Shown here piece by piece: positions 1-50,057 of a DNA stretch of 50,057 bases; the stretch's first letter is position 1, and each line of letters begins with the position of its first letter. Source of the stretch: an uncultured Pelagibacteraceae bacterium (GTDB lineage Bacteria > Pseudomonadota > Alphaproteobacteria > Pelagibacterales > Pelagibacteraceae). The notes under the pieces are model-generated. The model was not told the origin of the DNA. It made no database searches and saw nothing but the letters and a program-made list of their open reading frames with translations. Made by a program: the position numbers and the translations under genes. The DNA lies in NCBI GenBank assembly GCA_902581925.1, contig CACHQB010000007.1, positions 1 through 50,057 on the forward strand. The letters are read 5' to 3'.

Positions 1-40
1 TGTTCACAAATATGTAAAGAATCACCTAGTTTGGGTATGT

Positions 41-78
41 GAGGTGATGGAGGGAGACTGAAGTCACCTCTTTTTTTT
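41..78 (+). terminator. Intrinsic terminator of an upstream plus-strand transcript
   Basis: GAGGTGA (41-47) is perfectly complementary to TCACCTC (64-70), and eight T follow at 71-78. That is the layout of a rho-independent terminator for a transcript entering from the left edge. The neighbouring permease gene lies on the other strand, so the terminator does not serve it. A second 7-bp pairing, ATCACCT (21-27) with AGGTGAT (42-48), would exclude the terminator stem. I do not recognise the RNA that ends here; it could be a small RNA or a 3' UTR. Confidence 0.7.
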
Positions 79-82
79 CTTT

Positions 83-868
83 TTATAATTTTAAATATTC
101 ATAAAAAAATTTAATCGAAACAACTAAAAGAAAAATTCCAAAAAACTTACTAATTTTATTTTTATCAATCCTATGAACTGTTTTAGCTCCTATCCTGGCC
201 ATAAAAGTTGTAATTGGTATAAAAATTAAAAAGGCAGGGAGATTTATGAAACCAATACTTAGTGGAAGACTTGAATTTAAATAATTTCCTGAAATCAAAA
301 AACCTATTGTTCCAAATAAAGCAATTAAAAAACCTATAGCTGCCGCACTTCCAATGGCTTTATTTATTGAATAACCAAAAAACTTAAGGATAGGAACATT
401 CATTACAGCTCCTCCTATACCCATGGGAGCAGAAATGAACCCAACAAGAAAACCAAGAATTACTTTTAGGTGTAGTTTCATTTTAACAATTATGTTTTTT
501 TCCTTTTCTTTAATTAATAATAAATAAATTCCTAAAAATAAGATCATTATTGAGAAAAATAAAACTAAAGACTTAGTTTTTAAAGAAGCCGCAAAAGCAG
601 TACCAGCAATAACTCCTAGTACGACAAACAGACCATAATTCTTAACAATATCAAAATCAACAGCTTTAAATTTATGATGTGTTAAAACTGAAACTATAGA
701 GGTTGGTATTATAATTGCAAAAGAAGTTCCGACTGCAAGATGCATAACATATTGAGGATCAATTTTTAAAGAACCAAAAATTAAATATAAAAAAGGAACA
801 GTAATCAACCCACCACCGATACCAAATAATCCAGCAACAAAACCAACTGGTATAGCTGTTAAAGCCAT
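83..868 (-). CDS. TauE/SafE (DUF81) family permease
   Basis: A 261-residue polytopic membrane protein of the TauE/SafE family, usually linked to export of sulfite, sulfoacetate or other anions. The N-terminal motif GFVAGLFGIGGGLITVP, near residues 9-25, is the family signature. It recurs in degenerate form in the second half (GFLVGFISAPMGIGGAVMNV), reflecting the usual internal duplication. About eight membrane segments are apparent. The ATG at 866-868 has no clear Shine-Dalgarno, and the frame stays open into dusA upstream, so the true start could lie slightly further out. It follows dusA on the same strand after 40 bases. Sulfite export would suit the taurine genes elsewhere in the window, but that is inference and the substrate is not visible. 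Confidence 0.85.
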   Translation of the reverse strand: MALTAIPVGFVAGLFGIGGGLITVPFLYLIFGSLKIDPQYVMHLAVGTSFAIIIPTSIVSVLTHHKFKAVDFDIVKNYGLFVVLGVIAGTAFAASLKTKSLVLFFSIMILFLGIYLLLIKEKEKNIIVKMKLHLKVILGFLVGFISAPMGIGGAVMNVPILKFFGYSINKAIGSAAAIGFLIALFGTIGFLISGNYLNSSLPLSIGFINLPAFLIFIPITTFMARIGAKTVHRIDKNKISKFFGIFLLVVSIKFFYEYLKL

Positions 869-908
869 TAATAGAATAATATAACTATATTCGTTTACTA
901 AAATTGAA

Positions 909-1901
909 TTAAGCAGATTGCCCTACTCTGGTATCTACATTGTTGTATTTAATTTTATCCATAATGTGATCAATTTTTTTCACATCAGCATCTCTTACAC
1001 ACATGTTTTCGCTTAAATATCTTTTCCAATAACTTGCACCTGTTTGACCATGAAACAAGCCAAGAGTATGTCTCATGATTTGATTTAATCTTGTTCCTTT
1101 TTTTAATTCTTCTTTAACATAAGGAATAAGTTGTTCAATTACATCTTGTCTACTTGGAACATCATCATTATTAAATATTTCCCTTTCAATATCTGCAAGT
1201 AAATATGGAGTATGATATGCAGCTCTTCCAATCATTACACCATCAGTTTTTTCTAAAAGAGGTTTTATTTCATCCACTGAGGTTATTCCTCCGTTTATTA
1301 CGATTTCTTCATTAGGAAAATCCTCTTTTAATTTATACACATATTCATATTTTAAAGGTGGGATATTTAAATTTTGCTTTGGTGTAAATTTGCCTAACAT
1401 TGCTTTTCTTGCATGAATTATAAAAGTTTTAACTCCAGTTGCTTTCAGGGTAGAAATAAAACTATGTAAATTTTCATAATCTTCCACATCATCGTAACCA
1501 ATTCTTGTTTTTATAGTTACTGGTAGTTTTGTAACTGATTGCATTTTACTTAAACAATCTGCCACTAAATTTGGCTCTTTCATTAAACAAGCACCAAATC
1601 TATTTTTTTCAACTTTTTTACTTGGACAACCTAAGTTTAGATTAATTTCGTCATAGCCAAAATCTTCACCTACTTTAGTGGCTTCAGCTAAAAGTTTTGG
1701 AGAAGATCCTCCTAATTGAAGTGCTACAGGTTTTTCATTTATATTAAATTCTAATAACTTTTTTTTATCTCCTCTATTTATAGCTTCATCGACTATCATC
1801 TCAGTATAAAGAAGAGTATTTTTGGATATTAATCTAAGAAAATATCGTTCGTGACGATCTGTACAATCCATCATAGGAGCAACTGATACTTTCCTATTCA
1901 T
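909..1901 (-). CDS. dusA: tRNA-dihydrouridine(20/20a) synthase DusA
   Basis: An FMN-dependent cytosolic enzyme that reduces uridine to dihydrouridine in the tRNA D-loop. The 330-residue length fits DusA. Visible motifs are the N-terminal VAPMMDCTDRHERYFLR, typical of DusA rather than DusB/DusC; LQLGGSSP; and LNLGCPSKKVEKNRFGACLM, whose Cys105 is the expected catalytic acid. VTIKTRIGYDD, HAR and NGGI follow along a TIM barrel, and a helical C-terminal domain starts near residue 240. It lies between rpoZ (23-base gap) and the TauE permease on the same strand, so it probably shares a transcript with rpoZ. Confidence 0.95.
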   Translation of the reverse strand: MNRKVSVAPMMDCTDRHERYFLRLISKNTLLYTEMIVDEAINRGDKKKLLEFNINEKPVALQLGGSSPKLLAEATKVGEDFGYDEINLNLGCPSKKVEKNRFGACLMKEPNLVADCLSKMQSVTKLPVTIKTRIGYDDVEDYENLHSFISTLKATGVKTFIIHARKAMLGKFTPKQNLNIPPLKYEYVYKLKEDFPNEEIVINGGITSVDEIKPLLEKTDGVMIGRAAYHTPYLLADIEREIFNNDDVPSRQDVIEQLIPYVKEELKKGTRLNQIMRHTLGLFHGQTGASYWKRYLSENMCVRDADVKKIDHIMDKIKYNNVDTRVGQSA

Positions 1902-1923
1902 GATATAACTTTATATTATTTTT

Positions 1924-2460
1924 TTAAGAGTTTGAAGCTTCAGTGTCATCTGAAGATACGTCTGCTTCTTGATTTTCTGATTCTGATACTTCATCTAAAG
2001 AAACTTCTCCTTGCTCATTCATAGTTTCTTCACCTACTGAATTATCTACTTCAGCTGTAGCTGTTTCAGATAGCTCAGCTAAATCTTCTTTTGTTACTTG
2101 AATTTTTTCTGGAGTTTTTCTTGCTCTTTTTGATGGTAAAATTGGTGTACCACTTTTTGAGATTTCACCTTTGTATAAATTTTCAAAATCATCACCTATT
2201 TCTTCATCATCCTCAGCACTTTCATCTACTTGTTCAACATGTTTTCTAAGTTTGTAAACAGCACTATCAGTTAAATCTGAAACTTTAATTTTTTCTTCAG
2301 CAATTTCTCTTAATGAAATAACAGTGTTTTTATCGTTATCTCTATCAATTGTAGGTTCTATTCCTGCATTAAGTTGAGTAGCTCTCTCTTTAGCAACAAG
2401 TACTAATTCGTAAGGACTCTCTACTTTATCTATACAGTCTTCTACGGTAACTCTGGCCAT
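1924..2460 (-). CDS. rpoZ: RNA polymerase omega subunit with a long acidic tail
   Basis: The omega subunit helps assemble and stabilise the beta' subunit. The first ~75 residues carry the family pattern: MARVTVEDC, VESPYELVLVAKERA, and TVISLREIAEEKI. The remaining ~100 residues are a low-complexity tail rich in Glu, Asp and Ser, with a short basic patch (SKRARKTPEK) in the middle. At 178 residues it is much longer than E. coli omega (91) and longer than most alphaproteobacterial forms. The ATG sits 44 bases from the stop of the upstream MFS gene. The usual gmk and spoT neighbours are absent. Confidence 0.93.
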   Translation of the reverse strand: MARVTVEDCIDKVESPYELVLVAKERATQLNAGIEPTIDRDNDKNTVISLREIAEEKIKVSDLTDSAVYKLRKHVEQVDESAEDDEEIGDDFENLYKGEISKSGTPILPSKRARKTPEKIQVTKEDLAELSETATAEVDNSVGEETMNEQGEVSLDEVSESENQEADVSSDDTEASNS

Positions 2461-2504
2461 GCGCAGTATCTACACAGTGAGTCTTTAAAAATCAAGGGCT
2501 ATTT

Positions 2505-3710
2505 TTATAAATAATGTGGATTTAACTTATTTTTAACCAAATAAAGAAGGATAATTGAGCCAAAGATGTAGACTCCTGAAACAACAGCTATATGTTCAAT
2601 TGAAAAACCAATATCAATCAAGAATCCAAATAAAGCTGTACCAAAAGCAGTCGCAAACACCATTAATGCAGTTGTTAAGGCTTTTATTGATCCAATATAT
2701 TTAACACCATAAATCTCTGCCCATGTTGAAGAACCAAGAACATTTGCAAGGCCATTAGTTACTCCAAGTAAACCAAAAAATACAAAAGAGGATAATGGTG
2801 CATTAAAATAGTAAAGAACTACAGTTGAAAAAAAAAGTGGAACATTCATATAAATTAATAATTTTCTACTTGAAAATTTATCAATTAAAAAACCAGATAT
2901 AAAAAGAGTGATAACCGATAAAATTGAGTAAGCCATAAATGATTGCGCAATTACATAAGGTCCCCACTCTTTTGAAGATGATATAAAAGATTGATAAACA
3001 AAAGATCCTGTTGCAATCCATGGCATGGCCAGCATTGTCATACAAATAATATAAAATCTATAATCTTTTAAAACTTCTATTCTTTTCCATTGTTTAATTT
3101 CTTTATTATTCTCTTCAATTTTAGTTTCTTCTCTAGTATCAAGCTTAACTTCTTTAACTAAAATAAATGTTGCAGCAGGTAAAACTAATATAACCAAAAT
3201 AGAAATTGAAACCCAAATATCTCTCCATTCTATAAAAGTTAATAAGAAAACAATTAAAACTGGCATTATAAATTCAGCTAGTGACAATCCTAACCAACCT
3301 GTACTTAAAGCCCTACCTCTATTTTTTTCAAAAAAACGAGATATGGTTGTTGTTGCTGTATGACTTGATAAACCTTGTCCAGCTAATCGCATTAAAAAAA
3401 TTCCTACAAATAAAAAAATAACTGACGAAATTTTTGAAAATATGAAGCAAGAAGCAGATAGAAAAATAATTACATAAGAAGCAAACTTTAATATGTTTAC
3501 GTCATCAATTTTTTTTCCAATCCAAACTAAAACAATACTACTTAGTAAAGTGGCTGATGCATAAATTGAGCCAAATTGTCCATGTGAAATTGATAAGGCG
3601 TCTCTAATACTAGAATTAAATAGGCCAAGAAAAAAACTCTGTCCAAAACTTGAAAAAAATGTAAAAATAAATCCAAATACAATTACTTTTAAACTTAAAC
3701 TTTTAAACAT
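2505..3710 (-). CDS. MFS transporter, substrate unknown
   Basis: A 401-residue major facilitator with about 12 hydrophobic helices in two six-helix halves. A charged central loop near residues 190-215 (KEVKLDTREETKIEENNKE) separates them. GKKIDD after helix 2 resembles the cytoplasmic MFS loop-2 motif, and FLIDKFSSRK is its counterpart in the second half. The overall pattern is closest to oxalate/formate-antiporter or monocarboxylate-type MFS members, but no substrate motif is recognisable. It starts only 11 bases from the divergent dehydrogenase at 3722, so any promoters must overlap the coding sequences. Confidence 0.8.
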   Translation of the reverse strand: MFKSLSLKVIVFGFIFTFFSSFGQSFFLGLFNSSIRDALSISHGQFGSIYASATLLSSIVLVWIGKKIDDVNILKFASYVIIFLSASCFIFSKISSVIFLFVGIFLMRLAGQGLSSHTATTTISRFFEKNRGRALSTGWLGLSLAEFIMPVLIVFLLTFIEWRDIWVSISILVILVLPAATFILVKEVKLDTREETKIEENNKEIKQWKRIEVLKDYRFYIICMTMLAMPWIATGSFVYQSFISSSKEWGPYVIAQSFMAYSILSVITLFISGFLIDKFSSRKLLIYMNVPLFFSTVVLYYFNAPLSSFVFFGLLGVTNGLANVLGSSTWAEIYGVKYIGSIKALTTALMVFATAFGTALFGFLIDIGFSIEHIAVVSGVYIFGSIILLYLVKNKLNPHYL

Positions 3711-3721
3711 AGAAAAAAATT

Positions 3722-4597
3722 ATGACTTGTAATGTTGCTTTCATAGGTCTTGGGGTTATGGGCTACCCAATGGCTGGATATATATCAAAAGCCGGACACA
3801 ATGTAACTGTTTTTAATAGAACTAAATCTAAAGCTGAAAAATGGATGGGTGAATATAAAGGTAAAATGGCCAATACACCTGCAGAGGCTGCAGATGGTGC
3901 TGATTTCATTTTTACATGTGTAGGTAATGATGATGATTTAAGAGAAGTAGCAACTGGAGAAAATGGATTATTTAACACAGCAAAAACTGGGTCTATTTTT
4001 ATTGATAACTCAACTGTATCTGCAGAAGTATCAAGAGAATTAAATAAAAAAGCAAATGATAAAGGCTTTAGTTTTTTAGATGCCCCTATTTCTGGTGGAC
4101 AAGCTGGTGCTGAGGGTGGAATACTAACAGTAATGGTTGGTGGCGATGAAGAAGTTTTTAAAAAGGCTGAACCTGTGATTGATTGTTACAGTAAAAAAGT
4201 AAAATTAATTGGTCCTTGTGGAAGTGGTCAGTTAACAAAGATGATGAACCAAATGTGCATTGCTGGAACAGTTCAAGGTTTATCAGAAGCTATAAATTTT
4301 GGAATTAATGCCGGTTTAGATATGGATAAAGTTATGGAAACAATATCTAAAGGTGCAGCACAATCTTGGCAGATGGAAAATAGATACCGAACTATGACTG
4401 ATGATAAGTTTGATTATGGTTTTGCTATAGATTGGATGAGAAAAGATTTAAAAATTGCAATCGAGGAAGCAAAAAAAAATGGTTCCCCTGTGCCTATAAC
4501 AGAAATTATTGATGGTTATTATGCTGAGGTTCAAGAAATGGGTGGAAATCGTTGGGATAGCTCAGGTTTGATTGCTAGATTAAAAAAGAAAAAATAA
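3722..4597 (+). CDS. NAD(P)-dependent beta-hydroxyacid dehydrogenase (3-hydroxyisobutyrate dehydrogenase / tartronate semialdehyde reductase type)
   Basis: A 291-residue soluble oxidoreductase of the beta-HAD family. The N-terminal dinucleotide fold is FIGLGVMGYPMA (residues 7-18), with FNRT after beta-2. The substrate loop is DAPISGGQAGAEGG (120-133). The catalytic Lys173 and Asn176 lie in GQLTKMMNQ. The family includes 3-hydroxyisobutyrate dehydrogenase, tartronate semialdehyde reductase and gamma-hydroxybutyrate/succinic semialdehyde reductases, and sequence alone does not choose among them. The Arg in FNRT hints at NADPH use. It heads a tight three-gene plus-strand run, with only 5 bases to the next gene. 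Confidence 0.88.
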   Translation: MTCNVAFIGLGVMGYPMAGYISKAGHNVTVFNRTKSKAEKWMGEYKGKMANTPAEAADGADFIFTCVGNDDDLREVATGENGLFNTAKTGSIFIDNSTVSAEVSRELNKKANDKGFSFLDAPISGGQAGAEGGILTVMVGGDEEVFKKAEPVIDCYSKKVKLIGPCGSGQLTKMMNQMCIAGTVQGLSEAINFGINAGLDMDKVMETISKGAAQSWQMENRYRTMTDDKFDYGFAIDWMRKDLKIAIEEAKKNGSPVPITEIIDGYYAEVQEMGGNRWDSSGLIARLKKKK

Positions 4598-4602
4598 TAT
4601 TT

Positions 4603-5208
4603 GTGACGGATACAGTTCCTTATTACGAGGACTTCACAGAGATCAAAAAGAAAATTTGGTCAATGCTGGATAATGCTGTGAAAGACAGAGGTTCTCCTTT
4701 TAGGATACCTGTATTCATTTGTGGTGATCAATCAGACTTTGATGGAAGAATTGTTGTTCTAAGAAAATCTGATCAATCAAATAATCTTGTGCAATATCAT
4801 AGCGATATTCGATCAGATAAAATTGAAAAATTAAAAGCAAATAAAAATGCAGCAATGTTGTTTTACGATAAAGATGAAAAAATACAGGTTAGATTGAAAG
4901 TTGAATGTACGGTTAATCACAATAATGATGTAACAAAAGAATCTTGGTCTAGAACCCAACATATTAGTAGAAAATGTTATTTGGTTGATAATGGTCCAGG
5001 AACTGAATCAGATCTACCAACCTCTGGCCTAAAACCAGAATTAGATAATTTTGATTATACCAAAGAACAAAGCGAAGAAGGTTATAAAAACTTTACTGTT
5101 ATTCAGTGCAAAATTAAATCTATGGAATGGCTTTATTTAGCAGCTAAAGGACACCGAAGAGCAAAATTTAATCTAGAAAATAATAAAGATACTTGGTTAG
5201 TTCCATAG
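4603..5208 (+). CDS. Pyridoxamine 5'-phosphate oxidase-family FMN split-barrel protein
   Basis: A 201-residue cytosolic protein. The segment from FRIPVFICGDQSDFDGRIVV through YHSDIRSDKIEKLKANKNAAMLFYDKDEKIQVRL matches the flavin-binding split barrel of PNPOx-like proteins: a strand, an HSD/R phosphate-contacting loop, then 'aamlFyd...qvRl'. The C-terminal WLYLAAKGHRRAKF is also typical. It lacks enough of the true PdxH pattern to be called pyridoxine biosynthetic, so the substrate is unknown. The start is GTG at 4603, five bases after the dehydrogenase stop; no in-frame ATG fits better. Confidence 0.75.
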   Translation: MTDTVPYYEDFTEIKKKIWSMLDNAVKDRGSPFRIPVFICGDQSDFDGRIVVLRKSDQSNNLVQYHSDIRSDKIEKLKANKNAAMLFYDKDEKIQVRLKVECTVNHNNDVTKESWSRTQHISRKCYLVDNGPGTESDLPTSGLKPELDNFDYTKEQSEEGYKNFTVIQCKIKSMEWLYLAAKGHRRAKFNLENNKDTWLVP

Positions 5209-5412
5209 ATGGTTACTGGATATATATTCACAGCATTTCTTATAATTTTAGGATTGGCTGTAATGAGATTTGGAAGTATTCATTTTAAAAAATTTAAAGA
5301 GGGTAAAACTAAAATTAAATCAAAGTTAAGTGGACAGTTATCTTTTTTGATTTTATTTATAGTTATTATTGGATTGATAGTTTATTCAGTCAATGATCTC
5401 TTATTTAATTAA
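5209..5412 (+). CDS. Small two-helix membrane protein, unknown function
   Basis: A 67-residue protein whose ATG directly abuts the TAG of the gene upstream, implying translational coupling. Two hydrophobic segments (about residues 3-21 and 44-63) flank a basic loop containing KKFKEGKTKIKSK. By the positive-inside rule the loop is cytosolic and both ends are periplasmic. I recognise no family. Its stop is 8 bases from the stop of the convergent gene at 5421. Confidence 0.65.
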   Translation: MVTGYIFTAFLIILGLAVMRFGSIHFKKFKEGKTKIKSKLSGQLSFLILFIVIIGLIVYSVNDLLFN

Positions 5413-5420
5413 ATAAAATA

Positions 5421-6287
5421 TTATTTTTTCCACTTCTTAAACCATTCTTCTTCAGCATACTCGGTTAATTTATAAGTACACCACTCATTTTTTCTACCTT
5501 TTAGTAATTTCTTATGAGTATATCTGGCTGGTATTTCATAATTTCCTGGTGGCTGACCTCTTTTCTTTTGGCCTAATGCGCATGCAATTTGTAACGGATC
5601 GAATGGTGTTTCAGATGTTGGCGTTAAATAAACAGAGTCTTTTAAATCAGGACATGTTGGATCTTTATGATCATAAACTGCTTTTCCAAATTTTGCTGAT
5701 AGATCATGACTAAGAATACCTGTACTTAAATGAGCTCCGTCTTTAACTCCTTTGGTACAAGGCATAGCAAACCCATTACCATGTAGTAATTCATGGATTG
5801 AAATTTTTGTTATTTGGCCAGAGGCTCTTTTAATAAATAAATATCCATGATGAGGTCCCATTTGTCCTCCATCACCACTTGATGCATCAGTAAAAGAAAA
5901 ATACAATTTTTTAGGATTATTAAATCCTTGTTTTTGCAAATAATAATCCGGATAATTTACATTCCACCCACCTCTTCTTGCCTTACGATCCAATCTCGCG
6001 AATGAAATATCAAGCTTACCATCTTTTCGATAATCAAATTTTAATCTTTGCTTATCTCCTGTCATTTTGAAAAATAAATCATCTATTTTTTTAACTTCTT
6101 TTTCTATCCAACCGTTTATATCTCTTTCTTTATCTTTGGTTTTTTTTGCTAGAAGATAGATAAAATGGATTTGATAATCATCACTTACATCTGGTTGATC
6201 TTCAAAGAATCTACCTGGTTTATCATCAGAAGCAAAAATTGACGAACTAAATAGTGTAACAATTAAAATTAAAAATATTTTTTTCAT
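5421..6287 (-). CDS. Secreted putative zinc metallopeptidase-like protein (HExxH)
   Basis: A 288-residue protein with a clear Sec signal peptide (about residues 1-19, ending IFAS). ISIHELLHGNGF places His165, Glu166 and His169 as a zincin HExxH motif, followed by Gly172 as in the start of the metzincin HExxHxxG consensus. The usual third ligand six residues after the second His is missing (Met175), so His186 (GAHLSTG) or another residue would have to serve. Several Cys residues could form periplasmic disulfides. Its ATG overlaps the stop of the secreted protein at 6284 by four bases (ATGA), so the two are probably made together. Protease activity is inferred, and I do not recognise the family. 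Confidence 0.65.
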   Translation of the reverse strand: MKKIFLILIVTLFSSSIFASDDKPGRFFEDQPDVSDDYQIHFIYLLAKKTKDKERDINGWIEKEVKKIDDLFFKMTGDKQRLKFDYRKDGKLDISFARLDRKARRGGWNVNYPDYYLQKQGFNNPKKLYFSFTDASSGDGGQMGPHHGYLFIKRASGQITKISIHELLHGNGFAMPCTKGVKDGAHLSTGILSHDLSAKFGKAVYDHKDPTCPDLKDSVYLTPTSETPFDPLQIACALGQKKRGQPPGNYEIPARYTHKKLLKGRKNEWCTYKLTEYAEEEWFKKWKK

Positions 6288-6868
6288 TTAGATATTTTTT
6301 TATCATTAAGTTTAGTCATTGCTTTGCCAGCAGAAAATGTATAATCATTATCATCCATTAATTTTCCAGCTCTGTCATAAAGCTTCCAATTAAATTTTAT
6401 TTTATCTTTTTGTTTTTTTCCAAGCTTTAAAATGGTCAATTCGATTTTTCTTTTCTTTCCTCCAGAAGAACCTACAAATGTCCTTTTTTCTCCCTCTTTC
6501 CAAACACCTAAAGGAAATTTACATCCATTTATAATTATTCTTCCACCACGCCTGCTATCCCAAACTCTTCCAATACATTGTCCATCATTAGTAACAGTAA
6601 ATAATTGCGTTTTTACTCCACTTTGGCCTTTTCTCGTTCTTTTATAAACTTTTATTAATTTTCCAGTTTGAGGATTTTTCCAATCTTCAGGACCTACTAT
6701 TTTTTTTCTTTTCTTTTCTCCAAAGACCAAATTAGCTTTTGTAAATTTAATTTCAGTATCATCACGAATTTCTCCACCTGTGAATAATTCAAGTGGGATA
6801 AATCTTTCGTTTGCTTGAGATAATTGAGAAATTAAAGAAATTATTAATGTTAATAATATTTTTTTCAT
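6284..6868 (-). CDS. Secreted protein, unknown function
   Basis: A 194-residue protein with a signal peptide (about residues 1-19, ending SQAN). The mature part is basic and beta-rich: DGQCIGRVWDSRRGGRIIINGC contains two Cys that could pair, and GEKRTFVGSSGGKKRKIELTILKL follows. I recognise no domain. It overlaps the DUF1330 gene upstream and the HExxH gene downstream by four bases each, forming a three-gene translationally coupled unit. A structural partner or inhibitor of the HExxH protein is one possibility, from context only. Confidence 0.6.
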   Translation of the reverse strand: MKKILLTLIISLISQLSQANERFIPLELFTGGEIRDDTEIKFTKANLVFGEKKRKKIVGPEDWKNPQTGKLIKVYKRTRKGQSGVKTQLFTVTNDGQCIGRVWDSRRGGRIIINGCKFPLGVWKEGEKRTFVGSSGGKKRKIELTILKLGKKQKDKIKFNWKLYDRAGKLMDDNDYTFSAGKAMTKLNDKKISK

Positions 6869-7155
6869 ACACCTTTAATAATTATATTTGTCCCTTCTGA
6901 ATTATCTAGTCTTATTTGCTTTATTGGTTTGTACTCTTCAGAATTATACCATTCTAATGCTTTTTCATAAGTGGGGAATTTAAGAATAATAATTCTAGGA
7001 AATTTTGTTTCTCCATCAAAAATTTGGAATTCACCACCTCTTACCAAAAATTCTCCACCAAATTTTTTTACAAGTGGCGTAACCTTTTCAACATATTCTT
7101 TATAATTTTCAGGATTAGTTACTTTTAATTGAGCTATTACATAGCCTGCTGACAT
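6865..7155 (-). CDS. DUF1330 domain protein
   Basis: A 96-residue ferredoxin-fold (dimeric alpha/beta barrel) protein. The order YVIAQLKVTNPENYKEYVEKV, GGEFLVRGG, ILKFPTYEKALEWYNSEEY, then YKPIKQIR is the DUF1330 pattern. No enzymatic activity can be claimed. It begins the three-gene coupled unit with the two secreted proteins and follows the carbonic anhydrase gene after 9 bases. Confidence 0.85.
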   Translation of the reverse strand: MSAGYVIAQLKVTNPENYKEYVEKVTPLVKKFGGEFLVRGGEFQIFDGETKFPRIIILKFPTYEKALEWYNSEEYKPIKQIRLDNSEGTNIIIKGV

Positions 7156-7164
7156 TTATCTCCT

Positions 7165-7677
7165 TTAAAAAATTGATTTAGAGTATTTTTTCCAATTATC
7201 TTGATAGTGTTTTGTATTTTCAAATACTGCTTTTTTTTCTTCTTCTGTAACTTCTCTAATTACTTTGCCTGGGGATCCAACGACCAACGAGTTATCAGGT
7301 ACGACTTTATTTTCTGTAATTAAAGCTTTTGCACCAATAATACAATTCTTGCCAATATTAGCTTTATTTAAAATGACAGCTCCAATTCCAATTAAACTGT
7401 TATCTCCAATGGTACATCCGTGGAGCATAACTAAATGACCAACAGTAACATTTTTTCCTACTTTTAGTGGGCAGCCTGGGTCTGTGTGTAATACACTTCC
7501 ATCTTGAACATTTGATCCCTCACCGATATGAATATTTTCAATATCTCCTCTAAGAACTGCATTAAACCAAATACTTGTATTTTTCTCTAAAGTAACATCT
7601 CCTATTATTGTAGCATTAGGCGCTACCCAATTTTCGCCAGAGTTTTTTGGTTTTTTATCTTTTAAATCATAAAACAT
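7165..7677 (-). CDS. Gamma-class carbonic anhydrase-family hexapeptide-repeat protein
   Basis: A 170-residue left-handed beta-helix protein (YrdA/PaaY/CaiE branch). Hexapeptide repeats run from about residue 20 to 135 (for example ATIIGDVTL, VTVGHLVMLHGCTIGDN). The three metal-binding His of the gamma-CA family are present at His64 (LHTDPG), His81 and His86 (GHLVMLHG). Arg43 and Asp45 (VLRGD) and Gln58-Asp59 (VQDG) also match. A C-terminal helix follows. The family needs trimerisation, because each metal site lies between subunits. Many members have weak or no CA activity. It is divergent from the redoxin gene, with 19 bases between starts. Confidence 0.9.
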   Translation of the reverse strand: MFYDLKDKKPKNSGENWVAPNATIIGDVTLEKNTSIWFNAVLRGDIENIHIGEGSNVQDGSVLHTDPGCPLKVGKNVTVGHLVMLHGCTIGDNSLIGIGAVILNKANIGKNCIIGAKALITENKVVPDNSLVVGSPGKVIREVTEEEKKAVFENTKHYQDNWKKYSKSIF

Positions 7678-7696
7678 AATCTATATATTTTACATT

Positions 7697-8251
7697 ATGC
7701 CTATACAAACTCCAATATGTGATTTTGGTCAAAAAGCTAATCCATTTGAATTAAAATCTACTGATAATAAAATTCTATCCTTAAATGATATCAAAGGTGA
7801 AAATGGAACTTTGATAATGTTCATTTGTAATCATTGCCCATATGTAAAAGCTATTACAAAAGAATTAGTTGAAGATTGTAGTGAATTGAAAAAAATTGGT
7901 ATTAACTCAGTTGCTATATGCTCGAATGACTTTGTTAATTATCCAGAAGACTCGTTTGATAACATGATAAAGTTTTCAAATGAAAATCATTTCAATTTTC
8001 CTTACTTACATGATGAAACTCAAGACATTGCTAAAGCATATGATGCTGTATGTACCCCAGATTTCTTTGGCTATAATAAAAATTTAGAACTTCAATACAG
8101 AGGACGATTAAGGGAACTTAAAAAGTTTATTCCAGTGAAAGACGGAGAAAGTGATCTACTAACAGCTATGAAACAAATAGCTGAAACTGGAAAAGGTCCT
8201 GAACATCAAATACCAAGTGCAGGCTGTGGTATTAAATGGAAATATGATTAA
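7697..8251 (+). CDS. Thioredoxin-fold redoxin (AhpC/TSA-like) with CNHC motif
   Basis: A 184-residue cytosolic protein with the order SLNDIKGENGTLIMFICNHC, PYVKAI, then VCTPDFFGYNKN. The redox motif is Cys44-Asn-His-Cys47 at the N-terminus of the first helix, with a cis-Pro loop at CTPDFF. Family members are annotated as thioredoxin-family or peroxiredoxin-like proteins of unknown electron donor. The TAA stop shares one base with the ATG of the next gene (TAATG), so the pair is coupled. Confidence 0.85.
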   Translation: MPIQTPICDFGQKANPFELKSTDNKILSLNDIKGENGTLIMFICNHCPYVKAITKELVEDCSELKKIGINSVAICSNDFVNYPEDSFDNMIKFSNENHFNFPYLHDETQDIAKAYDAVCTPDFFGYNKNLELQYRGRLRELKKFIPVKDGESDLLTAMKQIAETGKGPEHQIPSAGCGIKWKYD

Positions 8252-9333
8252 TGTATCTAATTGTAACTAGATCATTTCCGCCTGAACTTGGTGGTATGCA
8301 AAATTTAATGTGGGGTTTATCAAAAGAGTTATCAAAAAACTTTATGATTAAAGTTTTTGCAGATCACATAGATGATCATAAGGATTTTGATGAACAAGCC
8401 TCTTTTTCTATCGAAAGAGTTAGAGGAATTAAACTACTTAGAAAATATAGGAAAGCACAATTAATCAATGAATATATCAAAGAAAATAAAATTGATGGTG
8501 TTATTGCTGATCATTGGAAAAGTTTAGAGCTTATTAAAACTTCTAAGAAAAAATACTGTTTAATCCACAGTAAAGAAATCAACCATCCAAAAGGTTCTGG
8601 TCAAAATAAAAGAGTGATTAGTGTTTTAAATAATGTTGAAAAAGTTATAGCAAATTCTCAGTTTACAAAAAATCTAGCGATAGAACTTGGTATTAATGAA
8701 AATAAAGTAATTGTAATAAATCCAGGTGTGGATCCTGCTGAAGAATTAAATAAAAAAACTTTAGATAAAGTTGAAAGTATACTTAAATTTAAAAATCCAA
8801 GACTAATTACAGTTTCAAGATTTGATAAACGTAAAAATCATGAAAAAATAGTAATGGCTTTAAGGAATTTAAAACAAATTTATCCTGATATTGTTTACAT
8901 TTGTGTTGGATATGGAGAAGAAGAGGAAAATATTAAGAAACTGGTAAATGAACTAGATCTTGAAGCACAAGTTATGTTTTTTAAAGATATTAGTAATGAT
9001 TTAAAAAACGCTTTAGTTTCAAAATCAAATATCTTTGTAATGCCATCCATAATCTATAAAAAATCAGTTGAAGGTTTTGGTATAGCTTATGTTGAAGCTG
9101 CCCAATACGGTGTTCCATCTATTGGTGGTAAAGATGGTGGTGCCTCAGATGCAATTAATCATGAAAAAACTGGTTTAATATGTGATGGAAATAATCTTGA
9201 TGACATTTATTCTTCTATTAATTCATTGCTGGAAAATAAAAAATATTTAAACTTTGGGAAAAATGCAAAAGAATTTGTGAATAAATTTCAATGGTCAAAA
9301 ATAATTGAAGAATACAAAAAGATACTAAATTGA
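8251..9333 (+). CDS. GT4-family glycosyltransferase (GT-B fold)
   Basis: A 360-residue protein. The N-terminal acceptor domain begins with a glycine loop (PPELGGMQNLMWGLSKEL). The donor domain carries VSRFDKRKNHEKIVMAL and the EGFGIAYVEAAQYGVPSIGG segment with the E-x7-E pattern of retaining GT4 enzymes. It probably transfers a sugar from a nucleotide-sugar to a lipid or glycan at the inner face of the membrane; donor and acceptor are unknown. It is joined by a 1-base overlap to the redoxin gene and a 4-base overlap to the transporter downstream. Confidence 0.87.
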   Translation: MYLIVTRSFPPELGGMQNLMWGLSKELSKNFMIKVFADHIDDHKDFDEQASFSIERVRGIKLLRKYRKAQLINEYIKENKIDGVIADHWKSLELIKTSKKKYCLIHSKEINHPKGSGQNKRVISVLNNVEKVIANSQFTKNLAIELGINENKVIVINPGVDPAEELNKKTLDKVESILKFKNPRLITVSRFDKRKNHEKIVMALRNLKQIYPDIVYICVGYGEEEENIKKLVNELDLEAQVMFFKDISNDLKNALVSKSNIFVMPSIIYKKSVEGFGIAYVEAAQYGVPSIGGKDGGASDAINHEKTGLICDGNNLDDIYSSINSLLENKKYLNFGKNAKEFVNKFQWSKIIEEYKKILN

Positions 9334-10220
9334 TTTCAAATAATAAATTAGCAATTTTTTTAATTATAATCTCAGTTTTTTGCGGAACATTGATGCTAAC
9401 TTTTTTAAAATTAGCACAGGAAGAAGTTAATGTATATGTTGCAGGTTTTTTTAGATTTTTATTTGGTTTCCTAATTATTCTTCCCTATATGCTAAAATCT
9501 AATTTTACAGTGTTTAAAACAAATCATCATAAAAAACATTTTCTTAGAGCGGTTTTAAACTTGCCTTCAATGTTATTATATTTCTCAGCCTTAGTAATGA
9601 TGCCAATTGAAAAAGCTACAGCTATATCTTTTGTAGTTCCTTTCATAGTAACAATATTGGCAGTTTTATTTCTAGGAGAAAAAATTTACATATACAGGAG
9701 TTTTGCACTGGTTTTAGGATTTATAGGAATGTTAATAATTTTGAGACCAGGAATAATTGAAATTTCTCTTGGAGTTTATATGGCACTAGCCTCATCTTTT
9801 ATTTGGTCAATAGTGATTATAATTACAAAAACTATTACAAAAGATGATAGCTCAATTACAATTTTATCTTATGGATACACGTATATGACAATTTTTAGTT
9901 TCATTATTGCATTGCTTTATTGGCAAACACCAAGTTTACAAACTTTAATTTATTTATTTTTTGCAGGTCTATCTGGTACATTGTTGCATCTTTGTATTAA
10001 TCACGCTTATAAATTAGTTGATGTAAGTATGACCCAACCTTATTCTTTTTTAAGTTTAGTATTTGCTTCTGTAATCGGCTATTATGTATTTAGTGAAACA
10101 CCTGATCTCTTCACTTGGATTGGTGCTATTGTTATATTTTTAGGGGTTTTCATTATGTCTTATCGTGAAATGAAACTTGATAAAGAAATTATTAGAAAAC
10201 GAATAGATATTAAATCTTAA
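9330..10220 (+). CDS. EamA/DMT-family transporter
   Basis: A 296-residue protein with about ten membrane helices in two five-helix EamA repeats (FFRFLFGFLIILPY, then LGFIGMLIILRPG at the end of the first). The start is a TTG at 9330 inside the TTGA overlap with the glycosyltransferase stop; no ATG is available nearby. The substrate cannot be read. Its TAA stop shares TTAA with the stop of the convergent tctA. Confidence 0.85.
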   Translation: MISNNKLAIFLIIISVFCGTLMLTFLKLAQEEVNVYVAGFFRFLFGFLIILPYMLKSNFTVFKTNHHKKHFLRAVLNLPSMLLYFSALVMMPIEKATAISFVVPFIVTILAVLFLGEKIYIYRSFALVLGFIGMLIILRPGIIEISLGVYMALASSFIWSIVIIITKTITKDDSSITILSYGYTYMTIFSFIIALLYWQTPSLQTLIYLFFAGLSGTLLHLCINHAYKLVDVSMTQPYSFLSLVFASVIGYYVFSETPDLFTWIGAIVIFLGVFIMSYREMKLDKEIIRKRIDIKS

Positions 10221-11716
10221 TTTTTATTCTTAAAAGTTTTGTAAATGTGCCAAACTACAATTAAAATTGTAGTAGCTAGGATACATGCAGTTAATGTTCT
10301 GTCCCACAAAAATTCCCAAGAACCATTGCTTAATAACAAAGACCTTCTGAGATTTTCTTCCATTAATCCACCAAGTACAAAAGCTAATATCAAAGGAGGC
10401 ATGGGAAAATCATACAATCTTAAAAAAGTTGCTACTACAGCAATTCCAATCATTAAATAAATATCAAAGTTATTAAATGACATTACATAAATCCCAGTGA
10501 CAGAGAAAAATAAAATTAAAGGAATTAAATAATTTTTAGGAACCGCAAGAATTCTAGCAATATAGGGAATTAGTGGTAAATTTAATATCAATAAAATTAC
10601 CATTCCAATATACATAGACATAATTATTGACCAAAAAATTTCTGGATTAGTCATATAAAGTCTTGGTCCAGGTTGAACACCAAAACCTAAAAGTGCTCCT
10701 AACATTACCGCGGTTGTTCCGCTTCCAGGAATTCCTAAAGTAAGCATTGGTACAAATGAACCTGAGCAAGCAGCGTTGTTTGCAGTTTCTGGTGCCGACA
10801 AACCATTTACACTGCCTTTACCAAATTTTTCTTTTTCCTCATCACTAACTACGTTTCGTTCCATTCCATAAGCTAAAAAAGATGCAATTGTTGCACCAGC
10901 TCCAGGTAAAACACCAATTAAAAAACCAATTACTGATGATCTTGGAATTGTTTTATACATTTTAGTTCTTTCTTCTTTATTAATCTTAATCGAGCCTAAT
11001 TCTGTTAATGAAACTTGTTTGGCAGCACTAGTTGGATCATTTCTTTTTAAAATAATTGTTAATGCTTCACTCATTGCAAAAGTTGCCATCACAACAAGTA
11101 CGAAACTAATTCCGTCAGTTAAGTTCATATTATTAAATGTAAATCTTGTAATGTCAGACAAACTATCTTGGCCAACAGACGCTAACATCAATCCAAGTAC
11201 TACCATCATCATTGCTTTTAAAAATTGTCCTTTAGAAGAAAAAGCAGCAATCGCTGTTAAACCTAAAATCATTAAAGCAAAGTAATCTGGTGATCTAAAA
11301 GATAAACTTACTTTTGATAAACTTGGTGCCATAAACAATAAATAAATTGCAGATAAAGTTCCACCTGCAAACGAACTCCACGCTGCAATCGCTAAAGCTT
11401 TGCCCGCTTTACCTTGTTGTGCCATAGGATAACCATCAAATGAAGTTGCAACAGTTCCAGGAACACCAGGTGCATTTAATAATATAGAAGAAGTAGAACC
11501 ACCAAATACTGCTCCATAATAAACTCCAGCCATCAAAATTAACCCTGTTGCAGGATCAAAACCATAAGTAATTGGTATCATTAATGCGATAGCTGTCATT
11601 GGACCAAGACCAGGAAGCATTCCAATGATTGTTCCAAAAAAACAACCAACCATAACCATAAATATGTTCTGAAAAGTAAGTGCTGTTGTTAATCCAATTA
11701 ATATTCCTTCAATCAT
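10217..11716 (-). CDS. tctA: Tripartite tricarboxylate transporter large permease TctA
   Basis: A 499-residue integral membrane subunit that forms the substrate path of a TTT importer. The duplicated family signature is present twice: GMLPGLGPMTAIALMIP near residue 32 and GVLPGAGATIASFLAY in the second half. About 11-12 helices are visible. It overlaps tctB upstream by four bases. TTT systems import carboxylates such as citrate, tartrate or aromatic acids; the substrate here is unknown. Confidence 0.93.
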   Translation of the reverse strand: MIEGILIGLTTALTFQNIFMVMVGCFFGTIIGMLPGLGPMTAIALMIPITYGFDPATGLILMAGVYYGAVFGGSTSSILLNAPGVPGTVATSFDGYPMAQQGKAGKALAIAAWSSFAGGTLSAIYLLFMAPSLSKVSLSFRSPDYFALMILGLTAIAAFSSKGQFLKAMMMVVLGLMLASVGQDSLSDITRFTFNNMNLTDGISFVLVVMATFAMSEALTIILKRNDPTSAAKQVSLTELGSIKINKEERTKMYKTIPRSSVIGFLIGVLPGAGATIASFLAYGMERNVVSDEEKEKFGKGSVNGLSAPETANNAACSGSFVPMLTLGIPGSGTTAVMLGALLGFGVQPGPRLYMTNPEIFWSIIMSMYIGMVILLILNLPLIPYIARILAVPKNYLIPLILFFSVTGIYVMSFNNFDIYLMIGIAVVATFLRLYDFPMPPLILAFVLGGLMEENLRRSLLLSNGSWEFLWDRTLTACILATTILIVVWHIYKTFKNKN

Positions 11717-12183
11717 CCCATAACACCTATTGATTGTAAGAATGGATCCCTCAAATATATATCAAGAATACCGTGTAGTAGATACATAAAGGCAGCAACA
11801 AATGGAAAGGATAATAAAAACATTAAAATCCATCTTCGTTCTCCTAAAAAATAATATGACACAAATAAAAATAAAGACGTAGTTAAAAAATATCCAACTT
11901 TTAAAATTGTAGCTCCATAAATAATTGCAATCAGTATAAGTAAACCTGTTTTTTTATACTCTAAGCTTTTATGATCAACTTTAATTGTATTTGGATCTGG
12001 TAAAATAAGTTTTAATCCAGAAAAAAATAATCCTGCATAACCTAAATAAATTGGAAATGTTCTGGCATTAAATGGTGCATTTTCATCAAATGCAAAAACT
12101 TGAATTTGATAAGCGGTATATAAATAAAATGCTGAAAAAATAAAAAAGAGCAGTGATATAATTTTGGTAGTATTTATATTCAC
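11713..12183 (-). CDS. tctB: Tripartite tricarboxylate transporter small permease TctB
   Basis: A 156-residue, four-helix subunit of the TTT importer, encoded between tctC and tctA. The start is GTG (12181-12183) with no convincing Shine-Dalgarno. The first codons lie inside a terminator-like hairpin (see 12135-12188): the GTG is in the 5' arm, and the U-run encodes Phe/Leu codons of the first membrane helix. Expression should therefore be lower than that of tctC. Confidence 0.88.
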   Translation of the reverse strand: MNINTTKIISLLFFIFSAFYLYTAYQIQVFAFDENAPFNARTFPIYLGYAGLFFSGLKLILPDPNTIKVDHKSLEYKKTGLLILIAIIYGATILKVGYFLTTSLFLFVSYYFLGERRWILMFLLSFPFVAAFMYLLHGILDIYLRDPFLQSIGVMG

Positions 12184-12188
12184 TGCTC
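12135..12188 (-). terminator. Terminator/attenuator embedded in the start of tctB
   Basis: On the minus strand GAGCAGTGA (12188-12180) pairs perfectly with TCACTGCTC (12156-12148). Inner TATA/TATA pairing is possible, and TTTTTTATTTTTT (12147-12135) follows. This is a good rho-independent terminator in position and shape. It contains the tctB GTG start in its 5' arm, and its U-run is coding sequence. It would end most tctC transcripts and hide the tctB start. Confidence 0.72.
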
Positions 12189-12197
12189 TAATTTTAA

Positions 12198-12214
12198 ATA
12201 ATCCTAAGGATTAT
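12198..12214 (-). promoter_or_regulatory. Small hairpin at the tctC stop codon
   Basis: ATAATCC (12198-12204) and GGATTAT (12208-12214) are perfect inverted 7-mers around a 3-base loop. They cover the tctC stop, just ahead of the larger attenuator. It may protect the tctC mRNA 3' end. The AT content makes chance pairing possible. Confidence 0.4.
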
Positions 12215-13191
12215 ATCACTCCTAGTTTTTTCATAAGAGCTGTCATTTCTTGAGTTTGTTTTTCTAAGAAAGAAACAAACTTGCCTTCTGGATTGTAAAT
12301 ATTAACCCAAGCATTTCTTGCTCTGACAGTTTCCCATTCAGGAGTTTTTTGCACATCGCCAAGCATTTTTGCAATAGCTGATCTATCGGCATTGCTCATA
12401 CCTGGAGGGCCAAAGAAACCTCTCCAGTTAACGAATTGTACATCGTATCCTTGTTCTTTAAGAGTTGGTGCATCTGGTGCATCAGAAACTCTTGAAGGAG
12501 CAGTGATACCAATAATTCTCACTTGGTCTCTTGCACCCATCAATTCACCTAGACCAGTTGAAATGATTTGAGTTTCTCCAGATAAAAGTCCAGCCAAAGC
12601 TTTTCCACCAGCATCATATGGAATGTATTGAACGGCATTAGGATCTGCACCTGCAGCTTGGAAAGCTAAAGCACCAATTAAATGGTCCATACTTCCTCTT
12701 ACTGATCCTCCAGCCATTTTAACTGAATTTGGATCTTTTTTATATGCATCAACTACATCTTTAAAATTTTTGAAAGATGAACTTTTTGCAACTGCGATAG
12801 CACCGTAGTCACCAATTACACCAGCGATTGGCACAACATCTTTATAAGATAAAGTTCCGCTACCTTTTACATAACCTTTGTGTCTAGTTATTGATCTTAA
12901 TACTAATGGTGTTGATTGAACTAAAACTGTATTAGCAGGTTTAGTATTAATCATGTAAGCCAAAGCTTTACCACCACCACCACCTGACATATTTTCAAAT
13001 GATGCGCTACTTAACATTCCAGCTTTTGTTAAAGCCTCTCCAGTACCTCTAGCAGTTCCATCCCAACCACCACCAGCACCACCACCAATTACAAAGTGCA
13101 ATTTGTCAATTGCTAATGAGCTTGTGGTTGTTGCTGAGAATAATAGGATTGCTGAGAATAATACTGAAACTATTTTTTTTAAGTTTTTCAT
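12211..13191 (-). CDS. tctC: TTT periplasmic solute-binding protein TctC (Bug family)
   Basis: A 326-residue protein with a signal peptide (about residues 1-27). It is followed by the Bug-family opening LHFVIGGGAGGGWDGTARG. VAGVIGDYGAIAV, GGSVRGSMDHLIGA and YIPYDAGGKALAGLLSGETQ follow the family order. It delivers a carboxylate to TctAB. A purine-rich ribosome site (GAGAGGGA) precedes the ATG, much stronger than that of tctB. Downstream hairpins suggest it is made in excess over the permease. Confidence 0.93.
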   Translation of the reverse strand: MKNLKKIVSVLFSAILLFSATTTSSLAIDKLHFVIGGGAGGGWDGTARGTGEALTKAGMLSSASFENMSGGGGGKALAYMINTKPANTVLVQSTPLVLRSITRHKGYVKGSGTLSYKDVVPIAGVIGDYGAIAVAKSSSFKNFKDVVDAYKKDPNSVKMAGGSVRGSMDHLIGALAFQAAGADPNAVQYIPYDAGGKALAGLLSGETQIISTGLGELMGARDQVRIIGITAPSRVSDAPDAPTLKEQGYDVQFVNWRGFFGPPGMSNADRSAIAKMLGDVQKTPEWETVRARNAWVNIYNPEGKFVSFLEKQTQEMTALMKKLGVI

Positions 13192-13407
13192 TATTTATCC
13201 CTCTCTAATTTAAAAATGTAAGTTAATTATAGTCTTAATCTTTATTCAACCTCTAATTAAGTAACACAACTTTTAATTGAAAGCACTTTCTCAAAAAAAA
13301 TATTAATAAAACTTAGAATTTTATTTATTTTAAAAATCAAATTTTCACTTTATTGAATAATACATTTTTTCTTATCTTTTACATAGTAGATGATAGAAGC
13401 TTAATGA
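13192..13407. other. Divergent intergenic region tctC / AbrB-like gene
   Basis: This is the longest gene-free stretch in the window (216 bases, about 80% AT). It must hold promoters for tctC (minus) and the AbrB-like gene (plus). I see no convincing -35/-10 pair and no strong operator palindrome. A tctC ribosome site lies at its left end. Confidence 0.5.
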
Positions 13408-14484
13408 ATGATTAAACATCAAATCAAATCTTATCTTGAAAATGCAAAACAAGTATTTTCAATTAAATTTATTTCTGTTCTAATAATTTCTTTTCCTAGC
13501 GCAATTATTGCTCAATATTTTAATATTCCACTAGCTTGGTTTTTGGGACCTATGATTGTTACTTCAATTGCAGCTTTATCAGGTCTAAAAATCATTATGC
13601 CTAAAATTGTATTAAGTTTCATCTTGATAATTTTAGGTTTGCATATTGGAAATTACATAGACCAAAATCTATTTAATCAAATGCTTGATTGGATTTGGAC
13701 TTCATTAATTATGTTAATCTACATAATAATTTGTATTTTAGTTGTTGCTAAATACCTTCAAAAATTTGCAAGTTATGGCGAAAAAGCCTCAATATTCTCA
13801 GCAGCTCCCGGTGCACTTGGTCCTTTAATGATTTTAGCTGAAAATGAAAAAACAGATTTATCCCAAGTTGCAACTTCTCACTTAATTAGATTAATCATCA
13901 TTATTACTGTCATTCCATTTATTATAGTTAATAATACTGACAGCAATGTTTTGTTAAATGATGACTTCAGTTATTTGGCTCAAAATCATTTAAATTTAAT
14001 TTTACTTATTATTGCATCTTTGTTTTTTATTTTTGTTTTTGATAAAATTAGAATTCCTGCAGCTTTACTATCTGGAACATTGTTTGCGAGTGGTTTATTA
14101 CAAATTACAGATATAGCATCATATAAATTACCAGATGAAACAGTAAATTTTTGTCTATTAATTCTGGGTTCTTCAGTTGGTTGTAGGTTTGCTGAAAAAA
14201 CTGTTAAAGAGATAGCTAATAATTCTCTTCATAGTATTGTAGCTACTACTATTTTAGTAGTATTAGGTTTAGTTGCAGCCTATGTTGCAACATTTTTTGT
14301 TGAAACAAATATTTTAACTTTAATTTTATCTTTTAGCCCTGGTGGAATTTATGAGGTAGCAGTTATAGCAATTGCTTTTGATTTAGACCCAGACTTTGTT
14401 GCTTTTCACCATATAATTAGATTACTTTTCATACTTTTCACAATTCCTGTATTTTTAAAAGTGATTGAAAAAATTAAGAAATAA
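13408..14484 (+). CDS. AbrB-family integral membrane protein (PF05145 type)
   Basis: A 358-residue protein of about ten helices in two repeats. FNIPLAWFLGPMIVTSIAALSG begins the first repeat and KIRIPAALLSGTLFASGLLQ the second. SAAPGALGPLMILAENEK and LSFSPGGIYEVAVIAIAFDLDP are the conserved family loops. Members are often misannotated as ammonia monooxygenase or AbrB regulators; the one here is clearly a membrane protein, probably a transporter. It is divergent from the tct operon and overlaps the convergent GT9 gene by 11 bases. Confidence 0.85.
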   Translation: MIKHQIKSYLENAKQVFSIKFISVLIISFPSAIIAQYFNIPLAWFLGPMIVTSIAALSGLKIIMPKIVLSFILIILGLHIGNYIDQNLFNQMLDWIWTSLIMLIYIIICILVVAKYLQKFASYGEKASIFSAAPGALGPLMILAENEKTDLSQVATSHLIRLIIIITVIPFIIVNNTDSNVLLNDDFSYLAQNHLNLILLIIASLFFIFVFDKIRIPAALLSGTLFASGLLQITDIASYKLPDETVNFCLLILGSSVGCRFAEKTVKEIANNSLHSIVATTILVVLGLVAAYVATFFVETNILTLILSFSPGGIYEVAVIAIAFDLDPDFVAFHHIIRLLFILFTIPVFLKVIEKIKK

Positions 14485-15415
14485 TTTCAGAAAGTCTTTC
14501 AAAAACTTTTTCTGCTGATAGCTTAGATAATTCAGGGGCTTGTATTGCTTTAAAATTTTCTCTTTCAATACTTACTTTAAAAGGAGTTGTGTGAGATCCA
14601 AATAAAGCAATTCCTTTTGATCCTAAATGTGCTGTCATATGTGCTGGTCCAGTATCATTTGCAACAACAAATGAACTATCTTTAATTAATGTTGCTAATT
14701 GAGAAATATCTAAAGCTTTACCATTATCTAAAACACAAAGTGCATTAATATTTGATGCTTCTTTAATTTCACTCGGTCCAGGTGCAATTACTACTTTAAA
14801 TTTGTTTTCTGATTTTTCATTAATCATAGAAATTAACTCATTATAATAAGGCCATTTCTTTGAGGTTAAATGAGGCGAACAAAATGGAAAAAGAAGAATA
14901 TATTTGTCTAATTGATGGTGATTTTTTATTTGAGATATATCTGTTGTGCTCCATGAAAAATCAGGGTTCAAAGTATGATTTGTGTTGATGCCTGAACTTT
15001 TTAATTGATAATTAAATCTAGATAGAACAGAGTCTTTATCAAAATCTTCTTTTGTGGTTCCTTCAGGTAATGTTGTGTCGGTAGATGACCAAGTATCTTT
15101 TGTTGCTTTTGGAAATAAAATTTTTTTATAAAAGGCTGTTCTGCTTGAATTCTGTAGATCGTAAACTTTAGAAAAATTATATTTTTTTATGTTTTTCATT
15201 AATGAATATAAGTAAATCAAGTTAAGTCTTGATAATCGCTTATCTAAAATAACATCAGAAATATGTGGATTTTTTTTAAATAAATCAAAGTATGGTTTGG
15301 TCGTGAGCAAATAAATTTCATCTCCTTTATGATTCTCAGAAATATCTTGAATTGCACCACAAGCTTGAGCTATATCACCCAAAGATCCATGTTTAATGAT
15401 TAAAATATTAGACAT
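14474..15415 (-). CDS. GT9-family glycosyltransferase (heptosyltransferase-like)
   Basis: A 313-residue GT-B glycosyltransferase. The N-terminal ILIIKHGSLGDIAQACGAI is the classic RFGAIGDVLL-type loop of LPS heptosyltransferases. The donor-site loop FVVANDTGPAHMTAHLGSKG with the conserved D-T/S-G-P-x-H is intact. It probably adds a sugar to lipopolysaccharide core or a related surface glycan on the cytoplasmic side. The nucleotide-sugar cannot be inferred. It is divergent from the DUF6165 gene (32 bases apart), which tends to accompany such surface-glycan genes. Confidence 0.88.
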   Translation of the reverse strand: MSNILIIKHGSLGDIAQACGAIQDISENHKGDEIYLLTTKPYFDLFKKNPHISDVILDKRLSRLNLIYLYSLMKNIKKYNFSKVYDLQNSSRTAFYKKILFPKATKDTWSSTDTTLPEGTTKEDFDKDSVLSRFNYQLKSSGINTNHTLNPDFSWSTTDISQIKNHHQLDKYILLFPFCSPHLTSKKWPYYNELISMINEKSENKFKVVIAPGPSEIKEASNINALCVLDNGKALDISQLATLIKDSSFVVANDTGPAHMTAHLGSKGIALFGSHTTPFKVSIERENFKAIQAPELSKLSAEKVFERLSEIIS

Positions 15416-15447
15416 ATTTTTAACAATTTAACATAGTATAAAATTTA

Positions 15448-15837
15448 ATGAATAAAATTATAATAGAAGTATCGGTAGGTGAGCTTTTAGACAAAATTTC
15501 AATCTTGGAAATTAAAAAAGAAAAAATTAAAGATCCTAAAAAACTAGAATTTATATCCAGCGAACATTCGATTCTTAAAGATCAGTTAGAAAAAAATGTT
15601 AAATCTGACGATAAACTAAATAAATTATTTCAAGATTTAAAAGAAATTAATGCGAAGTTGTGGGTTATAGAAGATGACAAAAGAGATTGTGAAAAAAATA
15701 AGGACTTTGGTGATAAATTTATAAAATTATCTAGAGATGTTCATTTTTTAAATGATGATCGAGCAAAAATTAAATTGGAAATGAATAATCACACTGGTTC
15801 AAGCATTAAAGAAATTAAAGAATATACTAGCTACTAA
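15448..15837 (+). CDS. DUF6165 family protein
   Basis: A 129-residue, highly charged, largely helical protein that starts with IIIEVSVGELLDKISILEIK, the signature of DUF6165. It ends with the KLSRDVHFLNDDRAKIKLEMN coiled segment. No signal peptide or membrane helix is present. Function is unknown; its place beside a GT9 glycosyltransferase suggests surface-polysaccharide work. Its end overlaps the convergent PhyH gene by 11 bases. Confidence 0.75.
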   Translation: MNKIIIEVSVGELLDKISILEIKKEKIKDPKKLEFISSEHSILKDQLEKNVKSDDKLNKLFQDLKEINAKLWVIEDDKRDCEKNKDFGDKFIKLSRDVHFLNDDRAKIKLEMNNHTGSSIKEIKEYTSY

Positions 15838-16615
15838 AAACTTTAGGAAACCAATCATCTCTCATCAAATCTCCTGTTTTTAAATTAATTCCATCAAATG
15901 GAGGTGAGGTTGGCCCTCCTCTATCAATATATTTTACATCATCTCCTATAAATCGCATTGAAAATGCTCTTCGTGATTTAGAAGAATTATTTCCTGTAGA
16001 ACCGTGTACAATTTTAAAATTAAATAAAACAGCATCCCCTAAACTTAGTTCTGGAATTAAAATATTTTTTTCAAATTCTTTTGAAGGAGGTAAATCCATA
16101 AAAGCACTATCATCATCATACCAAGATTGGTTATTTGACCATTTTGTTGGTCTAATTAACTTTGACCAATTGTGAGAACCTAAAATTAATTTAAGATTAT
16201 TTTTATTATCAACCTCATCTAATGGAATCCAAAAACTTCCAGTATTGTTACCATCAACACAATAATAAGGCATATCTTGGTGCCAAGGTGTTTCTTTGTG
16301 AGTACCTGGGCCCTTTATAAATATGTGTTCATGAAAAATTTGGGTAAATTTAGAATTAGTTGCTTCTGCAATTATCTGAGCTCCAGCTGAATTATACAAA
16401 CAATTCTTAAATTCTTCTATCCTCTCCCAATTACAATAATCCTCAAAAAATCTTCCATTATCATCAGTTACATTTTCTCTTCCGTGCTTACTTGGACTAT
16501 CTAAAACTTTTTGAAATCCTTTTCTAAGTGGTTCAATCCAATCTTTAAATATATCCTTAATTATTATTACACCATCGTTTTGATAATCACTAATTTGTTT
16601 GTCTGATAAAAACAT
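15827..16615 (-). CDS. Phytanoyl-CoA dioxygenase (PhyH) family Fe(II)/2-oxoglutarate oxygenase
   Basis: A 262-residue double-stranded beta-helix oxygenase. The iron ligands are His112 and Asp114 (TPWHQDMPYY) and the distal His204 (KIVHGSTGNN). The 2-oxoglutarate-binding Arg lies shortly after, in KSRRAFSMRF. The N-terminal YQNDGVIIIKDIF is the family opening. The substrate is unknown; bacterial members hydroxylate small metabolites such as ectoine, phosphonates or acyl chains. It lies 5 bases after the ABC permease gene on the same strand, so it may be co-transcribed with the importer. Confidence 0.88.
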   Translation of the reverse strand: MFLSDKQISDYQNDGVIIIKDIFKDWIEPLRKGFQKVLDSPSKHGRENVTDDNGRFFEDYCNWERIEEFKNCLYNSAGAQIIAEATNSKFTQIFHEHIFIKGPGTHKETPWHQDMPYYCVDGNNTGSFWIPLDEVDNKNNLKLILGSHNWSKLIRPTKWSNNQSWYDDDSAFMDLPPSKEFEKNILIPELSLGDAVLFNFKIVHGSTGNNSSKSRRAFSMRFIGDDVKYIDRGGPTSPPFDGINLKTGDLMRDDWFPKVFSS

Positions 16616-16620
16616 TATTT

Positions 16621-17295
16621 TTATTGAAAGCTGTACTTTTTCTCTAAATATTTAATCACATTATGAATAATAAAAGTCATGAACAAATAAATTCCTCCAG
16701 CAACAATAAATACTTCAATTGGTTTAAAAGTTGTTGAAATTATATATTTAGCAACACCTGTTAAATCCATTAGAGTAACTGTACTTGCAAGTGAAGTGCC
16801 TTTCATCATCAATATGATTTCATTTCCATATGCTGGAAGTGATTGTCTTATCGCAATTGGAATTTGAATTTTATAAAATATAATTTTATTTGAAATACCT
16901 AAACTTTTTCCAGCTTCAATTATTCCTGGTTTTATAGTTTGAAATGCAGATCTTAAAATTTCTGAGGTATATGCGCCAGTATTTAAAGTAAATGCTATTA
17001 TTGCACACCAATAAGGTTCTTTTAAAATAACCCAAAGGAAAGTTGTTCTTAAATACTCAATCTGTCCTAATCCAAAATAAATTATGAAAATCTGGACCAG
17101 TAATGGTGTTCCTCTAAATATATATGAATAGCCATAAGCAAATTTATTAATAAATATATTTTTATTTAATCTTAAAATTGCAAAAAAAAGACCTAGGAAT
17201 AATCCAAAGAATAAAGATGCAGATAATAATTTTAAAGTAACTACAGTTGCTACTAAAAGTTTAGGGAAACTAGTTATCATTAAATCAAAATCCAT
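16621..17295 (-). CDS. Polar amino-acid ABC permease (HisM/ArtM type)
   Basis: A 224-residue permease of the His/Glu/Gln/Arg/opine family with about five helices. The EAA loop is IEAGKSLGISNKIIFYKIQI. YSYIFRGTPLLVQIFIIYFG is the conserved RGTPLLVQ motif after the first helices. It overlaps the partner permease gene by one base. No ATP-binding subunit gene follows; the next gene is the PhyH oxygenase. Confidence 0.88.
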   Translation of the reverse strand: MDFDLMITSFPKLLVATVVTLKLLSASLFFGLFLGLFFAILRLNKNIFINKFAYGYSYIFRGTPLLVQIFIIYFGLGQIEYLRTTFLWVILKEPYWCAIIAFTLNTGAYTSEILRSAFQTIKPGIIEAGKSLGISNKIIFYKIQIPIAIRQSLPAYGNEIILMMKGTSLASTVTLMDLTGVAKYIISTTFKPIEVFIVAGGIYLFMTFIIHNVIKYLEKKYSFQ

Positions 17296-17987
17296 TAATG
17301 CCCCCTGCTATACCTAATTTCTAACTTGTTAATTAATTTCATACTCACGTAAGTAAGCAACAGATATAAAACTGCTGCAAAAGAATAAAAGAACAGTGGA
17401 TCCCGTGTTGAGCCAGCTGCAATATAAGATTGTCTCATTATTTCTACTAATCCTGTTACTGAAATAAGAGATGTGTCTTTTAATGTTATTTGCCAAACAT
17501 TGCTTAAATTTGGAATAGCTAATCTTAACATCTGGGGTAGTATTATTTTATAAAATTGCCCAAACTTATTTATGCCAAGCACCTTAGCAGCTTCAAATTG
17601 ACCTTTATCTATTGATTGAATTGCACCTCGAAATACTTCTGTTGAATAAGCTCCAGAAATAATACCTATAGCCATTGATCCTGTAACAAAAGCATTAATT
17701 TCTATATATTCATAATAACCAAAAATAGAAGCTACATACATAATTGCACCGCTTCCTCCAAAGAAGAAAAGATAAATAACTAATAGTTCAGGTACTCCAC
17801 GAATAACAGTTGTGTAAAAATTACCAACTAAATTTAAAGTTTTATATTTTGAAAGTTTTAAAGGCGTAAAAATTAATGCAAAAAAGAAACCAACCAACAT
17901 TGCTGTAATCGATACAGCAATTGTCATCAGGGTTGCGTAAAATAATTCATCACCCCAACCTGTTTTACCAAATGCGAGAAGTTCCAT
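17295..17987 (-). CDS. Polar amino-acid ABC permease (HisQ/ArtQ type)
   Basis: A 230-residue permease, partner of the 16621 gene. It shows FYTTVIRGVPELLVIYLFFFG (RGVPELL) and the EAA loop FEAAKVLGINKFGQFYKIILP. GAYSTEVFRGAIQSIDKGQ precedes the loop, as usual. The ATG has no Shine-Dalgarno and sits 6 bases after an 11-bp hairpin that follows the binding-protein gene, so it is probably translated less than that protein. Confidence 0.88.
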   Translation of the reverse strand: MELLAFGKTGWGDELFYATLMTIAVSITAMLVGFFFALIFTPLKLSKYKTLNLVGNFYTTVIRGVPELLVIYLFFFGGSGAIMYVASIFGYYEYIEINAFVTGSMAIGIISGAYSTEVFRGAIQSIDKGQFEAAKVLGINKFGQFYKIILPQMLRLAIPNLSNVWQITLKDTSLISVTGLVEIMRQSYIAAGSTRDPLFFYSFAAVLYLLLTYVSMKLINKLEIRYSRGH

Positions 17988-17993
17988 ATAGAT

Positions 17994-18018
17994 TGGCGAC
18001 TATATATTATAGTCGCCA
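17994..18018 (-). promoter_or_regulatory. Intercistronic 11-bp hairpin after the amino-acid binding-protein gene
   Basis: TGGCGACTATA (17994-18004) and TATAGTCGCCA (18008-18018) are perfect inverted repeats around a 3-base loop. In this AT-rich DNA the GGCGAC core stands out. There is no U-run, so it is probably not a terminator. Its position, between the binding-protein stop and the permease start, fits 3'-end protection of the upstream mRNA and occlusion of the downstream start. Confidence 0.75.
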
Positions 18019-18031
18019 GATCTGAAATGAA

Positions 18032-18883
18032 TTACATAGAAGCGTCGAAACCAAAGTGCTTAATAGCAAGTTTGCTAATAATTCCTTGTTTTCTAGCTTT
18101 GTTAATTGCTTTGTTGAAGTCTTTTAAGATTTTGGCATCTCTTTTTCCAATAGCGCTATCGCTAGCTTGTCTAATACCAACACCTACACCATTACCAAAC
18201 GCACCACCTGAAAAAGTTGGTCCAACTAATACAACTGACTTACCTGATTTATCTGCATAATCTGTAAATGCTACTGCTGCAGCTAAAGCAACATCGCATC
18301 TTCCAGAAGTTAGATCAAGGTTAACTTCATCTTGAGTTTTATAAGTTCTAACATTTACACTTCCTACGTCACCTGACTCTAAAAAGTTTTGGTGAATTGT
18401 TCCTGTTTGAGTACAGACAGTTTTGCCAGCAAGTGCGCTTGTTAAAGTTTTAAGAGCTTTCTTAACATCAGATCCACCTAATGATAAATTAATACCTTCT
18501 GGTGTATCCATTCCCTCTAAGCTTGAGCCTTTCATTACTGCAAGAGAAGCTACTTCATCAGCATAACCTTGTGAAAAAGTAATTGTTTTTTGTCTTTCAG
18601 CAGTAATAGACATTCCAGCCATAATCGCATCAAATTTTCTCATTACTAAAGCCGGTATCATTCCGTCCCAATCTTGTTCAACAATCGTACACTCATATTT
18701 CATGATCGCACAAAGTTCTTGAGCAAGCTCGACCTCAAAACCAATAAGATTACCTGATGCATCTTTTGAATTCCATGGAGGGTAAGCGCCTTCAGTTCCA
18801 ATTTTTATTTTTTCAGCAGAAACATTTCCAATGATAAATAAAGAAGCAAGAACTGTTAAAATAGTTTTTTTGAATATATTCAT
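18032..18883 (-). CDS. Periplasmic amino-acid-binding protein (family 3; Lys/Arg/Orn- or opine-like)
   Basis: A 283-residue protein with a signal peptide (about 1-23, ending NVSAEKI). The family 3 pattern is GTEGAYPPWN, GNLIGFEVELAQEL, then DWDGMIPALVMRKFDAIMAGMSIT. The Asp-x-x-GMIPAL and M-S-I-T-xER segments bind the alpha-amino and carboxyl groups in this family. KTVCTQTGTIHQNFLES corresponds to the second-domain ligand loop. The closest known types import basic amino acids or opines, but specificity is inferred. AAAGGAG lies 8 bases before the ATG. The gene follows speDE after 59 bases on the same strand. Confidence 0.87.
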   Translation of the reverse strand: MNIFKKTILTVLASLFIIGNVSAEKIKIGTEGAYPPWNSKDASGNLIGFEVELAQELCAIMKYECTIVEQDWDGMIPALVMRKFDAIMAGMSITAERQKTITFSQGYADEVASLAVMKGSSLEGMDTPEGINLSLGGSDVKKALKTLTSALAGKTVCTQTGTIHQNFLESGDVGSVNVRTYKTQDEVNLDLTSGRCDVALAAAVAFTDYADKSGKSVVLVGPTFSGGAFGNGVGVGIRQASDSAIGKRDAKILKDFNKAINKARKQGIISKLAIKHFGFDASM

Positions 18884-18942
18884 TATTTTCTCCTTTAATT
18901 AGGAATAATTATTTCACAAATTCAAATAAGAAAAAAGAAAAA

Positions 18943-19983
18943 TTAATGATTTATTGAAGAAGAAAAATTCCAAGAGCAATCAAAACTAGGTATGTAAACT
19001 CTAGATAATTTTGCATTTCCAAAGTTTTGATTAAAAACATTTAGCCAATTTTCAACCTGTTGTGGTTTTTTGTCCTGACTTCCCACTTGTGCTGTAATAA
19101 CTCCTTTTGGTTTTAATATTCTAACTAGAGAGTCCATATTTTTTGCAGCTAAATCTATGCAAAATTGATCATCATTTAAATCAACAAAAATATGATCATA
19201 ACTGTCATCACTTACTGATTTAATACTTTCAAATGCATCACCCCAAACACATTTAACTGAATTTTTTTCAGTTGCTTTCTTTCCAATATCACCAAGATGT
19301 TTATTGCAAACATCTACTACTTCTGGATCAAGCTCGTACCAATCAATAAAATTAAATTTTTTAGAAATACATTCTCTTGCTACTCCACCGTCACCACCAC
19401 CTATTATAGCAGCTCTATCATTATCTTGATTTAAATTTAAACCAGAGCCTACAAATGTTGAGCTATATAAATGTTCGTCTGTTGCTGCAACTTGGATTTC
19501 ACCATCAATAAATAAAGATTTTCCAAACTGTTCTAAGTCTAAAATTTCAATATGCTGACCAACTTTAGATTTAAAATCCTCTAATACATCATTTACTACG
19601 TAAGATTTTTGTAAACCTGGTGTGCTATAAATATCGTGATACAAACATTTTGTATCTCTATTAAATTCTTTTTTGACTATTCTTTTATATTCAAATTCTT
19701 TTTTTATAATATCAATCGCAACTGAAGGACTTATTTTTCCACATGTAAAAAAATCGAAACTAATGATTCCTTTTTCTGGAAAAGTATGAAAACTAATATG
19801 ACTTTCGGCTAATAATGCCAATATTGTAAATCCTTGAGGTTCAAATTTATATTTTGATATATTTAGAATTGTTACTTTTGCAGCTTTTGCAATTTCATGA
19901 ATTACTTTTTCAAATACAGATGGATCGTATTCTTTTGTGGTGCCGATAATGTCTAGAGTTATATGCTCTCCAACTTTAGTCAT
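18943..19983 (-). CDS. speDE: Fused S-adenosylmethionine decarboxylase-spermidine synthase (SpeD-SpeE)
   Basis: This 346-residue protein joins two enzymes. Residues 1-~118 are a prokaryotic SpeD: the self-cleavage site is Glu60-Ser61 (LLAESHISFHTFPE), with His66 and Cys81 (FFTCG) at the expected proton-donor and processing positions. Residues ~119-346 are an aminopropyltransferase: FGKSLFIDGEIQVAATDEHLY, the dcAdoMet site IIGGGDGGVARE (193-204), DWYELDPEVV, and D268-x-x-D271 as catalytic acids. The usual PxGP after the catalytic Asp pair is replaced (DLNDDQFC), so the gate loop differs and the amine acceptor may too. Cleavage would give a small beta chain and a pyruvoyl alpha chain carrying the synthase. 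The gene lies 3 bases after the aldolase gene. Confidence 0.9.
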   Translation of the reverse strand: MTKVGEHITLDIIGTTKEYDPSVFEKVIHEIAKAAKVTILNISKYKFEPQGFTILALLAESHISFHTFPEKGIISFDFFTCGKISPSVAIDIIKKEFEYKRIVKKEFNRDTKCLYHDIYSTPGLQKSYVVNDVLEDFKSKVGQHIEILDLEQFGKSLFIDGEIQVAATDEHLYSSTFVGSGLNLNQDNDRAAIIGGGDGGVARECISKKFNFIDWYELDPEVVDVCNKHLGDIGKKATEKNSVKCVWGDAFESIKSVSDDSYDHIFVDLNDDQFCIDLAAKNMDSLVRILKPKGVITAQVGSQDKKPQQVENWLNVFNQNFGNAKLSRVYIPSFDCSWNFSSSINH

Positions 19984-19986
19984 TGG

Positions 19987-20628
19987 TTATCCTTTTTTAT
20001 AATACTTTGTCTTGGATAAAACTTTTTTCATTTCTTTAACTGAAAGAATCTTTGGCTTACCCAATTTAAGGCTCGTTATATACTGAAGTGATAGATTTTC
20101 AACCTCTTCGGCTAATTCAAAAGCTTTTGATAAATTTGTTTCAAATGCAATCTGTCCGTGATTTGAAATTAAACAAGCTTTACGACCTTTTAATGCTTTC
20201 AAAATATTTTTTGATAAATCTCTAGTTCCAAAAGTTGCATATTTTGCACATTTGATGTCATGGCCTCCTGCCATAGCTACCATATAATGAAATGCTGGAA
20301 TTCCTCTCTTGTGGGTAGAAACTGCTGTTGCATTTGTTGAATGAGCATGAACAATTGCTTCAGCATCTTTTTTATTCTTGTAAATATCTTGATGAAATTG
20401 CCATTCTGAAGATGGAATACCTTTTTCTTTATTATATCTTCCTTCTAAGGACACAAAAACAATATCGTTATTTTTTAATGAAGAATATTTTTTTCCAGAT
20501 GGTGTAATTAAGAAACCATCCTTATATCTGACAGATATATTTCCAGACCTAAGAGCAGATAACTTTGTGCTATTAAGCTTTTTTGAATATTTGATTATTT
20601 CAGCCTTTATTTTGCTCATTAAAAACAT
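19987..20628 (-). CDS. FucA-like class II aldolase, candidate 5-methylthioribulose-1-phosphate aldolase
   Basis: A 213-residue zinc aldolase of the class II aldolase/adducin family, very like E. coli L-fuculose-1-phosphate aldolase throughout. The phosphate-binding SGNISVR and TPSGKKY are present. Glu75 (PSSEWQFH) and His94, His96 and His157 (VHAHS, SNHGQ) match FucA Glu73, His92, His94 and His155 with a constant offset. HYMVAMAGGHDIKCAKYATF also aligns. It is 3 bases upstream of speDE, and mtnA and mtnP lie nearby. In the known DHAP shunt a FucA-like aldolase splits methylthioribulose-1-phosphate into DHAP and methylthioacetaldehyde, so that role is likely. Fuculose phosphate or MtnB-type dehydration are alternatives. 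ATGs at codons 1 and 4 both work. Confidence 0.82.
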   Translation of the reverse strand: MFLMSKIKAEIIKYSKKLNSTKLSALRSGNISVRYKDGFLITPSGKKYSSLKNNDIVFVSLEGRYNKEKGIPSSEWQFHQDIYKNKKDAEAIVHAHSTNATAVSTHKRGIPAFHYMVAMAGGHDIKCAKYATFGTRDLSKNILKALKGRKACLISNHGQIAFETNLSKAFELAEEVENLSLQYITSLKLGKPKILSVKEMKKVLSKTKYYKKG

Positions 20629-20672
20629 GTTGATTTTAACTTAATTTAAGATGAGACTATAGAAAATTTAAA

Positions 20673-22034
20673 ATGGCTGATACAATAAAATATTTCTTAG
20701 AAGAGAGCAAAATGCCGAAGACTTGGTATAACATTGCTGCTGATTTACCAAAACCTATGGAACCTCCGCTACATCCAGGTACTTTAAAACCGATTGGACC
20801 AGATGATCTAGCACCTTTATTTCCAATGGCTTTAATTGGTCAAGAAGTTTCTCAGGATAGAGAAATAGAAATACCTGAGCCAGTTAGAGAAATTTATAAA
20901 CAGTGGAGACCATCGCCATTATACAGAGCAAGAAAATTAGAAAAACATTTAGATACCCCAGCAAAAATTTATTACAAATACGAGGGTGTTAGTCCTTCTG
21001 GTAGTCACAAACCTAATACAGCTGTAGCACAAGCATTTTATAATAAAGAAGAAGGTACAAAAAAAATAACTACAGAAACTGGTGCTGGTCAATGGGGAAC
21101 CTCGTTAGCATTTGCATGTAAATTATTTGGAATTGAGTTAGATGTTTATATGGTAAAAGTAAGTTTTGAACAAAAACCATATAGAAAACTTGTTATGCAA
21201 ACTTATGGAGCAAGATGTGTTGCAAGTCCATCTAATGAAACGGATAGTGGTAAAGCAATTATAGCAAAAGATCCAAATAACACTGGAAGTTTAGGTATAG
21301 CAATTTCAGAGGCAGTTGAAATGGCTGCAAAAAATCCTGATACAAAATATGCATTAGGAAGTGTTTTAAATCATGTTTTAATGCACCAAACTATTGTTGG
21401 AAATGAAGCTTTACTTCAAATGGAAATGGCAGATGATTATCCAGACATTTTAGTTGGATGTACAGGTGGTGGAAGTAATTTTTCAGGATTAGCAAATCCT
21501 TTCTTAGGAAAAAATTTTAGAGAAGGAAAGAAAACAAGGGTTATTGCATGTGAACCTAAGTCTTGTCCTACTTTAACTGAAGGTAAATATGTTTATGATT
21601 TTGGTGATACTGGTAAATTAACACCATTAGTAAAAATGCATACACTTGGATCCCAATTTATTCCTCCAGCTACACATTCAGGAGGTTTAAGGTATCATGG
21701 AATGGCTCCGTTGGTTAGCCACCTAAAAGAAATTAATGCTCTAGAAGCAAAAGCATATGGTCAAAAAGAATGTTTTGAAGCAGGAGTAAATTTTGCAAGA
21801 ACAGAAGGTATAGTTCCTGCGCCAGAAGCAACCCACGCAGTTAAAGGTGCAATTGATGCAGCATTAGAATGTAAGAAAAAGGGTGAGTCAAAAACAATAT
21901 TATTCAATTTATGTGGTCATGGTCATTTTGATATGAAAGCATATGGAGATTACTTTGAGGGAAATCTAGCAGAAGATAAATTTGATAAAGGAAGTATGGA
22001 TAAAGCATTAGAAGACCTTCCAAAAATTGCCTAA
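20673..22034 (+). CDS. TrpB2-type tryptophan synthase beta-like PLP enzyme
   Basis: A 453-residue fold-type II PLP enzyme. The PLP lysine is Lys113 in PSGSHKPNTAVAQ, and the cofactor phosphate site is VGCTGGGSNFSG. TTETGAGQWGTSLAFACKLF is the beta-subunit substrate loop. The long N-terminus with LPKPMEPPLHPGTLKPIGPD is characteristic of the TrpB2 subgroup rather than TrpB1. No trpA is adjacent. Some TrpB2 enzymes have been shown to use O-phosphoserine and indole. A DUF1015 gene follows after 8 bases. The start ATG is 44 bases from the divergent aldolase start. Confidence 0.88.
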   Translation: MADTIKYFLEESKMPKTWYNIAADLPKPMEPPLHPGTLKPIGPDDLAPLFPMALIGQEVSQDREIEIPEPVREIYKQWRPSPLYRARKLEKHLDTPAKIYYKYEGVSPSGSHKPNTAVAQAFYNKEEGTKKITTETGAGQWGTSLAFACKLFGIELDVYMVKVSFEQKPYRKLVMQTYGARCVASPSNETDSGKAIIAKDPNNTGSLGIAISEAVEMAAKNPDTKYALGSVLNHVLMHQTIVGNEALLQMEMADDYPDILVGCTGGGSNFSGLANPFLGKNFREGKKTRVIACEPKSCPTLTEGKYVYDFGDTGKLTPLVKMHTLGSQFIPPATHSGGLRYHGMAPLVSHLKEINALEAKAYGQKECFEAGVNFARTEGIVPAPEATHAVKGAIDAALECKKKGESKTILFNLCGHGHFDMKAYGDYFEGNLAEDKFDKGSMDKALEDLPKIA

Positions 22035-22042
22035 TTAATAAT

Positions 22043-23128
22043 TTGAGTCTTATAAATCCATTTAAAGCTCTACGGCCAATCCAGAGGCTAGCAAGTAGAA
22101 TTTCAACTCCAAATCCAAAATATTTTAATAGTTTAAAATCATATCCAAAATTTGGTTATTTAAAGATTTTAACTAGCAAAAACCTTATTCAATCAAAAAA
22201 ATATTTTGCAAATATGAAGAATAAAAAACTGATAACTAAAGAAAGTAAAGACTCTTATTATATTTATAAAATATCCGATAAAAACCACCAACAAATTGGG
22301 ATACTGGGTAAAATAGATTTAAAGAATTACGACAATAAAAATATTTTAGGGCATGAAGAAACTTTTAAAAATAGAGTTTTAGAAAGAAAGAAGCAGATAT
22401 TAAATATTTCAACTCAACTAGGTCCAATTTATACAGCTTATAAATACAACAAATACCTTCAAAATTTCTTAATTAAAGTCACAAAATCAAAGCCAATTTA
22501 TTCATTTAAATCATTAGACAAATTTAATCATCAAGTATGGATTGTCGAGAGAGAGAAAAATTTAAAAAATTTTATTAAAAAAATTAATAAAATATATATT
22601 TGTGATGGTCATCATAGAATGCAAGGAATGCTTAAAAGTAATAAAAAAATATCCCCAATGATTATTGCTTTTCCCCATAATCAAATAAAAATTTTAGATT
22701 ATAATAGAGTATTAAAAACTAATTTAAGTAGAGAAAAAATTATTAATATAATCAGCAAGAATTTTAAAATTAAAAAAATTAAAAATAACTCAAAAAGTTT
22801 AAAAAAAGGTTTATTAGAAATGTATATGAGTAATCAGTGGTATTTACTCAAACAAATCAAAAAAAATAATAAATTAGATGTAACTATTCTTCATGAGAAT
22901 ATTATCAGTAAAATTAAAGCTACTAAAATCGATTTTATTTCAGGTATTAATGGTTCAAATCGTCTTAAAAAATTAGTAAATTCAAAAAAGTTTAATATAG
23001 CTTTTAAACTTAGCCCTACAAATATATCAAGTGTTATGAGGATTGCAGATAAAAAAAGATTTATGCCACCAAAATCAACCTGGTTTCATCCTAAACCTTT
23101 AGATGGGTTAATTTCTTCTGAATTATAA
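22043..23128 (+). CDS. DUF1015 family protein
   Basis: A 361-residue basic protein. Family landmarks are INPFKALRPI at the N-terminus, the GHEETFKNRVLERKKQIL helix followed by STQLGPIYTAY, YICDGHHRMQGM (the conserved DGHHR), and MPPKSTWFHPKPLDGL near the C-terminus. The start is TTG at 22043, 8 bases after the TrpB2 stop, so the two are coupled. The middle is unusually rich in Lys, Asn and Ile. I recall a DUF1015 member being described as a free-serine kinase; this is not verified here. It overlaps the convergent asparaginase gene by 6 bases. Confidence 0.82.
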   Translation: MSLINPFKALRPIQRLASRISTPNPKYFNSLKSYPKFGYLKILTSKNLIQSKKYFANMKNKKLITKESKDSYYIYKISDKNHQQIGILGKIDLKNYDNKNILGHEETFKNRVLERKKQILNISTQLGPIYTAYKYNKYLQNFLIKVTKSKPIYSFKSLDKFNHQVWIVEREKNLKNFIKKINKIYICDGHHRMQGMLKSNKKISPMIIAFPHNQIKILDYNRVLKTNLSREKIINIISKNFKIKKIKNNSKSLKKGLLEMYMSNQWYLLKQIKKNNKLDVTILHENIISKIKATKIDFISGINGSNRLKKLVNSKKFNIAFKLSPTNISSVMRIADKKRFMPPKSTWFHPKPLDGLISSEL

Positions 23129-24100
23129 CACAAATTTCATTTTCCCTATTTTTTGACCCACAGAATTTGTCACTTCGCTAGATTTAATTTTTGCTAATTC
23201 ATTTTCATCTATAACATTTAATTCAGAAATTAATCCCGCTATTGCAGTTTCAGCTGCCCTTGCTGCTCCGTCTAAAATTTTAACTACTAATGCAGATCTA
23301 ATTTCAGGTATTAGTGCCAAAAATACTCCTTCAGCACCATTTTTAAAGAATATTTTTTTTTTAGAAAGTTTTGTTAAGATGCAATTAACGCTATTAGTGC
23401 CTCCAGTTATTTCTGGAAAATTAACACATGAATTAAAAATTTTTTTTGCTATATCTGTATTTTCATTTAATATTTTACTATCCATCAATCGAGAAGCTGC
23501 TAATGCAAATTTTTTTAAAGGCATGAATGGATTGGGAAGAGTACAACCGTCAATTCCAATATTTTTTATCTTAAAGTCTGATAGATCTTCAACTAATTGA
23601 ATTAAATCCTTTTGTAACGGATGTGTTTTTTCGTGATAATTTTCTAAAGTTAAGTTTTTATATTTACATACTGCAAGGTGTCCACAATGTTTCCCCGAAC
23701 AATTATGATAAATCCTTCTTTTTGTTTTATTTTCTAATTTCACTTTAAATTTATCCTCTAAATTCCAAGGCCAATCATATCCACATGAAAGATTTTCTTC
23801 ATTAATATTAATTTTTTTTAACCAACTAGAAATAATCTCCTGATGAAATTTTTCTGCATGATGTGACGCTGTAGTAATTGCAATTTGTTCTTCGCTGAGA
23901 TTCATAGAATCTGCAACGCCATCCTTATAAAGATTTAGAGTTTGAATTGGTTTTAATGCTGATCTTGGGTAAATATTTAAGTCTGAATTACCCCACTCTT
24001 TTAAAATATTTCCTGATGAATTAATTAATACTGCTACACCTTGATGAAAACTTTCTATTTCACCACTTCTTGTAACTTCAACCATTTTTAAAGATTCCAT
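23123..24100 (-). CDS. L-asparaginase, Rhizobium etli ReAV type (PF06089)
   Basis: A 325-residue cytosolic hydrolase unrelated to the E. coli asparaginases. The catalytic Ser47-x-x-Lys50 pair is in YPRSALKPIQ. The zinc-site residues are Cys134 and Lys137 (YHNCSGKHCGH) and Cys186 (GIDGCTLP), close to the Cys135, Lys138, Cys189 set of R. etli ReAV. It converts asparagine to aspartate and ammonia. The ATG at 24098-24100 is used; an ATG five codons in is possible. It lies 4 bases after mtnA on the same strand. Confidence 0.9.
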   Translation of the reverse strand: MESLKMVEVTRSGEIESFHQGVAVLINSSGNILKEWGNSDLNIYPRSALKPIQTLNLYKDGVADSMNLSEEQIAITTASHHAEKFHQEIISSWLKKININEENLSCGYDWPWNLEDKFKVKLENKTKRRIYHNCSGKHCGHLAVCKYKNLTLENYHEKTHPLQKDLIQLVEDLSDFKIKNIGIDGCTLPNPFMPLKKFALAASRLMDSKILNENTDIAKKIFNSCVNFPEITGGTNSVNCILTKLSKKKIFFKNGAEGVFLALIPEIRSALVVKILDGAARAAETAIAGLISELNVIDENELAKIKSSEVTNSVGQKIGKMKFVL

Positions 24101-24104
24101 ATAA

Positions 24105-25178
24105 CTACTTATTAAATAATTTTTTTAAACCTTCAGTTGATGCTTCACAAATCCCTTTTTCTGTAATTAAATTAGTAACATATTTTGCTGGAGTCACATC
24201 GAATGCTAAATTCATTACCTTGCTTTTCTTAGGATATATCAAAACTTTCTTAACTTGATTTTTTTCATCAACGCCCTCAACATGAGATAATTCCTCTGAA
24301 TTTCTCTCTTCTATTGGAATATCTTTTGCATCTTTAATGTTCCAATCTATTGTAGAGCTTGGCAGAGTAACATAAAATGGAACATTATTATCACGAGCAG
24401 ATAGTGCTTTTAGATAAGTTCCAATTTTATTACATACATCCCCATTGGATAAAGTTCTATCAGTTCCTACAATACACATATCAACCTCACCTCGCTGCAT
24501 TAGAATTCCTCCAGTATTATCAGCAATGATTGTATTCGGAACTTCTTCCTCATTTAATTCATATGAAGTTAAATTTGCACCTTGATTTCTGGGCCTTGTT
24601 TCATCCACCCATACATGAACTGGAATTCCTTTTTTATGGGCATGATAAATGGGTGAAGTTGCTGTTCCCCAATTAATAGTAGCTAACCATCCAGCATTAC
24701 AATGAGTTAATATGTTAATTGTATCTTTTTTTTTATTGAAAATTTCTTCAATTATTTTTAGTCCATTAATGCCAATATTTTCACAAAATTTTTCGTCTTC
24801 ATCGCATATCTCTTTAGCTTCTTTTAAAGCTATATTTAAAATTTGATCACTATTAATACCTGATAATTTTTTCATTATGCGATCTACTGCCCATTTTAAA
24901 TTAATTGCAGTAGGTCTTGATCGAATTAATTCTTCAGCACTTTTCTTTATAAATTGTAAATCATTATTTTCTTTTACTGCTAAAACTATACCGTAAGCAG
25001 CTGTTGCTCCTATTAAAGGAGCTCCTCTTACTTCCATTGCTTTAATAGCATTTATTGCATCCTTTACTGTCTTTAATTCTTTAATTACAAATTTATGAGG
25101 AAGTTTGGTTTGATTAATTATTTTAACAACATTTCCCTCGTACCATATTGTTCGATATTCTTTTCCTTCTATTTTCAT
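24105..25178 (-). CDS. mtnA: S-methyl-5-thioribose-1-phosphate isomerase MtnA
   Basis: A 357-residue aldose-ketose isomerase of methionine salvage that converts methylthioribose-1-phosphate to methylthioribulose-1-phosphate. The substrate loop RGAPLIGATAAYG (51-63), catalytic Cys160 (ILTHCNAGWLA) and Asp240 (IVGTDRTLSNGD) are all present at the same numbers as in Bacillus MtnA. DETRPRNQGANLT, AKYVTNLITEKG and FDVTPAKY follow the family. MtnP, which makes its substrate, is encoded just upstream on the same strand with one secreted hydrolase between. Confidence 0.95.
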   Translation of the reverse strand: MKIEGKEYRTIWYEGNVVKIINQTKLPHKFVIKELKTVKDAINAIKAMEVRGAPLIGATAAYGIVLAVKENNDLQFIKKSAEELIRSRPTAINLKWAVDRIMKKLSGINSDQILNIALKEAKEICDEDEKFCENIGINGLKIIEEIFNKKKDTINILTHCNAGWLATINWGTATSPIYHAHKKGIPVHVWVDETRPRNQGANLTSYELNEEEVPNTIIADNTGGILMQRGEVDMCIVGTDRTLSNGDVCNKIGTYLKALSARDNNVPFYVTLPSSTIDWNIKDAKDIPIEERNSEELSHVEGVDEKNQVKKVLIYPKKSKVMNLAFDVTPAKYVTNLITEKGICEASTEGLKKLFNK

Positions 25179-25184
25179 TAAAAA

Positions 25185-25991
25185 TTATCCCTGTTCTTCA
25201 ATATATTTTTTTATAATTTTTTTTGTTTCATTAATTCTGCAATCTTTTCTATACGTATTGTGACCCTCTCCACATTTGTAAGCTATGATATTAACCGTAT
25301 CTGGTGATTTATCCTTAAGAAACATAAGTTCTTTTAATCTATTAAATTTATCATCTTCATATGCAAAAATAAGAGCTTTAATAAAATCTGCTTCTTGTAT
25401 CTGCTTAACTTGCTTAGGTCTAATTTCCTTTCTCCATATTGGATATTTATTAATTTCATGTCTCGGTCCACAACATGCTGGAGCAAAAACAATTGCTGAA
25501 TTAAATTTTTTCCCTACTTTTGGCATCAACATAAGCGAAGACCAGCCTCCCGCAGAAACTCCTGAAAGAAAAATATTTTTAGGCTTGATGCCATTATCTA
25601 ATAATTGATCTAAAACATTTTCAATTTCATTAACTCTTTTTCCAATATAAGACCCAGATTTATTTCCATCAGTTGCTTTAGAACACAAATAATAAAAGAA
25701 AGTATTATCACTTTCAGTTAAACTTAATAAGGAATTTGGAATAGCGTTATATTTTCTTTTACATTTTTCTTTTTTTTGGGGCCTAGTTGTTCCGTGAGAA
25801 AATATTATAATTTTTATATTTTCTGAATTATTTAAGCTTATATTTGGTGTTTTTCCTTTATAAGATTTTGAAATTGGTTGTAAATTAAATTTATTCTTCT
25901 CTTTATCAATAACAAATCCACTTAGGTTTTTTGAGTAAGAATAAGAATTAAATAAAAAGAAAATTAAAATTGTATAAATTATTTTTTTCAT
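25185..25991 (-). CDS. Secreted alpha/beta hydrolase, substrate unknown
   Basis: A 268-residue protein with a signal peptide (about 1-20, ending SYSK). The fold's landmarks are IIIFSHGTTRP (oxyanion strand and loop), nucleophile elbow GVSAGGW, a likely acid in FAYEDDKFN, and catalytic His in GEGHNTY. Several Cys pairs suit the periplasm. The ATG overlaps the mtnP stop (ATGA), and mtnA begins 6 bases after its stop, so it sits inside the MTA-salvage operon. No metabolic role there is obvious. It could be an esterase, lipase or peptidase. Confidence 0.75.
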   Translation of the reverse strand: MKKIIYTILIFFLFNSYSYSKNLSGFVIDKEKNKFNLQPISKSYKGKTPNISLNNSENIKIIIFSHGTTRPQKKEKCKRKYNAIPNSLLSLTESDNTFFYYLCSKATDGNKSGSYIGKRVNEIENVLDQLLDNGIKPKNIFLSGVSAGGWSSLMLMPKVGKKFNSAIVFAPACCGPRHEINKYPIWRKEIRPKQVKQIQEADFIKALIFAYEDDKFNRLKELMFLKDKSPDTVNIIAYKCGEGHNTYRKDCRINETKKIIKKYIEEQG

Positions 25992-26860
25992 TTATTTAAA
26001 ACTCTTCCAGCTACAGTTTTAAGTTTATCTATTGTTTTTTGTGTTCTTTTTTCTGGAGCTGTAATTATAGCTACATCCAAACAATTATTTGTAGGATCTT
26101 TTGGATCAATATGATTTTCAAAATTTTCAACTAAATTTTTAATCATATTTTTTGCTTTCTCAGCATTTCCTAATAGAACTTTAATTACTTGTTGCACATC
26201 AACATTTTCATGATCTGGATGCCAACAATCATAATCAGTTACCATTGAAACTGAAGCGTATCTAATTTCAGCTTCTCTTGCTAATTTTGCTTCAGGCATA
26301 TTTGTCATTCCAATTACATCTGCTTTCCAAGATTTATACAAATTAGACTCTGCTAATGTAGAAAATTGAGGCCCTTCCATAACTACATATGTTCCATTTC
26401 TTTGATAGTCTATGTTTGATTTTTTAATTGCTTCTTCACATGCATTCATTAATCCGTTAGAGGTTGGGTGAGCCATTGACACATGAGCAACAATCTCATC
26501 ATCAAAGAAAGTTTTATTTCTTGCAAAAGTCCTATCAATAAATTGATCAACAATTACAAATTTTCCAGGAGGTAAATTTTCTTTAAGAGAACCAACAGCT
26601 GATACGGAAACAACATCTGTTACACCTAATTGTTTTAGAGCATCTATGTTTGCTCTAAAATTTATATTTGAAGGAGAAACAAAATGCCCTCTTCCATGTC
26701 TTGGTAAAAAATAAACTTCCTTACTGTTATATTTAGTTTTTAAAATCTGATCAGAAGGTTTACCCCAAGGTGTTTGTAAATCTATTAACTCTCTTTCTTT
26801 GAATTCTTCAATATCATAAAGACCACTACCACCAATTATTGCCAATTTATTTGTTGTCAT
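25988..26860 (-). CDS. mtnP: S-methyl-5'-thioadenosine phosphorylase MtnP
   Basis: A 290-residue purine-nucleoside-phosphorylase-family enzyme that splits methylthioadenosine with phosphate into adenine and methylthioribose-1-phosphate. The phosphate site is AIIGGSGLYD, and LPRHGRGHFVSPSNINFRAN is the ribose/phosphate loop. MEGPQFSTLAES and MTNMPEAKLAREAEI discriminate MTAP from ordinary PNP. VSMVTDYDCW provides the adenine-recognising Asp. It is the first gene of the minus-strand run with the secreted hydrolase, mtnA and asparaginase, and is divergent from apt, which recycles its adenine product. Confidence 0.95.
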   Translation of the reverse strand: MTTNKLAIIGGSGLYDIEEFKERELIDLQTPWGKPSDQILKTKYNSKEVYFLPRHGRGHFVSPSNINFRANIDALKQLGVTDVVSVSAVGSLKENLPPGKFVIVDQFIDRTFARNKTFFDDEIVAHVSMAHPTSNGLMNACEEAIKKSNIDYQRNGTYVVMEGPQFSTLAESNLYKSWKADVIGMTNMPEAKLAREAEIRYASVSMVTDYDCWHPDHENVDVQQVIKVLLGNAEKAKNMIKNLVENFENHIDPKDPTNNCLDVAIITAPEKRTQKTIDKLKTVAGRVLNK

Positions 26861-26901
26861 ACTTAAAAAATTATTTATTTATACTTTTATATTTAACTAT
26901 T

Positions 26902-27429
26902 ATGAATTTAAAAGATTATATTAGATCTATTCCTGATTATCCAAAAAAAGGTATTTTATTTAGAGATATAACAACCCTAATTAAAGATGAAAATGCATTT
27001 GAAGAAACGATTAACCAAATTATTGAAAGATCAAAAAAATATAATTTTACAAAAATAGCAGCTATTGAGTCAAGAGGTTTTGTATTTGCATCAGCTGTTT
27101 CGTTTGTTCTTAAAAAACCATTTATTATGCTTAGAAAAAAAAATAAGTTACCCGCAGATGTTCACTCGGTAGATTTTGAGCTTGAATATGGAACCGCAAC
27201 GATTGAAGTCCATAAAGATTCTATAAATGAAAAAGATGAAGTTTTAATTATAGATGATTTAATTGCAACTGGGGGTACAGCTGAAGCAGCAGCAAAATTA
27301 GTAGAGATATCAAAAGGTAGAGTTGCTGCATTTGTGTTTGTAATAAACCTTTTTGATCTAGGTGGATCAGATAATCTAGTAAAAAGTAATTATAAAGTTG
27401 AGAATTTAATTGAATTTCCAGGGCATTAG
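26902..27429 (+). CDS. apt: Adenine phosphoribosyltransferase
   Basis: A 175-residue enzyme that makes AMP from adenine and PRPP. I use the ATG at 26902 (MNLKDYIRSIPDYPKKGILF), which matches the usual Apt N-terminus; an upstream TTG would add a 21-residue hydrophobic tail overlapping mtnP. FRDITTLI, IESRGFVFASAVSF, LRKKNKLPA and the PRPP loop VLIIDDLIATGGTAEAA are all present. It is divergent from mtnP, 41 bases away, which fits adenine recycling. Confidence 0.94.
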   Translation: MNLKDYIRSIPDYPKKGILFRDITTLIKDENAFEETINQIIERSKKYNFTKIAAIESRGFVFASAVSFVLKKPFIMLRKKNKLPADVHSVDFELEYGTATIEVHKDSINEKDEVLIIDDLIATGGTAEAAAKLVEISKGRVAAFVFVINLFDLGGSDNLVKSNYKVENLIEFPGH

Positions 27430-27442
27430 AAAGTAAAAAAAC

Positions 27443-27451
27443 TTATCCACA
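27443..27451 (+). promoter_or_regulatory. Perfect DnaA-box sequence between apt and guaC
   Basis: TTATCCACA matches the high-affinity DnaA consensus exactly and lies in the 71-base gap upstream of guaC. No second box, AT-rich unwinding region of note, or origin-associated gene is visible nearby, so an origin is not claimed. It could tie guaC expression to DnaA, or be a chance site. Confidence 0.4.
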
Positions 27452-27480
27452 GGCTATATAATGTTTGAAATAAATTATTA

Positions 27481-27497
27481 TGATTATAACTTAATCA
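27481..27497. promoter_or_regulatory. Inverted repeat upstream of guaC
   Basis: TGATTA and TAATCA flank a 5-base spacer, ending 3 bases before the guaC ATG. It could be an operator or an mRNA leader hairpin. AT-rich 6-mers occur by chance, so confidence is low. Confidence 0.25.
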
Positions 27498-27500
27498 TCA

Positions 27501-28535
27501 ATGAGAATTGAAGAAGAGCTTAAGTTAGATTATTCAGATGTGCTTTTTAGGCCCAAAAGAAGTACCTTAAAAAGCCGTAAAGACGTAAATCTTTTAAGAA
27601 CATACAGATTCAAATACAGCAAAAATGAATGGTCTGGTATTCCAATAATGGCAGCAAATATGGATGGGGTTGGAGAACTGAGTGTTGCTGAAAAATTAAA
27701 CGAATATGGAATGATTACTTCCTTAACAAAACAACACGATGTTAAAAAAATCAAACAAAATAAAAATATTAAAAAAATCTATCCTAATATCGCACTTAGT
27801 GTTGGTATTAAAAAAGAAGATTTTCAAAATTTAGATAAAGTTTTAAAAGAATTTAGTTTTTTTAAATTTATTTGTATTGATGTTGCAAATGGGTACACAG
27901 AACATTTTACCAATTTTATTAAATCAGTAAGAGATAAATATCCAACTAAAACAATAATTGCAGGTAATGTTGTAACAGCTGATATGACTCAAGAATTAGT
28001 TCTAAGCGGAGCAGACATTGTTAAAGTTGGAATTGGACCTGGAAGTGTTTGTACAACAAGAATTCAAACTGGAGTTGGTTATCCGCAATTAAGTGCAGTA
28101 ATCGAATGTGCTGATGCTGCTCATGGACTTGGTGCGCATGTAATTGCAGATGGTGGATGCACTTGTCCTGGTGATGTTGCTAAAGGTTTTGGAGGTGGTG
28201 CTGATTTTGTAATGCTTGGAGGTATGTTAGCAGGACATGATGAAGGAAAAGGTAAAATTGTTAAAGTTAATGGAGAAAAATATATAGAGTTTTACGGATC
28301 TAGTTCTGAAGTTGCTAATAAAAAACACTACGGAGGACTATCCGATTATCGAAGTAGTGAAGGAAGAAAAGTAAGAGTCAAATATAGAGGAAAAATAAAC
28401 GACACTATTTTAAATATTCTTGGAGGTGTAAGGAGCAGTTGTACTTATGTTGGTGCACCTTCGCTTAAACAATTAAGTAAATGTACTACCTTCGTTAGAG
28501 TTTCTAGTCAATTTAATGATAGTTTAATTAAATAA
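27501..28535 (+). CDS. guaC: GMP reductase
   Basis: A 344-residue IMPDH/GMPR-family TIM barrel that reduces GMP to IMP with NADPH. The N-terminus MRIEEELKLDYSDVLFRPKR is close to E. coli GuaC. There is no CBS insert, which excludes IMPDH. The catalytic Cys184 is in GPGSVCTTRIQTGVGYPQ; YGSSSEVA and GGVRSSCTYVGA complete the pattern. It abuts the convergent phosphoribosyltransferase stop with no spacing. Confidence 0.94.
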   Translation: MRIEEELKLDYSDVLFRPKRSTLKSRKDVNLLRTYRFKYSKNEWSGIPIMAANMDGVGELSVAEKLNEYGMITSLTKQHDVKKIKQNKNIKKIYPNIALSVGIKKEDFQNLDKVLKEFSFFKFICIDVANGYTEHFTNFIKSVRDKYPTKTIIAGNVVTADMTQELVLSGADIVKVGIGPGSVCTTRIQTGVGYPQLSAVIECADAAHGLGAHVIADGGCTCPGDVAKGFGGGADFVMLGGMLAGHDEGKGKIVKVNGEKYIEFYGSSSEVANKKHYGGLSDYRSSEGRKVRVKYRGKINDTILNILGGVRSSCTYVGAPSLKQLSKCTTFVRVSSQFNDSLIK

Positions 28536-29054
28536 TCATTTTTCAAACTTAAAATCTTTTATATTTGTAGTTTCATATTTCTCAAAAGGCATATGTATCC
28601 AAGGAGAGTCTTTTAAATAATCTACACAATAATCAGGTTTAAATTTTGAAGTTGATTTGTGCCATATAACTGCAGTTTTAATTTTTTCATCTAAATAAAA
28701 TCCGTAAAAATGCTCTAACCATTTAATACTTTTTATTAAAGTTTTTCCAGAGTCTGCTAAATCATCAACTAACAAAACATGTGAACCTAAATTTGGAGTG
28801 GTTTTCGCTAAATCTCTTGAAAAAGTAAACTGTCCTTGTTGTTTTTTAATATCATCACTATCACCATGATAAGATTCTACAGATAAAATTGCTAAAGGGA
28901 CATTGAAAAGTCTACTAAAAACATCTCCTACTCTTAATCCACCTTTTGCAATACAAATAATTTGATTAAATTTAAAGTTATCCTCATAAACTTTTTTAGC
29001 TAATTGCTCAATTTTTTTATGATAATCTTCCCAAGTTATATAAATATCTTTCAT
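28536..29054 (-). CDS. Phosphoribosyltransferase (purine base type)
   Basis: A 172-residue PRTase-fold enzyme. The PRPP-binding loop is VLLVDDLADSGKTL, preceded by ICIAKGGLRVGDVFSRLF and SVESYHGD. It resembles the xanthine/hypoxanthine-type PRTases near Gpt and COG2236, which convert a purine base and PRPP to the nucleotide. I start at the ATG 29052-29054 (MKDIYITWEDY). A longer frame reading back through the tRNA gene is rejected. Only 6 bases separate the ATG from the tRNA CCA, and there is no ribosome site. Confidence 0.85.
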   Translation of the reverse strand: MKDIYITWEDYHKKIEQLAKKVYEDNFKFNQIICIAKGGLRVGDVFSRLFNVPLAILSVESYHGDSDDIKKQQGQFTFSRDLAKTTPNLGSHVLLVDDLADSGKTLIKSIKWLEHFYGFYLDEKIKTAVIWHKSTSKFKPDYCVDYLKDSPWIHMPFEKYETTNIKDFKFEK

Positions 29055-29060
29055 AATTTT

Positions 29061-29137
29061 TGGTAGCGGGAAGTGGGATCGAACCACTGACCTCGGGCTT
29101 ATGAGTCCCGCGCTCTAACCAACTGAGCTACCCCGCC
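29061..29137 (-). tRNA. tRNA with CAU anticodon (elongator tRNA-Met; tRNA-Ile2 not excluded)
   Basis: A complete 77-base cloverleaf with encoded CCA. The acceptor arms close with G1-U72 and G7-U66 wobbles, the D-arm is GCTC/GAGC, and the anticodon loop is CTCATAA. The T-arm is AGTGG/CCACT with loop TTCGATC. The C11-G24 pair and a paired position 1-72 rule out the initiator. The last pair of the anticodon stem, 31-39, is A-G and therefore mismatched. A lysidine-modified tRNA-Ile2 also has CAT in its gene and cannot be distinguished here. Confidence 0.93.
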
Positions 29138-29206
29138 TTAATTGATAAATGGTTTATAATATAAATCTTTATTGTTTCAATAAACTTTTTTAAATCAAAT
29201 TCTAAA

Positions 29207-29416
29207 CTAAATTATAAAATAAATAGCTAATGAGCTAACTAAACCAGCTAAAATAATTGAAAAAACAATTTTTTTTTTTAAAGTTCTTTTTTGGTCTAAT
29301 CTTACTCTATTCAGCAAAATATTTACATTAGTAGTTTTAATCTTATCTATTTTAAAATCTTTATTTCTAGCAATATCAGTATTAAATAATGATGTGTCTT
29401 GATCGTTTTTTTTCAC
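29207..29416 (-). CDS. Small tail-anchored membrane protein
   Basis: A 69-residue protein from a GTG start (29414-29416). It has a charged N-terminal half and one C-terminal helix (about residues 48-69). The stretch NVNILLNRVRLDQKRTLKKK before the helix resembles NVDVLKQRLLEEKKKEKVKR in the small protein at 39331. A tail-anchored, cytosol-facing topology fits. I recognise no named family. Confidence 0.6.
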   Translation of the reverse strand: MKKNDQDTSLFNTDIARNKDFKIDKIKTTNVNILLNRVRLDQKRTLKKKIVFSIILAGLVSSLAIYFII

Positions 29417-29464
29417 AGTTCATTTAAACAGCTAATTAACTTAAATACAATAAATTAAAATTAA

Positions 29465-31909
29465 CTAAATTTTTCTAAAATCTTTTGTATTTAATGGTTT
29501 TGAAAGAATTTCAATTGGATATTTGATCTTCTCTACTTCTATAAACAAATTTTTACCTTTAAGCGTGTCTATTGTGTTTCCTGAATTAACATAGCCAAAT
29601 GATAAATTTTTATCAAAGCAGAATGAATAATTTCCTGAAGTTGTTTTTCCAATAATTTTATCATCTAAATAAATAGGCTCTTCATGCAACAACAAAGGTT
29701 GACCTGGTTTACTATCTTTCAATGTAAACATCATCATTGTCTTTACTAAAGGTTTATCTTTAATTTTTAACAATGCGTCTTTACCTATAAAATTAACATT
29801 TTTTTTATAACTAATTGTAAAATTTAAACCTGCTTGATACTGATTTTCCTCTGGCGAAATATCATGACCCCAATGCACAAAACCACTTTCCATTCTCATT
29901 ATGTCCATCGCATGCATTCCACAATGAGATAATTCAAAATTTTTACCCTCTTCAATTAAAATTTTATATAATTTTAAAGCGTTTTCTTTATCGACATATA
30001 ATTCAAATCCAAGTTCACCTACATAAGATATTCTTTGTGCCCAAACTTTAATATTATCTATATTTATATTTTTACCTGAACCAAATTGAAAATTTTCTGA
30101 TGCAAGATCTTCTTCACTAATCCTTTGTATCATATCTCTACTTTTAGGTCCAAATATACCAAGACAACAAATCTCCTCTGTAACATCAAAAAATTTAACA
30201 TCTTCAGATAAATATTTTAAAATATGAAATTTATCTCTTTCTCTTGTAGCTGCTGAACTTACTATTCTAAAATAATTTTTATCTATACAAACAATTGTTA
30301 AATCTGTTTCTATTCCGCCATCCTCATTAAGCATGTGAGTATAGGTAGTTTTTCCAATTTCATTTTTAATGTTGGCTGTACAGATTTTTTGTAATTCACT
30401 ATGAGTTTTTTCACCTTTTAAGTCAAATTTAGAAAATGTTGAAAAATCAAAAAGTCCTACATTCTTTCTAGCATTTATGGTTTCATATTTTGCAGATGGG
30501 TACCAATTTTGATAATTAAAACTATAATTATATTTTGGTTCTTCACCGTTTAAAGAGTACCACATAGGTCTTTCAAAACCTCCTGTAACACCAAAACACG
30601 CACCAGCTTTTTTTAACTCATCATGATAAGGTAGTAATTTTTCATTTCTTGAAGTTTTGTGTTGTTTATAAGGCCAATGCATCCCGTATAAATCCCCCAA
30701 GGTTTCAGTAACCCTATCCATGATAAATTTTGATGAAGAATGAAACTTTTGAAATCTTTTTATATCTAAAGAAAATAAATCTTCATTTATATGTCCGTTA
30801 ATCATCCATTCAGCGGTAACTCTACCTGCGCCTCCAGAACTTGCTATTCCGATACTATTAAAACCACAACATGTATAAAGATTTTTAACTTCTGGTGTTT
30901 CTCCAAGTAAATATTGAGTATCTGGTGTAAACGACTCGGGTCCTGAAAAAAATTTTCTTATACCTGCGTTTTCTAACATTGGGAGTCTGTGAAAAGATTT
31001 TTCAAGGTAAGGCTCAAAGTGATCAAAATCATCAGGAAATTCTCCAAATGAAAAATCATCAGGAACTTTACCTTTATCCTTAAAAGCAGGTTTTGCATTA
31101 GGTTCAAAAATTCCAACTAACATTTTTCCAGCATCCTCTTTTAAATAAAGGCACGCATTGTAATCCCTTAAAACAGGTAAATCTTTAGGAAGATCTTTCA
31201 TTGGTTCTGTGATCACATAGAAGTGCTCATTAGGATATAGCGGAACACTAACACCGATATCTTCTCCAATTTGTCTAGACCACATTCCTGTAGCTAAAAC
31301 TACATATTCACAATCAATTTTTCCTTGAGAAGTTTCAACACCACATATTCTTTTATTTTTTACTAAAATTTTTTTTACTGGTGACTTCTCAAATATTTGC
31401 ACTCCTAACATTTTAGCAGCTTTAGCCAATACGTTTGTAACTCCAACAGGATCGGCCTGACCATCTTTTGGCATATAAACTCCGCCTACTAGATCTTCGT
31501 TTTTTACTACTGGATATAATTCTTTTATTCTCTCTTTATTTAAAACCTCGACATCAACATTAGATAGTTGTGCAGTTGTTGCTTGCCTTAACAACTCCTG
31601 CATCCTTTCTTGTGATGAGGCAACTGTTATTGCTCCATTCTGTTTAAGACCAGTTGATAAACCAGTTGTTTTTTCTAGATCTTTGTAAAGATCTAAAGAA
31701 TATTTTCTTAATTTAGTAATGGTAGAAGTAGCTCCTAATTGACCTATTAATCCTGCAGCATGCCAGGTTGTACCAGATGTCAATTGATCTCTTTCTAACA
31801 AAACAACATCTTTCCAACCAAACTTTGCTAAATGATAAGCACAAGAAGTGCCAGCAACGCCTCCACCTATTACAACCACCTTTACGCTTGAAGGATAGTT
31901 TTTTTCCAT
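29465..31909 (-). CDS. Dimethylglycine/sarcosine dehydrogenase-like flavoprotein (DAO + GcvT domains)
   Basis: An 814-residue two-domain enzyme. Residues ~8-390 are a D-amino-acid-oxidase-type FAD domain with VVVIGGGVAGTSCAYHLAKF. His50 in SGTTWHAAGL is the residue that carries covalent FAD in dimethylglycine dehydrogenase. Residues ~430-814 are GcvT-like folate-binding domains (FDFSTFSKFDLKG, GELGFELYVDKENA). It would oxidatively demethylate dimethylglycine or sarcosine and pass the one-carbon unit to tetrahydrofolate, feeding SAR11 glycine-betaine use. It is 2 bases after ald and so in the tpa-ald operon. Which methylated glycine it prefers is not readable. Confidence 0.87.
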   Translation of the reverse strand: MEKNYPSSVKVVVIGGGVAGTSCAYHLAKFGWKDVVLLERDQLTSGTTWHAAGLIGQLGATSTITKLRKYSLDLYKDLEKTTGLSTGLKQNGAITVASSQERMQELLRQATTAQLSNVDVEVLNKERIKELYPVVKNEDLVGGVYMPKDGQADPVGVTNVLAKAAKMLGVQIFEKSPVKKILVKNKRICGVETSQGKIDCEYVVLATGMWSRQIGEDIGVSVPLYPNEHFYVITEPMKDLPKDLPVLRDYNACLYLKEDAGKMLVGIFEPNAKPAFKDKGKVPDDFSFGEFPDDFDHFEPYLEKSFHRLPMLENAGIRKFFSGPESFTPDTQYLLGETPEVKNLYTCCGFNSIGIASSGGAGRVTAEWMINGHINEDLFSLDIKRFQKFHSSSKFIMDRVTETLGDLYGMHWPYKQHKTSRNEKLLPYHDELKKAGACFGVTGGFERPMWYSLNGEEPKYNYSFNYQNWYPSAKYETINARKNVGLFDFSTFSKFDLKGEKTHSELQKICTANIKNEIGKTTYTHMLNEDGGIETDLTIVCIDKNYFRIVSSAATRERDKFHILKYLSEDVKFFDVTEEICCLGIFGPKSRDMIQRISEEDLASENFQFGSGKNINIDNIKVWAQRISYVGELGFELYVDKENALKLYKILIEEGKNFELSHCGMHAMDIMRMESGFVHWGHDISPEENQYQAGLNFTISYKKNVNFIGKDALLKIKDKPLVKTMMMFTLKDSKPGQPLLLHEEPIYLDDKIIGKTTSGNYSFCFDKNLSFGYVNSGNTIDTLKGKNLFIEVEKIKYPIEILSKPLNTKDFRKI

Positions 31910-31911
31910 TT

Positions 31912-33030
31912 CTAATGTTTGATAGCTTCTCCAGGTTCTACAAATTTATGTCCAAAGACATCAGCAACTGCTTTGTAAGTTACTTGACCTTTATGAACAT
32001 TTAACCCTGCTAAAAAGTTTTTATCTTCACTTAATGCTTTTTGATAACCTTTGTTAGCTAGTTTAACTAAAAAAGGTAACGTTGCATTATTCAATGCCAA
32101 TGTTGATGTTCTAGGTACACCGCCCGGCATATTTGCTACACAATAATGAACTACATCATCAACTATATAAGTTGGATCACCGTGTGTTGTAGGTTTGCTA
32201 GTTTCTACACATCCTCCTTGATCTATAGCAACATCAACAATTACAGAACCTCTTTTCATAGTTTTAATCATTTCTTTAGTAATTAATTTTGGTGCTTCTG
32301 CACCTGGAATTAATACACCACCAACTAAAAGATCTGCCTCAGCAACTAATTTATCTAAATCAGTTTTATCACTTTGTTCTGGGATAATTTTATCTCCAAA
32401 CATTTCAACAAGTTGTTTTAATCTAGTCTCAGATTTATCTACAATATGAACTTTAGCTTGCATACCAGTTGCAATTACTGCAGCATTTTCTCCAACAACT
32501 CCTCCACCTAATATAACTACTGTTCCACCTTTTACACCTGGTGCACCACCCAATAGCAAGCCTCTACCACTTTGGTTTTTCTCTAAACAATGAGCACCTG
32601 CTTGTACCGACATTCTTCCTGCAACAGCACTCATTGGAGCAAGTAAAGGTAGTCTTCCATTATTATCTGTAACTGTTTCGTAAGCTATATTAATACTTTT
32701 AGATTTTATTAACCCCTCGGTCAATTCTCTTGCAGCAGCCAAATGAAGATAAGTATAAACGATTTGATTTTCTCTAATCATATCAACTTCTACTTTTTGA
32801 GGTTCTTTAACTTTAACGATTATTTCTGCATCACTAAAGATATCAGAAGCTGTATTAGCAATTTTAGCACCAGCTTTTTTATATTGATCATTCTCAAAAC
32901 CAGCTTCAAATCCACCGTTGTTTTCAACTAAAACTTCATGTCCTTCTGAAACTAAAGTTCTAACACTATCAGGTGTTAAACCAATTCTATTTTCTTGTGG
33001 TTTAATTTCTTTAGGAACTCCAATTTTCAT
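31912..33030 (-). CDS. ald: Alanine dehydrogenase
   Basis: A 372-residue NAD-dependent enzyme that deaminates alanine to pyruvate and ammonia. The family opening MKIGVPKEIKPQENRIGLTP is intact, as are the catalytic His in YTYLHLAAA and the dinucleotide fold VVILGGGVVGENAAVIATG. It lies 9 bases after the aminotransferase gene. In taurine use, Ald regenerates the pyruvate consumed by Tpa and frees the nitrogen, so the pair makes biochemical sense. Confidence 0.95.
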   Translation of the reverse strand: MKIGVPKEIKPQENRIGLTPDSVRTLVSEGHEVLVENNGGFEAGFENDQYKKAGAKIANTASDIFSDAEIIVKVKEPQKVEVDMIRENQIVYTYLHLAAARELTEGLIKSKSINIAYETVTDNNGRLPLLAPMSAVAGRMSVQAGAHCLEKNQSGRGLLLGGAPGVKGGTVVILGGGVVGENAAVIATGMQAKVHIVDKSETRLKQLVEMFGDKIIPEQSDKTDLDKLVAEADLLVGGVLIPGAEAPKLITKEMIKTMKRGSVIVDVAIDQGGCVETSKPTTHGDPTYIVDDVVHYCVANMPGGVPRTSTLALNNATLPFLVKLANKGYQKALSEDKNFLAGLNVHKGQVTYKAVADVFGHKFVEPGEAIKH

Positions 33031-33039
33031 AAAGGAAAA

Positions 33040-34386
33040 TTAATTTTTTTTACTTTTTGCGTAATTTGATATTCCGGTTCGAAGTTTTTCAATTATTTCA
33101 TCGATATGTTTTTTTTCACATATAAACATTGGAGCAATAATTAAACAATCACCAGTAGCTTTGAAATTTACTCCAGCTTCATAACAATGTTTAAAACATG
33201 TTAATCCTGCTGCACCTGGTTTTTTATCCATTACTATATCTATACCACCCATCATTCCATATCCTCTGATGTTATCAACAACATCAATGTCCTTTAAAGA
33301 CATCAGGCCTTCTTGGAAATAAGGTGCTAAATTTTTAGCTCTATTAAAAATATCATCCTTCTCAATAATATCCTGTACAGCCAAACCAGCGGCTACAGAA
33401 ATAGGTATTCCTGAATAAGTGTAACCATGAAATAATTCGATTGTTCCTTTAGGGGCATTTTCTGCAATTGCATCATAAATATCCTCTTTACAAGCAACTA
33501 CTCCCATTGGACTAATCCCATTTGTAGTGGCTTTTGCCATTGTCATCATATCTGGAGTTACACCATACTCTTGTGATGCAAATGGAGATCCAGTTCTTCC
33601 CCAACCGGTAATTACTTCATCAAAAATTAAAAGTATTCCATGTTTATCACAAATTTCTCTTAATCTTTGTAAATATCCTTTGGGTGGAACTAAAGTGCCA
33701 GTTGATCCAGCAATAGGTTCAACAATACAAGCTGCAATATTCTCAGCTCCAAAGTTCATACAAATTCTTTCTAAATCTTCCGCTAGCTCAACACCTGTTT
33801 CTGGTTGACCACTTACAAACTTATGCTCTGGTAAATGAGTATGTCTCATATGCACAACCCCTGGCATTAAAACACTTGCAAAAGTTTTAACATTGTTAAC
33901 CATACCCCCAACAGAAGTAGCGCCAATATTCATTCCGTGGTAACCTCTTTCTCTACCAACAAATCTAAATCTTTGACTATCTCCTCTTGCTCTGTGATAA
34001 GCGATTGCAATTTTAATTGCAGTTTCAACAGCTGTTGAACCACAAATAGTATAAAACATTCTGTTTAAGTTTCCTGGAGTATGTTTTGAAATTCTTGTAG
34101 CTAATTCAAATGATCCACCAAAACCTTGTTGGAAAGGTTGACAATAATCTAAAGTTTTTAATTGGTTTGTTATCGCTTCAATAATTTCTTCTCTACCATG
34201 ACCTAAAGGATTACAAAATAATCCTGAGCTTGCATCAATTTGGGTTTGTCCTTGATGGTTTTTTAAATACACACCTTTTGCTTCAACAATTAATCTTGGG
34301 TTCTCTTTAAAATCTTTGTTAGATGTAAATGGCATCCAATGTTCATTTAAAGAATTAGGAATTGCTGTTTTATTTTGTGCGCTCAT
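33040..34386 (-). CDS. tpa: Class III aminotransferase, probable taurine:pyruvate aminotransferase
   Basis: A 448-residue fold-type I PLP enzyme of the omega-aminotransferase group. It shows the CGSTAVETAIKIA phosphate site, GYHGMNIGATSVGG, the PLP-anchoring Asp in LLIFDEVITGWGRTG, and the Schiff-base Lys in TMAKATTNG. Taurine:pyruvate and beta-alanine:pyruvate enzymes are near neighbours. The divergent tauABC genes (183 bases away) and the downstream ald favour taurine, yielding sulfoacetaldehyde and alanine. Sulfoacetaldehyde acetyltransferase (xsc) is not in this window. Confidence 0.85.
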   Translation of the reverse strand: MSAQNKTAIPNSLNEHWMPFTSNKDFKENPRLIVEAKGVYLKNHQGQTQIDASSGLFCNPLGHGREEIIEAITNQLKTLDYCQPFQQGFGGSFELATRISKHTPGNLNRMFYTICGSTAVETAIKIAIAYHRARGDSQRFRFVGRERGYHGMNIGATSVGGMVNNVKTFASVLMPGVVHMRHTHLPEHKFVSGQPETGVELAEDLERICMNFGAENIAACIVEPIAGSTGTLVPPKGYLQRLREICDKHGILLIFDEVITGWGRTGSPFASQEYGVTPDMMTMAKATTNGISPMGVVACKEDIYDAIAENAPKGTIELFHGYTYSGIPISVAAGLAVQDIIEKDDIFNRAKNLAPYFQEGLMSLKDIDVVDNIRGYGMMGGIDIVMDKKPGAAGLTCFKHCYEAGVNFKATGDCLIIAPMFICEKKHIDEIIEKLRTGISNYAKSKKN

Positions 34387-34569
34387 AAAAAATTCTTTCT
34401 TAAAATATTTTTAATTTAAATCTTAAAGTCTCTTTAGACTAAAATAAATGGATTAACTACCACATTATTGACACAACCAAGGATTGTATAAGTTTCTTTT
34501 TTTGTTTTACTTCGGAGACAATTTGAATTTAAATATCCGGAATTTAATTAATTAAACATAGGGGAATAA
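34387..34569. promoter_or_regulatory. Divergent tpa/tauA control region
   Basis: This 183-base gap must hold both promoters. AGTCT (34427-34431) and AGACT (34436-34440) form a short palindrome with a 4-base spacer. A perfect TTGACA lies at 34468-34473, but the nearest -10-like TATAAG (34487-34492) is only 13 bases on, so the pair is not a standard sigma-70 promoter. GGGG in TAGGGGAATAA is the tauA ribosome site. No known taurine-regulator site was recognised. Confidence 0.4.
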
Positions 34570-35511
34570 ATGAAAAAAATACTAAGTTTTATTCTAGGAT
34601 CTATTTTTGCACTTAACCTATCAATTTCAGTTGCTAATTCAGCTGCAAATGAAGTTAGAGTTGCATACTTTCTAGAATGGCCAAGCCCAAATTTAGAAGA
34701 CATGCAGAAAAAGAATTTTGCTAAAGCTCTTGGTGTTCCAGTAAAATGGACAAATTTCACTAATGGTGGAGCAATGACTGATGCAATGTTAGCAGGAGAT
34801 ATTGATATTTCTTACTCACAAGGATTAGTACCTTTTATCAATGCTGTAAAATCTAATGCGCCTATCAAATTAGTTGATATTGCTATGGAATACGGAATGG
34901 GTGGAACTACATGTGTTACATCTAACGCATCTGGAATTACAAAAGCAAACGCTACTGAATTAGAAGGTAAAAAAGTTGCTGTTCCACTTGGAACAATGGC
35001 TGAATATGTTTTTGATGAAAGTATGAAAGTTGTTGGTGCTGACAGAGGTAAAATGGACATTATTCAAATGGACCCAGAAGAAGGTGCTGCTGCATTAGTA
35101 AGCGGTGATGTTGTAATGGCATGTTTATTTGGTGGTAATTCTATCAAAGCAGCAACTGCAGTTGGATCAAGACTTTTAACTGTAGATGAAGCTAGAGCAG
35201 CTGGTATACTAGGTATAGATATCACGTCAGTTACAGACAAATTCATGAAAGAAAACCCAGGTATGTTAAGAACTTTCATTGAAGTAACTCATGAAGCTAA
35301 TGCTAGATACAAAGCTGGTAAAGCTGATATGAATGCTATGGCGAAAGCTTCTGAAATGACAGTTGCAGATATGAAAGACACTTTAGGTGGTTTCAAATTC
35401 TTAACTCCAGAAGAAACAAAAGCATCTATGGAAAGTGGTAATCTTGATGGTTTCCTAAAAGGAATGGGAACTCCAGGAGGAGCTGTAGATACAAGTTTCT
35501 TACCTTTATAA
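34570..35511 (+). CDS. tauA: Taurine ABC transporter periplasmic binding protein TauA
   Basis: A 313-residue protein with a signal peptide (about 1-25, ending ANSAAN). It belongs to the SsuA/TauA-like group: VRVAYFLEWPSPN, TNFTNGGAMTDAMLAGDIDISYSQG, and LEGKKVAVPLGTMAEYVFDE. The DxDxxxxG-like core contacts the sulfonate ligand in relatives. Context with tpa and ald favours taurine. Codon use is richer in GC-ending codons than its neighbours, as expected for a highly expressed SAR11 binding protein. A terminator-like hairpin follows the stop. Confidence 0.88.
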   Translation: MKKILSFILGSIFALNLSISVANSAANEVRVAYFLEWPSPNLEDMQKKNFAKALGVPVKWTNFTNGGAMTDAMLAGDIDISYSQGLVPFINAVKSNAPIKLVDIAMEYGMGGTTCVTSNASGITKANATELEGKKVAVPLGTMAEYVFDESMKVVGADRGKMDIIQMDPEEGAAALVSGDVVMACLFGGNSIKAATAVGSRLLTVDEARAAGILGIDITSVTDKFMKENPGMLRTFIEVTHEANARYKAGKADMNAMAKASEMTVADMKDTLGGFKFLTPEETKASMESGNLDGFLKGMGTPGGAVDTSFLPL

Positions 35512-35533
35512 TTTTAAGGGTTTAAAACTTTTT

Positions 35534-35572
35534 AAATAGGCACTGATTGTATAATTGGTGCCTATTTTTTTT
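35534..35572 (+). terminator. Terminator/attenuator between tauA and tauB
   Basis: AAATAGGCAC (35534-35543) pairs perfectly with GTGCCTATTT (35558-35567) around a 14-base loop, and T's continue to 35572. This is a strong intrinsic terminator 26 bases before tauB, so most transcripts should end after tauA, with read-through supplying tauBC. Confidence 0.82.
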
Positions 35573-35597
35573 ATCAAATTTCTAATATAAGGCACTT

Positions 35598-36395
35598 ATG
35601 AGTGATCTGATTTCTCAAAATCTTAACATGATTTTCAAAACTCCAAAAGGAGAAACGGTTCATGCTTTAAAGGACGTAAGCTTTACTTTAAAAAAAGGTG
35701 AATTACTTACCGTTCTTGGTCCTTCTGGTTGTGGGAAAACAACTTTACTAAATATAACTGCAGGATTTTTAAGACCTACATCAGGAAAAATAACACTTAA
35801 TAATAATGAAATTGATGGACCTGGTGTTGAAAGAGGAATGGTTTTTCAACAAGGTGCTTTATTTGAATGGTTAACAGTAGCTGAAAATGTAAATTTCGGA
35901 CTTAGGATGAAAAAAGAAGATCCTCGAGTTACATCAAAAAAAGTTGATGAGTGGTTAGATATAGTTGGACTTAAAGGTTTTGGTAACACACCTACTTATC
36001 AATTATCCGGGGGTATGCAGCAAAGAGTTGCGCTTGCAAGGTGTTTAATAAATGATCCTGATTTAATTTTAATGGATGAACCATTAGGAGCTTTGGATGC
36101 ATTAACTAGAGAAAAAATGCAATCATTAGTTTTAAAGATTTGGAAAGAAACTGGAAAAACAATTATCTTAATAACACACTCTGTTGAAGAAGCATTATTA
36201 CTTGGTGAAAGATTATATGTAATGGCACCAAGACCAGGTAGGATACATAAAGAGTATAATCTTCCATTTGCAGAAATGGGTCTTACACAAGACTTAAGAG
36301 AAATAAAAAAAAATAAGGAATTCTCTTCTACCAGAGAAGAAATCTTATCAATGATTTGGAATATGGAAGAAGAAATTATGGGGAAAGAAAATTAA
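35598..36395 (+). CDS. tauB: Taurine ABC transporter ATPase TauB
   Basis: A 265-residue ABC ATPase of the nitrate/sulfonate/taurine branch. Walker A is GPSGCGKTT, the signature is LSGGMQQRVALARC, Walker B is LILMDEPLGALDALTR, and the switch His is in LITHSVEEALLL. It is directly followed by tauC with no gap (TAA then ATG). Confidence 0.92.
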   Translation: MSDLISQNLNMIFKTPKGETVHALKDVSFTLKKGELLTVLGPSGCGKTTLLNITAGFLRPTSGKITLNNNEIDGPGVERGMVFQQGALFEWLTVAENVNFGLRMKKEDPRVTSKKVDEWLDIVGLKGFGNTPTYQLSGGMQQRVALARCLINDPDLILMDEPLGALDALTREKMQSLVLKIWKETGKTIILITHSVEEALLLGERLYVMAPRPGRIHKEYNLPFAEMGLTQDLREIKKNKEFSSTREEILSMIWNMEEEIMGKEN

Positions 36396-38321
36396 ATGTT
36401 AACCCAATTTATAACTATCTTGATATTTGTAGCTGTAATTGGTTGTATTCTTTATGGAAGAAGATTAATTAGAACTGAAAAAGTTGATGCTGTCTTTGGT
36501 AATCCGGAAAGAGCTAAAGGTGGAACACACTGGGTAATTGTCGGTAGCAGTGCAATCCTGATGTTATGGCTTTATTATTCATGGGATATAGCAAAAGGTT
36601 TTTATCCAAAATCAGCAAACGAATTATGTCAAGTTGCTAAAATTAATGAGTCGTTATTAGGTTTAAAATATCAATTCCCTATTGAAGAAAGAGAATTCAA
36701 AAGCACATCGATTATTAAAATTGAAAATAAAAATCTTGTAAAAATTACAAATGAAATAAAAGCATCTCCGGATCTAAATGATCAACAAAAAACATTCCTT
36801 GTAAGTTACATTGATAGAACTTCTAAATTAATTCCATTTTTAACAAGTGAAGAACTAATGGAAATGGATACCAAAATTAAACTTCAGGAAATGACAGAGG
36901 AAATTAAACTTCTAAGTTTAAATTTCCAAAAGAAAGATTATCCCTTTGAGACAGATGATGAAAAAACTGAAAGACAAAAACTTATTGATGAACAAGGTAT
37001 TTGGGGAATAACAACCATAGACTCTGGAACCGGTACAATTGAAAATACTATTGAGATACCAACTGCACCTCAAACCAATAAAGGTTTAAAATTTCATGCA
37101 GCTGCAGCAGAACTAAAAAAAATTGATGACAAATTTTTTAAATTAAAAAACCATAACCCACAGTTCAAAAGCGCAATCAAACAACTTAAAGATGATATTA
37201 AAGCTTACAGAAAAGGATTAGATGATAGTGAAGAAATAGCATCTGACTATGCAAAAAATATTGTTAAAATTGCAAGAAGAATAGAGTTTGCAAGCATCTA
37301 TCCTCCTAATGCATTAAATGAAATGCAAGCAGCAATAGTAGAGTTTGATGAATTACAAAATAAAGAGCAAGGTGGATTAAGATTAATTGATATTCTTCTA
37401 TTTCCAGCAGGAACAATTGTAGCAAGTGGACCAACATGTTCTGAACAAGGTTCAGGAAGATGGTTACCTAAACCATCAGATACATTTAATAAGTTTGTAT
37501 TGATGTCTAAACCAAGTGTTGGTTACAAAAATATTCCTCTTTTATGGATTGAGATGGTTGATGTAAGTAAAATGATTGGATTTATTTTACCTGATTGGAT
37601 AGCAGATGTGTTGCCTGGTGAATATCCAGTGCACACAAAAGATGGAATTGTAAAAGAAAACTTTAAAAGTAATGTTTTAAAAGTTGTTACTGGTGACTTT
37701 AAATTATTTAAAGTACCTGTTCCATATGGACACATATGGGACTCATTCTTAAGGGTGTTTTTAGGTTTAGTTTTTGGAATTCTTATTGGGGTGCCATTAG
37801 GATTGTTTATGGGTTTAAATCGATTTGCTAAAGGCTTCTTTGATCCTTTAATCGAATTATACAGACCTGTTCCACCGTTAGCTTGGGCACCATTAATTAT
37901 TTCAGTTCTTGGAATAGATAATACGGGTAAAATATTTTTATTATTCATGGTCTCACTTTCAATTATGATTATTTCTGCAAGAGCTGGTGCATCGGGAACA
38001 CAACTTTCAAAAATCCATGCGGCACACTCACTAGGAGCTACTAAAAAACAAATTTTAAGACATGTTATTTTCCCTAATTCACTGCCTGAAATTCTAACAG
38101 GAATTAGAGTAGCTGTTGGTATGTGTTGGGGAACACTTGTTGCTGCAGAGTTTTTAGCAGGTACGACTGGTATTGGTTTCGTTGAAAACGTTGCTAAAAA
38201 ATACTTCCAATACGAGGTAATTTGGATAACAATATTTATTATGGGTCTACTGGGACTTTTATTCGATATTACTTTGAGAAAAATTATTGAAAAAACTATT
38301 CCTTGGCGTGGAAAAGGATAA
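36396..38321 (+). CDS. tauC: Taurine ABC permease TauC with a ~375-residue N-terminal extension
   Basis: At 641 residues this is more than twice a normal TauC (~270). The permease core is residues ~440-641 with GLYRPVPPLAWAP-like SRPVPPLAW and the EAA loop HAAHSLGATKKQILRHVIFP. The N-terminal part has two membrane helices (about 4-22 and 47-65). A long charged helical region follows (to ~320; repeated Glu/Lys heptad-like stretches). A segment rich in Gly/Pro with WLPKPSDTFNKF then connects to the core. It is a single uninterrupted frame. The extension is likely extracytoplasmic, but its topology relative to the core is not settled by inspection. Confidence 0.85.
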   Translation: MLTQFITILIFVAVIGCILYGRRLIRTEKVDAVFGNPERAKGGTHWVIVGSSAILMLWLYYSWDIAKGFYPKSANELCQVAKINESLLGLKYQFPIEEREFKSTSIIKIENKNLVKITNEIKASPDLNDQQKTFLVSYIDRTSKLIPFLTSEELMEMDTKIKLQEMTEEIKLLSLNFQKKDYPFETDDEKTERQKLIDEQGIWGITTIDSGTGTIENTIEIPTAPQTNKGLKFHAAAAELKKIDDKFFKLKNHNPQFKSAIKQLKDDIKAYRKGLDDSEEIASDYAKNIVKIARRIEFASIYPPNALNEMQAAIVEFDELQNKEQGGLRLIDILLFPAGTIVASGPTCSEQGSGRWLPKPSDTFNKFVLMSKPSVGYKNIPLLWIEMVDVSKMIGFILPDWIADVLPGEYPVHTKDGIVKENFKSNVLKVVTGDFKLFKVPVPYGHIWDSFLRVFLGLVFGILIGVPLGLFMGLNRFAKGFFDPLIELYRPVPPLAWAPLIISVLGIDNTGKIFLLFMVSLSIMIISARAGASGTQLSKIHAAHSLGATKKQILRHVIFPNSLPEILTGIRVAVGMCWGTLVAAEFLAGTTGIGFVENVAKKYFQYEVIWITIFIMGLLGLLFDITLRKIIEKTIPWRGKG

Positions 38322-38337
38322 ATGTTAAGGGGATGGA

Positions 38338-39342
38338 ATGAAAACCCCAGTTTTAAAAAAACAAGTCATTCAAATATTTCAAAAATTTGGTCTAAGTAAA
38401 GATCATTCTTTAATTTCTACTAATGCATTAATTAACGCAGAATTAGTTGGTGCATATGGTCATGGTTTATCAAGACTTAAAATGTATTGTGATCGAATTT
38501 CTAAAAAAGTAATTAATCCAAAACCAAAAATTAAAATCAAAAAAATTTCTTCTTCTATATCTCATATTGATGCAAATAATAGTATTGGCTTTGTTGCTGC
38601 TGATCTAGGAATTAAAACTGCAATTAAACATGCACAAAAAACTGGAATAGGAATGGTAGCAGTTAAAAACAGTGGTCACTATGGTTTATCTGGTTATTAT
38701 GCAGAACAAGCGGTGAAGAAAAATTTAATTACAATGATCTATACAAATGCTCCACCTGCAATTGCTCCTCATGGTGCTTTAAAATCTTTATTTGGAACAA
38801 ATCCAATTTGTTTTGGATCCCCTACTGGTTCTAAAATTCCTTTTATTTTAGATACATCGATTTCAGTAATTAATAGAGGGAAAATTAGAGTTGCAGCAAG
38901 AAACAATCAATCTATTCCTGCGGGAGTTGCTTTAGATAAATTTGGCAAACCAACTACAGACGCAAAAAAAGCATTAGCCGGAGTTCAATTACCAATTGCA
39001 GGCTTTAGAGGATCGGGACTTGCTTGGATGGTAGATATTTTAAGTGGAGTTTTAACTGGAGGAAATCATGCAGGAAGAGTTAAAGATCCATTTGATGATT
39101 TTTCGGGCCCGCAAAATATTGGTCATTTATTTATAACTTTTAAAGCGAATTTATTTCAGAAAAATTATAACCAACGAATTAAAGATAATATTAAAACTAT
39201 AAAAAAACTTCCAAAGATAAAAGGTGTTAAGGAAATAATGTATCCAGGACAAAATAAATATGCCCGGTATAAAAATAACTCAAAAAAAGAAATTTCTATA
39301 CCGGATATAATAAAGAAAGATTTGGAAACCTTAATAAGTTAA
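38338..39342 (+). CDS. Ldh-family (malate/L-lactate/sulfolactate) dehydrogenase
   Basis: A 334-residue NAD(P)-dependent oxidoreductase of the MdhA/YlbC/ComC family, distinct from classical LDH/MDH. The order AYGHGLSRLKMYCDRI, VKNSGHYGLSGYYAEQA, TNAPPAIAPHGA, LFGTNPICFGSP, and GFRGSGLAWMVDILSGVLTG is the family's. It oxidises 2-hydroxy-acids to 2-oxo-acids. Members include ComC and SlcC-linked sulfolactate dehydrogenases, so a sulfonate role next to tauABC is plausible but unproven. It lies 16 bases after tauC with a strong AAGGGGATGGA ribosome site. Confidence 0.88.
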   Translation: MKTPVLKKQVIQIFQKFGLSKDHSLISTNALINAELVGAYGHGLSRLKMYCDRISKKVINPKPKIKIKKISSSISHIDANNSIGFVAADLGIKTAIKHAQKTGIGMVAVKNSGHYGLSGYYAEQAVKKNLITMIYTNAPPAIAPHGALKSLFGTNPICFGSPTGSKIPFILDTSISVINRGKIRVAARNNQSIPAGVALDKFGKPTTDAKKALAGVQLPIAGFRGSGLAWMVDILSGVLTGGNHAGRVKDPFDDFSGPQNIGHLFITFKANLFQKNYNQRIKDNIKTIKKLPKIKGVKEIMYPGQNKYARYKNNSKKEISIPDIIKKDLETLIS

Positions 39343-39528
39343 CATCGTTAGAGCACCCAAAGAAACGATAACAGATGATAAAATTATTGTTCGTTTAACT
39401 TTTTCCTTCTTCTTTTCTTCCAGAAGTCTTTGCTTTAGAACATCCACGTTTACCCTTTTCGGAGCTTCAACATATTGAGAGGGGGTCTCTACAATCTCGG
39501 ATGTTCTATTTAAGCTTTCTGTACTCAT
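39331..39528 (-). CDS. Small tail-anchored membrane protein
   Basis: A 65-residue protein with a charged N-terminal half, a Lys/Glu-rich linker (LLEEKKKEKVKR) and one C-terminal helix (about residues 46-64). It resembles the 69-residue protein at 29207 in length, layout and the N-V-x-x-L-x-x-R motif. No family is recognised. It overlaps the convergent dehydrogenase gene by 12 bases and is divergent from the regulator at 39644. Confidence 0.6.
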   Translation of the reverse strand: MSTESLNRTSEIVETPSQYVEAPKRVNVDVLKQRLLEEKKKEKVKRTIILSSVIVSLGALTMLTY

Positions 39529-39598
39529 ATTTTGTTTATAAAATTAATTTTAATCATCATTAGTTAAATTTTTACATACTAGGGTTGTCCAAAATGGG

Positions 39599-39627
39599 TT
39601 GACTCTAATATTGCTTTTGTTCATATT
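39599..39627 (+). promoter_or_regulatory. Candidate sigma-70 promoter of the duplicated winged-helix regulator
   Basis: TTGACT (39599-39604) matches the -35 consensus at five of six positions. CATATT (39622-39627) follows after exactly 17 bases as a -10 matching four of six. The -10 overlaps the left half of the inverted repeat at 39619-39649. Confidence 0.5.
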
Positions 39628-39649
39628 GGGTTTTTTTTAATATATGAAC
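39619..39649. promoter_or_regulatory. Inverted repeat spanning the -10 and start codon of the regulator
   Basis: GTTCATAT (39619-39626) and ATATGAAC (39642-39649) are perfect inverted 8-mers, 15 bases apart. The left arm covers the -10 and the right arm covers the ATG (39644). This is a natural site for autorepression, or an RNA hairpin hiding the start. Confidence 0.5.
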
Positions 39650-40603
39650 ACAATACCAAGTATTTCTGAACATATTGATGAGAAGGTAATCAATAAAGTA
39701 ATTCAGGATAATTTTGCCGCACTAGCACCCTCTTATTTTACTTTAACCAGTAATTGGTTTGTTAGAGCATATGATCATTACAAAGATATAGATAAATTCG
39801 TCATCATTATATATCTGATAAATCTCAACCTTATATATTTCAGGCAAAATGGTGTAAAAATAGACTACGACACTTTTTATAAGGATAAATCAATCGAAAT
39901 TAACAAAATTAACATTTCAGATATCTCAAAAGATCTAGGAGTACCAAAAGAAAGTATTAGAAGAAAAGTTTTAGAATTAGAGAATGAAGGAACGATTAAA
40001 AGGTCTGGTAAAAAGATATTTATTGTAAGAAATACACTCTACTCAGCCAGAGCAACTAACACTTTAACAGAGATTGCAAATATATTGCATGAATTTAATA
40101 AAATTTTAAAAAAAGAAAAACTAGTAACTGAAGTTTATTCAGTTAAGGAAATAATTTCAGCAATGAAAGAAAATTTCTCTTATTGCTGGTATCAGTTTAA
40201 TAAATTTTGGTTTATTTATTTAAATAGATGGAGAGCTGAAATTAAAGATTTAGAATTTTTAGCTATTGGCATGGTAGTAATAATCAATGCAGTCAAGAAT
40301 AAAGATTTTGTTCCAAAAAAAAATATTCGTTCATACCATAAATCAGTTATGGGTTCTGATATAAGAGGTGTAAATGCTATGTCAATTTCTGAGATAACCG
40401 GTATTCCAAGACCTACAGTTGTTAGAAAACTAAAATATTTAATTGATAAAAAATATCTTCAAATAAATGAAAAAAAATTAATCTCTTTCAACGCTAAGGA
40501 TAGTGCTTTTATAACAACAAAGGGAATGGTGAATAAAAATATGATTAGCTTAAGTAATTTTATCTATAAAATCTTTAATCAAATAAGAATAATAAATACT
40601 TAA
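39644..40603 (+). CDS. DNA-binding regulator made of two tandem winged-helix modules
   Basis: A 319-residue protein with two helix-turn-helix units. HTH1 is near 90-127 (ISDISKDLGVPKESIRRKVL) and HTH2 near 246-282 (SISEITGIPRPTVVRKLKYL). Each is preceded by a similar hydrophobic/aromatic helical stretch (SNWFVRAYDHYKDIDKFVII and NKFWFIYLNRWRAEIKDLEF), so the whole ~115-residue module appears duplicated. Each HTH is followed by a short wing (KRSGKKIFIV, INEKKLISF). I do not recognise the family. The inverted repeat over its own promoter suggests autoregulation. Confidence 0.75.
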   Translation: MNTIPSISEHIDEKVINKVIQDNFAALAPSYFTLTSNWFVRAYDHYKDIDKFVIIIYLINLNLIYFRQNGVKIDYDTFYKDKSIEINKINISDISKDLGVPKESIRRKVLELENEGTIKRSGKKIFIVRNTLYSARATNTLTEIANILHEFNKILKKEKLVTEVYSVKEIISAMKENFSYCWYQFNKFWFIYLNRWRAEIKDLEFLAIGMVVIINAVKNKDFVPKKNIRSYHKSVMGSDIRGVNAMSISEITGIPRPTVVRKLKYLIDKKYLQINEKKLISFNAKDSAFITTKGMVNKNMISLSNFIYKIFNQIRIINT

Positions 40604-41451
40604 TTAGATTTTCTTAAAATAAAAATAAAAATAAATCCAGTTATATACATGATTAATGCATAAGCGGCTGTTGGTATTGCATATAATATATCAGTGCCAA
40701 ATATTTGTGTAGAAACAAATATGGCTAAAGTACCATTTTGTAATCCACATTCTAAGGCAATACATCTCATTTGTTTAACTCCTGATGTAAAAGCTTTTGC
40801 GATGTAGTATGCAATAATCATCATTGATACATTTAATATTAAAGTAATTAGACCAGCTTGCATTATAAAGCTAACTAAATTTTCTCTTTCTTCATAAAAC
40901 GCTGCAAAGAAGAAAATTACAAATAATACAATGTTAAGTTTATTAAAAATTCCAACTTTAGAAGCAATAAAATTTTCAGCAAATTTTCTAATAATCATTC
41001 CTAAAATTACAGGTACCGTTACAACTAAAAACATTTTAAGCGCTATTCCTGTCATTGAAATATTCTGTGAAATTTCTGTTATTCCAAGAAAATCTGCAGA
41101 TTTAAAAATTATCAACGGAACTGTAATTATGCTTAATAAACTAATTACAGCAGTCAAAGATATTGATAATGCAACATCTCCGTCAGCAAATTTTGTCATT
41201 ATATTAGACGTAACTCCACCTGGAGCTGCAGCTATGATCATAACCCCTATTGCTATTTCTGGCGGTGCTCTAAAAATTAAAATTAATATGTATGCTACAA
41301 TTGGAAGAATTATTAATTGAGAAATAAAACCAACTATAAAATCTTTTGGTGTTTTTAATACTCTTCCAAAATCTTCTAGTTTTAATCCTAGACCTAAGCC
41401 TAGCATTATCAAAGCCAATATAATTGGCGCTATTTTAGTTACAATTTCCAA
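40600..41451 (-). CDS. Bile acid:sodium symporter (BASS) family transporter
   Basis: A 283-residue membrane protein with about nine helices. LIMLGLGLGLKLEDFGRVLK in the first helices, MIIAAAPGGVTSNIMTKFADGD (the conserved crossover loop), and LECGLQNGTLAIFVST are family landmarks. Bacterial members carry organic acids or unknown anions with sodium. The start is TTG (41449-41451) preceded by GAGGGGA. It shares TTAA stops with the convergent regulator gene. Confidence 0.88.
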   Translation of the reverse strand: MEIVTKIAPIILALIMLGLGLGLKLEDFGRVLKTPKDFIVGFISQLIILPIVAYILILIFRAPPEIAIGVMIIAAAPGGVTSNIMTKFADGDVALSISLTAVISLLSIITVPLIIFKSADFLGITEISQNISMTGIALKMFLVVTVPVILGMIIRKFAENFIASKVGIFNKLNIVLFVIFFFAAFYEERENLVSFIMQAGLITLILNVSMMIIAYYIAKAFTSGVKQMRCIALECGLQNGTLAIFVSTQIFGTDILYAIPTAAYALIMYITGFIFIFILRKSN

Positions 41452-41465
41452 AGTCCCCTCTCAGA

Positions 41466-41484
41466 AAAATTATACAATAATTTT
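41466..41484. promoter_or_regulatory. Inverted repeat in the BASS/afuA-like intergenic region
   Basis: AAAATTAT (41466-41473) and ATAATTTT (41477-41484) are perfect inverted repeats around ACA. They may form an operator in this divergent 153-base gap. All-AT arms are common by chance here. A weak promoter-like pair (TTCATA 41560-41565, 16 bases, TATAAC 41582-41587) lies nearer the downstream gene. Confidence 0.25.
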
Positions 41485-41604
41485 AATGTATTTGATAAAT
41501 AAAATAAATTTTAAACCTGGAAGTGAATTTTTTAACAAAACAGTAACAATTTTATTAAATTCATATTAACTTTATTAACAATATAACTTTAGAGAGAGGA
41601 AATA

Positions 41605-42642
41605 ATGAAAAATCTAATCAAGATAGCATCTATTGTCCTTCTTTTTTCAATTACATTGTTTGGTTTTACAAACAAAGCTTCTGCTGCAAAATTAACTTTA
41701 TATTGCAGTGTAGAAATCGATGTTTGTGAAATGCTTGAACAAGCTTATGAAAAAGAGACAGGCACAAAAGTTGCAATGACAAGAGCAAGTAGTGGTGAAA
41801 CTTTTGCGAAAATTAAAGCAGAAGGGTCTAATCCAAAAGGAGATGTTTGGTTTGGTGGAACAGGTGATCCACACTTAACAGCTGCTCAGGAAAATTTAAC
41901 AGAAAAATATAAATCAAAACATTTCGATGATTTATTACCTGCAGCACAAAACCAAGCAAAGAATGCTGACTATAAATCTGTTGGGATTTATGTTGGTGCA
42001 TTAGGTTTTGGATACAATAAAGATCTTTTAGCTAAAAAAGGTCTTCCAGCTCCAAAATCATGGATGGACTTAACAAAACCTATTTATAAAGGTGAAATCC
42101 AAGTAGCAAATCCTAATTCATCTGGAACTGCTTACACAACTTTAGCTACAATTCTTCAAATTTTTGGAGAAGATAAAGGTTGGGATTACATGAAAAAACT
42201 TCATGCAAATATAAATACTTACACAAAATCTGGTTCTGCTCCTATTAAAGCAACTGGAAGAGGTGAAAACCTAATTGGTATTTGTTTCCAACACGATGGT
42301 GTAAAACAAACTAAAAAAGGTTTACCTGTTGTAACGGTATCTCCTGCTGAGGGGACTGGTTATGAGGTTGGATCAATGAGTATTATTGCTGGTGCAAGAA
42401 ATATGAAGGAAGCTAAGAAGTTTTATGACTGGGCATTAAGTCCTGCAATACAAACTATGGTTTTCACTTCAGGAAAATCTTTGCAAGTACCATCAAATAC
42501 TAAAGCAAAAGCTGATCCTGATGCTCCAGATTTATCTACAATTAACTTAATTGATTACAATTTTAAAGTTTATGGAGATAAAGCTACTAGAGCGAGCCTG
42601 TTATCCAAGTGGGATAACGATGTATCTGTAATTCCTAGATAA
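41605..42642 (+). CDS. AfuA/FbpA-type periplasmic binding protein, ligand uncertain
   Basis: A 345-residue protein with a signal peptide (about 1-27, ending ASAAK) and the iron/organophosphate cluster of family 1 binding proteins. It begins LTLYCSVEIDVCEMLEQAYE and carries ANPNSSGTAYTTL. Ferric-binding relatives have a Tyr-Tyr pair in the second domain; here the matching stretch is IGICFQHDGVKQ, with no Tyr. His230-Asp231 and Glu254 instead match, in spacing, residues I recall as sugar-phosphate ligands in Actinobacillus AfuA. The ligand may therefore be a phosphorylated or otherwise anionic organic solute rather than iron. AGAGAGGAAATA precedes the ATG. Confidence 0.8.
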   Translation: MKNLIKIASIVLLFSITLFGFTNKASAAKLTLYCSVEIDVCEMLEQAYEKETGTKVAMTRASSGETFAKIKAEGSNPKGDVWFGGTGDPHLTAAQENLTEKYKSKHFDDLLPAAQNQAKNADYKSVGIYVGALGFGYNKDLLAKKGLPAPKSWMDLTKPIYKGEIQVANPNSSGTAYTTLATILQIFGEDKGWDYMKKLHANINTYTKSGSAPIKATGRGENLIGICFQHDGVKQTKKGLPVVTVSPAEGTGYEVGSMSIIAGARNMKEAKKFYDWALSPAIQTMVFTSGKSLQVPSNTKAKADPDAPDLSTINLIDYNFKVYGDKATRASLLSKWDNDVSVIPR

Positions 42643-42654
42643 TTTTAGGAATTA
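42629..42654 (+). promoter_or_regulatory. Hairpin joining the binding-protein stop to the permease start
   Basis: TAATTCCTA (42629-42637) pairs perfectly with TAGGAATTA (42646-42654) around an 8-base loop holding the TAA stop. The right arm contains the AGGA ribosome site and touches the permease ATG at 42655, so folding should block permease translation. Confidence 0.68.
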
Positions 42655-44853
42655 ATGAGAGGACTCGTTATCTGTTGGATGCTCATAGGAGGATTGGGCT
42701 TCCTAGTCTTTCCATGGTATGTGACAGGTGACGGGTTTTTCTCAATAAACTGGATACTAGAATATTCTTTAGAGGATTATGGTTCTGTATTACCTCAAGT
42801 ATTTATAAATAAAAAATATTGGCTTCTACCAATATTACTTCCTCTAATTTTTCCTTTAGCAACATTTAAATTAAATCAGAATAATCCGATATATTCTAAA
42901 ATTTTTTTATACTCAGGGTTAATTGGTTTTTTTTACTTTTTTCTTCAGGGATTTTCTATTGGTATAAGAGGTTGGAATTTTGAAATTTTACAATCTATTT
43001 TTGGTGATGTAGAAAATCAATTTGGTGTTGGTTCAGGTGCAGTTTTAACTTGTTGTACATTTGTATTTTATATCACTCATGGTCTTTCAGCACGTGGGTG
43101 GTTGAATGGAGATAATTTTATTGTTGGAAGCATAGGTAGTATTATAATTTTAGTTTCAACTTTTGTATTTTTTCCAATTTTCAGAATGTTTGCAGTTGCT
43201 TTTAAAGGTACTGAAGGTGGATATGAAATAAGTAATTTTTCAGACAAAATATTTAATAAAGGAATTTGGGGGCTGGATTGCCTTTATAGTGATTATGCTT
43301 GTGGTGTTTTTTGGAATACTGTTACTATGGGTACACTCACTGCATTTTCATCAACAATTTTGGGGTTAGCTTTTGCTTTATTAGTTGCAAGAACTAGTTT
43401 CAGATTTAAAAAAACAATTAGAGTATTATCGGTATTACCAATAATTACTCCACCATTTGTAATTGGATTAGCGATAATAATTTTATTCGGAAGAACCGGT
43501 GTTGTAAGTTCGTTTCTTGAATGGGGATTTGATATTGAGCCTTCTAGATGGATTTATGGTTTACCTGGAATATGGTTTGCCCAAACACTTGCTTTTACCC
43601 CTATTGCATTTTTAGTTTTAATTGGTGTTGTTGAAAGTGTTAGTCCATCTATGGAAGAAGCATCTCAAACCTTGAGGGCTTCTAGATGGCAAGTTTTTAA
43701 AACAGTTACCTTACCATTAATGAGACCTGGAATAGCAAATGCGTTTCTACTTGGTTTTATAGAAAGTTTAGCAGACTTTGGTAACCCTTTGGTACTAGGA
43801 GCAGAATACGATGTATTATCTACTGAAATATTTTTTGCAATTGTTGGCGCACAGTACGATGAAACTAAAGCAGCAATATTAGCTATGATTTTATTATCTG
43901 TTGTTCTAGTAGTGTTTTATTTACAAAACCAATGGTTAGGAAAAAAATCCTATATTTCAATTTCAGGTAAAGGAGATAGTGGTGTTCATCCAGAACTTCC
44001 AAATAAAACAAAATGGGTAATTTATTCAACTGTGCTTCCGTGGGCTTTATTGACATTTATAATTTATGTAATGATCATGTTCGGTGGATTTGTAGAAATG
44101 TGGGGTGTTGATCATAGTTTTACGTTAAGACATTATATTGAAGCTTTTAGTGTTGATTGGGTAAAAGAGAGAGGTTTCTTATGGACAGGAACTGCTTGGA
44201 ATTCCTTTAATACTACATTTACGATTGCTTTAATTTCCTCTTTACCGACTGCTGCAATTGGAATTTTAACTGCATATCTTCTAACAAGACACAAATTCAA
44301 AGGAAAAAATGCTTTTGAATTTGGTACGATGTTGAGCTTTGCAATACCTGGTAGTGTTATAGGTGTAAGTTACGTTTTTGCTTTTAATGTTCCTCCTCTT
44401 GAAATAACAGGAACTGGAATAATCCTAGTGATCGCATTTGTATTTAGAAATATGCCTGTTGGAGTTAGAGCAGGAATAGCTGCTATGAACCAGCTTGATC
44501 CACACTTAGATGAAGCTTCATCAACTTTAAACGCTTCTAGTGCTCAAACATTTAGGAATATAATTCTTCCTTTACTTAAGCCTGCCATTACAGCATCTTT
44601 AGTTTTTAGTTTTGTAAGAGCCATGACAGCAATTAGTGCAGTTATCTTCTTGGTAAGTGCGAATTATGACTTAGCTGTTTCATACATACTTGGTCGATTA
44701 GAAAATAATGACTATGGCCTTGCAATAGTGTATTCATCTGCATTAATTGTAGTTATGCTGATTACAATTACTTTAATGCAATTAATAATAGGAAAACGTA
44801 AATTAGGAAGAAGAGATCAGACAGCTGGAATTTTACAAGGAAATTTAGGATAA
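42655..44853 (+). CDS. Fused two-domain ABC permease (FbpB/AfuB type)
   Basis: A 732-residue permease in which two membrane domains are joined, as in iron-type and AEP-type importers. Two EAA loops are visible: EEASQTLRASRWQVFKTVTL and DEASSTLNASSAQTFRNIIL, the first near residue 340 and the second near 620. There are additional N-terminal helices before the first domain (residues 1-~160). It follows the binding protein and precedes the ATPase with a 1-base overlap (TAATG). Confidence 0.88.
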   Translation: MRGLVICWMLIGGLGFLVFPWYVTGDGFFSINWILEYSLEDYGSVLPQVFINKKYWLLPILLPLIFPLATFKLNQNNPIYSKIFLYSGLIGFFYFFLQGFSIGIRGWNFEILQSIFGDVENQFGVGSGAVLTCCTFVFYITHGLSARGWLNGDNFIVGSIGSIIILVSTFVFFPIFRMFAVAFKGTEGGYEISNFSDKIFNKGIWGLDCLYSDYACGVFWNTVTMGTLTAFSSTILGLAFALLVARTSFRFKKTIRVLSVLPIITPPFVIGLAIIILFGRTGVVSSFLEWGFDIEPSRWIYGLPGIWFAQTLAFTPIAFLVLIGVVESVSPSMEEASQTLRASRWQVFKTVTLPLMRPGIANAFLLGFIESLADFGNPLVLGAEYDVLSTEIFFAIVGAQYDETKAAILAMILLSVVLVVFYLQNQWLGKKSYISISGKGDSGVHPELPNKTKWVIYSTVLPWALLTFIIYVMIMFGGFVEMWGVDHSFTLRHYIEAFSVDWVKERGFLWTGTAWNSFNTTFTIALISSLPTAAIGILTAYLLTRHKFKGKNAFEFGTMLSFAIPGSVIGVSYVFAFNVPPLEITGTGIILVIAFVFRNMPVGVRAGIAAMNQLDPHLDEASSTLNASSAQTFRNIILPLLKPAITASLVFSFVRAMTAISAVIFLVSANYDLAVSYILGRLENNDYGLAIVYSSALIVVMLITITLMQLIIGKRKLGRRDQTAGILQGNLG

Positions 44854-45908
44854 TGAAAAAAGCAGAAGTAAAGTTTGAAAATATAACAAAAAAATTTAAT
44901 GAAACTACAGCGGTAGATAATGTTAGCTGTAAATTTGAAGCTGGAACTTTAACTACTTTACTTGGTCCATCTGGTTGTGGAAAAACTACTTCACTAAGAA
45001 TTATTGCAGGTCTAGAAAGAGCTACAAGTGGTAAAATATTAGTAGATGATGAAGACGTAACATTATTGCCTGCAACTGACAGAGATGTATCAATGGTATT
45101 TCAATCTTATGCTTTGTTTCCGCACATGAGTGTAATTGAAAATGTTTCGTATGGCTTAAAAATGGTCAATGTAAATAAGGAAGAATATATTCAAAAATCT
45201 TTAGAAACTCTAAAATTGGTAAATTTAGAGGGGTATGAAAATAGGATGCCATCAGAACTATCTGGAGGACAGCAGCAAAGGGTTGCGGTTGCAAGAGCAA
45301 TTGTGTTGGAACCAAAAGTACTGCTTTTTGATGAACCTCTTTCTAACTTAGATGCAAAATTAAGACGACAAGTAAGAGAAGATATTAGAGAAATTCAACA
45401 AAAATTAGGAGTTACTACTATTTATGTAACCCATGACCAAGAAGAAGCGTTAGCTATTTCTGATAAAGTTATTGTGATGAATAATGCAGTCATCGCCCAA
45501 GAAGGTAGTCCAAAAGATCTTTATAATTTTCCACAAAATAAATTTGTAGCTAATTTTATAGGTGATGCAAATGTAGTAAAAGCTGAAATCTTAAACAAAC
45601 AATCTAACTCTTATGATTTAAAAATAGCTGAAATGAATATTAAAGTGCAAAGTGATAAAGATTTTGAAAAAACTGTTTCTGTAGCGCTCAGACCTGAAAA
45701 AATTTCAATTAATAAAGATAAAAAGGAAAATTCTATTCATGCAACTGTAAATAATGCTTCATTTGTGGGAAGTAGCTATCAATACATATTAAATTCAAAT
45801 GCTGGGAAACTATTTGTTATTTCGGGAGAAACAAATGACATATTTAAAGTTGGAGAAGAGGTCTTTTTGAGTATAAATGACAAAGAAGTAAAAATTCTTA
45901 ACGATTAA
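44853..45908 (+). CDS. ABC ATPase with TOBE domain (FbpC/PotA type)
   Basis: A 351-residue ATPase. Walker A is GPSGCGKTT, the signature is LSGGQQQRVAVARA, Walker B is LLFDEPLSNLDAKLRRQ, and the switch is VTHDQEEALA. The C-terminal ~110 residues form a TOBE-type regulatory domain (SVALRPEKISINKD). It energises the 42655 permease. The phosphotransacetylase gene starts 5 bases on. Confidence 0.9.
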   Translation: MKKAEVKFENITKKFNETTAVDNVSCKFEAGTLTTLLGPSGCGKTTSLRIIAGLERATSGKILVDDEDVTLLPATDRDVSMVFQSYALFPHMSVIENVSYGLKMVNVNKEEYIQKSLETLKLVNLEGYENRMPSELSGGQQQRVAVARAIVLEPKVLLFDEPLSNLDAKLRRQVREDIREIQQKLGVTTIYVTHDQEEALAISDKVIVMNNAVIAQEGSPKDLYNFPQNKFVANFIGDANVVKAEILNKQSNSYDLKIAEMNIKVQSDKDFEKTVSVALRPEKISINKDKKENSIHATVNNASFVGSSYQYILNSNAGKLFVISGETNDIFKVGEEVFLSINDKEVKILND

Positions 45909-45913
45909 ATATT

Positions 45914-46825
45914 ATGCTCTCAAGTAAAGAAATTATATGCCCAAATAACCTTCTAGATTTAGCTCATAAAAAAAAAGGTATTAAAGTAGCTGTTGTTAAT
46001 GCTGGAAAACCACTTCCAATGCTATCTATTCAAGATGCGGTAAATGAAAATTTAATTGAGCCAATTTTTATAGGTCATAACGTAGAAATACAAAAATGCG
46101 CAGAAGATATTGGCTGGGATATTTCTAACTATGAACTTATTCATGAACCAGTAGAAAATGATACTGCTAAAATTGCGGCTAAACTTGCAAGTGAAGACAA
46201 GGTTAAAATAATTGTCAAAGGACATATTCATACAGATGTTCTCATGAAAGAGGTTTTAAAACGTGAATACAATTTGTTAGGCAAAACAAGACTAAGTCAT
46301 ATTTGGCATATGAGTATTGGTAAAGATGACAAGCCTTTGATAATCACTGATGGAGCATTGAATGTATTGCCCAATGTAAAAACTAAAATGCATATCTTGA
46401 AAAATGTAATAAATTTTTCACACAGGATAGGAATTGAAAGACCGAAAATATCTGTATTATCAGCTACAGAGGAAGTTTTAGAGAGTGTACCAAGCTCAAT
46501 TGAAGCTGCAGAGATTACAAAATTAGCCAAAAAAGAAAATTTAAATGCTGATGTTTTTGGACCTTTAGCATTTGATAATAGTATTTCAAAAAAATCTGCT
46601 GGAATAAAAGGGATTAAAAATACAGTTGCAGGTGAGGCAGATGTATTATTAGTGCCAAGTGTTGAGGCAGGTAATGCCTTGGTTAAAATGCTTATATACT
46701 TTAGTGGTGCATGTGCAGCAGGAGTAGTGGTAGGTGGAAAAGTGCCAGTGGTAATAACTAGTAGATCTGATGAGGCTCAAGCACGTTTAGCTTCAATCGC
46801 AGCTGCAGTAGTAGCTTTAGACTAA
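45914..46825 (+). CDS. Phosphate acetyl/butyryltransferase-family protein
   Basis: A 303-residue enzyme of the Pta/Ptb family that interconverts acyl-phosphate and acyl-CoA. The fold is seen in IKVAVVNAGKPLPML, IIVKGHIHTDVLMKEVLKRE, ITDGALNVLPNVKTK, and ADVLLVPSVEAGNALVKMLIYF with VPVVITSRSDEAQARLASIA at the end. Its length resembles Ptb and the C-terminal domain of bifunctional forms rather than full-length Pta. It is 5 bases after the ABC ATPase, so it probably acts on a product of the imported solute. Acetyl phosphate from sulfoacetaldehyde breakdown is one candidate substrate. Confidence 0.87.
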   Translation: MLSSKEIICPNNLLDLAHKKKGIKVAVVNAGKPLPMLSIQDAVNENLIEPIFIGHNVEIQKCAEDIGWDISNYELIHEPVENDTAKIAAKLASEDKVKIIVKGHIHTDVLMKEVLKREYNLLGKTRLSHIWHMSIGKDDKPLIITDGALNVLPNVKTKMHILKNVINFSHRIGIERPKISVLSATEEVLESVPSSIEAAEITKLAKKENLNADVFGPLAFDNSISKKSAGIKGIKNTVAGEADVLLVPSVEAGNALVKMLIYFSGACAAGVVVGGKVPVVITSRSDEAQARLASIAAAVVALD

Positions 46826-46834
46826 ATGTTTCAT

Positions 46835-46854
46835 TGAATTTCAAAAGAAATTCA
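46835..46854 (+). terminator. Weak hairpin after the phosphotransacetylase gene
   Basis: TGAATTTC (46835-46842) and GAAATTCA (46847-46854) are perfect inverted repeats around AAAA, followed by TTTAAAT. They sit in the 60-base gap before the hpsN-like gene. A weak terminator or an operator is possible. Confidence 0.4.
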
Positions 46855-46885
46855 TTTAAATAAACTGAAATTTTAAAGGAGAGAA

Positions 46886-48172
46886 ATGGCAATTACATAC
46901 TTAAAAAAATCACCAAAAACATCATCAACTGACGATACAAAAACACGAGAAATAGTTGAAAATATTCTAAAAGATATAGAGACTAGTAAAGAAGAAGGTT
47001 GCAAAGAACTTTCTAAAAAGTTTGATAAATATGAAGGTGATGTAATTGTTTCAAAAGAAAAAATTGAAGAAATTAAAAAAAATTTAGATCAAAAAACTAA
47101 AGACGATATTCAGTTTTCACACGAAAGAGTAAGAAAATTTGCTGAGGCACAATTAAAAAATTATGGTCAAGACTTTGAAGTTGAATTATCTGATGGTTTA
47201 TTCGCAGGACAAAAGCTTATCCCTGTAAATACAGCAGGTTGTTATGTTCCTGCTGGAAGATATGCTCATATAGCCTCAGCTGTAATGAGTGTCACAACAG
47301 CAAAAGTTGCTGGTGTGAAAAATATTTTAGTTTGTAGTTCACCTAAACCTGGTATTGGAGTTCATCCATCTATCGTATATACAGCTGACTTGTGTGGGGC
47401 CGATGTAATAATGAATTTAGGTGGTGTACAAGCTATAGCAGCAATGACAAATGGTTTATTTGGTAATGCTCCTGCAGATATTTTAGTTGGACCTGGAAAC
47501 CAATTTGTTGCTGAAGCAAAAAGAATTTTATTTGGAAAAGTTGGTATAGATTTATTTGCAGGACCTACAGAAATTGCCGTAATTGCAGATGAGACAGCGG
47601 ATCCTGAAATGGTTGCATATGATTTAGTTGGACAAGCTGAGCACGGTTATAACTCACCAGCCTGGTTATTTACTAAAAGTAAAAAAATTGCTGACTATGT
47701 AATGCAAAGAGTTCCAGAATTGATTGAAGATTTACCAGATCTACCAAGAGAAAATTCAGGTGCAGCATGGAGAGATTATGGAGAAGTAATTCTCTGTGAT
47801 ACCGACGAAGAGATTGCTAAAGTAAGCGATGAATACGCTCCTGAACATTTAGAAGTTCAGACTAAAAATTTACAATGGTACCACGACAGATTAAAAAATT
47901 ATGGATCTCTATTCATTGGTGAAGAGACAACTGTTGCTTATGGAGATAAATGTTCAGGCACGAACCACATACTACCAACAAAAGGTGCTGGTAGATACAC
48001 TGGTGGTTTATTTGTTGGTAAATTTATTAAAACATTGAGTTTTCAAAGAATGACTAAAGAATCGACAAAAGAAGTTGGTGCAGCTTGTGCAAGAATTTCT
48101 AGATACGAAGGAATGGAAGCTCATGCAAGAACAGGTGACGTAAGATTAAGAAAATACGGTTTTTCAAATTAA
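46886..48172 (+). CDS. Histidinol-dehydrogenase-family enzyme, probable sulfopropanediol 3-dehydrogenase (HpsN-like)
   Basis: A 428-residue NAD- and zinc-dependent dehydrogenase. The metal and catalytic residues of HisD are retained: Gln250 and His253 (GQAEHGYNS), Glu320-His321 (APEHLE), Asp354 (YGDKCSGTNH), and His413 (EAHARTGD). The start MAITYLKK and end GDVRLRKYG differ from biosynthetic HisD and resemble HpsN, which oxidises dihydroxypropanesulfonate to sulfolactate. No his genes lie nearby. AAAGGAG is well placed before the ATG. The substrate is an inference; a different polyol is possible. Confidence 0.75.
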   Translation: MAITYLKKSPKTSSTDDTKTREIVENILKDIETSKEEGCKELSKKFDKYEGDVIVSKEKIEEIKKNLDQKTKDDIQFSHERVRKFAEAQLKNYGQDFEVELSDGLFAGQKLIPVNTAGCYVPAGRYAHIASAVMSVTTAKVAGVKNILVCSSPKPGIGVHPSIVYTADLCGADVIMNLGGVQAIAAMTNGLFGNAPADILVGPGNQFVAEAKRILFGKVGIDLFAGPTEIAVIADETADPEMVAYDLVGQAEHGYNSPAWLFTKSKKIADYVMQRVPELIEDLPDLPRENSGAAWRDYGEVILCDTDEEIAKVSDEYAPEHLEVQTKNLQWYHDRLKNYGSLFIGEETTVAYGDKCSGTNHILPTKGAGRYTGGLFVGKFIKTLSFQRMTKESTKEVGAACARISRYEGMEAHARTGDVRLRKYGFSN

Positions 48173-49431
48173 TAATTACTTAATTTTAAATCTAAATAAA
48201 GAGCTGCTGACCAGGAAAAATTATTTGCTCCCATTGGTTTACCATTCTTGCAACTGTAATATTCATGAAATCCCTTTTTTTCTACTAATTTAATAGTGCT
48301 TTGTTTAATTTTTTTTGAGTATTTACCGTCTTTATTCTTTAAACCCTTGTACATAAACCAATTACAGTTAATCCACACTGGGCCTCTCCAATAACGTTTT
48401 TCCTCAAAACTTTTGTGATTAGGTTTTATTGAAGAAAAGAAATATTTTTCCTTTAAGTTATGTTTTTTTAAGTTTTTAATTAAAACATTATTTATCTTTC
48501 GATTGTTAATGTCAGCAAACAAAATCAAATAATTTGTTATTGATGGGACTAATATTTTTTTTTTATTTCTTAAATCAAAAGAAAAAAAAGTACCTTTTTT
48601 TTTATCGAAAAATTTTAAAATATTTCTCTCAGTAATTTTTAAATAGTTTTTTATCTTTGAGCTATTAAGATTAAATTTGTTCAATAATATAATTAAATCT
48701 TTATTTGCTTTGAGAAATATAGAGTTAAAGCCAATATCAATTACATTAAATAATCCAGTTCTGAATATTTTTTTTGGATTATACTTTTTTTTTCTTAAAT
48801 CATTTTTGATCGTCACATATCTGTCATAATCAATATTTAGAGGTCTGTGTTCTGGATTAATAACTTTATTATCAGCTCTTTTATATTGAATATTTTTTTC
48901 AATTATCACCTTATTCATTGGTTCGTCCCAAAGTGAAGAATTGTCATAACCACTTTCCCAAGGATGTAGTATTGAAACCAAGCCAGTTTTATTTGGATCC
49001 CTATATTGAATAAACCACTCATGAGATTTTTTAATTTTAATTATAATTTTTTTAATTTCTAATCTTTGTTTTTTAGTAATTTTATTTTTATCTATTATTT
49101 GTTTTAAAATACATGCAAGTACTGGTGGCTGAGTTATTCCAGATGAGCGAATTTTATTCCCACAATTCCAAGCAGTATGATTGGGATAATAATTTGTATC
49201 TGTATTATGAAACAATATATGTGGAACCATTCCATCTTTCCATTGTCCATCTAAAAGTGTCTTAATTTCTTTTAATGCAAAATTTAAATTAAAATAAGAA
49301 TATCCCAATGCAATAAATGCTGAATCCCAGTTCCATTGAGCAGGATAAAGTTTGTTATTTGTCGGTAAGGTATATCCTCTTTTCCTATTTCCAATTAAAA
49401 TTTTTTGAGCATTTTTAATAAACCTATTCAT
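48169..49431 (-). CDS. GH63-like glycosidase (mannosylglycerate/glucosylglycerate hydrolase type)
   Basis: A 420-residue alpha/alpha-barrel glycosidase without a signal peptide. Visible landmarks are YPAQWNWDSAFIALGYSYFN, the acid motif HPWESGYDNSSLWD, RYWRGPVWINCNWFMYKGL, and the base region GFHEYYSCKNGKPMGANNFSW. These follow the order of bacterial GH63/MGH1 enzymes that release glycerate from mannosyl- or glucosylglycerate. It shares one base with the upstream sugar permease (TAATG), which supports use of an imported glycoside. Which sugar is unknown. Its middle is very Lys/Asn/Ile-rich. Confidence 0.8.
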   Translation of the reverse strand: MNRFIKNAQKILIGNRKRGYTLPTNNKLYPAQWNWDSAFIALGYSYFNLNFALKEIKTLLDGQWKDGMVPHILFHNTDTNYYPNHTAWNCGNKIRSSGITQPPVLACILKQIIDKNKITKKQRLEIKKIIIKIKKSHEWFIQYRDPNKTGLVSILHPWESGYDNSSLWDEPMNKVIIEKNIQYKRADNKVINPEHRPLNIDYDRYVTIKNDLRKKKYNPKKIFRTGLFNVIDIGFNSIFLKANKDLIILLNKFNLNSSKIKNYLKITERNILKFFDKKKGTFFSFDLRNKKKILVPSITNYLILFADINNRKINNVLIKNLKKHNLKEKYFFSSIKPNHKSFEEKRYWRGPVWINCNWFMYKGLKNKDGKYSKKIKQSTIKLVEKKGFHEYYSCKNGKPMGANNFSWSAALYLDLKLSNY

Positions 49432-50057
49432 TATCCTTTTACGCTTCCTGCTGTCAAACCGCTAACTAGATATTTTTCAAAATAAACAAATATAAATAAT
49501 ACTGGTAATGTTACTACAACTGATCCTGCCATTAAATATTGTCTTGGCGTTTCAGCGTCTCCACTCAAGTATTGAATAGCTCTTGATAATGTAAACGAAT
49601 TTGGATTATCCAAAAACATTAAAGAAAATAAAAACTCATTCCAAGCGATCATAAATACATATAAAGCAACAGATGAAATCGCAGGAATGCTTAAAGGGAT
49701 TATAATTTTTGTGATAATTCCAAACCAACTTAATTTGTCTAAAATTGCAGCTTCCTCTAATTCTTTTGGAATACTTTTAAAGTATCCTTGCAACATATAA
49801 ATAGCTACTGGAAGTGTTGTTGCTGTATATACAATTAATAAACCTTCTATAGAGTTACGTAAGCCCAATTGACTAAATATTGTATATAACGGAATAACAA
49901 GAACGATTGCAGGAAACATATATATTATAAGTATAGATGTAGATAAAAACGTTTTTCCAAAAAAATTTAATCTTGCAACTGCATAAGCAGCAGGTATTGC
50001 AAATAGAAGAGTGATAATAACAGTGCCGACAGAAACAATAGTGCTAATAGCAATATA
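49431..50057 (-). CDS. Carbohydrate ABC permease (MalG type), 5' end beyond the window
   Basis: The reading frame stays open from the stop at 49431 to the window edge, giving 208 codons without the true start. The part encoded before the first in-window ATG (49919) is clearly coding: AIPAAYAVARLNFFGK is the MalG-type second-helix loop. Downstream are the EAA loop EEAAILDKLSWFGIITKIII, AWNEFLFSLMFLDNP, and the usual C-terminal YLVSGLTAGSVKG. It is one of two expected permeases of a CUT1 sugar importer, whose other parts should lie past 50057. Confidence 0.92.
   Translation of the reverse strand, partial: YIAISTIVSVGTVIITLLFAIPAAYAVARLNFFGKTFLSTSILIIYMFPAIVLVIPLYTIFSQLGLRNSIEGLLIVYTATTLPVAIYMLQGYFKSIPKELEEAAILDKLSWFGIITKIIIPLSIPAISSVALYVFMIAWNEFLFSLMFLDNPNSFTLSRAIQYLSGDAETPRQYLMAGSVVVTLPVLFIFVYFEKYLVSGLTAGSVKG

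Follow-up and report, generated by a model that had tools for sequence, protein, structure and literature searches.

The closest described counterpart of the locus considered here is the DHAP shunt, in which MtnP (or MtnN with MtnK), MtnA and the aldolase Ald2 take part, and which was established by experiment in Rhodospirillum rubrum, Rhodopseudomonas palustris and E. coli, according to the available portions of PMC10986504 and PMC5893883. Related arrangements include the DrdK-DrdI-DrdA salvage of 5-deoxyribose in Bacillus thuringiensis, and RhaEW, a bifunctional L-rhamnulose-1-P aldolase/L-lactaldehyde dehydrogenase, for which NAD+-dependent aldehyde oxidation was shown with the C. aurantiacus enzyme (PMC3870299, available portion). 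The fused AdoMet decarboxylase-spermidine synthase (SpeDE) of SAR11 bacteria is itself already known (PMC8437039 mentions it, citing previous studies), but the available text of that article discusses neither its neighbours nor the fate of its methylthioadenosine (MTA), and in that of PMC4239095 Pelagibacter appears only for its SAM-V riboswitch. What becomes, then, of the MTA made with every spermidine? In the literature searched, as far as its text was available, no description of a SAR11 route for it was found.

The window analysed here is a stretch of 50,057 nucleotides from an uncultured Pelagibacteraceae bacterium whose genome is 83% complete. On its minus strand, a SpeD-SpeE fusion of 346 aa (18943-19983; AdoMet_dc PF02675 at residues 7-109, Spermine_synth PF01564 at residues 170-340), the enzyme (AdoMet decarboxylase plus aminopropyltransferase) that would release MTA, lies immediately downstream of a FucA-like class II aldolase of 213 aa (19987-20628, minus strand; PF00596), the proposed Ald2 (5-methylthioribulose-1-P/5-deoxyribulose-1-P aldolase). 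The aldolase stop and the speDE ATG are separated by the three bases 19984-19986, exactly as an earlier note on this DNA had described. That note had also placed MtnP and MtnA nearby, and both are found on the same strand with scores above curated cut-offs: the S-methyl-5-thioribose-1-phosphate isomerase MtnA at 24105-25178 (TIGR00512, 418.9 bits, cut-off 279), and the S-methyl-5'-thioadenosine phosphorylase MtnP at 25988-26860 (NF006492, 449.3 bits, cut-off 437; TIGR01694, 314.8, cut-off 274.85). The gap of about 3.5 kb between mtnA and the aldolase holds a TrpB-like PLP enzyme (20673-22034, plus strand; TIGR01415, 625.6 bits, cut-off 518.85), also present between mtnA and the speDE-adjoining gene of one relative (L103), a DUF1015 protein (22043-23128, plus strand; PF06245) and an asparaginase II-like protein (23123-24100, minus strand; PF06089), while an alpha/beta-hydrolase-like ORF (25185-25991, minus strand; a weak PF02230 match of 23.7 bits, cut-off 23) lies between mtnA and mtnP.

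The locus is flanked, here and in many relatives, by an adenine phosphoribosyltransferase gene (26902-27429, plus strand; TIGR01090, 195.7 bits, cut-off 185.85; its ORF is listed from 26839, the start at 26902 being deduced from relatives of 175 aa), whose product would recycle the adenine freed by MtnP. Downstream of speDE is a family-3 solute-binding protein of the lysine/arginine/ornithine type (18032-18883, minus strand; PF00497; TIGR01096, 223.6 bits, below the cut-off of 256.35), the same neighbour as in many, though not all, of the relatives compared, and possibly a feed for putrescine. At gathering cut-offs, Rfam searches for structured RNAs, riboswitches included, returned a single tRNA (29064-29137) between positions 15000 and 30000 of the window, and three tRNAs in seven relatives. 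Between 17900 and 20900, predicted promoters (10, shuffle mean 13.6) and terminators (0, shuffle mean 1.3) were not in excess.

The conservation of this arrangement was surveyed across the order (SAR11), in 167 genomes. Of these, 80 carry the aldolase, which is directly upstream of speDE in every one, so that the pairing, which the earlier note had proposed as a check, is not due to chance. Among the 79 genomes carrying both genes, mtnA directly precedes the aldolase on the same strand (gap of at most 250 bp) in 69, the window's genome being one of the other ten, and an uninterrupted mtnP-mtnA-ald-speDE series with the same gap limit is found in 45; the wide split in the window is thus a local insertion. 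MtnA is present in 79/80 aldolase genomes, the exception (G036) having its aldolase at a contig start, and MtnP in 76/80, the locus being cut by a contig end in the four others (G036, G070, G114 and G117). Conversely, 79 of the 97 MtnA-positive genomes have this aldolase and 17 have an aldolase-dehydrogenase fusion, never both, which gives an aldolase of either kind in 96/97 MtnA-positive genomes as against 1/70 MtnA-negative ones (again G036). The remaining MtnA-positive genome (G144, 92% complete) has neither aldolase nor speDE. In nine members of the window's family (G054, G080, G086, G111, G123, G125, G139, G146 and G157), neither speDE nor the salvage genes gave a match; this joint absence was given no weight, since these genes are adjacent and assembly gaps could explain it.

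Comparative genomics supports well the interpretation of this locus as a DHAP shunt for MTA, as the earlier note had suggested, and the aldolase is very probably Ald2, catalysing the final common step in an MtnP-MtnA-Ald2 series that acts on the MTA released by SpeDE. SpeDE would produce spermidine and MTA, MtnP would convert MTA into adenine and methylthioribose-1-P, MtnA would isomerize the latter to methylthioribulose-1-P, and the aldolase would cleave this product into DHAP and 2-(methylthio)acetaldehyde; 5'-deoxyadenosine entering the same route would give DHAP and acetaldehyde. No aldehyde dehydrogenase or reductase was recognised at the window's locus, which is in this aldolase state. 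The aldolase residues aligned with E73, H92, H94, Y113 and H155 of E. coli FucA, the metal ligands and the catalytic Glu and Tyr of that enzyme, are identical in 79/79 SAR11 sequences and in the 18 other rows of the alignment. Among 18 more distant relatives of the aldolase (at most 53% identity), 16 have mtnA within 1 kb upstream, and mtnA was not seen in the available DNA of the other two (L074 and L084).

The earlier note nevertheless gives only part of the picture: in relatives, the slot beside speDE may hold either of two further genes, which exclude each other. The second slot gene encodes a fusion of an aldolase and a short-chain dehydrogenase (677 aa; for example 4189-6222 in L097), related to RhaEW, that passes the aldolase/short-chain dehydrogenase model NF006192 (905.6, cut-off 639) and fails the rhamnulose-1-P aldolase/dehydrogenase equivalog TIGR02632 (RhaD_aldol-ADH; 442, cut-off 567.75). 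Its residues E125, H139, H141, H200, D461, S562, Y575 and K579 (L097 protein numbering), presumably those of the active sites, are kept in 29/29 rows, as is an Asp in the NAD-binding fold. We infer that, with NAD+ as oxidant, this enzyme turns the aldehyde into (methylthio)acetate, and it predicts an oxidative shunt ending in that acid, of which no description was found in the searchable literature. One genome with the fusion (G107) yielded no FGGY kinase, and the fusion, likely a salvage enzyme, could be annotated as an enzyme of rhamnose metabolism. In three genomes of another, sister family (G010, G083 and G100), it stands beside mtnA with speDE missing, so that substrate could also come from sources other than spermidine synthesis.

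The third slot gene, found in eight further speDE genomes, all devoid of both MtnP and MtnA, encodes a short MtnN-like nucleosidase (175-178 aa in three examples). The L111 protein exceeds the PF01048 cut-off and remains below those of the nucleosidase models NF004168 (95.8 bits, cut-off 129) and TIGR01704 (47.8, cut-off 73.8). Such a nucleosidase would replace the whole shunt, leaving methylthioribose as waste. Altogether, one or another of these three alternative candidate MTA enzymes is encoded next to 102 of the 103 speDE genes, and the remaining speDE gene is at a contig end. On the speDE tree (from which G118 and G145, with cut speDE genes, were left out), parsimony requires at least 12 slot changes; the minimum is 12 in all 1000 bootstrap trees, although support is weak at many of the forks. 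G141, whose aldolase is cut, was kept out of the aldolase tree and of a four-state count. The neighbour of speDE has repeatedly been exchanged between three kinds of enzymes and probably disposes of the sulfur-containing by-product of spermidine synthesis, in most cases by way of the known DHAP shunt, which leads to a glycolysis intermediate. We see about an even chance that SAR11 carries an exchangeable "MTA slot" by speDE in which the fused aldolase-dehydrogenase gives the DHAP shunt an oxidative branch.

Could the aldolase simply belong to sugar catabolism, as an ordinary aldolase of L-fuculose-1-P or another sugar-1-P, and lie beside speDE by accident? Its best NCBIfam models (221 bits over residues 6-210, below cut-off) and best PDB matches are indeed L-fuculose-phosphate aldolases, and its fold is clear from the 99/204 residues identical to E. 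coli FucA; it fails, however, the FucA equivalog TIGR01086 (201.6 bits, cut-off 400.25) and stays below every NCBIfam cut-off among the models compared. In an LD12 genome, no genes for the utilisation of fucose, fuculose or rhamnose are annotated, in line with what other SAR11 genomes had led its authors to expect (PMC6018831, available portion). The only FGGY kinase of the window's genome is a glycerol kinase, and several near-complete aldolase genomes (G003, G017, G024 and G048) show no FGGY kinase match, which makes a fuculose role unlikely; together with a linkage that is to mtnA and speDE, the missing kinase led us to reject this very improbable explanation. Another candidate is MtnB, the methylthioribulose-1-P dehydratase of the classical methionine salvage pathway, which is of the same superfamily as the aldolase and whose model TIGR03328 (salvage_mtnB) matches it at 1.5e-18. 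This match is nonetheless confined to residues 27-108 and reaches 67 bits for a cut-off of 137, far from the fuculose-aldolase score, and the later enzyme acireductone dioxygenase (ARD, MtnD) exceeds its curated cut-off in 0/167 genomes (one sub-threshold match, in G007; 2/14 control genomes over cut-off, with a weaker match in three more), so that MtnB identity was rejected as extremely improbable. In the window's genome, the aldolase is the sole PF00596 gene found, and no other candidate for MtnB was therefore seen in this 83% complete assembly. The RuBisCO-like protein (PF00016; MtnW) is likewise found in 0/167 genomes at its curated cut-off (5/14 controls), so that the MTA-isoprenoid shunt and MtnW were rejected. 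Of the classical markers that the earlier note had not seen in the window, the two looked for across the survey, ARD and the RuBisCO-like protein, are thus absent at these cut-offs, a second outcome, after the conserved pairing, that favours the note's interpretation.

The substrate and the fate of the sulfur are harder to assign. Members of this aldolase family are promiscuous towards aldehydes (PMC6079011, available portion), and methylthioribulose-1-P, deoxyribulose-1-P and other sugar phosphates are therefore indistinguishable by sequence. The shunt might mainly serve 5'-deoxyadenosine from radical-SAM enzymes, as in the role of DrdA, with MTA as a minor substrate: the FucA-like DrdA of B. 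thuringiensis favours acetaldehyde, according to the same source, and the sister-family loci pairing the fusion with mtnA would fit. Against this, the aldolase abuts speDE wherever it occurs, nearly every speDE gene has an MTA-type enzyme at its side, and MtnP and MtnA score above cut-offs of equivalogs for MTA and methylthioribose-1-P, so that we consider a mainly 5'-deoxyadenosine role unlikely, although both compounds may be handled together. The odds are about even that the pathway recycles adenine and DHAP only, the methylthio aldehyde, alcohol or acid being lost and its sulfur not recovered. In E. coli, possession of the DHAP shunt does not allow MTA sulfur to be salvaged (PMC10986504, available portion), no candidate for a methanethiol-releasing step was seen at the locus, and some SAR11 species have the nucleosidase instead of the shunt, which implies that shunt-based sulfur recovery is dispensable for them. 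The dependence of SAR11 on reduced sulfur would, on the other hand, favour recovery. R. palustris also converts MTA into methanethiol aerobically via Ald2 (PMC5893883, available portion).

Few cells in the sea are as abundant as SAR11 bacteria. Taken together, the DHAP-shunt reading provides a specific, testable MTA pathway for much of the order, and a single locus where three answers to one chemical problem repeatedly replace each other, with a bearing on the volatile or dissolved organic sulfur released by different lineages. If the proposed oxidative branch is real, the fusion would turn methylthioribulose-1-P straight into DHAP and (methylthio)acetate while forming NADH, the Mtn-linked enzymes of the RhaEW type in Alphaproteobacteria at large would salvage SAM by-products and not rhamnose, and the slot state would set the form in which each SAR11 lineage releases the methylthio group: aldehyde or alcohol, acid, or methylthioribose.

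Compared with the known systems, the predicted SAR11 enzyme set resembles the MtnP variant of the DHAP shunt, with one FucA-type class II aldolase and no ARD or RuBisCO-like branch detected. The linkage of Ald2 to mtnA that characterizes the shunt is found as well, if loosely (3.5 kb) in the window itself. The SAR11 operon differs in being joined to the MTA-producing speDE, in belonging to streamlined genomes that show none of the other MTA routes looked for, and in a slot where a dehydrogenase-fused aldolase or an MtnN-like protein can take the place of the aldolase. The Drd system similarly clusters a FucA-like aldolase with an MtnA-like isomerase, but relies on a kinase, where SAR11 has the phosphorylase MtnP and a link to spermidine synthesis. 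The SAR11 fusion shares the two-domain architecture of RhaEW, and differs from it in adjoining mtnA and speDE and in falling below the TIGR02632 cut-off. The third slot protein matches models of MtnN (Pfs) MTA/SAH nucleosidases, yet is short, scores below the NCBIfam cut-offs and replaces mtnP-mtnA-aldolase at the slot, while the window's SpeDE itself is of the described AdoMet decarboxylase-spermidine synthase fusion kind.

In the window, the intact open reading frame (ORF) of the FucA-like class II aldolase (19987-20628) lies on the minus strand, 3 bases from the equally intact, same-strand ORF of the SpeD-SpeE fusion (speDE, 18943-19983), and MtnA (24105-25178) and MtnP (25988-26860) both score above their NCBIfam cut-offs, in agreement with an earlier note that had placed these two enzymes near a tight aldolase-speDE pair. 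The aldolase is the sole PF00596 protein found in its genome (33 contigs, 83% complete); it matches the NCBIfam fuculose-phosphate aldolase models along almost all of its own length, missing every cut-off, is covered only partly by the MtnB models, and shares 99 of 204 aligned residues with E. coli FucA. Its closest named relatives are Pelagibacteraceae, with 96% identity for the top locus, L012. TrpB-like, DUF1015 and asparaginase II-like genes occupy the 3.5 kb between mtnA and the aldolase, a split that is local to the window, since in 69 of the 79 genomes having both genes mtnA immediately precedes the aldolase (gap of 250 bp or less). The TrpB-like and DUF1015 pair adjoins the gene position beside speDE (the slot) in the window (20673-23128), where the slot holds the aldolase, and in the relative L103 (4143-6613), where it holds an aldolase/dehydrogenase fusion. 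Downstream of speDE (15827-18883) are a Lys/Arg/Orn-type binding protein, kept in many relatives regardless of slot occupant, two ORFs resembling permeases and one resembling a dioxygenase (permease and dioxygenase names assigned by eye), and a tRNA gene (29064-29137) is close to purine salvage genes.

When the aldolase, SpeDE, MtnA and MtnP were each searched against 167 genomes of the order Pelagibacterales (SAR11), the window's own included, the aldolase was present in 80 (79 among the 125 best-quality genomes), SpeDE in 103, MtnA in 97 and MtnP in 94. The pairing is conserved across SAR11: in all 80 aldolase genomes speDE is directly downstream on the same strand, at about 1-15 bp in 78 and at 137-138 bp in two (G001 and G007, loci L123 and L124), where speDE may therefore have its own promoter. 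MtnA accompanies the aldolase in 79/80 genomes, the exception being G036, whose aldolase sits at base 1 of a contig, and MtnP in 76/80, a contig end cutting the locus in all four others (G036, G070, G114, G117). Among the 79 genomes with aldolase and MtnA, mtnP, mtnA, aldolase and speDE are all contiguous (gaps of 250 bp or less) in 45.

The rest of the classical Mtn methionine salvage pathway, not seen by the earlier note in the window, is missing more widely for the two markers searched. Acireductone dioxygenase (ARD, mtnD) exceeds its cut-off in 0/167 genomes, with one sub-threshold match in G007, in a search whose controls matched in 5/14 genomes, just 2 of these above cut-off; PF00016, which covers RuBisCO, MtnW and the RuBisCO-like enzyme of the MTA-isoprenoid shunt, is found in 0/167, controls being positive in 5/14. 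FGGY-type kinases, the family to which fuculokinase and rhamnulokinase belong, are present in 106/167 genomes; the only one in the window's genome is glycerol kinase, and none was matched in aldolase genomes such as G003, G017, G024 and G048. An LD12 (SAR11) genome paper, PMC6018831, notes that no genes for using fuculose were annotated.

The search for aldolase relatives returned 97, of which 80 named loci were retained; 18 of these are at most 53% identical, with titles that name neither SAR11 nor Pelagibacter, while L063 (titled Proteobacteria only, 77% identity) was grouped with SAR11. mtnA lies less than 1 kb upstream of the aldolase in 16 of the 18 (exceptions L074 and L084). A quick tree built from 97 rows places the 79 SAR11 aldolases and these 18, which include several long branches, on opposite sides of a branch supported at SH-aLRT 100. 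Equivalents of E. coli FucA E73, H92, H94, Y113 and H155, active-site residues of that enzyme, are invariant in 97/97 aligned rows, and, relative to the one FucA sequence used as reference, some non-FucA residues are common to at least 93/97, T43S and I111F, for example, to all 97.

Eighteen SAR11 genomes carry MtnA without the aldolase, and 17 of them have a fusion of about 677 aa, composed of class II aldolase and short-chain dehydrogenase domains in the two scanned. Across the 167 genomes, this fusion is absent from all 80 aldolase genomes and all 70 MtnA-negative ones. The eighteenth genome (G144, 92% complete) has MtnP and MtnA and no speDE match; a sulfatase-like ORF, identified by eye, directly follows mtnA at the usual slot-gene position (L109, 6619-8202). 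In 14/14 fusion genomes having speDE, the fusion gene and speDE are head-to-head neighbours separated by about 85-105 bp, and G010 and G083, of another family, show the order mtnP-mtnA-fusion on one strand without speDE. A class-wide survey of 235 genomes, three of them SAR11, found such a fusion at an E of 1e-100 or better in 39: it immediately follows mtnA in the same orientation in 19 and lies within 5 kb of it in another 3, with mtnA elsewhere in 14 and no mtnA match in 3. A fusion gene just after mtnA was seen in 6/12 alphaproteobacterial loci outside SAR11 (L208, L209, L211, L214, L215, L217). The fusion scores above the cut-off of NF006192 (bifunctional aldolase/short-chain dehydrogenase) and below that of TIGR02632 (rhamnulose-1-P aldolase/dehydrogenase); annotation could label mtnA-linked fusions in Alphaproteobacteria as a rhamnose enzyme. 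Key residues of both domains are conserved in 29/29 sequences (17 from SAR11 and 12 from the class's 39), including a dehydrogenase-domain Asp at the position that it usually occupies in NAD-binding enzymes of this fold.

A third occupant is a short MtnN-like nucleosidase, found in 12/167 genomes (175-178 aa in three examples), in none of which MtnP, MtnA, aldolase or fusion was matched. It lies directly upstream of speDE, between apt and speDE, in all 8 of these genomes having speDE (for example L111, 6253-6780; L113, 4850-5380; L117, 4768-5304), and matches the NCBIfam MTA/SAH nucleosidase models below their cut-offs, passing PF01048. One of the three enzymes is thus beside 102 of 103 speDE genes (80 aldolase, 14 fusion, 8 nucleosidase), and the remaining speDE (G109) begins at base 143 of its contig.

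A speDE tree was drawn for 101 genomes, of which 100 have a known slot state (G118 and G145 excluded for cut genes). It requires at least 12 changes of slot state, a number returned by 1000/1000 bootstrap trees, versus 19-22 when the labels were shuffled 200 times on one tree; counting aldolases of the window's clade as a state separate from all other aldolases, G141 excluded, gives 17-21. The history of the aldolase is also discordant with that of SpeDE: G161 shares 97% identity with the window in SpeDE but only 65-68% in the aldolase, and the 11 genomes of group g5 share 61-64% and 70-73%, respectively. Repeated recombinational replacement is the likely cause of both slot switching and aldolase discordance.

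The sequences themselves show what the genes are, how they are linked, that the slot occupants exclude one another, that active-site residues are conserved and that two classical markers have no match reaching their cut-offs. By analogy with the experimentally studied DHAP shunt (PMC5893883, PMC10986504, PMC12632272), MtnP would split methylthioadenosine (MTA) into adenine and methylthioribose-1-P, MtnA would isomerise the latter to methylthioribulose-1-P, and the aldolase would release DHAP and 2-(methylthio)acetaldehyde; the same enzymes would also process 5'-deoxyadenosine. Where the slot holds the fusion, that one polypeptide would go on to oxidise the aldehyde to (methylthio)acetate, and where it holds the nucleosidase, the route would end at methylthioribose.

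Three elements are already known: the DHAP shunt, the FucA-like aldolases Ald2/DrdA and the fused SpeDE of SAR11, for which PMC8437039 credits earlier work. The literature search, in which work on methylthioadenosine or methionine salvage in Pelagibacter included PMC8437039, PMC6302742, PMC5395565 and PMC4239095, found no paper on the shunt in Pelagibacter, and a 2020 survey of its distribution may list SAR11; titles and abstract openings held no description of the aldolase/dehydrogenase fusion as a salvage enzyme. Methylthio sulfur is returned to methionine through Ald2 in R. palustris (PMC5893883) and is not returned in E. coli (PMC10986504). RhaEW of Chloroflexus aurantiacus, which is related to the SAR11 fusion, uses NAD+ and not NADH (PMC3870299). 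Judged by its genes, the window's locus belongs to the DHAP shunt; the slot with its fused enzyme would be new relative to that known route.
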